Below are positions 1 through 48,053 of a stretch of 48,053 nucleotides of DNA, in pieces. Within the stretch, counting starts at the first letter, position 1. The number at the start of each line of letters is the position of its first letter. The stretch spans positions 1 to 48,053 of the forward strand of contig OMYR01000061.1 of the NCBI GenBank assembly GCA_900315335.1. The letters are read 5' to 3'. The notes below the pieces were generated by a model, which worked only from the letters and a program-made list of their open reading frames with translations, searched no databases and was not told the origin of the DNA. The translations under genes and the position numbers were made by a program. This DNA comes from an uncultured Bacteroidales bacterium (GTDB lineage: Bacteria > Bacteroidota > Bacteroidia > Bacteroidales > P3).

Positions 1-63
1 CACTTTGCGCACTTACTGACTTACCTATATATAAGTGAGTAAGTAAGCAAGACTAATAAGACA

Positions 64-109
64 GGTAAGTTGTACTATATATTTTTGATATATATAGTAC
101 ATCCTTACC
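64..109. repeat. Hairpin downstream of the HTH gene
   Basis: A perfect 11-bp inverted repeat (72-82 with 90-100, GTACTATATAT) is extended after a small internal loop by a 6-bp outer stem (GGTAAG 64-69 with CTTACC 104-109). It lies just past the stop of the minus-strand gene at 123-590 but has no T-run on that strand, so a simple intrinsic terminator is doubtful. The preceding 60 bases are rich in ACTTAC and GTAAGT motifs in both orientations. Confidence 0.6.
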
Positions 110-122
110 CTCCTGTGGCTTA

Positions 123-590
123 TTAAATTTCGGTAAATTCTTCAAGATTTTCAAAGGCTAATTCCTGTTGTCTTTCGTTGATTTCTTTGGTCTGCTGGCG
201 GATTTTTTCCATACGTTCTTCATAAGTTTTTACCCTTTTGATTACACCAGTTTGACTTATTCCCATTCTGTCGCCGATTTCACGATATGTCATACCCTCA
301 GAACGCATTTGCATTATATCGTTATAGTCTCTTTCTTTTTCCGAAAGGTCAGAGCCTGCTTTATTGATATTTTCAAAAGCGGTTAATTGTCCTGTATCCG
401 AAAAGATTAGGTTGTCGGAAAAGATTAGGTTATGGGCATATTTTTTCATTTCGTGCGAAAGGTAGTTACCCTTGACGATGCAGAAGAATTTTTTGTTGGG
501 CTGTGCAGTCAAATTCAGAACTCTCGGCTCATTTATCCCTACACTTAGAAGCAAAGCCTGTGAGAGTGCAGATGACGTTACGGCAGACAC
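123..590 (-). CDS. Unrecognised helix-turn-helix protein
   Basis: I do not recognise the family. The frame opens at a GTG (588-590), with an in-frame TAA nine codons upstream, and encodes about 155 residues. Residues about 102-120 (YREIGDRMGISQTGVIKRV) fit a helix-turn-helix, and the following 35 residues are highly charged and probably form a coiled coil. The N-terminal half has no domain I can name. The hexapeptide NLIFSD occurs twice in a row near residue 55 because of an 18-bp tandem duplication around 400-436. It sits alone at the window edge among inverted repeats, which hints at a plasmid or mobile-element origin, but nothing proves this. It may be an N-terminally truncated remnant. 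Confidence 0.5.
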   Translation of the reverse strand: MSAVTSSALSQALLLSVGINEPRVLNLTAQPNKKFFCIVKGNYLSHEMKKYAHNLIFSDNLIFSDTGQLTAFENINKAGSDLSEKERDYNDIMQMRSEGMTYREIGDRMGISQTGVIKRVKTYEERMEKIRQQTKEINERQQELAFENLEEFTEI

Positions 591-705
591 GATAAAACGT
601 GTAACATGCAGATTTTACCCGTCAGTGGCATTCAAAACAACTATGAAAGGTGCAACCCTTATGGAAAAAGATTTGAATATAGACCACGCTTAGACACCAA
701 TGGTT

Positions 706-739
706 ACACTCCCTCGAAATCCCAAACACGAGGGAGTGT
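706..739 (+). terminator. Strong hairpin followed by T-run, no obvious gene
   Basis: An 11-bp perfect stem (ACACTCCCTCG 706-716 with CGAGGGAGTGT 729-739) is followed on the plus strand by TTTATTTT, the form of an intrinsic terminator. No convincing plus-strand gene lies upstream, so it may end a small transcript or block read-through toward the minus-strand gene that ends at 766. Confidence 0.6.
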
Positions 740-765
740 TTTATTTTCTCTTGTGTGCAGTCGCA

Positions 766-2274
766 CTAAAAATGCCAGCCAATTGTGAAATATTGGTTGC
801 GGTTTTTGACCTTGCCCATATCGTCAATATCGGTGTTCATCATATTTGACAAACCGATTTTTTGGTAATACGCAATCATAAAATGACCGAAGCTCATACC
901 AATCGTATATTGCCAACCCCATTCGTAACGATTGAAAACGTCCCAATCAACAGACTCGTTATTTAATTTTGCCGACAAATTGTAATCGAAATAACCTCCA
1001 ACGCCATAATAAAACTCAAAGCCATAAGTTCCGACTGCAAGCAAAAATGTTAAAGGTACGCTCAAAACATCGCTTTTGAACCTTCCGTCGTGGCGATTGG
1101 CATAAGCACGCTCGTAGTTAGCATCCAAACGCAAAGCAAAGCTCCTTGACATCTGATATTTGAAAAACAAACCGGCAGAATAAGACATAGCGGCTTTACC
1201 GGTCATATATTTGTTGGAAGAGTAATAGTGTTTGTTGCTACCAATCATCAAATTGAGACCAAAATAACTCTTATTGCGACCGCCCGAAAGGTCATCAAAA
1301 AGATTTGGGTCGCCAAGCGTGGTTTGCGGAAGAATTTCCACGTCAGCCTTATCAAAAGCAGTAATAACCTTTATCATTTGGTCGGTAATCTGTGTCATCA
1401 AATCATAATTCAAACTATCGGCGTTATCACTATAATAGTCCATTACATCACCATTGACATAGATTGAAGGATACTGATAATATTCATCATAATCCGCCGT
1501 TGTAGATAAATCGACGTCTTGCAAAAGCACCGGTTGAAGAATTTTGCTTGCATCTTTGATTCGGCTGCTAACCGTGTAAGTATATTGTCCGCTGCCATTC
1601 TCTTCATCGATATAGCCAAGATTGTCCATACCGAATATTAACTCTATCTTTTTCAGATTGGTCTTGTGAGTAAAATATTCTATATCGTAGTACAATGAAG
1701 GCGTTGCTTGAAACATTATTATCAAGTTTTTATTCAAAAGGCTTGGATTTTTAACAAAATAACGTGCTATTTCCAACGCAGCGGCACAGCCTGAGGCTTG
1801 GTAATTAGCCGAATTTTTGATTACCTCATAGTTTTTTATGGTATCGACACCTGCTCCGTTGTAATCTACATTCAAAAGAGTGTATAAAGTATCCTTTGCA
1901 GGGTTATTACCTTTCAAAACAACATAAAAGTTCTTAAATGTTTTATCCTTATTATTCTCACTGTCCTCCAATAATGATGTATAATCTATTGCGGTATCCG
2001 TTTTTGAGAGTTCTTCATAATAGTCAAGCCAATCCGAAACTTTTATATCGTAATCCATAGGCTGCAAGCCCATATCTTTCAACTGCTGTTTGATGTACAT
2101 TGCAGCATTATCCAATTCCTTTGTAAAGTAATCACGTCCTCGCATCTCGTCGCTCGCAAGTGTATGGACGTGTTTGGAAAGATTTTCTTTTGAAATGTTT
2201 TGTGCATTGACAAAAACACCGATTGTTAAACAAAGTGCCAACAGCACAGATGTTCTTTGTAATTTAATACTCAT
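766..2274 (-). CDS. Catalytically degenerate M28 peptidase-like domain fused to an outer-membrane beta-barrel
   Basis: The protein has 502 residues with a signal peptide ending near residue 24 (VNAQ). Residues about 30-310 follow the M28 aminopeptidase fold, including the LASDEMRGRDYFTKELDNAA opening, a QASGCAAALEIARYF segment and a GMDNLGYID segment. The zinc and catalytic positions look lost: the usual aHxDs is LNVDYNG, the Asp before ASG is absent (NYQASG), and the Glu-Glu pair is Thr-Pro (FQATPS). Residues about 330-502 are alternating aromatic beta-strands ending in FTIGWHF, typical of an outer-membrane barrel. It ends a tight three-gene unit, 18 bp after the S41 gene. A non-enzymatic binding or scaffold role is my inference. 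Confidence 0.7.
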   Translation of the reverse strand: MSIKLQRTSVLLALCLTIGVFVNAQNISKENLSKHVHTLASDEMRGRDYFTKELDNAAMYIKQQLKDMGLQPMDYDIKVSDWLDYYEELSKTDTAIDYTSLLEDSENNKDKTFKNFYVVLKGNNPAKDTLYTLLNVDYNGAGVDTIKNYEVIKNSANYQASGCAAALEIARYFVKNPSLLNKNLIIMFQATPSLYYDIEYFTHKTNLKKIELIFGMDNLGYIDEENGSGQYTYTVSSRIKDASKILQPVLLQDVDLSTTADYDEYYQYPSIYVNGDVMDYYSDNADSLNYDLMTQITDQMIKVITAFDKADVEILPQTTLGDPNLFDDLSGGRNKSYFGLNLMIGSNKHYYSSNKYMTGKAAMSYSAGLFFKYQMSRSFALRLDANYERAYANRHDGRFKSDVLSVPLTFLLAVGTYGFEFYYGVGGYFDYNLSAKLNNESVDWDVFNRYEWGWQYTIGMSFGHFMIAYYQKIGLSNMMNTDIDDMGKVKNRNQYFTIGWHF

Positions 2275-2292
2275 AATATTTTGTATTTATTG

Positions 2293-3609
2293 TTAATTTT
2301 TAATTTGTCGCATCATTTCGGCTTGCTCTATCGATATTTCCTCGTAAGGATTATATATTTTGTATTCGATATCAGGCACAACTCCCTTTGTTTTGTTTTC
2401 GCCAACGTTTTTAATAAAACCCGTTGCACACATAAACATAAATTTCGATTTTGGCAGAGTCAAAAGTATGGGATCGGTATAAACGGCTTTAATTTGACAC
2501 TCCTCTCCTATTATTGTTGATTTCCTATAAGTTTGCAGTTGCGAAGCCAAAGTACTTGCTGCCGAAAAAGATTTGCGTGATTGTATTACAAACACCTCAC
2601 CTTTGAATTTGTTTTTAACATCTCTTGCCGTGAAATATTGGCGTTGTTGATGATAATTGCCGTCTGCCACTAATGGCACAGGACCACGCTGAGAACGCCG
2701 TTTTGCCGATTGCTTTACAACCAAATCCCACAAAACTTTTCTTGTTTCATCGGTTACCAAATAACTTAACAGATGTTCTTCAAAGGCAATCAGTCCTCCG
2801 TTGTTGCAAGTCAAATCTAAATAAAGCCGATTTATATTCTTTTGTTTTAGTGTGTCGAAAACATTATCTACATATTTTGTATAAGCAATATAATCCTTAA
2901 CTTTCTTGGGAAGAAAACTATTTATCTCAAACACGGCAATGCTTTGCAAACTATCGACACTCAAATGAAAAGTTCGCTTACCCTTAACATCATCTTTGGC
3001 TTTGTTGGGAGCGATTTTCATAGTCTGGATATTTTTGCCTTGTGTGGTATAAGAGAAATTCAATGTGTCCGAACAAAAATGATTTGCAATATAAAGCGTC
3101 AGCATATCGTAGAAATTGTAGTCTTCGCTCAATTCCACAAGATTTTTACACGAAAAGAAATAATCTTCTATCTGATGAGTGGAAACATCATTGACCGCAA
3201 CAAGACTACAAATCATACTGTCTTTATCATAAAACGTAACAACCCCGCCTTGCATATCAAAACGAGGAAAACTATACGTTACGTTCGCGTTTTGCTTCAA
3301 CATCTTTTTTGAACCTCTGATGTTAGTGTGCAAATCGGTGTATTTATTAAAAGAAGATATATGCAAGAAAAACTCTTGCTTGGTAAGAGGTTTATCTATT
3401 AAGTGTTTAAGGCTGTCTATCTTGTTTTGAAATTCTTGCTCGCTAAGTACGAGATACGGATTAGGGTGTATTTGCTGCAAATTAGAGTAATAATAATCTA
3501 TATCAGCGTGCATATCCTTTACGCTAAGCACTTTGTTTTTGTCTTGTGCGATACTGCAAAAACTTAATGCAAGAACAACAAATAAAACAGATACCTTAAA
3601 ACATTTCAT
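2293..3609 (-). CDS. S41-family periplasmic peptidase
   Basis: The 438-residue product has a cleavable signal peptide (residues about 1-21, ending CSIAQ). The N-terminal helical region contains the QIHPNPY motif common in Bacteroidota S41 (C-terminal processing/tricorn-like) peptidases. LYLDLTCNNGG resembles the oxyanion-side strand, and KSFSAAS at about residue 350 supplies the candidate nucleophilic serine. No PDZ domain is obvious. The start codon directly abuts the stop of the upstream 158-residue gene (3609/3610), implying translational coupling, and the barrel-fusion gene follows 18 bp later. Substrate unknown. Confidence 0.8.
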   Translation of the reverse strand: MKCFKVSVLFVVLALSFCSIAQDKNKVLSVKDMHADIDYYYSNLQQIHPNPYLVLSEQEFQNKIDSLKHLIDKPLTKQEFFLHISSFNKYTDLHTNIRGSKKMLKQNANVTYSFPRFDMQGGVVTFYDKDSMICSLVAVNDVSTHQIEDYFFSCKNLVELSEDYNFYDMLTLYIANHFCSDTLNFSYTTQGKNIQTMKIAPNKAKDDVKGKRTFHLSVDSLQSIAVFEINSFLPKKVKDYIAYTKYVDNVFDTLKQKNINRLYLDLTCNNGGLIAFEEHLLSYLVTDETRKVLWDLVVKQSAKRRSQRGPVPLVADGNYHQQRQYFTARDVKNKFKGEVFVIQSRKSFSAASTLASQLQTYRKSTIIGEECQIKAVYTDPILLTLPKSKFMFMCATGFIKNVGENKTKGVVPDIEYKIYNPYEEISIEQAEMMRQIKN

Positions 3610-4086
3610 TTATTTAAGGGAATTTTCGTCTGCCACATCGATATCGTCCAATGAAGTAAAATCGGCTTCTACCATATCTTCTTTCGCAACAGCTTCTTCA
3701 ATGGAATCCAATGATTCGTAATCTCCGTGGTTTAGACGAAATGTTTTAGCACCTCTACCCTCTTGTTCGACCTCATCAAGTCCCGAAATATCGTCTTGAC
3801 TATTTTTGCTTTCGCCCAGCATTTCTTTATCAAATTCATCATCCGTCATCTTGGTATCGACACGCATATCTATTTTCACCATATAGATACTCGTTTCTGT
3901 TTCCAATGGAACGACAAACATAGGAGTACCGTCCGGACGAGTTACGGTCTTAACATAATCCATAAAACCGTCTTCGTATTTTTCTTCAAAGAGTTCTTTA
4001 TCTGCTTCCGGTAGTTTATCATAACTGATGATTAGTTTTTTTTTTGTATTATCCGGTGTCGTCTTTTTCTTCTTAGTAGTTGCCAT
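3610..4086 (-). CDS. Conserved-looking hypothetical cytoplasmic protein, acidic
   Basis: The protein has 158 residues, no signal peptide and no membrane segment. A Lys-rich N-terminus (residues 1-18) is followed by a compact region with the phrase YDKLPEADKELFEEKY and a VPLETETSIYMVKIDMRVD strand region. A long acidic, probably disordered tail makes up the rest. I do not recognise a function. It is the first gene of a unit with the S41 peptidase and the barrel fusion; its stop codon touches the ATG of the peptidase. Confidence 0.65.
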   Translation of the reverse strand: MATTKKKKTTPDNTKKKLIISYDKLPEADKELFEEKYEDGFMDYVKTVTRPDGTPMFVVPLETETSIYMVKIDMRVDTKMTDDEFDKEMLGESKNSQDDISGLDEVEQEGRGAKTFRLNHGDYESLDSIEEAVAKEDMVEADFTSLDDIDVADENSLK

Positions 4087-4155
4087 AATAAATTTGCTTA
4101 ATTTTTTTGCAATATTAAAGAGTTTTTTTCTTTTATGGTCAATTTTACAAAAAAA

Positions 4156-4186
4156 AAATCAGGAAAAAATTTTAATTTCCTGATTT
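4156..4186 (-). terminator. Intrinsic terminator after the anti-sigma gene
   Basis: Stem AAATCAGGAAA (4156-4166) with TTTCCTGATTT (4176-4186). On the minus strand it is followed by a run of T residues. It lies about 25 bp past the anti-sigma gene stop and before the promoter region of the 158-residue gene. Confidence 0.8.
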
Positions 4187-4211
4187 CCAAAACTAAAAAA
4201 TATGGGTAAGA

Positions 4212-5105
4212 TTATTCAATTATAGTTATCACACCTTGAAAAGTCTTTTCAAAGCCTTGATTTCTTATGACAAGATTGTAAAAATACGTTCCGTTTTCCA
4301 AATTTTGCGGACAAAATTCATTATTATAGTTACGCTTTTGATACACAACCTTATTGTTTCTATTGTAAATGACAAGCATATTATCACGATAGTCTTCTAT
4401 ATGCTGAATAGCAAAACAATCGTTGATGCCGTCACCGTTAGGAGTTATAACATTAGGTATAAGAATTTTTATTTCATATTTGGAATTTGTTCGCTGCGAA
4501 TTGTGTTGTTCCTTAGGGGAAGTCGTATTAGGATTATTAGGCATTGTCTTAGTATTTAGCACAACGGAATTAGGCGTTTGAGTTGCTATCATTTCAGGAG
4601 TAGAAACAATGTTTTGAGTAGAATAAGACATATTTGTATTTGCAGTATCTATATCAAAATCAACCGAAGGCATAACATTAGAAGTAGTTGTGGAATCGTT
4701 CTTTGCACTTTGCTGTAATTTGTTATCGGAAGCCGTATTATCAGTGTGAGTAATTATTTTATCGGTGTTTAACACTAATTTATCAGTGTGAGTGATTATT
4801 TTATTTTTATCGGTATTCGTTTTTTCGTTTGCATTATTGACTATAACAACCGCTGCAATTGTCGAAGCAACAACCACACTCGCAACAGACACAAGGGTTG
4901 CGGCTTTCATTCCTTTGACAGCGGAGGCAATTTTGTTAAACAAACCTTTGCCGCCATTAGTAGAGATATTGCCGCTTTGAGAATTTGCCGAATTGTTGCC
5001 ACCGTTCTTGAATGAAATTCTATTGTTCAATTCATTCCAAAGCGATGAATCAACCGGCATTTCGCTGTTTTGTAAATTATTCTTGAATATATCTTCTATC
5101 TTCAT
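4212..5105 (-). CDS. Anti-sigma-like membrane protein with C-terminal CHU_C (gliding-associated) domain
   Basis: The protein has 297 residues. Residues 1-32 (IEDIFKNNLQNSEMPVDSSLW) resemble the cytoplasmic N-terminus of Bacteroidota anti-sigma factors. A membrane segment lies at about residues 68-92 (TLVSVASVVVASTIAAVVIV). A Thr/Asn/Ser-rich periplasmic linker follows, then residues about 210-297 form a CHU_C-type domain (IPNVITPNGDGINDCF, LVIYNRNNKVVY, NGTYFYNLVI). It starts 4 bp after the ECF sigma gene, as expected for its antagonist. The linker contains three heptapeptides encoded by a 21-bp repeat array. CHU_C is usually at the end of T9SS-exported proteins, so its place on an inner-membrane anti-sigma factor suggests sensing of envelope or T9SS state. 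Confidence 0.75.
   Translation of the reverse strand: MKIEDIFKNNLQNSEMPVDSSLWNELNNRISFKNGGNNSANSQSGNISTNGGKGLFNKIASAVKGMKAATLVSVASVVVASTIAAVVIVNNANEKTNTDKNKIITHTDKLVLNTDKIITHTDNTASDNKLQQSAKNDSTTTSNVMPSVDFDIDTANTNMSYSTQNIVSTPEMIATQTPNSVVLNTKTMPNNPNTTSPKEQHNSQRTNSKYEIKILIPNVITPNGDGINDCFAIQHIEDYRDNMLVIYNRNNKVVYQKRNYNNEFCPQNLENGTYFYNLVIRNQGFEKTFQGVITIIE
4740..4802. repeat. 21-bp phased repeat array inside the anti-sigma gene
   Basis: Three consecutive 21-bp units (4740-4760, 4761-4781, 4782-4802) use the same words as the intergenic arrays, for example GTGTTTAACACTAATTT and CAGTGTGAGTGATTATTTT. Because 21 is a multiple of three they stay in frame on the minus strand and encode KIITHTD, KLVLNTD and KIITHTD. 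Confidence 0.9.
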
Positions 5106-5109
5106 AGTC

Positions 5110-5655
5110 TTAAATCCTGTCTTTTTCCAATTGCAATAAGTAGTTTCTAAGTTTGATTTTTGCTTTGTATATGGTAGTTTTTATTGTAGTCTTTTTCAAA
5201 TTCAATATTTGCGATATTTCATCGTGAGACATTTCATCGACAACCGCCATATTGAATATGGTTTTTTCGTTAGGCGTTAAAGTTTGCAGAGCATTGAGAA
5301 CATCGTTTTTTGAAAACCTTTCGGGATTATCTATCTCTATCTCGTTGTCCGCATCTGCGAAAGAATTATCTTCTTGCAAGAGAATTTTCTTTTGTTTTCG
5401 CATCATCTCCAAACAAGTATTAATCATAATTCTGTTAATCCACCCTTGCAGATTTCGATGAACGAAACCATCGATATTATCATACACAGCAATAAAACCG
5501 TCTATCATCGCATCTTGTGCATCTTGCATATTATTCAAATACCTATTGCAAAGAGCAAGCATTTTCGGGGAAAACATTTCAAACAAGACCCTTTTGGCAT
5601 CTTGGTTTCCTTGTTTGCAAAGTAAAATTATATTTTCTATCTCCTTGTCTTGCAT
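5110..5655 (-). CDS. ECF-family RNA polymerase sigma factor
   Basis: Starting at the ATG at 5655 (MQDKEIENI) gives 181 residues. A longer in-frame ATG at 5727 would add a hydrophobic 24-residue extension atypical of ECF factors, so I prefer the shorter start. Region 2 is visible (LFEMFSPKMLALCNRYLNN, DAQDAMIDGFIAVYDNI, WINRIMINTCLEMMRKQ). Region 4 has LTPNEKTIFNMAVVDEMSHDEISQIL with a helix-turn-helix. The anti-sigma gene follows after 4 bp, so the pair is probably one autoregulated operon; its regulon cannot be read from the sequence. Confidence 0.9.
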   Translation of the reverse strand: MQDKEIENIILLCKQGNQDAKRVLFEMFSPKMLALCNRYLNNMQDAQDAMIDGFIAVYDNIDGFVHRNLQGWINRIMINTCLEMMRKQKKILLQEDNSFADADNEIEIDNPERFSKNDVLNALQTLTPNEKTIFNMAVVDEMSHDEISQILNLKKTTIKTTIYKAKIKLRNYLLQLEKDRI

Positions 5656-5736
5656 CTTCAATACAATAATGAATAAGAAAACAGAAAGTAAGTCTGATAA
5701 TGAAGTTTTTTTGTCATTTTTCGGCAAAATAAATGA

Positions 5737-7980
5737 TTATTCCACCAAAATTTTCTTTGAATATGTTTTATTGCCAAATGTAAAGCACAAAATATACGTG
5801 CCTTTGGCTTCAAACTTATATGCAGTCGTCTTTGCTTTTAGCGGAATGTTTATTTTTTGATTACCACTAAGTGAATAGGCTGTAAGTGTTGTATTGTTAA
5901 AATCCTCAACTTCTATATTTACTACACTTTTCGATGGATTAGGATATATTTTTATGCCGTTGATTTCATTATTCGTTTTATCAATCAAGCCAACCATTTG
6001 TTTGTCTCCCTTTGCCATAACATAATCTCCTGCTGCCACAAAAGAAGTTTTTATATATCCTTTATTATTGTTAGGTATGGTAAATTCGATAGGTATCCAC
6101 TCACAATTAATATCTTTTCTGTACAAAAGAACAATAGAATCCTTACCAAGAAGATTATTCACCAATGAATTATCAAAACTGTTTGCACTGCCGTTTAACT
6201 CAAAATAAAGACTAAGTTCCGCTTTTTTGTCTTTCAAATCCTTTGTTTGTAATGTCCAATAATGATTTTGCGAAAGTTTCTCCACTCCGTATGGAAGTTT
6301 TTCTCCATTTGCACCCGTCCAATGTAAGATAAGACGAACAAAAGTAGTATCGTCTGCGTTTTCTATTTTGATTTTACCAAAAGCATTCGGGAAATTAATG
6401 GTTTTATCACTCTCAACAATAGCATCATTATTAGTTGTCAAACTCATTATTCTCTGATCGTAATCGCTAACCTCAACGCCATACATCGTTGTGTGTGGAA
6501 TATTTAATATGTTGTCGTATTGAGAATGATTGAACTTGAATTTGTAAATACCGTCTTCGCAATACATATTATAATCTATCTGTTTGTCGCCAAAAACCAA
6601 GCAATCGAAAAACGTTTTGAAGTTTTCGTCATTGGTGTATTCAGACAAAAAATCCCTGACCATTTGCGAAGAGTAATTCTTGAAAGCAAAACTATCCAAC
6701 ATTGCTTTTGCGGCAGCAAAAAATACCGAATCGCCAAAATAACCTTGAATAGTTTTAGCAACCATTGCACCCTTCTCATATACGGTTGAAGAATATGTCA
6801 TAGAAGAATCTATCGGTGTTACAGCCAACACACCTTCCTCCAATGGTAAGTGCTGCAATACATATTGGTGTTTCTGATGCCAATAATCTTTTTCCTTTTC
6901 TTTTCCATATATCTCCTGCAATGTCAAGGATGTTGTGTATGTCGTAAAACCTTCATTAAGCCACATATCCTCTGCCGTTAAGCATGTAGCCAAATTACCA
7001 AACCAAGAATGTCCCAATTCATGCACGATGTTACTTACTCCGTTAATCGAAGTATCCAAGACAGCCGAGCGAGCCACGCAAATATTATCCACATGTTCCA
7101 TACTGCCTTTCGGAGTAACGGTATATCCCACCCTATTGAAACGGAACTTACCGAAATGTTTCTCCAATGTATTAAACGCTTTTTCTATACCCGAAAAATT
7201 TTTCGCAATTTTGGCAGAATCCGACGGATATATGTATTTCACAACGAGAGGTATGTCATAATCGTATGTATCGCTGTGAATAGTTTTTTCATACGTAAAG
7301 AATTTTCCGATAGTCATACTTACCACATACGGAGCAACGCTTTGAGTAAGTTTGTAGTGGTATGTATCGAAATTTTCGTTTTCTTCCTTATCCACAAAAG
7401 CCCCACTGCAAAAAGCCTCTCTGTCTTTATCAACCGAAATATAGAAATCATAAGTTGCTTTGTCCGCAAAATCTTCGTTACATACGAACCAACTTCTGCC
7501 ATAAGAGTGAGGATAATCGTTAAAAGCCACGCTCATTGCATAGATAATATCATTATCATAGTGCAAACCGCCCCAAGCCATATAATTGTTCTCAACCGTT
7601 GATGAACCATGGTAATAAACAATGGCTACATAATTTTCATACATTCCAGCAGTGTAATCAGGCAAAGGAAAACGAACTTTATTTCCGTCGATAGTGAAAT
7701 TAGTTTTGTAAGGAGGGGTATTGACTTGCGTATTTCCCACAAAAACACTATCCACTACTTGATTTTGAAGAGAAAACTCGACAATATTATGCTCGTTGGT
7801 CTTCAAATCAAAATCAATTCTCGTATAACCGAAATGATGTTTAACACTAATATTATCAATATTAAGACTGATTTCGTAGTGTTTAACATCAATTTCGTCT
7901 GTTTGCACACCTTGTGCGTGAATACTCAAAACGCCAAGCGCAAAACAAATGATAGCAACGGCTTTTGATATACTTTTCAT
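5737..7980 (-). CDS. M1-family zinc aminopeptidase, secreted by T9SS
   Basis: The protein has 747 residues with a signal peptide ending near residue 22 (SIHAQ). The M1 gluzincin signature is complete: GSMEH at about residue 291 (substrate-binding GxMEN equivalent), HELGH at about 319-323 and NEGF at about 341. The conserved catalytic tyrosine is probably in TYSSTVYEKGA. The last 75 residues form a type A T9SS sorting domain (IYPNPSKSVVNIEV ... KTYSKKILVE), so the enzyme is expected at the cell surface or secreted, where it would trim peptides for a peptide-using anaerobe. It lies upstream of the ECF sigma gene on the same strand. Confidence 0.9.
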   Translation of the reverse strand: MKSISKAVAIICFALGVLSIHAQGVQTDEIDVKHYEISLNIDNISVKHHFGYTRIDFDLKTNEHNIVEFSLQNQVVDSVFVGNTQVNTPPYKTNFTIDGNKVRFPLPDYTAGMYENYVAIVYYHGSSTVENNYMAWGGLHYDNDIIYAMSVAFNDYPHSYGRSWFVCNEDFADKATYDFYISVDKDREAFCSGAFVDKEENENFDTYHYKLTQSVAPYVVSMTIGKFFTYEKTIHSDTYDYDIPLVVKYIYPSDSAKIAKNFSGIEKAFNTLEKHFGKFRFNRVGYTVTPKGSMEHVDNICVARSAVLDTSINGVSNIVHELGHSWFGNLATCLTAEDMWLNEGFTTYTTSLTLQEIYGKEKEKDYWHQKHQYVLQHLPLEEGVLAVTPIDSSMTYSSTVYEKGAMVAKTIQGYFGDSVFFAAAKAMLDSFAFKNYSSQMVRDFLSEYTNDENFKTFFDCLVFGDKQIDYNMYCEDGIYKFKFNHSQYDNILNIPHTTMYGVEVSDYDQRIMSLTTNNDAIVESDKTINFPNAFGKIKIENADDTTFVRLILHWTGANGEKLPYGVEKLSQNHYWTLQTKDLKDKKAELSLYFELNGSANSFDNSLVNNLLGKDSIVLLYRKDINCEWIPIEFTIPNNNKGYIKTSFVAAGDYVMAKGDKQMVGLIDKTNNEINGIKIYPNPSKSVVNIEVEDFNNTTLTAYSLSGNQKINIPLKAKTTAYKFEAKGTYILCFTFGNKTYSKKILVE

Positions 7981-8011
7981 AATTGCAATGTATTTATTTT
8001 TTAATATAATG

Positions 8012-10798
8012 TTATTGTATCTTTTCTTTCAAAAACCGACTTGTCGGCGTGTTTGCCTTTGCAAGTTGTTCGGGTGTTCCCTCAAAGATTATCTTTCCTC
8101 CAAGTTTTCCGCCCTTAGGTCCGAGTTCTATCAACCAATCGGCAGTTTTTATTATGTCCAAATGGTGTTCTATAATCAAAACACTATGTCCGAAACGAAT
8201 CAAATCATCAAAACATTGATTCAATTTGTTTATATCATCAAAGTGAAGACCTGTCGTCGGTTCGTCAAAAATAAACAATGTCGGCTTTTGACTGTTTCCT
8301 TTGGACAAAAAAGTGGCAAGTTTAATCCTTTGGGCTTCGCCACCGCTGACAGTACTCAACGATTGTCCCAATTGCAGATAGCCAAGACCCGTACGCTGCA
8401 AGACAGATAACTTATGATTGATTTTTGCACACAATGAATTTGCTTTATCATCAAAGAAATCAACCGCTTCATCAACAGTCATATCCAACACATCGGCAAT
8501 GTTTTTGTTTTTGTATTTAATCTCCAACGCATCTTCCTTATAACGTCTGCCGTGGCATTCTTCACATTCGAGGGTAACATCTGCCATAAACTGCATATGT
8601 ATATCAACCTTGCCTTCTCCTTTACATACATCACAACGACCACCATCCACATTAAAAGAAAAATATCCTGCCTTTATGCCTCTTGCTTTCGCCAATGGTT
8701 GTGAAGCAAACAGCTCTCTTATATCATCAAAAGCACCGATATATACGACAGGGTTTGAACGAGATGATTTACCCAATGGATTTTGATCCACAACCTGAAT
8801 ATCTTTTATCAAGGACAACGAACCTTTAACCTCTGAACAATGAGGCTGAGTATCCACCGCTATATCGAAGTGCATACGCAAGGCATTGGTAAATACTTTA
8901 TTGACAAGAGTACTTTTACCCGAGCCGCTGACACCGCAAACGACGACTTTTTCTTGCAAAGGTACTTTGAAAGTAACGTCTTGCAAATTATTGGCATACG
9001 CATTCTCAATCATAAGATATTCTTTGGATTGAATATGTTTTGTTGGCACAGCGATGTTAAGTTCTTTTCGCAAATACTTTGCTGTAAGTGATTTTTTGCT
9101 TTTTAATAACTCTTTGATTGTTCCTGAAAAGACAACTTCGCCACCATTTCTTCCTGCATAAGGACCTATATCTATGACATAGTCGGCACTTCGGATAACG
9201 TCCTCATCATGTTCTACGACAATAACAGTATTACCCTCGTCTCTTAATGTTTTCAATACTACTATCAAACGATTGGTGTCTATGGTGTGCAATCCTATCG
9301 TCGGCTCATCTAATATATACATACTTCCAACCAATGGCGAACCAATCGAAGTTGCTAAAACAATTCTTTGGCTCTCACCACCCGACAAAGTTGAAGACTG
9401 TCTGTTCAATGTTATATAGTTCAATCCTACTTCCAACAAGTAATGTAGTCTTGATTTTATCTCTTTAACAATTCTTTCCGACGCTTTAAGTTCATATTCG
9501 TTCAGTTCCAAATTATTGAAAAACTCATATAATTCTTCTATCGGCATCAATAACAAATCTACCAAAGACTTGCCATTGATTTTAACATATTGAACATCTT
9601 TTCTTAAACGCGTGCCGTTACAATCGGGACACATAGTCCTACCCGTATAACGAGACAAAAGGACACGGAATTGGACTTTATAACTTTCTTTTCTTATTAT
9701 TTCAAAGAATTGATAAATACCAACGATGTTTTTGTCGCCATACCAAAGCAAATGTTTCTCTTCTTTGGTCAATTCATTATAAGGACGATGTATTGGAAAC
9801 TTTCTATGGGCTTTGTGAATGAAATCTTCTTTGAATTTGCTCATCACAACGCCTTTCCAACAATTAACCACATCGTCATATACGCTCAAATAGGGCTTGG
9901 TTATCACCAAATCTTCGCTTATACCCTCTATCTGTCCCAAACCTTTGCAAGTCTGACAAGCACCATACGAGTTATTGAACGAAAAGAAGTTTTCAGTAGG
10001 TTTAACGAACTGCATACCGTCTCTTTCAAAGCGGTTGGAGAATTTTTCTTGCTTGTCCTCTGACCATATAACGCAATCGCCATTGGATTCATTGAAAGCA
10101 GTATGCACACTTTCGCTTAAACGAAGATAAACCTCCTCATCGTCTTGTTTTATCGTCAATCTATCAATCAACAACAAAGAATCGTTTAATTTATCATACT
10201 CTTTGTTGTCTATAACTTCGTCAATCCTTATTATCTGTTCATTATAAAACAAACGTGTATAACCACTTTGAAGCAGTATATCAAGTTTCTCTTCTTGGCT
10301 TTCGTTATCGGTCATAACTATTGGACAAAGGACGTAAATCTTTTGAGAAACAAAGTTTTCAATAACGTAATCTACTACATTGGTTACCGAATCCCTTTTA
10401 ACCTCTTGCCCGCTTATAGGAGAATAAGTACGACCTATTTTTGTGAATAACAGTTTTAGGTATTCATATATTTCTGTCGTTGTACCAACCGTACTTCTCG
10501 GATTGCGGTTCATTGTTCTTTGCTCAACGGCAATTGCAGGCGGAATATTTTCTATAACATCTACATCGGGTTTCTTCATTCTGCCGATAAACTGTCGTGC
10601 ATACGAAGACAATGACTCAATATAACGTCTCTGCCCTTCCGCAAACAAAGTATCGAAAGCCAAAGAAGATTTACCGCTACCCGACACACCCGTAATAACG
10701 GTAAAAGAATTTTGCGGTATCTGTATATCTATATTTTTAAGGTTATTTACCTTAACCCCTTTTAGAGTAATATATGTTTTTTCGTTATTCTTTTTCAC
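8012..10798 (-). CDS. uvrA: UvrA excinuclease ATPase subunit
   Basis: The protein has 928 residues, close to the normal UvrA length. It carries two ABC ATPase halves: Walker A GVSGSGKSS at 37-45 and GVSGSGKST in the second half, with signatures LSGGESQRI and VSGGEAQRI. Zinc-finger cysteines are present in CQTCKGLG, CPDCNGTR, CDVCKGEG and CEECHGRR. It recognises damaged DNA with UvrB. The first zinc module seen in many UvrA proteins is replaced by a cysteine-free stretch (YSPISGQEVKRD), a form I associate with Bacteroidota; a UvrA paralogue cannot be excluded. It starts at GTG. Confidence 0.9.
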   Translation of the reverse strand: MKKNNEKTYITLKGVKVNNLKNIDIQIPQNSFTVITGVSGSGKSSLAFDTLFAEGQRRYIESLSSYARQFIGRMKKPDVDVIENIPPAIAVEQRTMNRNPRSTVGTTTEIYEYLKLLFTKIGRTYSPISGQEVKRDSVTNVVDYVIENFVSQKIYVLCPIVMTDNESQEEKLDILLQSGYTRLFYNEQIIRIDEVIDNKEYDKLNDSLLLIDRLTIKQDDEEVYLRLSESVHTAFNESNGDCVIWSEDKQEKFSNRFERDGMQFVKPTENFFSFNNSYGACQTCKGLGQIEGISEDLVITKPYLSVYDDVVNCWKGVVMSKFKEDFIHKAHRKFPIHRPYNELTKEEKHLLWYGDKNIVGIYQFFEIIRKESYKVQFRVLLSRYTGRTMCPDCNGTRLRKDVQYVKINGKSLVDLLLMPIEELYEFFNNLELNEYELKASERIVKEIKSRLHYLLEVGLNYITLNRQSSTLSGGESQRIVLATSIGSPLVGSMYILDEPTIGLHTIDTNRLIVVLKTLRDEGNTVIVVEHDEDVIRSADYVIDIGPYAGRNGGEVVFSGTIKELLKSKKSLTAKYLRKELNIAVPTKHIQSKEYLMIENAYANNLQDVTFKVPLQEKVVVCGVSGSGKSTLVNKVFTNALRMHFDIAVDTQPHCSEVKGSLSLIKDIQVVDQNPLGKSSRSNPVVYIGAFDDIRELFASQPLAKARGIKAGYFSFNVDGGRCDVCKGEGKVDIHMQFMADVTLECEECHGRRYKEDALEIKYKNKNIADVLDMTVDEAVDFFDDKANSLCAKINHKLSVLQRTGLGYLQLGQSLSTVSGGEAQRIKLATFLSKGNSQKPTLFIFDEPTTGLHFDDINKLNQCFDDLIRFGHSVLIIEHHLDIIKTADWLIELGPKGGKLGGKIIFEGTPEQLAKANTPTSRFLKEKIQ

Positions 10799-10803
10799 GA
10801 TTG

Positions 10804-10811
10804 CAAAGGTA
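10804..10811 (-). promoter_or_regulatory. Promoter -7 element very close to the uvrA start
   Basis: On the minus strand TACCTTTG fits the Bacteroidota -7 consensus TAnnTTTG, with an upstream TTG about 22 bases away. The element ends five bases before the GTG start, which would give an almost leaderless mRNA. Confidence 0.45.
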
Positions 10812-10971
10812 CAATTTTTTATTCAACTACTGACAATTTTTACGACATAGATTAAAAAACATATTTTACAAGCAAATTATAAATTTAGTCATATTTCAAA
10901 AAGCAGAAATATGGTAATAAAAACTTTTTTAACACTATTATTTCATTGGGTATAGTAACCACGAAAATAAA

Positions 10972-11076
10972 CAGTGAAACTATTTTACTAATCATTATGA
11001 TTAATTAAATAATCATTGAGACTAATTTTTTATTTAACCACAAAAATTTAGTGGTAAATCAAAACGATATTTTTCG
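10972..11076. repeat. 21-bp phased repeat array between uvrA and the threonine aldolase gene
   Basis: Degenerate units repeat at 21-bp steps from 10972 (CAGTGAAACTATTTTACTAA, then CATTATGATTAATTAAATAA, then CATTGAGACTAATTTTTTAT). They continue into an ACCAC/GTGGT inverted word at 11037-11055 that is also used in other arrays. The rest of 10799-11077 shows no gene. Confidence 0.7.
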
Positions 11077-11077
11077 A

Positions 11078-12109
11078 TTAGTTCAAAAGAATTTTTTCCA
11101 ACTCGTCCATTTCTTCCTTTGTAGTCGCCCAAGAGGTTACAAAGCGACAAACAAAATTGTCTGCATCAAAAGGAAACCAATGTGTGAAAACCATTTTACT
11201 TTCCAATTTCTTGACTTTTTCGTTAGGTATGATAACAAATTGTTGATTGGTTGGCGAAGAAATATAGAACTTAAATCCCGCTTGTTGTAATATACTTTTC
11301 AATCGTTTCGCCATATCGATAGCATTTTTCGATATATCGAAATAAAGATTATCCGTAAAAAGAGTGTCAAACTGAACGCCAATCAAACGGCTCTTGGCAT
11401 TCAAAGCCCCATGTCGTTTAATATTCGAGAAAAATCCTTTCGGAGCATTGTTATGTGTGAAAACAACAGCCTCACCACACAAAGCCCCACATTTTGTTCC
11501 ACCTATATAAAAGCAATCGCAATGGTGAGTAAGCCAAGATAAATCAAAATCACATTCATCGCTCATCAAACCATAGCCCAACCTCGCTCCGTCAATATAT
11601 AACGGCAAATCGTTTTGGCGACAAATGGAATAAATATCTTCTATCTCCTTTTTAGAGTATATTGTTCCAAATTCGGTAGGAAAAGTAATATAAACCATAC
11701 CCGGTTGTGCAACATGGTCTTTACTTTCGTCGTTATGAAATTCATCGAGAAAGTTTTCAAGAGTTTTTTTGTTTAATTTGCCATTATGAGAAGACAGTGC
11801 AATAACTTTATGACCGAAAGCCTCTATCGCTCCTGCCTCATGAACATTGATATGTCCGCAATCGTTGGTAACAACACCCTCATAACTCTTCAATAAAGAG
11901 TCTATAACCGTTGCGTTTGTCTGAGTACCGCCATTTAGAAAGAATATATCCAAATCATTATTGTTCGCTGCTTGTTTTATCTTCTCTTTGGCTGAATACG
12001 ACCACTCGTCAAAACCGTATGTTCGGGATTTGGTTTCGTTTGTTCTTACCAAATTTTCTATAATCAACGGATGAGCACCGCAATTGTAATCACACTCAAA
12101 ATCTATCAT
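11078..12109 (-). CDS. ltaE: Low-specificity L-threonine aldolase family (PLP beta-eliminating lyase)
   Basis: The protein has 343 residues of the fold-type I PLP aldolase group that cleaves L-threonine or allo-threonine to glycine and acetaldehyde. Visible hallmarks are the NGGTQTN PLP-phosphate region, CGHINVHEAGAIEAFGHKV, YIDGARLGYG with the PLP-binding Asp, and YIGGTKCGALCGEAVV with the Schiff-base Lys. Length fits the family. It lies 9 bp downstream of the radical SAM gene on the same strand and is probably co-transcribed. Exact substrate is not determined by sequence alone. Confidence 0.82.
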   Translation of the reverse strand: MIDFECDYNCGAHPLIIENLVRTNETKSRTYGFDEWSYSAKEKIKQAANNNDLDIFFLNGGTQTNATVIDSLLKSYEGVVTNDCGHINVHEAGAIEAFGHKVIALSSHNGKLNKKTLENFLDEFHNDESKDHVAQPGMVYITFPTEFGTIYSKKEIEDIYSICRQNDLPLYIDGARLGYGLMSDECDFDLSWLTHHCDCFYIGGTKCGALCGEAVVFTHNNAPKGFFSNIKRHGALNAKSRLIGVQFDTLFTDNLYFDISKNAIDMAKRLKSILQQAGFKFYISSPTNQQFVIIPNEKVKKLESKMVFTHWFPFDADNFVCRFVTSWATTKEEMDELEKILLN

Positions 12110-12118
12110 AAGGCTGTT

Positions 12119-13120
12119 TTATTTTATATCGTAATTGAGTTTTGTTTTCAAGTCGGAAGAAAGTTTTTTTGAAAAGATACGCTTCAAAATATTACTTGCA
12201 AACTTTTTTTTATTGCAATAAGAATGGTAAGTATCTTTATGTATGTCATAATCCGAAGCAAAGACTTCTTTTGGCGAAGCATAAATATATGTATAATCGA
12301 AGACGATGCTTTCGTTATTGATTTGCTTGGTTAAATCGCTTTTGTCGGGACAAATAATTGTGATACCACGCTGCTTGCATTGGGTCTTTAATTTACCGAT
12401 AGTGTTCTCGTAGTTTTCAATAATCTTTTTGTGTGAAAAATTATCGTACTTGCTGTTGCCTATTTGCTGAATAGGACGCAGTTGAAGTATATCAAAATCA
12501 CAATCCTCAAACACCTCAAAAAAATCTGCAAGTTCCAATACATTATCGGCATTAATCGTATAGTTTATTCGAAGTTTGAAGTCCTTAAACTCTTTTTTCA
12601 ATTCGGTTATATCCTTTAATACGCTTACGAATGTCTCATACGATGCTTTTTGCATCAGAAACTCGTATGTTTGTTTATACACTCCGTGCAGCGAAATGGT
12701 TATCTCATTTAAGCCTTTAAGGATATATTGCCGCAAATCGTCTTTTTGCAATAGGTTTGCGTTGGTTGTCATTGACACATACGGCACGCCGTACTTTTTC
12801 GCCAAATCCAAAATATCGGATATGCCGCTATACAACGTAGGTTCGGCTCCGCAACCAATCTGTAATTTCAATGCGTATGGGAAAAACTCTTTGGCAACAA
12901 GGCTTAACTCCTCCTTAGAAAATTTTCCGTGCATCTGTTTTCTCTTCTCTTCATCAGAAAAATAACACATCTGACACTGCAAATTGCAAGCAAGCACAGG
13001 ATCAAAAAACACGCAGAAATACCGTTTTCTTAGCGTATGCAAAAAAAGTATTCCCGCAAGTTTCAATCTCGAAGACTTTATCAGCCTGTTTGCCTTTAAC
13101 AGTTTATAAACATTCATCAC
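12119..13120 (-). CDS. Radical SAM protein of unknown substrate
   Basis: The protein has 333 residues. The 4Fe-4S/SAM motif CNLQCQMC gives C45, C49 and C52, followed by YFSDEEKRKQMHGKF. LKLQIGCGAEPTLY and NEITISLHG match the glycine-rich and sugar-binding strands of radical SAM barrels. The C-terminus has only one clear cysteine (YHSYCNKKK), so a full SPASM cluster is not supported. It is followed after 9 bp by the threonine aldolase-like gene. Similar proteins in Bacteroidota are annotated only as radical SAM; I do not assign a reaction. Confidence 0.8.
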   Translation of the reverse strand: MMNVYKLLKANRLIKSSRLKLAGILFLHTLRKRYFCVFFDPVLACNLQCQMCYFSDEEKRKQMHGKFSKEELSLVAKEFFPYALKLQIGCGAEPTLYSGISDILDLAKKYGVPYVSMTTNANLLQKDDLRQYILKGLNEITISLHGVYKQTYEFLMQKASYETFVSVLKDITELKKEFKDFKLRINYTINADNVLELADFFEVFEDCDFDILQLRPIQQIGNSKYDNFSHKKIIENYENTIGKLKTQCKQRGITIICPDKSDLTKQINNESIVFDYTYIYASPKEVFASDYDIHKDTYHSYCNKKKFASNILKRIFSKKLSSDLKTKLNYDIK

Positions 13121-13202
13121 TTCCCATGCTCCTTGAAATGGCTTTCGGCTCTTTGAAATCCTTAACCCAAAGCCGACAAAAAGTCAGGCCTAAATTCTAT
13201 TC

Positions 13203-13550
13203 TCAACCTCTGTCATAATGCGGCATCTGCTCCGGAATGACAAGTGATAACTCCACCAAACCACCAAATTCGCCGTTATCCTTAAACCAAGGGGCTTGAT
13301 AGATTAGTTTCTTTTGTCCCTTCTTGATTATAGTATAAACATTAGGTTGTTTGGTTTGCATTATGTTTTTTATTATGGCGTTACTCCTATCGCTGTGGCA
13401 CATCTTTATATCTTGACCCACAACGGTCTTGGTTACATCTTTTAGATTGACTCTTTTGGAATGAAGATTCATATCCGTAAATACTCCTTTTTCATCTGTA
13501 ACCGTTATAGCCACTTCCTTTAATCCGTCTGCCCAATTCTCCATTTGCAA
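13203..13550 (-). CDS. Small PAS-domain protein
   Basis: The protein has 115 residues and is essentially one PAS fold. ITVTDEKGVFTDMN, GQDIKMCHS, NIMQTKQPNVYTIIKKGQKK, LIYQAPWFKDNGEFGGLVEL and a conserved-looking tail (PEQMPHYDR) match the PAS domain found with DUF438-type proteins, including the CHS position of the CH(P/S) motif. No output domain is attached, so it may bind a ligand such as haem or act as a partner protein. It follows ptb but is separated from it by a terminator hairpin. Confidence 0.65.
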   Translation of the reverse strand: MQMENWADGLKEVAITVTDEKGVFTDMNLHSKRVNLKDVTKTVVGQDIKMCHSDRSNAIIKNIMQTKQPNVYTIIKKGQKKLIYQAPWFKDNGEFGGLVELSLVIPEQMPHYDRG

Positions 13551-13561
13551 TATATTAAAAT

Positions 13562-13590
13562 GATAGGTCTGATTGTTTATCAGACCTATC
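13562..13590 (-). terminator. Intrinsic terminator after ptb
   Basis: A perfect 12-bp stem (GATAGGTCTGAT 13562-13573 with ATCAGACCTATC 13579-13590) and a 5-base loop lie 10 bp past the ptb stop. On the minus strand it is followed by ATTTTAATA, a weak T-rich tail. Confidence 0.75.
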
Positions 13591-13599
13591 GAAGTTTAT

Positions 13600-14505
13600 T
13601 TATTTAACGTTCAACGCAGCCAAAGCAATTGAATAAGTCTTGGTATTGATTGAATCGCCTCTTGAAGACAAGACGCAAGGAACTTTTGCACCTACAACCA
13701 TTGCTGCAAGTTCCGCACCTGCAAATTTCGTTGCTGTCTTATAAAATACATTACCCGGCTCAATTGCAGGCCATACCAAACAGTCTGCATCTCCTGCTAC
13801 TTGGCTGTCAAGTTTCTTTATCTGTGCAGATTCTTTATCTATTGCAACGTCCATAGCCAACGGACCATCAACAACAGCACCTTTTATCTGACCTCTCTTG
13901 TTCATAGCGGCAATCAAAGCAGCATCAACGCAAGCAGGCATACCTTCCAACATCTGTTCAGTTGCAGCAATCATAGCAACCTTAGGACATTCGATACCCA
14001 ATGAATGTGCGGTGTTGATAACGTAATTTACGATGGCTTTCTTTTGTTTGAAATCCGGAGCAGGAATAATTGCTACGTCGGAAGTTATAAGCAACTTGTG
14101 ATAAGCAGGTATCTCGAATACGGATACGTGAGAAAGTACCGGTTTTCCGGCAGGCATCAAGCCACCTTCTTTTGCAAGAATAGCTCTCATATACTTATCT
14201 GTTGAGCAAAGACCTTTCATAAGGATTTGACCTTTACCTTCGTTAATAAGACTTACGGCAACCTTTGCGGCTTTTGCTTCGTCAGCTTCTTGAACGATTT
14301 CTTTGTACTTGTTAATATCAATTCCTTCTTGTTTGCAAGTTGCTTCGATAGTTGCTTTATCACCTACAAGGATAACATCAACAATACCTTCGTCAATAGC
14401 TTTGCTTGTTGCTCCCAAAGTATGAGAGTCATTTGCGTAAGCAGCAACCAAAGTTTTTTTACCTTTTGCTTTTGCTGCTGCGATTATTTCGGTTAATTTC
14501 TGCAT
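13600..14505 (-). CDS. ptb: Phosphate butyryltransferase (phosphotransacylase family)
   Basis: The protein has 301 residues, the usual Ptb length and shorter than most acetyl-type Pta proteins. It transfers the acyl group of butyryl-CoA to phosphate, giving butyryl-phosphate that butyrate kinase uses to make ATP. Family features include LVGDKATIE, GQILMKGLCSTDKYMRAIL, LSHVSVFEIP, ITSDVAIIPAPDFKQKKAIV, DGPLAMDVAIDKESA and an ADCLVWPAIEPGNVFYK segment. No butyrate kinase gene is in the window. Branched acyl-CoA specificity is equally possible. It has its own promoter and terminator and is therefore probably monocistronic. Confidence 0.85.
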   Translation of the reverse strand: MQKLTEIIAAAKAKGKKTLVAAYANDSHTLGATSKAIDEGIVDVILVGDKATIEATCKQEGIDINKYKEIVQEADEAKAAKVAVSLINEGKGQILMKGLCSTDKYMRAILAKEGGLMPAGKPVLSHVSVFEIPAYHKLLITSDVAIIPAPDFKQKKAIVNYVINTAHSLGIECPKVAMIAATEQMLEGMPACVDAALIAAMNKRGQIKGAVVDGPLAMDVAIDKESAQIKKLDSQVAGDADCLVWPAIEPGNVFYKTATKFAGAELAAMVVGAKVPCVLSSRGDSINTKTYSIALAALNVK

Positions 14506-14542
14506 TTTTACAATTATATTTAAGTGTTTTGAAATAGAGTTG

Positions 14543-14573
14543 CAAAATTAAACACTTTTGTGCAATTAGCAAA
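14543..14573 (-). promoter_or_regulatory. Bacteroidota-type promoter of ptb
   Basis: On the minus strand TTTG (14570-14573), a 19-base spacer and TAATTTTG (14543-14550) match the TTTG-N19-TAnnTTTG consensus exactly. The predicted start leaves a leader of about 30 nt. Confidence 0.7.
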
Positions 14574-14585
14574 ATAAAAAATTAC

Positions 14586-14593
14586 TATTTTTG
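14586..14593 (+). promoter_or_regulatory. Candidate -7 element for the GNAT gene
   Basis: TATTTTTG fits TAnnTTTG, 17 bp before the ATG at 14611 and divergent from the ptb promoter. No well-spaced -33 TTTG is visible. Confidence 0.4.
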
Positions 14594-14610
14594 CAAAAAA
14601 TTCCAAGACG

Positions 14611-15138
14611 ATGACAAAACACACAGTAATCTTACGAGCCGTTGAAATCAAGGACTGTTCCCTTATCTACGAATACGAAAACGACACTACGGCGTGGAAC
14701 GATGGAATAAGCAACCGTTTTTATTCTCTGCACGCCATTGAACAATACGTGTTAAACACCCAAAACGACGACATTTTCGCAACCCAACAACTGCGATTGA
14801 TGATTGATATTGAGCAAGGCAACAAACGTTTTACCATTGGCTGTGTTGATTTGTATGATATGGATTTCAAAAACCACAAAGCGGGCATCGGTATTTATAT
14901 CGACAAATCTTTTCGTGGTAATGGTTATGCAAAATCGTCTCTTTTGGAGTTGGAGAAATACGCCTTTGAAGTTTTGAATTTACATCAGTTATACGCTTTT
15001 GTTTCTCAAAGTAACGCTGTGAGTAACGCCTTATTCTCCGATTGCGATTTCACTTTAACGGCAACCCTTCCCGATTGGCTGCAAACATCTAACCAATACC
15101 ATAATGTCAATGTCTATCAAAAGAAAAATAATCACTAA
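14611..15138 (+). CDS. GNAT-family N-acetyltransferase
   Basis: The protein has 175 residues. The GNAT core is clear: RAVEIKDCSLIYEYEND at the start, GIGIYIDKSFRGNGYAKSSL with the acetyl-CoA binding R/Q-x-x-G-x-G/A motif, and NLHQLYAFVSQSNAVSNALF near the end. The opening resembles SpeG-like diamine acetyltransferases, but the acceptor cannot be assigned. It is a solitary plus-strand gene, divergent from ptb. Its last four codons fall inside the phase of a 21-bp repeat array, so the C-terminus (KKNNH) may have been shaped by that repeat. Confidence 0.8.
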   Translation: MTKHTVILRAVEIKDCSLIYEYENDTTAWNDGISNRFYSLHAIEQYVLNTQNDDIFATQQLRLMIDIEQGNKRFTIGCVDLYDMDFKNHKAGIGIYIDKSFRGNGYAKSSLLELEKYAFEVLNLHQLYAFVSQSNAVSNALFSDCDFTLTATLPDWLQTSNQYHNVNVYQKKNNH

Positions 15139-15231
15139 CAACATTTTATTAGTTTCTCTCACCATTTCCCTAATATTAAACACTAATTTATTCTTTTGAG
15201 ATATTATTATTTCTTATTTTGAGACATTATT
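15127..15231. repeat. 21-bp phased repeat array between convergent genes
   Basis: Five 21-bp steps are visible from 15127, including TTAGTTTCTCTCACCATTTC, CTAATATTAAACACTAATTT and two TTTTGAGA(C/T)ATTATT words. The array begins within the last codons of the GNAT gene and fills most of the gap to the convergent response-regulator gene. Confidence 0.75.
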
Positions 15232-15297
15232 TTCTCCTTCCCTTCCCTTACATAGAGCAACAAAATGTGGCGATAAAAATGTATAAAATAATAAAGA

Positions 15298-16464
15298 TTA
15301 TAAATAATGTTGGACATCGGAAAGGGTGATTGTTGCATCGCAGAGTATGGTTAAGCGTTCAACGATATTTTTCAATTGACGAATGTTGCCTGTATAATCA
15401 AAAGATTGCAGAAACTTAATAGCTGGCTTTTCCATAGTCATTTTATCGGTATGACTTTCCTGAGCAATTTGTTCCAAAAAGAAATCTATCAATAGCGGAA
15501 TATCCTCTCGCCTATCATTCAAATCAGGAACTTTTATCTCAATAACATTTATCCTATGATATAAGTCCTCGCGAAAACGATTGTTTGCTATCTCCTCTCG
15601 CAGATTTTTGTTAGTGGCAGAAATAATCCTCACATCAACTTGTATTTCTTTCTCGCTGCCAACAGGTAAAATCTTCTTCTCTTGTATCGCCTGCAAGACC
15701 TTACTCTGCGTATTCAAAGACATATCCCCTATTTCGTCCAAAAACAAAGTTCCGGTATCAGCTAATTGAAACTTACCTTTTTGTTTGGAAATCGCTGTGG
15801 TAAAAGAGCCTTTCTCGTGTCCAAATAGTTCGCTTTCGATTAACTCGTTTGGAATTGCAGCACAGTTGAGTTCAACAAAAGGATTCTTATTTCTCAAAGA
15901 TTTTTCAAACAGCATCTTCGCCACAAGTTCCTTACCCGTGCCGTTACCTCCCGTTATCAAAACCTTTGCATCGGTCGGAGCAACCTTATCTATCATCGCT
16001 ATCATTTGTTTTATGGCATCGCTCTGCCCGATTATCGTTGTTTGAGATGCAGACGCAAGAGCTTTTTTCGTTCGTTGGGGACGACTCTGCGACGGTATTC
16101 GGTTAGGGTTTTTGTTTATGTTGGCTTTGGTTACAGACAATATCTTGTTTAAGTCCAAAGGCTTCTCGATGTAATCAACAGCACCCTTCTTCAAACACTC
16201 AACAGCCGTCTCAATAGTACCATGTCCCGAAATCATTATAACAGGTGCAGATGACAACTCAGCCTTTTTACTCAAAAACTCTATACCGTCCATTTGTGGC
16301 ATCTTTATATCGCAAAATATCAAATCAACTATCTGCTTGTCAAGTTTATTCAAGGCATCTTGTCCGTCAGTTGCTTCAAAAACCGTGTAATCTTCCAACT
16401 CCAAAATATCTTTCAAGGCTCGGCGTATCGCCCTTTCGTCGTCTATAATTAGTATGCTGTACAT
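15298..16464 (-). CDS. NtrC-type sigma-54 response regulator lacking a DNA-binding domain
   Basis: The protein has 388 residues. The receiver domain (1-120) has D8/D9, phospho-acceptor D52 in FCDIKMP and K101 in EKP. The AAA+ domain follows with Walker A GGNGTGKE, a Walker B region LFLDEIGDM, an arginine-finger region NRFREDLYHRINVIEI, and GSFTTA in place of the sigma-54-contacting GAFTGA. The protein stops after the lid helices (GNIRQLKNIVERL ... LSDVQHYL). The usual C-terminal Fis helix-turn-helix of about 60 residues is missing, and the sequence past the stop is only repeats. It may act from solution on sigma-54 polymerase or regulate through another protein. No cognate histidine kinase is adjacent. 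Confidence 0.85.
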   Translation of the reverse strand: MYSILIIDDERAIRRALKDILELEDYTVFEATDGQDALNKLDKQIVDLIFCDIKMPQMDGIEFLSKKAELSSAPVIMISGHGTIETAVECLKKGAVDYIEKPLDLNKILSVTKANINKNPNRIPSQSRPQRTKKALASASQTTIIGQSDAIKQMIAMIDKVAPTDAKVLITGGNGTGKELVAKMLFEKSLRNKNPFVELNCAAIPNELIESELFGHEKGSFTTAISKQKGKFQLADTGTLFLDEIGDMSLNTQSKVLQAIQEKKILPVGSEKEIQVDVRIISATNKNLREEIANNRFREDLYHRINVIEIKVPDLNDRREDIPLLIDFFLEQIAQESHTDKMTMEKPAIKFLQSFDYTGNIRQLKNIVERLTILCDATITLSDVQHYL

Positions 16465-16531
16465 AGTAAATAAGGTTTTTCAATAAAATGTTTCAAAATC
16501 TCTCTACAAAAAACAAAAACACAAGCAAACA

Positions 16532-17722
16532 TCAAATGTTTAACTTATTGTAAGCGATAAACCAGCGGTTGGGCAACTCGCCTTTGCCTGCTGCAACATA
16601 ATCGGAGTAAAGACAAGGCACAATATAATGACGAATGTACTTTTGTTTAACAAGATTGGTGCAAGGTACTTGAATCCACCAACGGTCGGTCTTCTTGGAT
16701 TTATAAAAAACCACTTCGTTTTCCATATTATTCAAAAGGACGCTAAACTTTAAATAATTATCATCGTCTTCTCTTGGGAAATCGTTCTTTCTCCATAATA
16801 CACCGTCAATGAAATAATAGATAGCGTGAGCAATAATCTGAGAGGTCCTGCCTGCAAAGTCGTTCAAAACATTGTTACCGAAAAAGCCGATAGAAGTCAA
16901 TTTATCGCTCATACCTGCGTAATTGACGAGTTTGCATAGTTCTTCTCCGTAAAAGCCATGTGGCGATGTGCTGCTCGGTGCATCGGAAGCCCTCACGCAA
17001 CTCATATCCACCATAACCATATCCGCATCACGCACCAATGGTTCGCAACGCTCCAAATTGTTATGTATCTGTCCAAGTCTAAGACGTTCAAAACGCAAAT
17101 CATCTAACAAGCCCAAGGCTTTGGAATCCACGAAATAAGTTTGATAACCTGCAAGTGTGTAATCAAACAAATAATTCGGCTCGCTGCAAAGTATTTCGTG
17201 TAAGAAATTAACATCAGTTGTAGGGTCTTCATCGCTTATTAAATCAAACTTGGAATCCAAAGAAAAGATGTTTATTATTTGAGATAAATTCACATAACCC
17301 TTATACATTCCTATCGCAATATCATTGCTACCACCAACAACAATGGGAATAATACCGCGTTGCAACAAAAAGGCACAAACTTCGCCAAGTGCGAAATAAG
17401 TATCGCTGACTTGGTTGCCAAGTTTCAAGTTGCCAAGGTCAATCATCTTAATATAGGCTTCTTGTGGCATAAGTGAATAAAAATACTTTCTAACTGCGTC
17501 AGGATTATAGCAACAGCCTTGATTATCCGACGATGCTCTGTCTTCTTTAACGCCAATATAAGCCATACGGACTTGGTCGTCGATAGTTATAGGCTCAGCA
17601 TTCTTTTCATTTATCACAAGTCTATCGCCCCAACGCTCAAAACCTTCGTTCCTTGTAAATTCTATCTCTTCAAGAGAGACAGGTTCAAAATATTCCAACA
17701 ATTCCTCTGTATTCATGGTCAA
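16532..17722 (-). CDS. Ureohydrolase (arginase/formimidoylglutamase) superfamily protein with degenerate metal site
   Basis: The protein has 396 residues. The fold is recognisable from VRMAYIGVKEDRAS, a central IIPIVVGGSNDIAIGMY, IINIFSLDSKFDL and ADMVMVDMSCVRASDAP. In active enzymes the three metal motifs read GGDH, DAHxD and DxDxxD. Here they read GGSN, DSKFD and DMSCVRASD, so both histidines and one aspartate ligand are replaced. The C-terminal 90 residues (KSKKTDRWWIQVP ... PNRWFIAYNKLN) are extra. Hydrolase activity is therefore unlikely. It lies 48 bp downstream of murA on the same strand. Confidence 0.75.
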   Translation of the reverse strand: MTMNTEELLEYFEPVSLEEIEFTRNEGFERWGDRLVINEKNAEPITIDDQVRMAYIGVKEDRASSDNQGCCYNPDAVRKYFYSLMPQEAYIKMIDLGNLKLGNQVSDTYFALGEVCAFLLQRGIIPIVVGGSNDIAIGMYKGYVNLSQIINIFSLDSKFDLISDEDPTTDVNFLHEILCSEPNYLFDYTLAGYQTYFVDSKALGLLDDLRFERLRLGQIHNNLERCEPLVRDADMVMVDMSCVRASDAPSSTSPHGFYGEELCKLVNYAGMSDKLTSIGFFGNNVLNDFAGRTSQIIAHAIYYFIDGVLWRKNDFPREDDDNYLKFSVLLNNMENEVVFYKSKKTDRWWIQVPCTNLVKQKYIRHYIVPCLYSDYVAAGKGELPNRWFIAYNKLNI

Positions 17723-17770
17723 ACAAGTAATTATGTTTATTTATCTCTTATAATCTGTAATCTAAAAATC

Positions 17771-19078
17771 CTAATTTATTCGTTCAATATCCGCCCCAAT
17801 TGCGTTCAAACGCTCGTCAATACGCTGGTAACCTCTATCTATTTGCTCAATATTGTCAATAACGCTTATTCCGTCTGCACTCATAGCGGCGATAAGTAAA
17901 GCAACACCCGCACGAATATCGGGGGACGACATACGAATACCACGAAGTTTGTGTTTTCTTTCGTTGCCAATGACTGTCGCACGGTGAGGGTCGCAAAGAA
18001 TTATCTGAGCCCCCATATCTATTAACTTATCCACGAAAAACAAACGGCTCTCAAACATTTTCTGATGTATCAATACCGAACCTCTTGCCTGCGTTGCAAC
18101 AACCAAGGCTATGGATATTAAATCGGGAGTAAATCCCGGCCAAGGTGCATCTGAAATAGTCATCATCGAACCATCAATAAAACGTTCTATTTCGTAAATC
18201 TCTTGTCCCGAAACAAGAATATCATCATTCGCATGCACAATCTTAATACCCAAACGTGAGAATACTTCGGGTATCATTCCCAATTCCTTATAATGAACAT
18301 TACGCATAAGTATTTCGCTTTGCGTCATTGCAGCAAGACCGATAAAAGAACCTATCTCTATCATATCGGGTAAAAGAGTATGTTCGCAACCACCAAGTTT
18401 TTCAACGCCGTAAATAGTCAAAAGATTGCTACCCACACCTTGAATTTTAGCCCCCATAGAGTTTAACATATTACATAATTGCAATATATACGGCTCACAC
18501 GCTGCGTTGAATATTGTAGTTACACCTTGTGCCAATACCGATGCCATTATTATGTTTGCCGTTCCGGTTATACTCGCTTCGTCCAAAAGCATATAAGTTC
18601 CTGTCAAATTTTCGGTATCGATTGAATATAAACGATTTTTCTCATCATACTCGAATTTGGCACCTAAATTCAAGAAACCCTTGAAGTGAGTGTCCAAACG
18701 TCTTCGACCAATCTTGTCTCCACCGGGCATAGGGATACCCGCCTTGTGAAATCTGCCAAGCAAAGGTCCCACAAGCATCACACTGCCACGTAGTGATGTC
18801 GCCATTTTCTTATATTTATCCGAATAGATTACATCTAAATCAATATTATCGGCTTGAAAAGAAAATTTTCCACCTCCGAAACGCTCAACCTTGCAGCCGA
18901 TAAGTTCCAACAAGTCCATTAAATTATTTACATCTCTTATATTCGGAACATTGTTTATCGTAACCTTTTCGCTTGTTAATAGCACAGCACAAATTACTTG
19001 CAGAGCCTCATTCTTTGCACCCTGAATTTCAATCTCTCCTTTGAGTTTTCTGCCACCTATTATTCGGAAAGAACTCAT
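17771..19078 (-). CDS. murA: UDP-N-acetylglucosamine 1-carboxyvinyltransferase
   Basis: The protein has 435 residues, full length for MurA, the first committed step of peptidoglycan synthesis (enolpyruvyl transfer from PEP to UDP-GlcNAc in the cytoplasm). IQGAKNEALQVICA contains the conserved Lys-Asn pair. The catalytic loop reads PMPGGDKIGRRRLDTHF: the usual Cys of the GGCxIG loop is Asp, the change known to give intrinsic fosfomycin insensitivity in other bacteria. Its ATG overlaps the DUF4290 stop by 4 bp, so the two are translationally coupled. Confidence 0.93.
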   Translation of the reverse strand: MSSFRIIGGRKLKGEIEIQGAKNEALQVICAVLLTSEKVTINNVPNIRDVNNLMDLLELIGCKVERFGGGKFSFQADNIDLDVIYSDKYKKMATSLRGSVMLVGPLLGRFHKAGIPMPGGDKIGRRRLDTHFKGFLNLGAKFEYDEKNRLYSIDTENLTGTYMLLDEASITGTANIIMASVLAQGVTTIFNAACEPYILQLCNMLNSMGAKIQGVGSNLLTIYGVEKLGGCEHTLLPDMIEIGSFIGLAAMTQSEILMRNVHYKELGMIPEVFSRLGIKIVHANDDILVSGQEIYEIERFIDGSMMTISDAPWPGFTPDLISIALVVATQARGSVLIHQKMFESRLFFVDKLIDMGAQIILCDPHRATVIGNERKHKLRGIRMSSPDIRAGVALLIAAMSADGISVIDNIEQIDRGYQRIDERLNAIGADIERIN

Positions 19079-19698
19079 TTTTTCTTGTTATTATTGTTTT
19101 TATTTGTCTTTTTCTTGGACGAATTGTTTTGGTTATTCGGCTTTTTATACAAAATATCTTTGGTTGTCCTGAATTGAAAATCCTTTGATACCTTCAACTT
19201 ACCCTCAGATAAAATATCCAAATGTTTTAGTATGACATCATCATCGCAAGTATTGATATTCCATTGCAAATGAGACTTCTTCAATTCGTGAGCAATCCTA
19301 TCGATAAGTATTTGCTTTTCCGCTGTGTCGGGCATAGCGGCAATTTTCTTTATCATAGTCTCGTTGAATTTGCCATAAGTACGCATACGGATTCGGTTAT
19401 CGCTGTAATGCAACGGCTGTGGCTTAAAATTTTTCTCTTCTCTGATTGGCTTAGAGTAAGGAGAATCAACGTCCAACTTATAATCGGAAATGATAAACAA
19501 ATGATCCCACAACTTATGTTGATAATTAGGAGAATCTTTACCATTAGGATTAACGTTGCCCATAGCAATGATAATGGATTTCGCATAAGCATTACGCTTT
19601 TCCCTGTCCTCAATAGACAAACAATGTTCCACCATTTTCTGAACATTTCTTCCATATTCGGGTATGATAAGATTATCCCTCTGTGTGTTATATTCCAT
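19075..19698 (-). CDS. DUF4290 protein
   Basis: The protein has 207 residues. MEYNTQRDNLIIPEYGRNVQ and MVEHCLSIEDREKRNAYA are characteristic of DUF4290, a family of unknown function that I associate with Bacteroidota and with the murA neighbourhood. No signal peptide or membrane segment. The last 25 residues are an Asn/Lys low-complexity tail. It overlaps murA by 4 bp (ATGA type), which points to co-expression with cell-wall synthesis. Confidence 0.85.
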   Translation of the reverse strand: MEYNTQRDNLIIPEYGRNVQKMVEHCLSIEDREKRNAYAKSIIIAMGNVNPNGKDSPNYQHKLWDHLFIISDYKLDVDSPYSKPIREEKNFKPQPLHYSDNRIRMRTYGKFNETMIKKIAAMPDTAEKQILIDRIAHELKKSHLQWNINTCDDDVILKHLDILSEGKLKVSKDFQFRTTKDILYKKPNNQNNSSKKKTNKNNNNKKK

Positions 19699-19791
19699 AT
19701 TTAATGTTTTTTATCTTAATCAAAAACCGCTGTCGGTTCGTTTCTTTTCTTTTGTTTTTAATATCGTTTTATTTTTATCACTTATCGTTTT

Positions 19792-19856
19792 ATCAGTGTG
19801 AGAGATTAATAAATTAGTTACTCACACTATTTCGCTAATCACTCACACTAATTTTT
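19792..19856. repeat. 21-bp phased repeat array between the helicase and DUF4290 genes
   Basis: Three units at 21-bp steps: CAGTGTGAGAGATTAATAA, TTAGTTACTCACACTATTTC and CTAATCACTCACACTAATTT. AGTGTGAG and CTCACACT are inverted relative to each other, so the transcript can fold into a hairpin. The rest of 19699-19932 shows no gene. Confidence 0.85.
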
Positions 19857-19932
19857 CGACTTCACGACCTGCTATATTTTTATTTATATATCACGTTTTT
19901 TCTTCTATAAATAAAGAATTTGTTATATGTTT

Positions 19933-22260
19933 TTATCGTTTAACCATAAGTTTTGCAAATTTAAGCATCAATGTTTTTTCGTCAGCAATACCCTCGAATT
20001 TCACTTTTGCTCGCAAATCTCCACCCTCTTCATACAATTTTACTATCTCTCCTACTCCGAATTTGGTGTGGCTTACAATCTGACCCTCTTGCAAAGCATT
20101 TATATCGGCAATAACCCAATCGCTGCCAAAATCTTTCTTCTTTATATTCAATGCAGGACGATTTTGTGTCAGGGAATTATGCCTCAAAGAAGAGATAGGC
20201 TTCTTGCGTTTAAGGGTTTCACTCAAAGGTCTTTCATTTCCAAAATAAGAATAATTGTCTTCAACTTCCGTTATAGCGTTTGCTTGTTCTATATACTTGG
20301 AATCTATTTCCTTTACAAAACGGCTTGTCTCTCCAAAAAGGGTCTGCCCGTTTTTGAAACGCACATTGGCAGAAGTCAGCAAAAGATGTCTTTTTGCCCT
20401 CGTTATTGCAACATAAAACAAACGTCTTTCCTCTTCCATATTCTCAGGTGAAGCGAAATTGGTTGCCGAAGGAAACAAATTTTCCTCCATACCACCGACA
20501 AAGACAATATCGAACTCCAAACCTTTTGAGGAATGAACAGTCATAAGTTTGACAACATCATCGCTGCCCTGCTCATCAGTATCCGTTGAAGTCATTAGGG
20601 TTATTTGTTGCAAAAATACGTCCAATGTTTTGTTTTTTATTGATATTTCTTCGCCCGTCAAAGCATCTATAAGATTTTCTTCATCAGTTTCAACAAAAGA
20701 TTGCATTGAAGAAATGAACTCATCTATATTGTCTATTCTGTCTTTATCTCTTTCGTCTCTTAACAGCCGTAAATCATTTACAATACCCGAACGAGCCAAT
20801 ATATCACTGCCCAATGTGTAAGCATCTTCCTGCAATCGCATTGAAAACGCCAAAATCATCGTACAGAAATTGTTTAATGAACTAACGGCTTTCGGTGCTA
20901 TCTTATACGGATTATCTGTTTGAATTTGCAACGCCGCCTTAAATAAAGAGCAATGCAAATCATTGCTTGCCAACTTCAATCTATCCAAAGATGTCTTGCC
21001 TATACCTCTTGCAGGATAGTTGATTATTCTTTCAAAAGCCTCATCATCATCGTTATTAACAACCACACGCAAATAAGCGATGCAGTTTTTGATTTCTTCG
21101 CGAGAGTAAAACGATGTTCCTCCATATATTATATATGGTATATTCTTCAAACGAAGACAATCTTCAAAAGCACGAGACTGCGAATTTGTCCTATACAAAA
21201 TCGCCATATCCTTATAGTCCGAGCCTTTGGACTTAAAATATTCTATTCTTTGGGCAATAAATCGGGCTTCTTCCCTATCCGAAGGCAACATTGAGTAAAG
21301 AATTTTGTCGCCTTTGGGATTGTTGGTGAATAATGTCTTGGGAATTTGGTTTTCGTTGTATGCAATTACGCTGTTTGCCGCACCGATAATATTTGCAGAG
21401 GAGCGATAATTTTCTTCCAACTTATAAACATTGGCATCAGGATAATTATTCTGAAAGGTAAGTATATTCTCAATTGTAGCACCTCTAAATGAATAAATAC
21501 TTTGAGCATCGTCCCCAACAACACATATATTTTTGTAATAATCTGCCAATTTCTTTACGATAAGATATTGCGAAAAATTGGTATCTTGATATTCATCAAC
21601 AAGGATATATTGAAATCTTCTTTGGTATTTTTGCAAAACATCGGGGCAATCTCTTAACAACACATTCATATTAAAAAGTATATCGTCAAAGTCCATTGCC
21701 ATTGCTTGGCGAAGTCTTCTCTGATAAATTGCATATATCTTATATGTCAAAGGTATTCGTCCCACTTCATCTTCATATATATAGGATGCGTTTTTCTCGT
21801 ATGCCTGCGGCGAAAACAAAGCACATTTGGCTTTGGATATTCTACTAAGAATCCTATCTTTGCGATAATCCTTATCGTTGAGTTGCATCTCTTTGATGAT
21901 AGTACCGATAAGTTTTTTGGAATCATCATCGTCGTATATCGTATAGTTACTTGTATAACCTATTCTATATCCCTCTATTCTTAATATTCGAGAAAAAATA
22001 CTGTGAAATGTACCCATTAAAATGGATTTAGCCTTAACACCGACCAAATCGGCAATTCTCTCCTGCATTTCCTTTGCCGCCTTATTGGTAAAAGTCAAAG
22101 CCATTATGGAATAAGGGGAAACACCCGTCTCTATCAGATGCGCTATTCTGTAAGTCAGTGTTCGTGTCTTGCCACTGCCTGCTCCCGCAATTATCAATAT
22201 AGGTCCGTTTTCCTGTGCAGCCGCCTGCCTTTGTATATCGTTTAATCCGTCAAGTAACAT
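19933..22260 (-). CDS. pcrA: UvrD/PcrA-type superfamily 1A DNA helicase
   Basis: The protein has 775 residues. SF1A motifs in order: Q-motif LNDIQRQAA, motif I AGAGSGKTRT (residues 25-34), Ia ALTFTNKAAKEM, II VDEYQDTN, III VVGDDAQSIYSFRGA, IV LEENYRSS, V VKLMTVHSSKGLEFDIVFV and VI EERRLFYVAITRAKR. The C-terminal tail (GQIVSHTKFGVGEIVKLYE) is the PcrA/UvrD RNA-polymerase-interacting domain. Roles are nucleotide excision repair and replication-fork maintenance. UvrD versus PcrA naming is a matter of convention. Confidence 0.92.
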   Translation of the reverse strand: MLLDGLNDIQRQAAAQENGPILIIAGAGSGKTRTLTYRIAHLIETGVSPYSIMALTFTNKAAKEMQERIADLVGVKAKSILMGTFHSIFSRILRIEGYRIGYTSNYTIYDDDDSKKLIGTIIKEMQLNDKDYRKDRILSRISKAKCALFSPQAYEKNASYIYEDEVGRIPLTYKIYAIYQRRLRQAMAMDFDDILFNMNVLLRDCPDVLQKYQRRFQYILVDEYQDTNFSQYLIVKKLADYYKNICVVGDDAQSIYSFRGATIENILTFQNNYPDANVYKLEENYRSSANIIGAANSVIAYNENQIPKTLFTNNPKGDKILYSMLPSDREEARFIAQRIEYFKSKGSDYKDMAILYRTNSQSRAFEDCLRLKNIPYIIYGGTSFYSREEIKNCIAYLRVVVNNDDDEAFERIINYPARGIGKTSLDRLKLASNDLHCSLFKAALQIQTDNPYKIAPKAVSSLNNFCTMILAFSMRLQEDAYTLGSDILARSGIVNDLRLLRDERDKDRIDNIDEFISSMQSFVETDEENLIDALTGEEISIKNKTLDVFLQQITLMTSTDTDEQGSDDVVKLMTVHSSKGLEFDIVFVGGMEENLFPSATNFASPENMEEERRLFYVAITRAKRHLLLTSANVRFKNGQTLFGETSRFVKEIDSKYIEQANAITEVEDNYSYFGNERPLSETLKRKKPISSLRHNSLTQNRPALNIKKKDFGSDWVIADINALQEGQIVSHTKFGVGEIVKLYEEGGDLRAKVKFEGIADEKTLMLKFAKLMVKR

Positions 22261-22309
22261 CAGTTCTACAAATCTTTTTTCTAAATTCTATGAATAAAAC
22301 AACCTATCT

Positions 22310-23110
22310 CTAATTTTCTAATTCCTTAAAATTATTTCGTATGCTTCTTTTGTTTTTCGCCTCGTTTAACACCACAAAGCCAACTATAAACAACACCGAA
22401 ATGATTATTATATACAATGGAAAATCTTCAATATCCCCGAGCACAACCCCTTTAACCTCACACCAAAGAAGCGTTGCCGCAATGGCATTATTAAGAAAAT
22501 GAAACGCCATAGATGTCCATAATTTTCCACTGTATTGATATAACATTCCAAGTAATAATCCCATTACAAAACGAGCCATAAAGTTCGGTAAATCTGCATG
22601 TACTGCCGAAAATATTGCAGAAACAATAATCAGAGAAGCAAGTACGCTTTTAGTCTTTCGTATAAACAAATTCTGCAAAAGTCCTCTAAAAAACAATTCT
22701 TCGCACACCGCAGGCAACAATGCAATAACAAAAATAAGTTTTGTTAATCCCCAGCCCGTCAAATCCGTTACCATAAGTTTCATTTCTTCATCTTGCGTTT
22801 CAACGGATATTGTCGATATTATCGGTAATGAAAACAACAAAACCAATATTGCAAACAAAAGCCACTTAAATGAAAACTTAGAAACCAATACGTTTTTCAA
22901 AAAATTCTTTTCTTCAAACCAAAGAGCATATAGCCAAGCCGTAACACCAAACATAACAATCGTTCCAAAAGCCGCTCCAATCAAAGCACTAACACCCAAT
23001 AACATCAACACGGCAACAACAAAAACCGAAACGATGCTCATAAAAACAAAAATCGCACATAAAATAAGGGCTTTTTTCCACGAAGGCGTGCCGACACTAA
23101 ACTTTTTCAT
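22310..23110 (-). CDS. CPBP-family (Abi/CAAX-like) intramembrane metalloprotease
   Basis: The protein has 266 residues with about seven to eight hydrophobic segments. All three motifs of the CPBP family are present: EELFFRG (EExxxR type), FSAVHADLPNF with the FxxxH histidine, and FHFLNNAI (HxxxN/D). It would sit in the inner membrane. Family members cleave prenylated or peptide substrates, but the substrate here is unknown. It ends 49 bp before the helicase start and may be co-transcribed with it. Confidence 0.8.
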   Translation of the reverse strand: MKKFSVGTPSWKKALILCAIFVFMSIVSVFVVAVLMLLGVSALIGAAFGTIVMFGVTAWLYALWFEEKNFLKNVLVSKFSFKWLLFAILVLLFSLPIISTISVETQDEEMKLMVTDLTGWGLTKLIFVIALLPAVCEELFFRGLLQNLFIRKTKSVLASLIIVSAIFSAVHADLPNFMARFVMGLLLGMLYQYSGKLWTSMAFHFLNNAIAATLLWCEVKGVVLGDIEDFPLYIIIISVLFIVGFVVLNEAKNKRSIRNNFKELEN

Positions 23111-23249
23111 AATATTTTTAATTCTAAATACTGTTGTTTATACTCAGGGATTATCCTAAACATCTAAGCGCATTTTTGCCGAGCTATCAAACACATACGC
23201 AAAAACACAATTCGGCAAATTCACTACACTTTTCTTTTCGTTAATGCTG

Positions 23250-23257
23250 CAAAAATA
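23250..23257 (-). promoter_or_regulatory. Candidate -7 element upstream of the CPBP gene
   Basis: TATTTTTG on the minus strand fits TAnnTTTG, about 140 bp before the CPBP start codon. The spacer 23111-23651 otherwise holds only the repeat array, a terminator and AT-rich sequence. Confidence 0.3.
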
Positions 23258-23467
23258 AAACATTTTTTCATAATCCGAACCGATTGACATAGTTTTCTTG
23301 AATTTATTTTCAATGAAAAAAATTATAGGTAGCGATAACATTATTTTTTATCGCTTCATACAAGCAGATTATTCAAAAAACAATAGTTTATTTTCTTTGA
23401 TTTTCAATATATCGAGACAAGAAAATTTTTCATTATTATCAATCGAAAAATTTTTATGTGAAAACAA

Positions 23468-23551
23468 AAAATTAGTATTTAACATCAGTAAAATAATATT
23501 AAACACTAATAAATTAATATTAAACATCAATAAAACGGTTACAAATACCAA
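23468..23551. repeat. 21-bp phased repeat array, four units
   Basis: Units start at 23468, 23489, 23510 and 23531. The first three are near-copies of each other (AATTAGTATTTAACATCAG, AAATAATATTAAACACTAA, AAATTAATATTAAACATCAA) and the fourth is diverged. It lies between the CPBP gene promoter region and the DUF2795 gene terminator. Confidence 0.9.
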
Positions 23552-23582
23552 GAAAATACAATAACATTTAGCAATTCAAAAA

Positions 23583-23613
23583 AGACGTTGAACAAGAGTT
23601 TCGTCCAACGTCT
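23583..23613 (-). terminator. Intrinsic terminator after the DUF2795 gene
   Basis: AGACGTTG (23583-23590) pairs with CAACGTCT (23606-23613), and the stem extends inward by two to three more pairs. On the minus strand it is followed by TTTTTTG. Confidence 0.8.
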
Positions 23614-23651
23614 GAAAATTCTTTACGTAATTTTTTTTACCTCACAAATCT

Positions 23652-23873
23652 CTAATACTCCTCGTCGTTAAAGAAGAAATCGTCCTTTGTCGGATAGTCA
23701 GGCCAAATATCCTCTATCGAATCATAGACATCACCTTCGTCTTCTATTTCCGATAAATTCTCAACGACCTCCATAGGTGCGCCCGAACGCTGTGCGTAAT
23801 CTATCAACTCTTCTTTTGTTGCCGGCCAAGGCGCATCCTCCAAATGTGATGCAAGTTCTAATGTCCAATACAT
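23652..23873 (-). CDS. DUF2795 family small acidic protein
   Basis: The protein has 73 residues. The opening MYWTLELASHLEDAPWPATK and the following EELIDYAQRSGAPMEVVENL match the DUF2795 fold, a small helical domain of unknown function seen in many Bacteroidota. The rest is strongly acidic (EIEDEGDVYDSIEDIWPDYP). No signal peptide. It precedes its own terminator and is the downstream neighbour of the adenosyltransferase gene on the same strand. Confidence 0.8.
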   Translation of the reverse strand: MYWTLELASHLEDAPWPATKEELIDYAQRSGAPMEVVENLSEIEDEGDVYDSIEDIWPDYPTKDDFFFNDEEY

Positions 23874-23972
23874 ACTTTCAAATATTTTTATTTTTTATCT
23901 ACAATTCAAAATCATTGCTTAGCAAACGCAAATATTTTTTGTTTAGTATATCCCGACAACACTTATATACAA

Positions 23973-24515
23973 TCAATTTGCATTAAAGTATCTTTCATTA
24001 ACATTTTTTTCCTTCATAATCCAACGTGAAAGCGTAAATAAGTAATCACTTAAACGGTTGATGTATTGCAGTATAATAGGATTTTGAGGATATGTGTCAT
24101 TGCATTTGACAAGCAATCTTTCGCACCTGCGTGTTTGTGTTGTTGCAACATTTAATATCGTTGCCGTTTGAGACCCCGAAGGAATAATGAACCGTGTCAG
24201 TGGTGTCAAGTCTTTTGTTTTCTCGTCAATCTTTCGTTCCAAATACTTAACATCAACATCAGAAATTTTCGTCAATCTTTCCAGCAATTGAGCATCTTCA
24301 CATGCCACCATACTTTCTATAACAAACAATTTGTTTTGGATAACCAATATTTCGGCGGCACAATCAAGACCTCTAAGGAATGTTGATGCAAAACCCAACA
24401 AACCTACCAAATGGTCTATCTCTCCATAGGTCTCAACCCTTATATCATATTTCTTTACTCGTGTTCCTCCAACCAAAGATGTTGTTCCGTCATCACCTGT
24501 TTTTGTGTAAATCAT
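23973..24515 (-). CDS. PduO-type ATP:cob(I)alamin adenosyltransferase
   Basis: The protein has 180 residues. It transfers the adenosyl group of ATP to cob(I)alamin to make coenzyme B12 (salvage or final activation). The ATP-binding N-terminus YTKTGDDGTTSLVGGTRVKK and the RRCERLLV motif of PduO-type enzymes are both clear. The usual DEL/DELNS position is DHLVG. The B12-dependent partner (for example methylmalonyl-CoA mutase) is not in the window. Confidence 0.9.
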   Translation of the reverse strand: MIYTKTGDDGTTSLVGGTRVKKYDIRVETYGEIDHLVGLLGFASTFLRGLDCAAEILVIQNKLFVIESMVACEDAQLLERLTKISDVDVKYLERKIDEKTKDLTPLTRFIIPSGSQTATILNVATTQTRRCERLLVKCNDTYPQNPIILQYINRLSDYLFTLSRWIMKEKNVNERYFNAN

Positions 24516-24618
24516 AATAATTATCTTTATTTATTAAATTTCCAACAATCCATACTCTACCAAACTTTTTTGTGTTCGGCTCAAAGTAAATACTCCTAAA
24601 ACAACATCATCATCTTTA

Positions 24619-24876
24619 CTATTCAATCGGGTGAATATTTTCCACCGCTTTAATTTCGGGAATAGCGTCCTGTATTGCCAATTCCACATTTTGTTTCAAT
24701 GTCATCATCGCATAAGGACAAGAACCGCAATGGCCTTGTAGCTCAACATTGACAACATTGTCCTCTGTCAAAGAAACAAATGCTATATCTCCTCCGTCTT
24801 GTTGTAAATAAGGACGAATTTGCTCAATAGCATTTCTAACCTTTGCTTCCAATATTTTTCTTTCTTGTGATTCCAT
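24619..24876 (-). CDS. NifU-like C-terminal-domain iron-sulfur scaffold protein
   Basis: The protein has 85 residues and consists of one NifU C-terminal (Nfu-type) domain. The CGSC motif in LQGHCGSCPYAMMTLK ligates a transferable iron-sulfur cluster. IRPYLQQDGGDIAFV is the conserved N-terminal stretch. It lies about 160 bp downstream of the Mrp gene on the same strand, a logical pairing because both act in Fe-S cluster delivery. Confidence 0.9.
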   Translation of the reverse strand: MESQERKILEAKVRNAIEQIRPYLQQDGGDIAFVSLTEDNVVNVELQGHCGSCPYAMMTLKQNVELAIQDAIPEIKAVENIHPIE

Positions 24877-24934
24877 TCTTTTTTATTTTATCAAAATATT
24901 TTTTATTCCCACCTCTCAAAAAAACAAACTACCC

Positions 24935-25017
24935 TATACGTGCGACCTCAAAGCCTTATAATACGTCTTTTTGCGTCAAAAACTCAACAAACAAAGACTT
25001 TTCAAGCCGCACGTATA
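24935..25017. repeat. Long-range inverted repeat between the Mrp and NifU-like genes
   Basis: TATACGTGCG (24935-24944) is exactly complementary to CGCACGTATA (25008-25017) across a 63-base loop, which itself contains ACG/CGT and AAGTCTTT-like complementary segments. It could be an RNA structure in the mRNA linking the two Fe-S genes or a processing or termination site. Confidence 0.5.
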
Positions 25018-25032
25018 ATAAAAATATGTTTT

Positions 25033-25860
25033 TTATTCTTTTGACTTTTCTATAACGTTATCTGCCAATTCCATAAAGGCTTTTGCTTCAATGGAATCAA
25101 ACTGCATAGCAACCGGATTACCATTATCGTTTCCCTCAGACACCTCTTCGCTAATTGGAATTTGGCCAAGAAAATCAACATTCAACTCTTCTGCCAATTT
25201 CTTTCCGCCATCCTTTCCAAAAATATAGTATTTGTTGTTCGGAAGTTCCTTTGGCGTAAAATAAGCCATATTTTCCACCAAACCGAATACAGGTATCTTT
25301 GCATTTTCGTCCTTAAACATATTTACCGCTCTTCTAACATCGGCAATAGCCAATTGTTGCGGTGTGCAGACAAATATACTTCCTTTCGGGTGGAATGTTT
25401 GGATAAGAGTCAATTGTATATCGCCCGTTCCGGGAGGCATATCCAAAACAAGAAAATCCAATTCTCCCCAATATGTTTCACTAAGCATTTGAATCAAAGC
25501 ATTGGACGCCATCGGACCACGCCACATCAATGGAGAATCCTTATCAACCATAAATCCGATACTCATCATCTTTATGCCGTATTTTTCAATCGGCAGCATA
25601 AGTTCCTGTCCCTCGACATCAGCAACCATAACTTCTGCGTTCTCAACATTGAACAGCGTAGGAATGCTTGGTCCATAAACATCGGCATCTGCCAAACCTA
25701 CCTTATATCCTTTTTTAGCCAAAGACAATGCAAGATTGGCACTTACCGTGCTTTTACCCACTCCGCCTTTTCCACTTCCTACTGCTATCAAACACTTTAT
25801 TTTCTGCATTGAAGCATCTATCTTCTTTTGCTTTTCTTCTCTTTCCTTAAAAGGGTTCAT
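25033..25860 (-). CDS. Mrp/NBP35-type iron-sulfur carrier ATPase
   Basis: The protein has 275 residues. A deviant Walker A (GSGKGGVGKST, residues about 28-38), MLPIEKYGIKMMSIGFM, DSPLMWRGPMASNALIQML and DFLVLDMPPGTGDIQLTL are diagnostic of Mrp/ApbC. The N-terminal DUF59 domain found in many Mrp proteins is missing. The C-terminal CxxC that usually binds the shared cluster is not present: the corresponding stretch reads NMAYFTPKELPNNKYYIFGK. This variant appears typical of Bacteroidota, so it is probably functional but may hold its cluster differently. Confidence 0.88.
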   Translation of the reverse strand: MNPFKEREEKQKKIDASMQKIKCLIAVGSGKGGVGKSTVSANLALSLAKKGYKVGLADADVYGPSIPTLFNVENAEVMVADVEGQELMLPIEKYGIKMMSIGFMVDKDSPLMWRGPMASNALIQMLSETYWGELDFLVLDMPPGTGDIQLTLIQTFHPKGSIFVCTPQQLAIADVRRAVNMFKDENAKIPVFGLVENMAYFTPKELPNNKYYIFGKDGGKKLAEELNVDFLGQIPISEEVSEGNDNGNPVAMQFDSIEAKAFMELADNVIEKSKE

Positions 25861-26056
25861 ATTTTAATTATTTTTTAACAATCCAAACTGCGATATTTCC
25901 TGAAACGAAAACACTTTTCGCCCTAAAATATCCATTTTCAGTGTGCAAAGTTCCGATATTTTTTCCATTTAGCAAAATTTTATATAACATATTATGCTTA
26001 TCATCTCAACGGACGATACTTTTAACACTGTTCATAAAATTAATATCACTTATTAT

Positions 26057-26140
26057 CAAATTAGTATTTAACATTAATAAAATAGTATTTAACACTAATC
26101 AATTAATATTAAACATCGGTAAAATTATATGCGACATAAA
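26057..26140. repeat. 21-bp phased repeat array, four units, in a divergent intergenic region
   Basis: Units start at 26057, 26078, 26099 and 26120 (AAATTAGTATTTAACATTAA, AAAATAGTATTTAACACTAA, CAATTAATATTAAACATCGG, then a diverged copy). It lies between the divergent Mrp gene and the lipoprotein gene at 26427. Confidence 0.9.
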
Positions 26141-26153
26141 TTTTATAGCATCA

Positions 26154-26228
26154 CAACGAATGATTTTTTTTGTTATTTATTAATTTTTTTCGTCAAACTG
26201 CAAAAAAATCATTCGTTGATACAATATT
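26154..26228. repeat. Perfect 17-bp inverted repeat in the Mrp-lipoprotein spacer
   Basis: CAACGAATGATTTTTTT (26154-26170) recurs as its exact complement at 26212-26228, with 41 bases between. It follows the repeat array directly. The remaining part of 25861-26426 is AT-rich, with a possible plus-strand -7 element (TAAATTTG near 26241) and no gene that I can support. Confidence 0.8.
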
Positions 26229-26426
26229 ATATAAAATTATTGTAAATTTGCAATTGAAAAGAATCTTTTTGCCTTGAAGGTATTAATAAATTTTGCAGCA
26301 CGTATAAATTTGTTAAAAACACAATGGCAGGAAAAGATAAGTGATACAAATATTTGAATTTTGGTTTTTATTAATTGAAAAACAGTACAAGTTTTGCAGA
26401 AGTGCAATTTCGTATAAATTGATAGT

Positions 26427-27125
26427 ATGAAAAAAATAGTTTTATCTATAATCGTTGCGGTATGCTCACTTACAATTTTTTCTTGTAAGTCATTGGAAGA
26501 ATCCACATTTCATTCGGACAATCAAAATCCTATTTTACTGCCACGTTTAACGTGTTGGATTGACCAACCTTCATTTGAAAATGTTTATGGAGCCAACTCT
26601 TGGGCAGAGAAATCTTCAAACGATTTGCAGCACCCATACGGCAGCACCGAGACTCCTTACGGCAAGGGCGTGTATGAGATAAACGAAAAAACGCAATTAT
26701 ACACTGCCGAAAAGAGAATACAAGACGCTTGTCAGATTTTCGTATATGATGTAAATGAAAATATATGCGACCCTTCGACACGTAGAGCGGGTAATATTGT
26801 TTTACGTGCCGGAAGCATCTATTGCAAGAACAATTACAAATGGTCATGGCTTAGCGGTTTTACTCTTGGAATTTTCAATGCGATGGGTATGCCTATGTGT
26901 TCCAACACCACAGAATTGGAAGTGATTGTTGAGATATATGATTTAAGAAATAATCTTGTTGCACAATTCAATGAAAGAGGTTACGCCAAATATCCTATGG
27001 CAGCATATCATGGTTACTACGAATTTCAGAGAAAAGCAGGCGATATGGCGTTACAAGACGGATTAATCAAAATCAAAGAATTGATTAACCGCGATTATGA
27101 TATGATTATGTCCAAATTAAGGTAA
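26427..27125 (+). CDS. Hypothetical lipoprotein upstream of porP
   Basis: The protein has 232 residues. A lipoprotein signal ends at Cys20 (LTIFSCKS). The mature part contains five scattered cysteines and segments such as IQDACQIFVYDVNENICDPSTRR and a Gly/Trp-rich WLSGFTLGIFNAMGMPMC hairpin, then an amphipathic C-terminus. I do not recognise the family. It is the first gene of a plus-strand cluster, only 10 bp before the PorP/SprF gene, so it may be an accessory component of that envelope module. Confidence 0.65.
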   Translation: MKKIVLSIIVAVCSLTIFSCKSLEESTFHSDNQNPILLPRLTCWIDQPSFENVYGANSWAEKSSNDLQHPYGSTETPYGKGVYEINEKTQLYTAEKRIQDACQIFVYDVNENICDPSTRRAGNIVLRAGSIYCKNNYKWSWLSGFTLGIFNAMGMPMCSNTTELEVIVEIYDLRNNLVAQFNERGYAKYPMAAYHGYYEFQRKAGDMALQDGLIKIKELINRDYDMIMSKLR

Positions 27126-27135
27126 GAAATATGAT

Positions 27136-28137
27136 GTGGAACCAATAAAAAAGAAAATAGTATTCGTGATTATGTTTGTGCTTACTTTGGGAGTGCAGGG
27201 TCAGGATATACATTTTTCTTCTGTTGGTTTCAATCCTATGTTTTACAATCCGGCGATGACAGGTTTTATGAATAGCAAATTCAGAGTATCCACCATTTAC
27301 CGAAATCAATGGCAAACGGTTTCGAGAGGTTACAACACTTTTTTTGCTTCATTCGAGGCTCAGCCCTATACATCGTTGGACAATTCTTTTGGTATAGGTT
27401 GTGGAATAGGATTTACAAGCGATGTGGCAGGAAGCCTGTCTTTTGGGGAGAAAGATATTGCCGTTTCGGTTTCTTCATTCTTTGCTTTGGACAGAGATAA
27501 CAAGAATTATATTTCAATAGGTGTTCAAGGTTGCTCAAAAGGTTGGGGAATGGATTTATCAAATGCCGAATTTAATAATCAAGGCTCTTACGATGACAAT
27601 ATCACTTACGAGAGTTTGAATACATACGATTTTTCTTTGGGCATTTCATTTCAATCTGCCAAAGACGAAAATCATTTATTCAGCACCTCTGTTGCGTTGT
27701 TTCATATCAATACTCCACAACTTTCGAGGTTTGAAAACGGCGAAGTTTATTTACACCGACGTTTGTTTTCTAATATATCTTACACTTTTCCGCTAAAAGA
27801 CGAACGTTTGCTCTTCAATCCACAAGTTTTTTACCAACATCAACATAATTTTAACGAAATATTGTTTGGTGGCGACTTATTAATAAAACTTAAAGACGCA
27901 ATTTTCACAACGGAGATATTGACAATAGGAATGTATGTGAGAAATTTTGAATCCGTTGTCATTACTCCGAAATTCAAATACAATAATTTTATGGCAGGTG
28001 TGGCTTACGATGTCAATCTTTCCAAACTCAGCAAAGTTTCCAAGACCTACGGGGCTTTTGAATTTTGGCTTTCGTACGCTTTCAACCCGATGTATCAACG
28101 ACAAAAACAAACAAAAATACCATGTCCAATATTTTGA
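27136..28137 (+). CDS. PorP/SprF-family type IX secretion membrane protein
   Basis: The protein has 333 residues, starting at GTG with a signal peptide ending near VQGQ. The motif FNPMFYNPAMTGF is the hallmark of the PorP/SprF family, followed by YRNQWQTVSRGYNTFFASFE and alternating beta-strands to an aromatic C-terminal region (FEFWLSYAFNP). Such proteins are outer-membrane barrels that anchor T9SS effectors or the gliding adhesin and often pair with OmpA/TPR-PD40 proteins such as the next gene, which it overlaps by 16 bp. Multiple PorP paralogues per genome are usual, so it need not be the core secretion component. Confidence 0.85.
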   Translation: MEPIKKKIVFVIMFVLTLGVQGQDIHFSSVGFNPMFYNPAMTGFMNSKFRVSTIYRNQWQTVSRGYNTFFASFEAQPYTSLDNSFGIGCGIGFTSDVAGSLSFGEKDIAVSVSSFFALDRDNKNYISIGVQGCSKGWGMDLSNAEFNNQGSYDDNITYESLNTYDFSLGISFQSAKDENHLFSTSVALFHINTPQLSRFENGEVYLHRRLFSNISYTFPLKDERLLFNPQVFYQHQHNFNEILFGGDLLIKLKDAIFTTEILTIGMYVRNFESVVITPKFKYNNFMAGVAYDVNLSKLSKVSKTYGAFEFWLSYAFNPMYQRQKQTKIPCPIF

Positions 28138-30107
28138 AAAAAACTCTTATTATAGTTATGGTTTGCATATTTGCTGCTCCTATGGCAAATACAGCATTTG
28201 CACAGGAGAAATATGCCAAGGAATACGAGAAACAAGGAGACAAAGCCTTTGCAAGTGGTGCCTACACACAGGCATTGGAATACTACACATTGGGTAGAAA
28301 ATTCCTAAAACAGAATATTAACCTTATGTACAAATGTGGAGAAACCTGTCTTAAAATGAATGACTATGACAAGGCGGAGTATTGGTATCAAAAAGTTTTG
28401 ATTGAATCCGAAGACCAAAACATTAACCAAAAATATCCGCTACTTTATCTGCATTTGGCACAAAGTGCAATAAGTAATGGCAATATTATTCAGGCACAAA
28501 GTTTTCTTAACACCTGTCTTTTGGATTGTAACGATATTGAGATAAGAAAACAATGCAAAAAAGAATTGGAGAAAATCGATTGGATTGTATCTAACAGCGA
28601 TATTCAGAATTTTAACATCACAAATTTGGGTAAGAATATCAACAGCGAGACCTCTGAACTTAATACTTTTGTTCTACGCGATAGTATTTTGGTATTCACA
28701 AAACCTACTTACAAAACCAAAACCACTAAAAAGCAAACTTATTACACCGATATTTACAATCAAGTCCATTTTTCATATATTGACGAATATTATTACACAC
28801 CTGCAAATCTTTTGAATTGGGGAGACATCAATAAAAAGAAAACAGATGTGTCGGATTTGTTTTTAGATACCGTTACATACACAGCATATTTCACTTACAC
28901 AAAGACTAAAAACAATCAAAAGATTTCACAAATCTATTACTCCACATTAAACAAAAAAACAAACAAATGGTCAAAACCGCAAATCTTTAAGCCATTGGAG
29001 GACGATAAACATTCTTATACCCACCCTGTAATCGCTTGGAACAACAACGAATGTATCATGTATTTTGCTTCCGACAGAAATGGCGGTTATGGTAATATGG
29101 ATATTTGGTACATCGATATGCAAGACCAAAACGCGACGCCTATCAACTGCGGTCCTACTATCAATACTATCGGCAACGAGATTACTCCTTTTTATTATGG
29201 TAATGACGGCGAATTGTATTTCGCTTCTGACACTCATCATGGCTTTGGTGGTTTTGATATTTTCCGAAGTGAAGGTAGCAAACAACGTTGGCATCAAGTA
29301 GAAAACCTTCTAAAACCTATCAACTCCTCTGCTAACGATATGTATCCGTTTATTGTGGATTCAGATGAGGAAGGTTATTTTACTTCCAACAGAGTTTCGG
29401 AAAACAATATCGACAACAAAACCTGCTGCAACGACCTTTATCGTTTCAACAGCAAATTACCGCTAACTCCTACGATGAATACTATCGTTGAAAAGCAAAC
29501 CGAAGGCTTTAATCCTGCTTATGACTTACCTATCGAGTTGTATTTTCATAACGACAGTCCCGATGCCGGCAGCGAACTAACAACTACCAATCTTTCTTAC
29601 AAAGACTGCTATGATATGTACCGTTCTTTATCAAACCAATACAAAGTTAATCGTACCAAAGGCTTAGATGACTCCACTGCTAACGAAAAATTAGCAGAGA
29701 TTGACGATTTTATGAATAACAAATTGACTAAAAATTACGACAAACTCAATTCTGCTTTGGATTATATGATAGACCACTTGCAAAAAGGCGAGAAACTGAC
29801 AATTCAAATCAGAGGTTATTGTTCTGCATTGTATGAAACGGATTACAATTTCAAACTTGCCGAAAGACGTATCGTAAGTTTTGAAAACTATATGCGTTCA
29901 TACAAAAACGGAGTGCTTAAACATTATATGGAGACCCAAGCAGAGGACGGCAAAAAGTTACTTGAAATAGAGCATTTGTCCATTGGAAAATTGGAATCTA
30001 CTTCTCCAAATCCTACAACATTGGAAGAAAAACGCCGAAGCATATATCTGCCGGAGGCTATGAACGAAAGACGTATTGAAGTTAAGGTTATACAAGTCAG
30101 ACATTAG
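28122..30107 (+). CDS. TPR - PD40 beta-propeller - OmpA-like envelope protein (PorE-like architecture)
   Basis: From the ATG at 28122 the protein has 661 residues with a signal peptide ending ANTAFAQ; a longer in-frame start at 28065 would bury the signal. TPR-like helices cover residues about 25-140 (EKQGDKAFASGAYTQALEYY). PD40/WD40-like propeller blades follow (IMYFASDRNGGYGNMDIWY, ELYFASDTHHGFGGFDIF, EGYFTSNRVSENN). The C-terminal part resembles a diverged OmpA peptidoglycan-binding domain (TIQIRGYCSALYETDYNFKLAERR). The start lies within the last 16 bp of the PorP/SprF gene, so translation is probably coupled. Confidence 0.78.
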   Translation: MSNILKKTLIIVMVCIFAAPMANTAFAQEKYAKEYEKQGDKAFASGAYTQALEYYTLGRKFLKQNINLMYKCGETCLKMNDYDKAEYWYQKVLIESEDQNINQKYPLLYLHLAQSAISNGNIIQAQSFLNTCLLDCNDIEIRKQCKKELEKIDWIVSNSDIQNFNITNLGKNINSETSELNTFVLRDSILVFTKPTYKTKTTKKQTYYTDIYNQVHFSYIDEYYYTPANLLNWGDINKKKTDVSDLFLDTVTYTAYFTYTKTKNNQKISQIYYSTLNKKTNKWSKPQIFKPLEDDKHSYTHPVIAWNNNECIMYFASDRNGGYGNMDIWYIDMQDQNATPINCGPTINTIGNEITPFYYGNDGELYFASDTHHGFGGFDIFRSEGSKQRWHQVENLLKPINSSANDMYPFIVDSDEEGYFTSNRVSENNIDNKTCCNDLYRFNSKLPLTPTMNTIVEKQTEGFNPAYDLPIELYFHNDSPDAGSELTTTNLSYKDCYDMYRSLSNQYKVNRTKGLDDSTANEKLAEIDDFMNNKLTKNYDKLNSALDYMIDHLQKGEKLTIQIRGYCSALYETDYNFKLAERRIVSFENYMRSYKNGVLKHYMETQAEDGKKLLEIEHLSIGKLESTSPNPTTLEEKRRSIYLPEAMNERRIEVKVIQVRH

Positions 30108-30131
30108 CAATAAATATGTATAAATATCAAG

Positions 30132-30158
30132 GTGCAGTGATAATTCATTGCACTTTTT
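30132..30158 (+). terminator. Intrinsic terminator of the porP cluster
   Basis: GTGCAGTGA (30132-30140) pairs with TCATTGCAC (30145-30153) with one mismatch and a 4-base loop, followed by TTTTTG. It is 25 bp after the stop of the PD40 gene. Confidence 0.8.
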
Positions 30159-30198
30159 GTTTGTCAAGTGACAAGAGAAAATTTTTATCAGTAATCAG

Positions 30199-30261
30199 AA
30201 AATTAATGTGAGTGATTAATAAATTAGTGTTAATGATTAATAAATTAATTTCAATGAATAA
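30199..30261. repeat. 21-bp phased repeat array running into a start codon
   Basis: Units start at 30199, 30220 and 30241 (AATTAATGTGAGTGATTAA, AAATTAGTGTTAATGATTAA, AAATTAATTTCAATGAATAA). The last unit contains the ATG of the following lipoprotein gene at 30254. Confidence 0.9.
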
Positions 30262-31102
30262 AAAATTTATATTAATAATCATATCCGCCGTTGTGCTTCT
30301 TGCCGGTTGCAAACGAGAAGAGGAAAACGATTTATCACATTCCAACTTAAAAGGCAATGTCAAATCCATTCGCGAAATATCTTACCAAGCCTCAGGCAAT
30401 CAAGATACAATTATCAAAGGCGATATTGTTATGGGTAGCGATGTTTCAAATCTTTATGCCGAGTATAATGAGCAAGGCAATCAAAAGTTTGTGATAAATT
30501 ATGACAATAACGGCAATCAGTTGGATAAATGGGTGTTTAAGTACAGCGCAAAAGGCGAACAGCTTGGCGGCAATTATTATCACGCCGACAATACTCTTTT
30601 GGATTCCACGTATTATATCAAAGATGTCAAGGGGAGAATTATCGAGTACTACCATTTATTTGCCGACGGCAATTTGCGTTACAAAACATTTTATACATAC
30701 GACAACAATGGCAACATATCGGAAGAAAAAATTTTCGACCAAACAAACACTCTTTACAGCACAACGAAATACATTTACAAGAAAAATAAAGTCATAAAGG
30801 ATGAAAATTTTGACGGTAGCAATCAACTGAAATATTTCAGCACATACGCATACGATAAAAACAGCAATCTTATTCAACAAATCATCTATAACGCCGACAA
30901 ATCCATAAACACATCTGGCAATTACTCTTATAACGAACATAACGATATTATCCGACAAGTTACCAAGTTATCAAACGAAGAGGATATGACTTACACCTAC
31001 ACTTACAAGTACGACAACCACAACAATTGGACTGAAAAAATCACTTTTATCAACAACGTACCTGCCTTTATCACCACAAGACAAATAGAGTATTATAAAT
31101 AA
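30254..31102 (+). CDS. Lipoprotein with RHS/YD-like beta repeats
   Basis: The protein has 282 residues from the ATG at 30254; upstream in-frame ATGs only translate the repeat array. The lipoprotein signal ends at Cys20 (VVLLAGCK). The rest is built from about eight repeats of 20-25 residues resembling RHS/YD strands (YTYDNNGNISEEKIFD, YAYDKNSNLIQQIIYN, YKYDNHNNWTEKITF). Such proteins are common in Bacteroidales and form open beta structures at the outer membrane; function unknown. It is followed by a terminator made of repeat units. Confidence 0.75.
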   Translation: MNKKFILIIISAVVLLAGCKREEENDLSHSNLKGNVKSIREISYQASGNQDTIIKGDIVMGSDVSNLYAEYNEQGNQKFVINYDNNGNQLDKWVFKYSAKGEQLGGNYYHADNTLLDSTYYIKDVKGRIIEYYHLFADGNLRYKTFYTYDNNGNISEEKIFDQTNTLYSTTKYIYKKNKVIKDENFDGSNQLKYFSTYAYDKNSNLIQQIIYNADKSINTSGNYSYNEHNDIIRQVTKLSNEEDMTYTYTYKYDNHNNWTEKITFINNVPAFITTRQIEYYK

Positions 31103-31146
31103 ACTCGCTACGGGATATATCGTATTGGTGTCTGTATGTGAAACCA

Positions 31147-31230
31147 CAAAATTAGTGTTAAACATCATTCAAATAGTGTCCCTAATCAGTAAAATAATCA
31201 GGGACACTATTTTTGTGAAAACACACAAAT
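31147..31230. repeat. 21-bp phased repeat array after the RHS-like lipoprotein gene
   Basis: Units start at 31147, 31168, 31189 and 31210. The second and third carry the inverted words AATAGTGTCCCT and AGGGACACTATT. The 18-mer ACCACAAAATTAGTGTTA at the left end recurs, inverted, in the array near 41866. Confidence 0.85.
31172..31215 (+). terminator. Terminator hairpin built from two repeat units
   Basis: AATAGTGTCCCT (31172-31183) pairs perfectly with AGGGACACTATT (31200-31211) and is followed by TTTG on the plus strand, about 70 bp past the lipoprotein stop. Confidence 0.7.
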
Positions 31231-31252
31231 AGTGTTTAAGGAAATTTAATTT

Positions 31253-31660
31253 AACGTGAGTTCGACGAAAATTAAAACAATGCAAATTGCTTGTCTAACG
31301 AACGGTGCACATTGATGCAAAGTTTTTGCGGAAACATACAACAAACTACTATGGCACCAAGCATATTTACAATGAAATTATCAAAACACCGATGCCTTGA
31401 ATGTTCTGCCTGTGCAATATTTTTCAATTAATCATTACGGTCTCTATGATAGCCCTTTTTCTAAGAAGTTATTTGTCTGACACGCTCATTAATACTCCTT
31501 TCATAATCGTTGATTGTCTATGATAAAGACGTTTTGTATTTGTTTTGATAATTGTATATTTTTCTATCATAGCATCAAAAAACTTACAAAAGTCATCTGC
31601 CGTACAAAATAATTCTATAATTTTGGAATAGCTTTCTTAGTTCCTTATAATAAGGACATT
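31253..31660 (-). pseudogene. Decayed IS982-family transposase
   Basis: Translated on the minus strand, pieces in different frames match an IS982 transposase. An N-terminal part at about 31560-31625 reads FCTADDFCKFFDAMIEKY, followed by TNTKRLYHRQSTI. A C-terminal part at about 31290-31480 reads EKRAIIETV and AQAEHSRHRCFDNFIVNMLG. The middle of the gene is missing and several stops are present. No intact terminal repeats could be defined. The rest of 31103-31878 (31661-31878) is AT-rich with no gene that I can support. Confidence 0.8.
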
Positions 31661-31878
31661 GGGAGAATTACCCAATTTTGAGGTAATGATTTAGCAACTG
31701 TGCCATTTGCCGCGTTCTACCTTGATTTGCTTACAAAGAACTCTCTTACAAAGATATATAATTTCTCGAACAGACAATTTGACTACAATAATTATATTTG
31801 TTTATCACTCTTCATCTTTAAGTGCAAGAGCATTTATCTAACCTTATTCTCTCTATATTTCATAATCTTATCATTGTT

Positions 31879-32964
31879 TTAATAATCATTGATTATTTCA
31901 TTCATATCATCTACCATTTTAAGGACATTACCATCTTTATCTAAAACAAAAACCTTTTCTTCGACAACATAACCTCCAAAACTATTTTTGGCTCTATACT
32001 TATGTAAAGCAAAATAGGTATCATTCTCTTCGTTGTATGTTCCAAAAGCAATCCATTCAATGGCCTCATAACTATCGGGGTCTTTTAGATAATTATGTTT
32101 TAGGAAGAATTTCACTCCAACCTTTGCTTCGCTATATGTTAATTCCTGTTTGTCTCCGATATACTGTGAAGAATCCGGTTGTAACAAAAAGTAACCAGCA
32201 AATATGATGACAGCTGCTATAACAGCATACATTATCAAATCATACGGTTTGTAATATGGATTTCTAAAAACATTTCCACACGAGTAACACGTAAGTTTCC
32301 TATGTAATTCTAAAGACCCTCTAATTTTTATGCGGTTTCCGCATACTGGACAACAACAAACAGGTATTGCTTTTGCTGTATCAACAGATGGTGTCGAATT
32401 ATTCAACATGTCAGCATCTGGCAAGGATTGGTTGCGCAATGAAGAAAGCCTTTTTCGGAACTCTGAATTAACCTCATTAAAATTCCCTTGTAAATTTAGA
32501 GGAGGATTGTATACTTTGATAAGCTCTTTGTCTAAAGAGACGTATTCAGCGTTGGCATAAAAGAAAACCAACAAATTGTTTTCCATCCATTTGGATAATG
32601 CTTTTTCATCATCTTCATTGAATTTGGTTTTCCCATTTAGTGGGGCATTTGCATCACGAGGAATTAGTTGATACCCTAATAAACAACCTATAGACTTGCG
32701 AAGAGTGGAATTTCCTGCCGTTCCTTTGAAATGTTGATTATAATCCCGTGTGCGTAAACTTTTGCTACTTTTACCAACATAAATTACTTTATATTCTTCT
32801 CCTTTGTAATGAAAAAAAGTCATTTGAGGAAGCGAAGGTTCGACATTATTAGGCAAAGAAGAACCTTGCCGTAATACTATGACAGAATTACCAGGAATAT
32901 CAGGCAATATCTCTCGCTGAGAGTTCAGTGGGTCGAATAGTTCAAATTTAGTGTATGAAATCAT
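31879..32964 (-). CDS. GIY-YIG nuclease-like, zinc-ribbon, single-pass membrane protein
   Basis: The protein has 361 residues. The N-terminal 180 residues resemble a GIY-YIG nuclease: PGNSVIVLR as the first half, VIYVGKSS (Y62) as the second, R73 in LRTRDYNQHFKG, STLRKSIG, and the NPPLNLQGN end seen in related domains. Next comes a zinc ribbon (CPVCGNRI ... CYSCGN, about 205-236), a membrane helix at about 243-262 (MYAVIAAVIIFAGYFLL), and a C-terminal region with LKDPDSYEAIEWIAFG and alternating beta-strands. The full combination is not one I recognise. It is the last gene of the island and was probably in one operon with the DUF262 genes before the IS insertion. Confidence 0.7.
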   Translation of the reverse strand: MISYTKFELFDPLNSQREILPDIPGNSVIVLRQGSSLPNNVEPSLPQMTFFHYKGEEYKVIYVGKSSKSLRTRDYNQHFKGTAGNSTLRKSIGCLLGYQLIPRDANAPLNGKTKFNEDDEKALSKWMENNLLVFFYANAEYVSLDKELIKVYNPPLNLQGNFNEVNSEFRKRLSSLRNQSLPDADMLNNSTPSVDTAKAIPVCCCPVCGNRIKIRGSLELHRKLTCYSCGNVFRNPYYKPYDLIMYAVIAAVIIFAGYFLLQPDSSQYIGDKQELTYSEAKVGVKFFLKHNYLKDPDSYEAIEWIAFGTYNEENDTYFALHKYRAKNSFGGYVVEEKVFVLDKDGNVLKMVDDMNEIINDY

Positions 32965-32991
32965 ATAAATTCTTTCTTTAGTTCTACAATT

Positions 32992-34000
32992 ACCTTAATT
33001 CCGCAACACTATAGTTTAATATTATTTATAAAATCCTGAGCAACAAAAAGTTGCCCAGGATTTTGTCATGTCAGAAATTTCACTTATCTTAGTGTTGCAT
33101 TAGAAAACAGGCAAAATTCTGAATGACGTGGCAAAGGTACAAATAAAATCCGAGAAATTCACCCCTTTTGGAGGAATATTTCCAATAATGGAGCAGTTTA
33201 ACATTATTTTAGGCGAAACCATCGACTCCACGCTCGGTCTTCGCTGCAGCTCATTCGGCTATCAATACAGCGAGATTATCCGCTCTCTGATGTGCGTCTA
33301 TTTCTGTGGCGGCTCATGCGTGGAGGACATAAGCTCACATCTCATGGAGCATGTCTCACTCCACCCCCATCTCCGCACGTGCAGCGCGGACACCATCCTC
33401 AGGGCAATAAAGGAACTGACAAATGAAAACATTTCATATACATCAGATTTCGGCAAGTCCTATGACTTCAATACATCCGACACGCTCAACACATTACTTC
33501 TGAACTGTCTGTTGGCCTCAGGGCAGCTGAAAGAGGGTGAATGTTATGACGTTGACTTCGACCACCAGCTCATTGAGACGGGAAAGTATGACGCTAAGCC
33601 CACTTACAAGAAGTTTACAGGCTACAGACCTGGCGTTGCCGTTATCGGCGACATGATTGTCGGCATAGAGAACAGCGACGGCAACACCAACGTCCGCTTC
33701 CACCAGGAGGACACCCTGAGGAGATTCTTTGAGAGACTTGAGTACAAGGGGCTTACCGTCAACCGTTTCAGGGCAGACTGCGGCTCATGCATGCCTATGC
33801 CGGGGTGTTCAAGACATTCTCCGGATGATTACGGCCATTTGACGGACTGTAACAGCGTATTGCCTCAAGCCGCTTTGTGGGGTAAGGGGAAGTTATGCTC
33901 TATTTGGATGATTTTTGTGCGTCGTGCACACTTGATTGGCAAATACGTAGGCTGAAAACATGAAATCTTAACTTCATGATAACTTTTGCGGATTTTAGGT
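32992..34000 (+). mobile_element. Decayed IS1380-family insertion sequence
   Basis: About 1.0 kb with imperfect inverted ends: ACCTTAATTCCGCAACA at 32992 and, on the opposite strand at 34000, ACCTAAAATCCGCAAAA. A subterminal hairpin (33031-33044 with 33050-33064) is followed by TTTT-rich sequence. The element carries a truncated transposase and is visibly richer in G+C than its neighbours. No target duplication is apparent. It lies 27 bp before the GIY-YIG start and 3 bp after the DUF262 stop. Confidence 0.75.
33128..33955 (+). pseudogene. Truncated IS1380-family transposase
   Basis: Starting at GTG, the first about 220 residues are IS1380-like: VQIKSEKFTPFGGIFPIMEQ, the helical DNA-binding region with SSFGYQYSEIIRSLMCVYF, YDVDFDHQLIETGKYDA with the first catalytic Asp, and VNRFRADCGSC with the next. 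After about 33790 the reading frame no longer looks like transposase. Family members have about 430 residues, so roughly half the gene including the last catalytic acid is missing. It cannot be active. Confidence 0.85.
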
Positions 34001-34003
34001 GTA

Positions 34004-36166
34004 TTATAAATTTTGTTGATTTAGATAATTTATTATTTCTGTTATTTTCTTATCCATCAATATAAAAGCATCCCTTTCATCGTTTGGTGTTTCCATAAAC
34101 ATTTTAAAGCGACCATCTTTTTCTATCCATGTAAAGCCCTCTAAGTTCTGAATGCAAGCAAGATGCTTCTTTGCTTCACCAGACTTTGTATCTCTCATGA
34201 AAACGTCAATACCCATTTGCTTATGCTTTTCTCCACCATTCCAATATGCATCAATGGCAATATGTTTTTCACCTTTATCAATTTGATCTAAGAAAGCACA
34301 GGTATTATCTCCAGGCCAGAAATTAAGTTTCGACCATCCTTCAAAATTTAATGTCTGCCTTCTTGTCAAATAGTACTTATAGGCATGGATGTTGGCATGG
34401 CTACTTCTCGCGTTTGTGGCACTGATTAGATATATATGCCCATACCACCATTGTATATTCTTTTGGGCGCAATATCCAAGCAGTTCTGGAATGTGTACAA
34501 ACTCGCTATAATCTTTCTCTATTGGAAATTCTTGGATGAGTTTATCTAAGGCTGATTCATCAGAGTGGTTGTCGAAGAAATCTTTCATCTTGCCATAGTT
34601 TTCCTTATCAAGGAAGAGAACGTGCCAATCTTCTGGCTCATAAGCAAAACTCGTATTAGTATTTCCACGGAAAATGCGAGGATAATCGTGCAATCCAAAA
34701 GCGAGTAAAGCCCTGCGCACCTTATCCATCTCATTTTTCTTTAGCTTATAATCTGCAAAATAATAATCAAACTTTTCCAGATAAGATTTGAATGTATCAA
34801 TACTGAAACTTGCAAATTTGTCATCGGTCATTGACCACTGAAGAAGCGGAGATATATTTCCACTCCATACTTTTCTTGACTCTGCTTGCGCAAATGTTTT
34901 TTCAATTTCTTGTTGGACAGATGGATTACCTTCAAAAGCCTTGTATATGGTGATTTTATCTATTTCATGTGCGTCAAAAATAGTGTCACTGAGTTCTCTA
35001 TGATTAAGGATAAAGTCATAAATACTATCAGTAGACAGAGAATATACAGATAAGAAATTCAGCAGGTCAACATGATTTAGCTTGTATTTTCTTCTGGTAA
35101 TAACATTTCTGAATATATGTTCTACACGTTCTGTATCTCCTGCACGATGTACAGGTTTTAGCCCTTCGGCAATAAGAGCTTTGAGAACTCCGTTAGGACG
35201 ATATGAAATGTCATCCGACAGTAATTCCGTCCATTCATTTTCTGCAAAATCAATCATAACATCCATATACTTTTTTATTGTGGGTAGGGAAAGCAATGGA
35301 GTGCGATGTGGGATGTCTCCACGACATTCATTGCAGCTCAACATCTCATAAACAATGCGGAGAAATGAGTTTATAGCAAAATCAACCGATGCAATGCCAA
35401 GTGTACCCTTCTTAGAGTAAAACATTTCTTCCCAGTCATCCCATAGTTTGGCATAATCGGAATCATCATCAAGCTGAGTAGTTCTTTTTTGCCATTGGTC
35501 AAATAAGAAAGGCTTTATTTGCTCAGCATTTGTGAGCTTTTGTCCACGACTGTTCATCGTGATATAAAGTTCTTCGCCTTGTGATGTCTCCTGAACATTG
35601 AAATACCAGAAGCAAATATTATCAAGCACCTTATTGAATGTTATATTTTGTAGATCATCCAACTGTTCCCCGATATTTTTTATGGCATTAATCATTGAAC
35701 TGATTGTCATGTCCTTTTTATATTCATCTAAGAACCATACTTGGTTAGTGATACTTTTCCCGTCTATAACCTTCGACTTGAAGAGCATACGCATGAAAGA
35801 TTCCGTCTGTGGTCTTACATTGTAGGAGAAATACGTGGTTGGATTGGAGATGCCTATCAATTCATCAAAGTTCATGCTTTCACGCACTGACAGGACATAA
35901 AGCAACAATACTATTGTCGTAAAACGTTGCTGTCCGTCGATGATATAGTTGTCCTTATTGCAATCATTCCCATTGTTCGTGTAAGAATATAGAAAGCCAA
36001 CGTTGCATTTCTTGTCGTCCTTCAAATTATGATTCAACGAAACGAGAAAAGGCCTTAACACGTTATTACAATGTGTTCCGTTACCCCAAACGTAGTCTCG
36101 CTGGATTTCAGGAACGAAAAGTGTGAACTGAGAAAGCAGTTCCCTTATATTGTATTGTTCTATCAT
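34004..36166 (-). CDS. DUF262 (GmrS/ParB-like) protein, second of a pair
   Basis: The protein has 720 residues. The DUF262 nucleotidase signatures are present: PEIQRDYVWG (residues 19-28) and DGQQRFTTIVLL (77-88), then EELYITMNSRGQKLTNAEQIKP. In known type IV systems such as GmrSD, DUF262 hydrolyses NTP and gates DNA cleavage by a DUF1524 HNH nuclease. No DUF1524 motif is evident here; the C-terminal 300 residues (YCAQKNIQWWYGHIYLISATN and beyond) are unrecognised. Its ATG overlaps the upstream DUF262-HNH gene by 4 bp. The stop is 3 bp from the IS1380 end, so the last residues could have been altered by the insertion. Confidence 0.85.
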   Translation of the reverse strand: MIEQYNIRELLSQFTLFVPEIQRDYVWGNGTHCNNVLRPFLVSLNHNLKDDKKCNVGFLYSYTNNGNDCNKDNYIIDGQQRFTTIVLLLYVLSVRESMNFDELIGISNPTTYFSYNVRPQTESFMRMLFKSKVIDGKSITNQVWFLDEYKKDMTISSMINAIKNIGEQLDDLQNITFNKVLDNICFWYFNVQETSQGEELYITMNSRGQKLTNAEQIKPFLFDQWQKRTTQLDDDSDYAKLWDDWEEMFYSKKGTLGIASVDFAINSFLRIVYEMLSCNECRGDIPHRTPLLSLPTIKKYMDVMIDFAENEWTELLSDDISYRPNGVLKALIAEGLKPVHRAGDTERVEHIFRNVITRRKYKLNHVDLLNFLSVYSLSTDSIYDFILNHRELSDTIFDAHEIDKITIYKAFEGNPSVQQEIEKTFAQAESRKVWSGNISPLLQWSMTDDKFASFSIDTFKSYLEKFDYYFADYKLKKNEMDKVRRALLAFGLHDYPRIFRGNTNTSFAYEPEDWHVLFLDKENYGKMKDFFDNHSDESALDKLIQEFPIEKDYSEFVHIPELLGYCAQKNIQWWYGHIYLISATNARSSHANIHAYKYYLTRRQTLNFEGWSKLNFWPGDNTCAFLDQIDKGEKHIAIDAYWNGGEKHKQMGIDVFMRDTKSGEAKKHLACIQNLEGFTWIEKDGRFKMFMETPNDERDAFILMDKKITEIINYLNQQNL

Positions 36167-38148
36167 AGTTCGATGTTTAAGAAACGGTTAATATTATTAG
36201 CAATGTTTGTAGCATTCTCTCCGATATTAAGACGTGTCCACCGCCACAATTTATCTTTATCATTGAGCTTACGCTCAAATACAATCATTGTATAGGGGCG
36301 AATGTACCATTTGTTATTCATGTACTCCATGAAAATACGTTGTATCTTTTCTTGGAATGGCGCATTGCCATAACTCTTGTTTACATGCTCTATGAGCAAC
36401 GCCATGTTGCCTATAGAATGTTGTCCATATTCGTTCATCTTTATGTTGAGACGTTGTATTATTGCATCATCAAGCGTGTCATTGGGATACTGATTTAATA
36501 TATCAAGAAGTGCATTACGCATTTTTTGTTCATCAGTTTCTTTTTGAGGTTCGCTATTTACGTCATTGACGTTGTAATTGCGTGATATTTCGCTAATCCA
36601 AACAGACTTGTCACGTTCCTCTTTGCCTTCTTTCTCATTAGGTGCACATGAGCGGATATGTTCAAAGTTTTCGTTATGCTTCGTAAAGTAGGCCGCAGGT
36701 AAGCGCATTTTTCCTGCTTTCAAGTCATACACATGCAAAATTTCCGTAGGGTTGATTTCTTCCCAAAGGTCTTTGTAAATACCAATGCATATCATTACAT
36801 CCATAAGCACAAGCACATCGGTAATTCCTTGCGAATCCTTGCCGTACCATTGGGTGTTGACTTCACGAATGGATTTTACAAGATCGTCTTTATTTTCTCT
36901 TTTACAGAGCAAATTCTTAATTGTCATTATCACTTTTTGAAGATAATCATTCTTTGTGTAAGAGGTTTTCCAAAGTTGCCAAATATAGTTTATATCAATA
37001 ACTTTATCGCCTTTGCTCTCTGGTAGAATATTCTTCATATCATTCTCTTCTATCGTCTCATGTTTAAATCTGAACATAAGATAGCCTGTAAGGTGATATA
37101 ACAAAGGATCGTTAAACCACATTTGTAGTGTATGATGTAGCTGTGTTATTGTCTCATATAATTCCCAGTGATTGTCCCCTTCTTTATTATTGAAGTCTCT
37201 TCCGTTTTCAAAGAATTCTATGCCAAACTTTTCCCCTTTTCGTTTATGAATAGCATAATACAGCTTATACAAAAGTCCGATAGGATAAGTGTTATGGTCG
37301 AATGAAGAAGTCTTTAACAGGCTGTCGGAAAGGAATTGCTCAAAATACGTTTTCTGTTCTTTACCGCTCCACCACAAGTTCATTGTGTCAAGTTCCAAGG
37401 CAATTCGCATACGAAATTCCTTCACTTTAGACGAATCACTATTTTGATATTTCTCCTTTGCCGATCGAGTGATAAGTTCGGCTCTCACCAAATCTGCACC
37501 GTCCAAATCTACTTTACCACCATTCAAACCTGAAAATATTTCTTCCTCACTGACCGAATTGTCTGTTATGTTATTGACAATTAGTTTCAGTCGGTTGGTG
37601 ATGGTTTCTAATTTTATGTTGTTCTCTGGTATCTTAAACCATTCTTTTATTCCAGCAGCAACATCAAGGATGTACCATTGATCCTTGCGAATGGCAGAAT
37701 TTGGATTTATGTCATCGTTCCATATGTTACCCGTAAATACTTCATCAATAAGGAATTCTCCAGTTTCCTTACGCACATTGTACTTTATGCAGTCTGGGAC
37801 TGAGAAGAAAGAGAGTTCAGACTTTGCACTTGAATCTTCCTTTTTGAGATATGACAAGATAATATATAAAGTCGTCAAACGTTGTTGACCATCTACAACA
37901 TTCCACCCTGAGTCGTCTTTTAACGGTACAATTGTAATATTTTGGAGACAATAAAACGACTGGCTATTCTCAGTGTTTCCTTGTTCAAAATGTTTGAGGT
38001 CATCAAGCAATTTGATGACATTTTCCCTATTCCACTTATACCCTCTTTGGTATGAAGGTATCGTATAATGCTTATTGTACCCTATAGCGTAAACGAATAC
38101 ATCCTTCACGGTTCTGATAAGATCTTCATTTGAAACAGACTCGTTCAT
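36163..38148 (-). CDS. DUF262-DUF1524 (GmrSD-like) putative NTP-dependent HNH endonuclease
   Basis: The protein has 661 residues. DUF262 motifs are PSYQRGYKWNREN (31-43) and DGQQRLTTLYIIL (86-98). A later GLNGGKVDLDGADLVRAELI matches the conserved end of that domain. In the C-terminal third, NFEHIRSCAPNEKE (about residue 493) looks like the HNH/DUF1524 histidine segment, and IGNMALLIEHVNKSYGNAPF (about 579-598) is the DUF1524 Gly-Asn-Leu-Leu/Asn motif. Known relatives restrict modified phage DNA. It overlaps the second DUF262 gene by 4 bp and follows the exonuclease by 22 bp. Confidence 0.85.
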   Translation of the reverse strand: MNESVSNEDLIRTVKDVFVYAIGYNKHYTIPSYQRGYKWNRENVIKLLDDLKHFEQGNTENSQSFYCLQNITIVPLKDDSGWNVVDGQQRLTTLYIILSYLKKEDSSAKSELSFFSVPDCIKYNVRKETGEFLIDEVFTGNIWNDDINPNSAIRKDQWYILDVAAGIKEWFKIPENNIKLETITNRLKLIVNNITDNSVSEEEIFSGLNGGKVDLDGADLVRAELITRSAKEKYQNSDSSKVKEFRMRIALELDTMNLWWSGKEQKTYFEQFLSDSLLKTSSFDHNTYPIGLLYKLYYAIHKRKGEKFGIEFFENGRDFNNKEGDNHWELYETITQLHHTLQMWFNDPLLYHLTGYLMFRFKHETIEENDMKNILPESKGDKVIDINYIWQLWKTSYTKNDYLQKVIMTIKNLLCKRENKDDLVKSIREVNTQWYGKDSQGITDVLVLMDVMICIGIYKDLWEEINPTEILHVYDLKAGKMRLPAAYFTKHNENFEHIRSCAPNEKEGKEERDKSVWISEISRNYNVNDVNSEPQKETDEQKMRNALLDILNQYPNDTLDDAIIQRLNIKMNEYGQHSIGNMALLIEHVNKSYGNAPFQEKIQRIFMEYMNNKWYIRPYTMIVFERKLNDKDKLWRWTRLNIGENATNIANNINRFLNIEL

Positions 38149-38170
38149 GTCAACTCTTTAATATATTTAT

Positions 38171-38662
38171 TTATAATATCTCTCTCGCTATCCACGCACA
38201 AGCCTCTGCATCCGACAGCGCATGATGATGATTTTCCAACCGATAGCCACAGGCTGCCGCAACAGTATTAAGCTGATGGTTCTCTAATTCAGGGAAAGCA
38301 CGTCGCGAGACACAAAGCGTATCGTAAAACTCATAGTCAGGATAGTCCATCTGATAGACACGGAAGACTGCTTTAAGGCAGCTTTCATCAAAAGGCTTGT
38401 TATGAGCTACTAATGGTAAGCCTTCTATTAGTGGCTTAACTTGTTTCCATACCTCAGGAAATATCGGTGCGTTGTCGGTGTCCTCACAGCATAATCCATG
38501 CACTTGACTGCACCAAAAATTATAGTATTCTGGTTCTGGCTTGATGAGCGAATAAAATGTATCTACAATCTCGCCATCACGTACTATCACAACACCTACT
38601 GAACAAACTGATGAACGTTCGTTATTGGCTGTCTCAAAATCTATTGCTGCAAAGTCTTTCAT
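38171..38662 (-). CDS. DEDDh 3'-5' exonuclease (DnaQ-like)
   Basis: The protein has 163 residues, a single exonuclease domain. The DEDDh residues can be placed: D8 and E10 in AIDFETAN, an Asp in VAHNKPFDESCL, and His and Asp in HHHALSDAEACAW. Free-standing enzymes of this size trim DNA or RNA 3' ends. Its place between a FtsZ-like gene and the DUF262-HNH gene, all on the same strand with short gaps, suggests that it works on nucleic acid ends produced by the nuclease. Confidence 0.88.
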   Translation of the reverse strand: MKDFAAIDFETANNERSSVCSVGVVIVRDGEIVDTFYSLIKPEPEYYNFWCSQVHGLCCEDTDNAPIFPEVWKQVKPLIEGLPLVAHNKPFDESCLKAVFRVYQMDYPDYEFYDTLCVSRRAFPELENHQLNTVAAACGYRLENHHHALSDAEACAWIAREIL

Positions 38663-38734
38663 AATAACACCGAAATTCAGACAATAATAATTTTAATTCT
38701 TCCATTAAGATATACAAACTACCATTTTGATTCT

Positions 38735-39427
38735 TCAAAGGTCAAATACCTGAACTCTGTCTGCCTCCGTAATTCCTTTAGCGAAGCATCCTCGTATAAA
38801 GAAATATTCATTGGAGTAGTCTTGATATTCTATCGGCAACAGACCGTTTCTGGACGAACTTAATGATAATGAAAGGTCCTGAATCGAATGATTTTCAAGA
38901 AACGATTTCATTACCTCTACAAGCGGTTTGTTCATATCGAGGAGTGTAAATCCTTTTATATTCTGAATGCTTTCATTACATTGTAACACTATGAGGTCAG
39001 ATGCAACAGCCAATTTCCTTTTTGCCTTTGCCGCACGCATATTCGCCAATTTCCCCTCTGATGTCATAGGCAAACTACCAAGTGTACACACGGTCTTTCC
39101 CTTTAGTTTCTCCGCCATAGCAATGAGTGGGGCATATTTGGAGCCAGTCATTCCTCCAAGCGTTGAGCAAATAATCACCTCCTCTACATCTGGCGATATT
39201 CTACTTGTTACCTCGTCAACAGAATTGATATATTTTACTTTAATTTTATCATAAGGATATTTCTCTAAAAGCACTGCTTCGGCAGACATTTTCTTTGCGT
39301 TGGACTTTAGTTGGCTCTCATCAGTGTCGCAGATGATAATTTGTGAATCAGGAAACAAACCGGCATTGATAATGTCAATTGCTATATTATATCCCCTGCT
39401 GCCAACGGTTATAATTGTTCTTTTCAT
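38735..39427 (-). CDS. Short FtsZ/tubulin-like GTPase-domain protein
   Basis: The protein has 230 residues. The order of motifs follows the FtsZ N-terminal domain: VGSRGYNIAIDIINAG (8-23, like the GGGGGNAVNRMIxxG loop), ICDTDESQL (32-40, like NTDAQAL), ICSTLGGMTGSKYAPLIA (86-103, like the tubulin signature GGGTGTG), TVCTLGSLPMTSEGKLANMR, and DLIVLQCNES. The T7 synergy loop NxDxxD is only partly kept (LLDMNKPL), and there is no C-terminal tail. It is much shorter than FtsZ and is not the cell-division protein. Whether it polymerises or hydrolyses GTP is unknown. It begins 24 bp after the WYL relic, in operon with the exonuclease. Confidence 0.7.
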   Translation of the reverse strand: MKRTIITVGSRGYNIAIDIINAGLFPDSQIIICDTDESQLKSNAKKMSAEAVLLEKYPYDKIKVKYINSVDEVTSRISPDVEEVIICSTLGGMTGSKYAPLIAMAEKLKGKTVCTLGSLPMTSEGKLANMRAAKAKRKLAVASDLIVLQCNESIQNIKGFTLLDMNKPLVEVMKSFLENHSIQDLSLSLSSSRNGLLPIEYQDYSNEYFFIRGCFAKGITEADRVQVFDL

Positions 39428-39451
39428 ATTTTATAGAGTTTAGTATAATGT

Positions 39452-39541
39452 TTACTCTTGATATTTCTTCCACATCCTTTCTATCTTCCCTGCCATTTCC
39501 TTACGCAGCCACAGCGGCTCCAATACCTCCACGTCTCTTTG
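39452..39541 (-). pseudogene. C-terminal relic of a WYL-domain regulator
   Basis: The minus strand encodes a fragment of about 30 residues, RDVEVLEPLWLRKEMAGKI and so on to WKKYQE followed by TAA at 39452-39454. This matches the end of WYL-domain transcription regulators (vEVLEPxxLRxEI). An in-frame TAA stands immediately upstream, where the sequence switches to the end of the YwqK gene at 39557. The rest of the regulator gene is gone, marking a deletion junction at about 39545-39556. Confidence 0.65.
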
Positions 39542-39556
39542 AGAACTATCTACTTA

Positions 39557-40579
39557 TTATTTTTCAAAGTCGGTTCTAAACATGGATTCAATAACGCCTT
39601 GGGCGTCTTTATCTGCTATGATTTTATAACCGAAATCTATCTTGGTTTTTACACTTCCGTCCTCATTGAAACCTTCAATAACAGATGTATTCAAATACAA
39701 TTCGCTTTTCTCGTTAATACGTACAAAATCATTAACAGACAATAATTTTACTATTCCTCCTATGCTGTTAAAGACATTGTATCTGTCGCCATTGGAAAGC
39801 ACTATCTGACTTTGTTTTCCCGCTTGACGAACCAATAAAATATCTTTTTGCGGAATCTCTTTCACACCTTGTTGTAAGTTAAAACGAATGGCATCGCCCA
39901 AAAACTTATCATCCTTATAAAACAACTTCTGAACACATGTTCCTTGCATATCATAAACTTCCCAAGTGCCTTGTTTGTTACCTTTTTCATAGCGACCCTT
40001 GATTTTCAATGTGCCGTCGGGATAATATTCCATATAATCGCCGTCCAAAACATTATTATTATAAAAAGTTTTGTAATATCCCTCCTCGTAAAGTGAGCAG
40101 AAATATTCGCCTTGTTTAACACCACGCTTGTAGGTTGTGGCTTCGATAACGTCTTTACCACTCGTCTCCCATTTTTTCTCAATGCCGTCTTTTACATTGT
40201 TGATATAATTTTCTTCGCTAATCTTCTTGCCTTTTTCGGTGTAATATTCCCAAAGTCCTTCTTTCTTTTTATCAACGTAATTGCCCTTTGCCTTTACACT
40301 GCCATTGGGATAAATAAATTGAGAATAAACCTTACGACCTTTATCGGTGTAATAGTTTTTCAGTTCAATCTTACCATTTCTGTCATAATAATAAAAAGTA
40401 TCCATAGGATAGTCGTCCTTGAACTGTCCTTTATAAACGATGCGATTATTCTTATCTTTCTTTATCCATTCGCCTTGTTTCTTACCGTTTTTATCCGTTT
40501 GGTTTTGTGCATTCACTGTTACTATCGAAGTGCATAATGCAACTCCCCAAACCAAACCTGTTTTCAAAATATTATTCAT
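39557..40579 (-). CDS. YwqK/MORN-repeat secreted protein
   Basis: The protein has 340 residues with a signal peptide ending TVNAQ near residue 25. It contains at least seven YwqK/MORN-like strand pairs (NGKKQGEWIKKDKNNRIVYK, KKKEGLWEYYTEKGKKI, DGDYMEYYPDGTLKIKGRY, KGNKQGTWEVYDMQGTC). The last 110 residues have a different, non-repetitive composition. The name toxin-antitoxin YwqK antitoxin is often given to such repeats, but nothing here supports a toxin-antitoxin role. Its 3' end now abuts the truncated WYL fragment, so its transcript may read into the island operon. Confidence 0.75.
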   Translation of the reverse strand: MNNILKTGLVWGVALCTSIVTVNAQNQTDKNGKKQGEWIKKDKNNRIVYKGQFKDDYPMDTFYYYDRNGKIELKNYYTDKGRKVYSQFIYPNGSVKAKGNYVDKKKEGLWEYYTEKGKKISEENYINNVKDGIEKKWETSGKDVIEATTYKRGVKQGEYFCSLYEEGYYKTFYNNNVLDGDYMEYYPDGTLKIKGRYEKGNKQGTWEVYDMQGTCVQKLFYKDDKFLGDAIRFNLQQGVKEIPQKDILLVRQAGKQSQIVLSNGDRYNVFNSIGGIVKLLSVNDFVRINEKSELYLNTSVIEGFNEDGSVKTKIDFGYKIIADKDAQGVIESMFRTDFEK

Positions 40580-40588
40580 ATATATAAA

Positions 40589-41155
40589 TTATTTATTGTT
40601 ATCTTTCAAAAAATTCGCAAAGTCAATCAGACTATCAAAACTATAATCTATCAAATCCCTATCAATTTCCTCTTCCGTCTTGTTATCAATAAAAACGGTA
40701 GTCATACCACAACGTTTTCCAAAAAGCATATCTCCCATTGCATCTCCCACCATTATGCTATTGGAAAATACTATCTCGGGATAATCTTTTGCAGCCTTGA
40801 AAGCCATTCCTACATTGGGCTTACGGTCCGGTGAAGACACGGTTTCCAAATCAGGACAATGATAAATCTTATCTATTCTTCCACCCTCAGAGTGTATTTC
40901 CTGTAACATCTTTTCACTCAAAATAGAAAAATCCTCCTCACTCATCAACCCCTTTCCGATACCTTGCTGATTGGTTACAACAAAGATACGTGCAAACAAT
41001 GAATTGAAAATCCTCAATGCTTCTTTAACGCCACTGATAAACTCAAATTCTTCGTAAGAAAGTATATATCCGCCAATCTTACGAACATTGATAACTCCGT
41101 CTCTATCCAAGAACAAAGATGTTTGAGCATTAATCGTTATATTATCGGTTTTCAT
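40589..41155 (-). CDS. gmhB: D-glycero-D-manno-heptose-1,7-bisphosphate phosphatase-like HAD hydrolase
   Basis: From the ATG at 41155 (MKTDNI) the protein has 188 residues. HAD motif I is SLFLDRDGVIN, the HisB/GmhB type; motif II is IFVVTNQQGIGKG; the C-terminal region has MVGDAMGDMLFGKRCGM (motif IV). The zinc-ligand region has CPDLETVSSPDRKPNVGM, with fewer cysteines and histidines than classical GmhB. It would remove the 1-phosphate in ADP-heptose synthesis. The start overlaps the end of gmhA by 14 bp, supporting a heptose role. Confidence 0.82.
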   Translation of the reverse strand: MKTDNITINAQTSLFLDRDGVINVRKIGGYILSYEEFEFISGVKEALRIFNSLFARIFVVTNQQGIGKGLMSEEDFSILSEKMLQEIHSEGGRIDKIYHCPDLETVSSPDRKPNVGMAFKAAKDYPEIVFSNSIMVGDAMGDMLFGKRCGMTTVFIDNKTEEEIDRDLIDYSFDSLIDFANFLKDNNK

Positions 41156-41723
41156 TGCCAAACAATGCTTGTTCAACTTTTTCACAAATGATATGACCAA
41201 TCATAATATGTGATTCCTGTATTCGTGGCGTGTCACAAGAAGGCACATTAAGTAAAATATCAGCCAAGTCTTTCATTTTACCACCGCTTTTACCTGTCAG
41301 AGCAATGTTTATCATACCCAATTCTTTTGCTTTTAGCATCGCCTTGCAAATATTATCGCTATTGCCCGAAGTGGATATACCCACCAAAACATCGCCTGCC
41401 TTACCAGTCGCCTCAACCATACGCTCAAAAATCTTATCGTATGAATAATCGTTTGCAACTGCTGTTAAGTAAGATGTATTGACATGCAAGGCTTCGGCAG
41501 ATAGTGGAGGTCTGTCGAAATAAAAACGTCCCGACAATTCGGCTGCTAAATGCTGAGCATCGGCTGCCGATCCCCCATTGCCACAAAATAATACTTTGCC
41601 TTTCTTGTTATAAGCCTCAACTATCACTTCAATACTTTTGTTTATCCTTTGAATAAAATCCTCGCTTTTAAGTATATCTTGTTTGACAAGTATGGACTGC
41701 TCAATAATTTTCTGTATTGTCAT
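41142..41723 (-). CDS. gmhA: Sedoheptulose-7-phosphate isomerase (phosphoheptose isomerase)
   Basis: From MTIQKIIEQ (ATG at 41723) the protein has 193 residues. The SIS domain is clear: GKVLFCGNGGSAADAQHLAAELSGRF, VGISTSGNSDNICKA, and the conserved end QESHIMIGHIICEKVEQALF. It converts sedoheptulose 7-phosphate to D-glycero-D-manno-heptose 7-phosphate, the first step to ADP-heptose used in lipopolysaccharide or surface glycans. It overlaps gmhB. The bifunctional kinase HldE needed between them is not in the window. Confidence 0.9.
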   Translation of the reverse strand: MTIQKIIEQSILVKQDILKSEDFIQRINKSIEVIVEAYNKKGKVLFCGNGGSAADAQHLAAELSGRFYFDRPPLSAEALHVNTSYLTAVANDYSYDKIFERMVEATGKAGDVLVGISTSGNSDNICKAMLKAKELGMINIALTGKSGGKMKDLADILLNVPSCDTPRIQESHIMIGHIICEKVEQALFGNENR

Positions 41724-41817
41724 AATCATTAGATTTTTAATTTTCTTATTATATATTAATAGCAAAAACCTTTTTAGCTAAATCGCAAAAATAATCAAAG
41801 TAATCGCTTTACTGATG

Positions 41818-41901
41818 TTTAACACTATTTTGCTAATGTTTAATACTATTTTTCTAATCATTAACACTAATTTTGTGGTATCACATCAAAATTTTGCGGT
41901 A
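41818..41901. repeat. 21-bp phased repeat array, four units, upstream of gmhA
   Basis: Units start at 41818, 41839, 41860 and 41881 (TTAACACTATTTTGCTAATG, TTAATACTATTTTTCTAATC, TTAACACTAATTTTGTGGTA, CACATCAAAATTTTGCGGTA). It lies between the glycosyltransferase stop and the gmhA start. Confidence 0.92.
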
Positions 41902-41924
41902 TCAACACACGTTAATTTTTTTGC

Positions 41925-42887
41925 TTAAAAATTCTTTTCTTTTTCTATAATGTATGAATTTCTTGTAGGCGAATTTCTTCCGATTAGTTCTGCCAAAAAT
42001 CCCGTAAGGAACAACTGAATACCTATCGCAATAGACACCAAAGAAATATAGAAATACGTTGTATCGGCAATTCTTCTCATCGGTATGCCGTTACATATAG
42101 CAATTATCTTTTGTATTCCAAGAATAACGGCAGCCAAAATACCGATAAAAAACATTATCGAACCGACAGCCCCGAAGAAGTGCATAGGTTTTTTTGAGAA
42201 CTTGGAAACGAACATAATACTTATCAAATCCAAGTAACCATTGATAAATCTATTCATTCCAAACTTCGATGTACCATGAGCGCGTTTGCGGTGCTTGACA
42301 ACCTTTTCGCCAATATTGGAAAAACCTGCCCATTTGGCAATAACAGGAATATAACGGTGCATCTCGCCATAGACTTCAATGGATTTAACAACGTCTTTTT
42401 TATATGCTTTCAACCCGCAATTGAAATCATGTAACTTTATGCCTGACATCATTCTCGTTGTAGCGTTAAATAACTTGCTCGGAATGTTTTTGGCTAATTT
42501 GCTATCGTAACGTACCTTCTTCCAACCCGAAACTAAATCAAAGCCATCGTCTTTAATCATCTTGTAAAGTTCAGGTATTTCGTCAGGAGAGTCTTGTAAA
42601 TCCGCATCCATAGTTATAACAACGTCTCCATTGCAATGTTCAAAACCTACATTCAATGCAGCACTCTTGCCGTAATTTCGTCTGAATTTTATTCCTTTTA
42701 TATTAGGATTTGCCTCAATCAAACGGTCTATCTCTTCAAACGAACCATCTTTGCTTCCGTCATCAACCATAATGATTTCGTAAGTAAATTTGTTTTCGTC
42801 CATAACCTTCTTTATCCAATCGGTTAGTTCTCTGATAGACTCAACTTCATTCAACAAAGGCACTATAACAGATATATCCATATTCAA
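41925..42887 (-). CDS. Family 2 glycosyltransferase with two C-terminal membrane helices
   Basis: The protein has 320 residues. The GT-A domain has SVIVPLLNEVESI, IMVDDGSKDGSF and the DxD motif in ITMDADLQDSPDE. The C-terminus has two membrane helices (FFGAVGSIMFFIGILAAVIL and FYISLVSIAIGIQLFLTGFL). This is the DPM1/GtrB architecture, which transfers a sugar from a nucleotide to undecaprenyl phosphate or modifies lipids at the inner membrane. It follows the two DUF4199 genes on the same strand, an arrangement I regard as common in Bacteroidota. Confidence 0.9.
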   Translation of the reverse strand: MNMDISVIVPLLNEVESIRELTDWIKKVMDENKFTYEIIMVDDGSKDGSFEEIDRLIEANPNIKGIKFRRNYGKSAALNVGFEHCNGDVVITMDADLQDSPDEIPELYKMIKDDGFDLVSGWKKVRYDSKLAKNIPSKLFNATTRMMSGIKLHDFNCGLKAYKKDVVKSIEVYGEMHRYIPVIAKWAGFSNIGEKVVKHRKRAHGTSKFGMNRFINGYLDLISIMFVSKFSKKPMHFFGAVGSIMFFIGILAAVILGIQKIIAICNGIPMRRIADTTYFYISLVSIAIGIQLFLTGFLAELIGRNSPTRNSYIIEKEKNF

Positions 42888-42963
42888 TTATGTGTTTTTT
42901 TCTTTTATTTCTCTTCTATACTTTTCAAAATCCCCAATCTCTTGGATTTTTCAGTGTTTTCGC

Positions 42964-43026
42964 TAAATTAGTGTTAAACATTAGCAAATTAATCTCTCAC
43001 ATTATTTTTCCAATCATTAACACTAA
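42964..43026. repeat. 21-bp phased repeat array upstream of the glycosyltransferase
   Basis: Three units start at 42964, 42985 and 43006 (AAATTAGTGTTAAACATTAG, AAATTAATCTCTCACATTAT, TTTCCAATCATTAACACTAA). It separates the glycosyltransferase from the DUF4199 pair. Confidence 0.88.
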
Positions 43027-43038
43027 TAAAACGTTTGC

Positions 43039-43578
43039 TTATTGTTTTTCTTTTATTCGTGGTTGGGAATCCTCGTTTTTCAATAAAATTCCAATAACAA
43101 AAGCCCACAAGATAGCCATTATTATATTGTATATAACAGATTGAAACGCTATCACGCTCGGGCGTGTCATCTGTGCAAAATCTTCGGATGTGTATTGTTG
43201 ATATTCCTCAATCTCTCTTAAATTGTTAGCACAACGCAGACTCATCTCACTATCTATATTTGCGGCATATATATACATAAAAACGCCAAATAGCACCGCT
43301 GCCACGCAACCTGAATAAAACCCTACAAGCCAACTCTCCTTGAAAGTTATTTTCTTATTCTCCAAATTGGAACGATAATGGAATACACAGCAAGCCATAA
43401 GAACCAACATCGCAATATTATCCCAAATGGTCATTGGCGAAGAAGGTTTGTATATCATCAAATACCTAAGCAATAACGACATTATCATTATCGCTCCTAT
43501 CACAAGACCATATCGCAAAGACATTCTATGATAATTGCCGTGCATAACCGACTCGTATCTTCTTATTAATTTTCTCAT
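43039..43578 (-). CDS. DUF4199 membrane protein
   Basis: The protein has 179 residues with four predicted membrane helices (VIGAIMIMSLLLRYLM, IWDNIAMLVLMACCVF, VGFYSGCVAAVLFGVFMYIY, VIYNIIMAILWAFVIGILL). FKESWLVGFYSGCVAAVLF is the conserved centre of DUF4199, a family of unknown function. It overlaps the second DUF4199 gene by 4 bp, so the two may form a heteromer. Confidence 0.82.
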   Translation of the reverse strand: MRKLIRRYESVMHGNYHRMSLRYGLVIGAIMIMSLLLRYLMIYKPSSPMTIWDNIAMLVLMACCVFHYRSNLENKKITFKESWLVGFYSGCVAAVLFGVFMYIYAANIDSEMSLRCANNLREIEEYQQYTSEDFAQMTRPSVIAFQSVIYNIIMAILWAFVIGILLKNEDSQPRIKEKQ

Positions 43579-44129
43579 TTTCGTATGTAAAGTTTTTGAT
43601 TAAACGATATAAAAGCGCAAAGAAGTAAGGAATAAAACATAGTATTAAATACAAAAGACAAGTAAGTTGCAAAAACAAAACTCGCTTTGAAAACAGAATA
43701 TGTCTGAGGTGTCATATTAGCAGAATAATCAACCTGAAAACTCTCTTGCATCAGTTTGAACACTTCGCTCATATATGTTTGGAAGAACAAAGGATCTAAT
43801 TTTATTATCTTCAAAGCAAAATACAAAGCATAAAACGCCGCAATAATTATTGAAGCATAGAAACATATTTTAATCATTTTAGAGAATTTCAGCGTCAAAA
43901 CATTATTCTCTCTTTTGTACTTGGTTATCATTACCCCAATCAAAGCAATCTCTATCAAAAAATATATATCGGCAAAATAAACGAACCTTTCAAATTTAGT
44001 ATAGAAACCTATCAGATAATACAATAATGTTATAAATCCGATAATACTTCCCCAACGAAAAGCAAATTGAAAAGGCGTTTTCGTTTCGTTTGTTTGTTGC
44101 GTTATGTTGTGTTGTGTTGTTTCTTCCAT
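43575..44129 (-). CDS. DUF4199-like membrane protein, paralogue of its neighbour
   Basis: The protein has 184 residues with four membrane helices (IIGFITLLYYLIGFY, FLIEIALIGVMITKY, ICFYASIIIAAFYALYFAL, TYLSFVFNTMFYSLLLCAF). The layout matches the next gene (43039-43578), with FKASF and LKFSKMIKICF regions, but the sequence is diverged. The ATGA overlap with that gene indicates coupled translation. No signal peptide or catalytic motif is seen. Confidence 0.75.
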   Translation of the reverse strand: MEETTQHNITQQTNETKTPFQFAFRWGSIIGFITLLYYLIGFYTKFERFVYFADIYFLIEIALIGVMITKYKRENNVLTLKFSKMIKICFYASIIIAAFYALYFALKIIKLDPLFFQTYMSEVFKLMQESFQVDYSANMTPQTYSVFKASFVFATYLSFVFNTMFYSLLLCAFISFNQKLYIRK

Positions 44130-44169
44130 TACTTATTTACTTTCTACAATGTCAATAACTGTTTTTTTA

Positions 44170-44232
44170 ATCAGTCACACCAATAAAATAATCACTCACA
44201 TTAATAAATTAGTTATTGACACTATTTTTCAA
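44170..44232. repeat. 21-bp phased repeat array upstream of the DUF4199 pair
   Basis: Three units start at 44170, 44191 and 44212 (TCAGTCACACCAATAAAATA, TCACTCACATTAATAAATTA, TTATTGACACTATTTTTCAA). The array fills the gap to the DUF4838 gene, which ends at 44236. Confidence 0.88.
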
Positions 44233-44235
44233 AAA

Positions 44236-46491
44236 TTACTTCACAATGATTTCATCTAAGAATACCCAAGAATTTTTGGTGTAACAATAATGCCAAGAAG
44301 GCAATGTTTTCGTTCCTGTAACCACAAACTTTATATATCTGAAATCATCGTCAGCCTTATATTTATATTCCTTTATCATAGGAGCATTTTTATTGTAGCC
44401 GTCGCCTTCTATCGTTCCCAAAGAAATGAATTTCTTATTGTCTTTACTTACCAAACATTCTATACTTATAGGGTGCAAAATCCAAGATGCGGGTTTGCTT
44501 AAAGAAGAAATGGAAATCTCTTTGTTTTTCACCACTTGCTCCAAATCGACAGAGATAGAAAAATCATAACCCCACCAACCAATCCAAAGCATCTTGTAAT
44601 CATCAGAACCGATAACCCCGTCGGTCAAAGTAGATAACTTACCATTGGAATAAGATTCGGAAGGAGCAATATCGGAAATAACATTCTTATGAAAAGCAAG
44701 GTTGCTGACGACATCGCTATTAATCATACGTTTTGTTGCATTGTAATAAGCATCGGGAGTCAAGCCTTTTTCACTCAAATCGGCAACATCGGCAAACTTG
44801 CAAGCCTTATAGAAATTCTCCAACTTATCCTGCATATTTTTCTTAACCTGCCAATTACCGTCAATTTGTTCAAACCAACCGTCTTGTCCATACATATCGG
44901 TTTTTGCTATCTCCATAATCGCAAAATCTATAGGCATACGAGCCACTTGAACCCTTGCCAAATACGCACTATCGTTACAAGCCTTTTGTTCGGCAATATC
45001 GAATAAATTTTCCCAATGCAAAAGATTTTCTTTTGTAAACAAATCGTCTTTATATTTAACAGGAGAACCATAAATATCCAAAACAACTTTACCTTTCAAG
45101 TCATAGGCTTTTTGTTCAATATCGTCAATGTACGATTTAATGACACTACCAGCCTCGTTGCCGTAATAATTCATACAAAAATCGTTTATAATGCTGTCTG
45201 CATTGATATTTGGATTCCAAAGTAACTTACTAATCAAATAATTCTTCAACACCGAAAACTCATGTCCGTTATCAAGGTTGCCTTGTTGGAAGTGCTGAAA
45301 AGCATTATTACGAACAAAAAACTGGATATTAGGTTGCAAAACATGAAGATTAGGAAACGGTGATACATAATAATCAAAATCCACCACGTAATCCCAAAGA
45401 AATATGTTTTTTGTAATCTTACCCCATTGGGTCATATCGTAAGCAAAACTGCCTTCGCTTTTGCCTTGTTCTTCTATTGTCTTGTTTCTGTCTGCTTCAA
45501 TTGAACAAAGCATAATTTGGACATTGTTTTCAATAGTCATACCTTCGGGACATTTTCGTGAGAAACGATAAGCCAAAGTAGAGATTGTTTTATCGGGAAA
45601 AGCCTTTGCTATTTTATTAACGAAGTATATCACAGGAGCGGCATCCGAATGGTATTCATCGATAAGTCTTTGACAATTTTCGCAATGACACACCACATCA
45701 TTATCTGCTTGCGAAACACTCCAAACTTGTTTATCGGGTTGAATAAGCATTGCCGTTGCAAGATTTTCTTTTACAATACCAAAAACCTTTTCATTTGTCC
45801 AACAAACCTGTTCCCTGCTTCGTTCGTTATTGACCAACGCAAAATATTCGGGATTGGTATCGAAATATTTTTGAGGAGAACAAAGTTTGAGGATTGTATG
45901 CACGAAATAACCGTTAGCGAACATATCTTCGGTAGTTTGTGCTTTCAACCAATGTTTCAATGCAATGTCCCTTCTATTTAGCTGTCCATGAATATTTCTA
46001 AAAGAATTTGGCGTTGTATATGTGTATGACGAAAAATTCGTCAGCGTCAAATTGGAATCCGTTGGATAATACTCGCAATCCGAAGCATATTTCCTTACTC
46101 CAAGATGATTTTCCACGAAATCCTCTACCGAATACAATGTATATTCATCATCTTTGCAATTAAAGTAAAGTGAGTTCTTTTTTCTCTCTACACTTATCGT
46201 GTTGGGTTTATCACAAACAACACAATTGCAATCGGTATTACCTATATGTATTTCTTCTTTGTGTGATTTTCTACATTTATTCACGATAGGTACTTTTGCT
46301 CCACTTATTTTATATATAGACTCCTGCATAAGTTGAGCAGCAAGCATCTCGTTTTCGGAAGGTTTCTTAGGTACAATGATATGATATTTTGTTATGCCTT
46401 GTCTTGATATGACCATATCTGTATTGTTTTTTGTCGTCGAACAACCAAAAAACAAAACGACTAATGATAAGATGATAGTAATTTTTCTCAT
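44236..46491 (-). CDS. DUF4838 lipoprotein with C-terminal discoidin-like domain
   Basis: The protein has 751 residues. The lipoprotein signal ends at Cys17 (LFFGCSTTK). Residues about 35-160 resemble the N-terminal alpha/beta domain of glycoside hydrolases (ENEMLAAQLMQESIYKISGAKVP). Residues about 190-470 are the DUF4838 domain (VWSVSQADNDVVCHCENCQRL, FLWDYVVDFDYYVSPFPNL). Residues about 600-751 look like a carbohydrate-binding F5/8 type C domain (LTDGVIGSDDYKMLWIGWWG, SIECLVSKDNKKFISLG, RYIKFVVTGTKTLPSW). A role in binding or degrading glycans at the outer membrane is likely, but no polysaccharide-use genes are adjacent. Confidence 0.82.
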   Translation of the reverse strand: MRKITIILSLVVLFFGCSTTKNNTDMVISRQGITKYHIIVPKKPSENEMLAAQLMQESIYKISGAKVPIVNKCRKSHKEEIHIGNTDCNCVVCDKPNTISVERKKNSLYFNCKDDEYTLYSVEDFVENHLGVRKYASDCEYYPTDSNLTLTNFSSYTYTTPNSFRNIHGQLNRRDIALKHWLKAQTTEDMFANGYFVHTILKLCSPQKYFDTNPEYFALVNNERSREQVCWTNEKVFGIVKENLATAMLIQPDKQVWSVSQADNDVVCHCENCQRLIDEYHSDAAPVIYFVNKIAKAFPDKTISTLAYRFSRKCPEGMTIENNVQIMLCSIEADRNKTIEEQGKSEGSFAYDMTQWGKITKNIFLWDYVVDFDYYVSPFPNLHVLQPNIQFFVRNNAFQHFQQGNLDNGHEFSVLKNYLISKLLWNPNINADSIINDFCMNYYGNEAGSVIKSYIDDIEQKAYDLKGKVVLDIYGSPVKYKDDLFTKENLLHWENLFDIAEQKACNDSAYLARVQVARMPIDFAIMEIAKTDMYGQDGWFEQIDGNWQVKKNMQDKLENFYKACKFADVADLSEKGLTPDAYYNATKRMINSDVVSNLAFHKNVISDIAPSESYSNGKLSTLTDGVIGSDDYKMLWIGWWGYDFSISVDLEQVVKNKEISISSLSKPASWILHPISIECLVSKDNKKFISLGTIEGDGYNKNAPMIKEYKYKADDDFRYIKFVVTGTKTLPSWHYCYTKNSWVFLDEIIVK

Positions 46492-46511
46492 AATGATTTT
46501 TATTTAAAGTG

Positions 46512-46519
46512 CAAAGATA
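46512..46519 (-). promoter_or_regulatory. Candidate -7 element of the DUF4838 gene
   Basis: TATCTTTG on the minus strand fits TAnnTTTG, about 20 bp before the start codon. The -33 region is weak. Confidence 0.45.
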
Positions 46520-46546
46520 CGAAATTTTCAATATAAATCCATAACA

Positions 46547-47638
46547 TTATCGTTTAATTTGCCTTTTAGTGAAAGCAACGCTATCTCCCCACTCATCATA
46601 AAGCACTTTGTGGTTAATACTACTCATTCTATTATCAAGGCTGTTGCTACACCACTCGCCGCTATCTTTAACAGTGTCTTTATCAGGATAAATCAAGTAT
46701 TCTTTTCTACTTTGCTTTGGCGAAATATTAGGCATTATTACATTCGCTCCGCTGAGTATGGCTTTCTCTCTTCCGAATTCATCAATCGTCTGATTGGCGG
46801 TAGCACTCACCATATTTATTTCTGGCATCATCAACCGCAAAACCGCAATCATCTTCATAGTCATAGCCATTCGCTTTTCGTTTGGCGGAATAATGTCTTT
46901 GAATTTATATAACGGAGTATCAGGATGAGGAATAAAAGGTCCCATACCTACCATTGCTATTTCTTTTCGTTTAAAATATAACAAATCTTCCGCTAAATCT
47001 TCCACAGTTTGAAAAGGCAGCCCAATCATCACGCCCGTCCCAGTCTGATAACCTATATTCAACAAAGCATCTATACAATCTTTTCTTGTTTGAAACGAAT
47101 GCGACAAATCTCTCGGGTGAATTTTATAAAACAATTCCTCATTTGTCGTTTCTATTCTCAGTAAATACCTATGCGCCCCGGCCAAAAACCAACGCCTATA
47201 TGTGTCTTCATTTTGTTCGCCAAGCGAAAGAGTTATGCCAAGTTTATTATCGGAAATCTCTTTAATCTTTTTGATTAAATATTCTATTTTTTCAATAAAA
47301 TTTTCATCTTGTCTTTCGCCACTTTGTAAAGCAATAGAACCATAATGCAATTTGATAGCAATTTTTGCGCACTCCAAAACCTCTTCTTCGCTTAATTCAT
47401 AACGATTGACAGCCGAAATATTTTTCCTTAATCCGCAATACAAACAATTTTTCCTACATTTGTTGGAATACTCTATCAAACCACGCAAATGAACATTGTT
47501 ATCCAAATATCTTAATTTGACTTCCAAAGCCTTATCCAATAATTTTTGCATATCCACTCCCTCTAATGAAAGTAGATATACGAGTTCTTGTTTAGTAAAA
47601 TTTTGTTTGGTTAATATTTCGTTTAATTCCAATTCCAC
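46547..47638 (-). CDS. hydE: [FeFe]-hydrogenase H-cluster radical SAM maturase HydE
   Basis: The protein has 363 residues, starting at GTG. The radical SAM cluster motif CRKNCLYC gives C61, C65 and C68, preceded by NVHLRGLIEYSN, typical of HydE. Further family features are IALQSGERQDENF, LGITLSLGEQNEDTYRRWFLAGAHRYLLRIET, and GVMIGLPFQTVEDLAEDL. HydE helps build the dithiolate-bridged di-iron centre of [FeFe]-hydrogenases, so the organism probably makes or uses H2. HydF, HydG and the hydrogenase are not in the window. BioB was considered, but the motif spacing and length fit HydE better. Confidence 0.9.
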   Translation of the reverse strand: MELELNEILTKQNFTKQELVYLLSLEGVDMQKLLDKALEVKLRYLDNNVHLRGLIEYSNKCRKNCLYCGLRKNISAVNRYELSEEEVLECAKIAIKLHYGSIALQSGERQDENFIEKIEYLIKKIKEISDNKLGITLSLGEQNEDTYRRWFLAGAHRYLLRIETTNEELFYKIHPRDLSHSFQTRKDCIDALLNIGYQTGTGVMIGLPFQTVEDLAEDLLYFKRKEIAMVGMGPFIPHPDTPLYKFKDIIPPNEKRMAMTMKMIAVLRLMMPEINMVSATANQTIDEFGREKAILSGANVIMPNISPKQSRKEYLIYPDKDTVKDSGEWCSNSLDNRMSSINHKVLYDEWGDSVAFTKRQIKR

Positions 47639-47667
47639 CTCTTATTAATTTAGATTACAAAATTACG

Positions 47668-47675
47668 CAAATATA
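47668..47675 (-). promoter_or_regulatory. Candidate -7 element of hydE
   Basis: TATATTTG on the minus strand fits TAnnTTTG, about 30 bp before the hydE start and back-to-back with the SRP RNA promoter. Confidence 0.45.
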
Positions 47676-47705
47676 GCCGCATTATGCAAAAAAACTAAAA
47701 AAATA

Positions 47706-47735
47706 TTGTCAGTTCAAAAAATTGTTGTACTTTTG
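47706..47735 (+). promoter_or_regulatory. Promoter of the SRP RNA gene
   Basis: TTG (47706-47708), a 19-base spacer and TACTTTTG (47728-47735) match the Bacteroidota consensus TTTG-N19-TAnnTTTG. The predicted start coincides with the 5' end of the RNA. Confidence 0.75.
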
Positions 47736-47740
47736 CATTC

Positions 47741-47837
47741 GGGTAAGTCTTGTACGACCAGCTCCCTTTGAACTCCCCCAGGTCTTGACCGAAGCAAGGG
47801 TAAAAAGGTTGTAGCGGTGCGATATAAGTAGCTTACC
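47741..47837 (+). ncRNA. ffs: Signal recognition particle RNA (4.5S-type)
   Basis: About 97 nt. The ends pair (GGTAAG near 47742 with CTTACC at 47832-47837). The apical domain has the SRP signature: CCCCCAGG on the 5' side, a GGT-CTTG-ACC capped stem and GAAGCAAGGG on the 3' side, forming the Ffh-binding internal loops. A T-run follows (TTTTTTG), acting as terminator. It is transcribed divergently from hydE. Confidence 0.88.
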
Positions 47838-47971
47838 TTTTTTGTTTTATATACTTTTCCAACTTTTTCAGTTTCGCTATTCTTTTTTATAAAACACAGT
47901 AAATTTTCATCGTTTTACCATATAATTTTACCCATATATCACAACAAAAAAACGAAAAATCCAATCAAAAA

Positions 47972-48053
47972 ATGGTTCATCCGACATTTCGAGTGATTGT
48001 GTCTAAAACGGAGAAAACTGCCGAACAAATTGTATATTTGAATAACCACAAAC
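47972..48053 (+). CDS. Start of an unidentified gene running off the window
   Basis: An ATG at 47972 opens a frame of 27 codons to the window edge (MVHPTFRVIVSKTEKTAEQI ...). The 130 bp between the SRP RNA and this ATG is AT-rich with no other feature. The fragment is too short to assign. A basic beta-strand opening of this kind occurs in arm domains of tyrosine recombinases, but this is only a guess. Confidence 0.35.
   Translation, partial: MVHPTFRVIVSKTEKTAEQIVYLNNHK

Follow-up and report, generated by a model that had tools for sequence, protein, structure and literature searches.

Our analysis has shown that the window, meaning the whole 48,053-nucleotide stretch of DNA analysed here from an uncultured Bacteroidales bacterium, carries an accessory island with a minus-strand row of four intact genes. 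These encode a short FtsZ-like protein, a DEDDh exonuclease and two DUF262 proteins, A and B, and the stub of a WYL-domain regulator gene stands ahead of the row. Judging from sequence comparisons, the core of this set is probably a two-protein GmrSD-like type IV modification-dependent restriction module of the GrwAB/TgvAB kind, accompanied by the exonuclease and formerly regulated by the WYL protein. The FtsZ-like protein is most likely an optional accessory of such islands, with a putative function. Two-protein DUF262 restriction is a known, if still emerging, kind of system, and the association with an FtsZ-like protein is the new part.

Extent and gene content of the island

The island spans positions 31104 to 39543 (8,440 bp; no strand assigned) and is missing from the relative G002, which shares 95-96% DNA identity with the window; BLASTN identity stops at 31103 and restarts at 39544. 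In the congener L196, the backbone genes that flank the island are adjacent and only 164 bp apart. These two observations bear out the proposal of an earlier note on this DNA that the region is an accessory island, and its restriction-type character is likewise supported. The note was also right that the island lacks the 21-bp arrays of the backbone: tandem arrays with a score of at least 50 are absent from 31253-39541, and seven with a 21-bp period lie outside.

The further claim of a six-gene operon did not hold. The GIY-YIG gene is separate, the WYL gene is a stub, and the FtsZ-like gene is apparently optional and absent from an intact version of the set in Prevotella. Because the GIY-YIG gene lies outside the gene row and the WYL gene is reduced to a stub, the set comes down to a regulator stub and four intact genes that run in the same direction. 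All four are open frames. The GIY-YIG protein (31879 to 32964, minus strand) was correctly identified (PF20815, 1.8e-36) and has a weak zinc-ribbon match (PF21344, 0.024) below the cut-off. Its placement in the operon was wrong, as 1 kb with a plus-strand IS1380-family transposase relic intervenes. This relic (33128 to 33955) matches positions 1-219 of the 419 in profile NF033539 at 4e-45, with 154 bits against a cut-off of 180. The other fetched loci yielded no GIY-YIG homologue at E 1e-3, and together with the intervening relic this rules the gene out as a member of the row. It is inside the island and outside the cassette.

The DUF262 pair

Both DUF262 proteins named in the earlier note were confirmed. 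DUF262-A (36163 to 38148, minus strand, 661 aa) combines an N-terminal GmrSD_N domain (PF03235, 1.5e-26) with a C-terminal HNH/DUF1524-type region. DUF262-B (34004 to 36166, minus strand, 720 aa) has the same N-terminal domain (PF03235, 4.7e-22) followed by an unrecognised C-terminal part. The two genes overlap by 4 bp at 36163-36166. The DUF1524 match of A is below the cut-off for the window protein itself (PF07510 at 0.0076, with 16.6 bits against a cut-off of 23) and is supported by the family alignment, as 15/17 A proteins matched GmrSD_C (PF07510) at E 0.05 and all 17 had GmrSD_N. Among nine B proteins, GmrSD_N was present in every one and GmrSD_C in a single one.

The A and B homologues share 16-39% identity with the proteins of the window. 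Across the 17 A homologues, DGQQR (86-90) and N590 are invariant, and E496, H497 and N581 nearly so, the EH pair being absent from one protein (L209). In the nine B homologues, QR (22-23) and DGQQR (77-81) are invariant. The motifs of A are Q34 R35, D86-R90 and F205/N209, and those of B are Q22 R23, D77-R81 and N205, with Y replacing the F of FxxxN. The predicted structure of B was weak (pLDDT 46.3). The view that DNA cutting by the island is probably the task of the DUF262 pair is supported.

The exonuclease and its partners in relatives

The exonuclease gene (38171 to 38662, minus strand, 163 aa) was confirmed by PF00929 (2.5e-22) and by the PADLOC DEDDh model (3.2e-25). It has the DxE, D and HxxxxD motifs, with D8, E10, D92, H146 and D151 invariant in five aligned sequences. 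The protein is 82-90% identical to those of the 80 best genome loci, and with a median dN of 0.10 and saturated synonymous sites the gene is old and conserved.

A Prevotella plasmid (NZ_CP091789) carries an intact WYL-exonuclease-A-B set without the FtsZ-like gene; in the aligned parts, its exonuclease, A and B are 79%, 34% and 35% identical to those of the window. A same-strand tandem A-B pair follows the exonuclease in 8/80 exonuclease loci, and a WYL gene or fragments of one lie upstream in all eight. With a broader model, some DUF262 gene was found in 12 of the 80, always downstream of the exonuclease and on its strand. In 17 hand-picked loci with WYL and exonuclease genes, where a sizeable downstream gene was taken, not always the first, 15 had a nuclease or restriction-helicase family; L108 had none and L092 had a housekeeping gene. 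The L126 protein checked in this survey was the exonuclease itself. A single GmrSD follows the two genes in L087, L127, L131 and L152, and McrBC does so in L088, L128 and L280. WYL and exonuclease form a recurrent pair, and the nucleases that come after it are exchangeable (DUF262 pairs, single GmrSD, McrBC, PDDEXK or type III); several of these belong to modification-dependent families. Such a tie between two-protein GmrSD-like restriction and a conserved regulator-exonuclease pair would explain module swapping between related bacteria.

The link between exonuclease and DUF262 genes is not obligatory. Twelve tandem DUF262 pairs were picked by eye among the matches listed for 149 genomes; two adjoin an exonuclease and three have a WYL gene within 2.5 kb, several of these stretches being cut by contig ends. 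A WYL gene was likewise missing within 3 kb upstream at 37/72 exonuclease loci.

In the window, the WYL relic reported earlier proved to be a C-terminal stub (39452 to 39543, minus strand), whose 27 residues match the end of the intact WYL protein on the Prevotella plasmid with 78% identity. That homologue has both WYL and WCX domains, and the window keeps only the last 27 alignable codons, too little for a full regulator. No -33/-7 promoter pattern was found on the minus strand between 38000 and 40640. Because the regulator is lost and no such pattern was found, the window set may be silent or decaying; any transcription would come from read-through of an upstream gene or from an unrecognised promoter.

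The short FtsZ-like protein

The 230-aa FtsZ-like protein (38735 to 39427, minus strand) belongs to the FtsZ/tubulin superfamily, as the earlier note proposed, since its PF00091 match (2e-10, 41.7 bits) exceeds the Pfam cut-off of 33. It is no cell-division FtsZ: it scores 30 bits against TIGR00065 (cut-off 295), only the half with the GTPase domain is kept, the T7 loop and C-terminal domain are missing, and the T4 loop reads LGGMTGSK instead of the GGGTGTG signature. We aligned 14 short or tandem forms, the window's included, with four canonical FtsZ proteins. All 14 keep the GTPase half and lack the T7 loop, which is INVDFADV-like in the four canonical proteins. The window form is only 21-25% identical to five other short forms, and its predicted structure was weak (pLDDT 43.9). 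A search of plasmids, phages and viral contigs with the protein found nothing. The idea that the gene is a recently strayed duplicate of host ftsZ was rejected, as a 634-codon ftsZ frame lies elsewhere in the genome (G000:C19) and the short forms are diverse.

A WYL, exonuclease or DUF262 gene lies within 1.5 kb of the short FtsZ-like gene in 8/14 loci (7/11 islands), window included, and the same partners were found at 0/46 normal ftsZ loci and 0/30 HsdM loci. The first DUF262 model missed the single GmrSD in L087, L127 and L152, and the broader model left the control numbers unchanged. A recurrent link of the FtsZ-like and exonuclease genes to DUF262 genes is supported. The earlier note had called for a check on whether they instead occur in unrelated contexts without such a link; that check did not refute the link, and it also turned up islands that stand apart. 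Of the islands reached by searches started from FtsZ, 15 with a short or tandem form could be resolved. Nine have a DUF262 pair, exonuclease or WYL gene within about 11 kb (G000, G269, G339, G416, G460, G556, G593, G597 and G598), and six have none (G372, G245, G354, G051, G025 and G044) in stretches of up to 5.5-16 kb a side, those of G051 and G245 ending at contig ends. G464, cut by contig ends, was left out of the resolved islands, as were short frames that are a genome's sole match (e.g. G325, G247 and G345), which were regarded as cut normal ftsZ genes. Five of the nine linked islands come from one genus, and by genus 4/8 are linked.

The orders are WYL-exo-FtsZ-A-B-FtsZx2 in L281 and WYL-exo-FtsZ-(250 aa)-FtsZx2-A-B in L250. 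L208 was met among the inspected DUF262 pairs, and L115 and L166 among the inspected exonuclease loci, not in the FtsZ-started searches. Seen from the other side, an FtsZ-like gene is missing in 79/80 fetched exonuclease stretches (the exception, in L115, is a fragment) and in 11/12 DUF262 pair stretches. In the L101 genome, it lies 11.7 kb beyond the exonuclease, outside the fetched stretch.

Proposed mechanism and alternative explanations

We infer every biochemical step in what follows; gene content, order, conservation and associations are the observed part. NTP-gated cleavage with exonuclease trimming, as put forward in the earlier note, is a reasonable proposal. A and B would assemble into a complex, with their DUF262 domains binding and hydrolysing NTP and recognising invading DNA that is modified. 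Cleavage of this DNA would fall to the His-Me (HNH) region of A, and the exonuclease would digest the resulting 3' ends. In relatives whose set is intact, activation would depend on the WYL protein, which might respond to single-stranded DNA. Because the FtsZ-like protein keeps the nucleotide-binding half and has lost the T7 loop and C-terminal domain, it is likelier to act on or instead of host FtsZ than to form a normal filament. It may impose a division hold or serve as a decoy for phage FtsZ inhibitors.

Rather than working with the DUF262 pair, the FtsZ-like gene could be one of several modules, with UDG-like, PLD-like and ADP-ribosylglycohydrolase genes, that travel by exchange around a conserved WYL-exonuclease pair. 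We regard this as quite possible, though we lean against it. The same extra modules recur in varied order and with varied nucleases in L115, L166, L247, L250, L280 and L281; McrBC occupies in L280 the place that A-B has in L281; L249 has the FtsZ-like gene and no DUF262 gene across its 11 kb; and the conserved exonuclease differs sharply from the divergent A and B. Against this, four islands from a single genus (L249, L250, L280 and L281) preserve the WYL-exo-FtsZ order, and such neighbours are absent from HsdM loci, which stood for other restriction genes. We consider it improbable that the DUF262 pair represents a different DUF262 defence type, such as an SspE-like one, or that it has decayed and is inactive. 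PADLOC did match SspE, HEC and Orf5 models, with the best stretches in the shared N-terminal part, and the window's regulator is lost; however, the two genes are paired and ordered as in GrwAB, with the same asymmetry in the nuclease domain, and all four genes are open.

If the FtsZ-like protein is a working part, two roles can be weighed. A division brake, in which an N-terminal-half FtsZ caps or poisons host FtsZ filaments during DNA cutting as a SulA-like checkpoint or growth-arrest effector, seems unlikely. The retained GTPase half without a T7 loop would suit it, as isolated FtsZ halves block assembly, and the partners of the short forms are DNA-cutting systems; however, the sequences are divergent and one form is tandem (L250, L280 and L281). 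Somewhat less likely still is a putative host-FtsZ mimic that binds phage FtsZ blockers such as T7 Gp0.4 or lambda Kil, so that the divisome is shielded or the island nucleases are triggered. The window form, with its altered T4 loop, is too diverged to be a good mimic, and the synergy-loop surface of FtsZ lies in the C-terminal half, which the short forms lack. This surface is where a phage inhibitor binds in the portion of the CapRel-Ebc report consulted (PMC13423816). The same portion describes FtsZ as a common phage target and CapRel-Ebc as activated by the inhibitor-FtsZ complex, which favours a mimic, and diverse short forms recurring beside nuclease genes are as expected for bait in an arms race. 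A broader proposal, that Bacteroidales possess a modular restriction chassis of WYL and DEDDh exonuclease that swaps nuclease cargo, with a truncated FtsZ class unable to form normal filaments as a working part (bait or brake), is speculative and on balance unlikely. The recurrence of truncated FtsZ relatives suggests cell division as a possible component of such immunity or a battleground in it. FtsZ is an established target of phages. A mimic of it carried on an island, if true, would add a component of a new type.

Comparison with known systems

The combination had been described in the earlier note as not a recognised system. This remains so for the FtsZ-like part only, as the DUF262 pair is laid out like the published GrwAB and TgvAB. 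In the sections of the GrwAB report drawn on here (PMC12137116), the nuclease partner is encoded first and the second partner next, both have an N-terminal DUF262, and His-Me/DUF1524 is present in the first only, as in the window. The QR, DGQQR and FxxxN motifs are shared, and the nuclease residues have the N-x8-N spacing of GrwA. This likeness concerns layout and motifs, not an alignment to GrwA or GrwB, and the window adds the exonuclease, the WYL stub and the adjoining FtsZ-like gene. TgvAB, likened by description and not by sequence, also has two DUF262 proteins, one with DUF1524, set in an island (PMC12409362, in part). In contrast to the window, the nuclease partner there is TgvB, which is named second, and that part of the account includes neither an exonuclease nor an FtsZ-like protein. 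The BrxU/BrxR pair of BREX islands, in the excerpt used (PMC8565348), likewise combines a DUF262-DUF1524 enzyme with a WYL regulator in an island, but the enzyme is a single protein and BREX genes are present.

For the FtsZ-like protein, CapRel-Ebc sensing of Gp0.4-FtsZ offers a parallel in tying FtsZ to anti-phage immunity. It differs in relying on the FtsZ of the host itself and on a toxin-antitoxin fusion protein, and the consulted portion of the account mentions no FtsZ-like gene in the locus (PMC13423816). Another comparison is with FtsZl1 and FtsZl2, which are likewise divergent FtsZ relatives outside cell division; the T6-H7 region of FtsZl1 is not alignable, a further likeness (PMC2875224, in part). 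Profile matches gave no vWA hit among the island proteins, FtsZl1 itself being compared by description only. According to the same partial source, FtsZl1 differs in having a coiled-coil domain and vWA operons, and FtsZl2 has a 300-aa C-terminal region, whereas the short forms described here are 200-250 aa long.

Gene content and insertion site

Our analysis shows that the minus strand of the island carries, in order of transcription, a WYL regulator stub (39452-39543; 27 alignable codons), an FtsZ-like protein (38735-39427; 230 aa), a DEDDh exonuclease (163 aa), and the DUF262 proteins A (661 aa) and B (720 aa), whose genes overlap by 4 bp. Downstream of DUF262-B lie an IS1380 relic on the plus strand and then a GIY-YIG gene. 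The close relative G002 lacks positions 31104-39543; DNA identity, 95-96% in the flanks, stops at 31103 and restarts at 39544. The backbone genes flanking the island are neighbors in a more distant congener (L196), with a gap of 164 bp. In G002, these flanks (L197, L198) are about 20 kb apart, with other genes beside them in a different arrangement, which indicates that a chromosomal rearrangement broke the backbone where the island is inserted, or close by. Seven tandem arrays of 21-bp period were found in the backbone (4738-4804, 10965-11027, 23465-23535, 26052-26116, 30200-30267, 41808-41875 and 44168-44208) and none inside the island.

The DUF262 pair

We take the restriction core to be a new member, or a variant, of a known type. 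GmrSD_N matched all 17 aligned A proteins and all nine aligned B proteins, while GmrSD_C matched 15 and one of these, respectively. The A proteins keep the QR, DGQQR and F...N motifs and, in the nuclease region, EH and two N residues; in the window protein, N581/N590 are spaced like the N521/N530 described for GrwA. GrwAB and TgvAB are reported to be two-protein, GmrSD-like systems of modification-dependent restriction in which both partners are required (PMC12137116, PMC12409362). GrwA is described as DUF262 plus DUF1524, and GrwB as DUF262 plus further unknown domains (PMC12137116). As far as these descriptions go, the window pair has the same layout and gene order, and it is most economically regarded, by description, as a member of this emerging kind.

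A WYL-exonuclease chassis with exchangeable cargo

An intact cassette in the order WYL-exonuclease-A-B is present on NZ_CP091789, a plasmid of Prevotella sp. E2-28. No GIY-YIG gene adjoins it, and no FtsZ-like match was found anywhere on the record. The window WYL stub shares 78% identity with the plasmid WYL over 27 residues and the exonuclease 79% over 147 residues, with 34% for A and 35% for B. One genome per species was then scanned for close exonuclease relatives, and the best 80 of at least 550 confirmed places were used. Among the 72 of these with at least 2.5 kb of upstream sequence, a WYL gene lay directly upstream in 23 and upstream with 0.7-2.6 kb in between in 12; in 37 there was none within 3 kb upstream. 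A same-strand tandem DUF262 pair followed the exonuclease in eight of the best 80, all eight having WYL or WYL fragments upstream. A broader DUF262 model found such genes in 12 of the 80, always downstream of an exonuclease. In 82 ungapped comparisons with the window, of which at least one was out of register, the exonuclease had a median dN of 0.10 and its synonymous sites were saturated. Judged by sequence, the exonuclease is old and constrained. Exonuclease and WYL are therefore what stays constant in the cassette, and A and B are what changes quickly.

From each of 17 WYL-exonuclease loci selected by hand, one sizeable gene downstream of the exonuclease was examined. These encoded a PD-(D/E)XK nuclease (L078, L093, L097, L103, L124, L130), a single GmrSD (L087, L127, L131, L152), McrBC (L088, L128), a type III restriction enzyme (L122), an SNF2/PLD-type helicase (L135), a giant protein with a CoiA-nuclease-like match (L095), a protein without family match (L108) and a housekeeping protein (L092). 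WYL-exonuclease is in these loci a chassis whose downstream cargo is swapped. The slot between WYL and exonuclease, which the FtsZ-like gene occupies in the window, holds varied genes in other loci, including recurrent 350-aa and 190-aa families. Within one genus, L280 has McrB-McrC at the place held by a DUF262 pair in L281; there it lies behind WYL-exonuclease and between two FtsZ-like genes (L280:7158-13736), an exchange of cargo. A 170-aa PLD-type nuclease also recurs in these islands (L283:11337-11849; PF13091, DrmC models in PADLOC), with similar frames seen by eye in L097, L115, L121 and others.

Truncated FtsZ-like companions

No close relative of the window FtsZ-like protein was found in 190 genomes of its family or among plasmids, phages or viral contigs. 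A search of 393 genomes of the window's order, using a profile of this protein plus five more short forms, recovered additional short forms alongside normal ftsZ, and more were found in one family (20 genomes). All 14 aligned short or tandem forms keep the GTPase half and lack the T7 loop and normal C-terminal domain. One kind is a fused double, and in the fetched loci nothing is closer to the window protein than the first half of these doubles (27-30% over about 160 residues). Such doubles (about 380-400 aa) occur at L250:7087-8283, L280:5438-6574 and L281:5834-6964, with a fragment at L115:11488-11832. Their first half is FtsZ GTPase-like, and their second looks by eye like a degenerate copy; they lie in islands with WYL and exonuclease and DUF262 pairs or McrBC.

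Gene orders vary, with FtsZx2 denoting the double: WYL-exonuclease-FtsZ-A-B-FtsZx2 (L281), WYL-exonuclease-FtsZ-(250 aa)-FtsZx2-A-B (L250), WYL-exonuclease-FtsZ-ADP-ribosylglycohydrolase-(196 aa)-McrB-McrC-FtsZx2 (L280), WYL-exonuclease-FtsZ (L249), A-B-FtsZ (L208), FtsZ-ATPase-(113 aa)-A-B (L246), and WYL-exonuclease-A-B, six further genes, then FtsZ (L283 with L247). DUF262, WYL or exonuclease genes lay within 1.5 kb in 8/14 short or tandem loci, the window included, compared with 0/46 canonical ftsZ loci and 0/30 loci of HsdM, the restriction-gene control. The 14 loci represent 11 islands, seven of them linked. Over all FtsZ-started searches, nine of 15 resolved islands were linked within about 11 kb and six were unlinked; counted by genus, linkage was 4/8. 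From the partner side the gene is rare: the 80 exonuclease stretches yielded a single fragment, and the 12 stretches around DUF262 pairs a single gene. What the FtsZ-like gene is tied to is this type of island, not just the DUF262 pair.

Proposed working

We predict that A and B would form an NTP-gated complex recognizing modified phage DNA, that A would cut the DNA and that the exonuclease would remove the ends left by the cut. In relatives with an intact WYL protein, this would be the regulator; WYL proteins that bind single-stranded DNA have been reported (PMC12409362), and such binding would be consistent with cut DNA acting as the inducer. Since the window has lost its WYL regulator and no -33/-7 promoter pattern was found on the minus strand of 38000-40640, expression of its cassette is uncertain. 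The FtsZ-like protein may act as a division brake, or it may be a decoy for phage FtsZ inhibitors. The decoy would have a precedent in spirit in CapRel-Ebc, whose described trigger is a phage FtsZ inhibitor in complex with FtsZ (PMC13423816). At least as likely as either role is that the gene is a plain hitch-hiker in mosaic islands. Among the titles and abstract openings listed on FtsZ-like or tubulin-like proteins and phage defense, and on DUF262 or GmrSD with WYL and exonuclease, none described the gene combination seen here, and searches on defense islands together with FtsZ, its truncated forms and WYL gave no paper combining three of these subjects; within this literature, the recurrent truncated FtsZ companion appears to be undescribed.

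Other neighbors of FtsZ-like genes

Weakly uracil-DNA glycosylase-like proteins adjoin short FtsZ-like genes at L031:2175-2981, L115:12074-12859 and L282:7413-8114, with PF03167 matches below cut-off in L031 (E 0.011) and L282 (0.016). Further such neighbors were recognized by eye only, with no PF03167 match, at L166:6880-7536 and L250:8647-9399. Other short FtsZ-like genes (L033:3331-8088 and L032:336-6180) lie beside Fic-like and DUF1016-like genes and in a region with a TerB-like gene, all named by eye, and no WYL, exonuclease or DUF262 gene was found within either fetched stretch. At L247:4546-10552, a short FtsZ-like gene sits between two AAA genes, one of them of MoxR type (bpMoxR); older work tied another FtsZ-like family to vWA operons (cf. 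PMC2875224).
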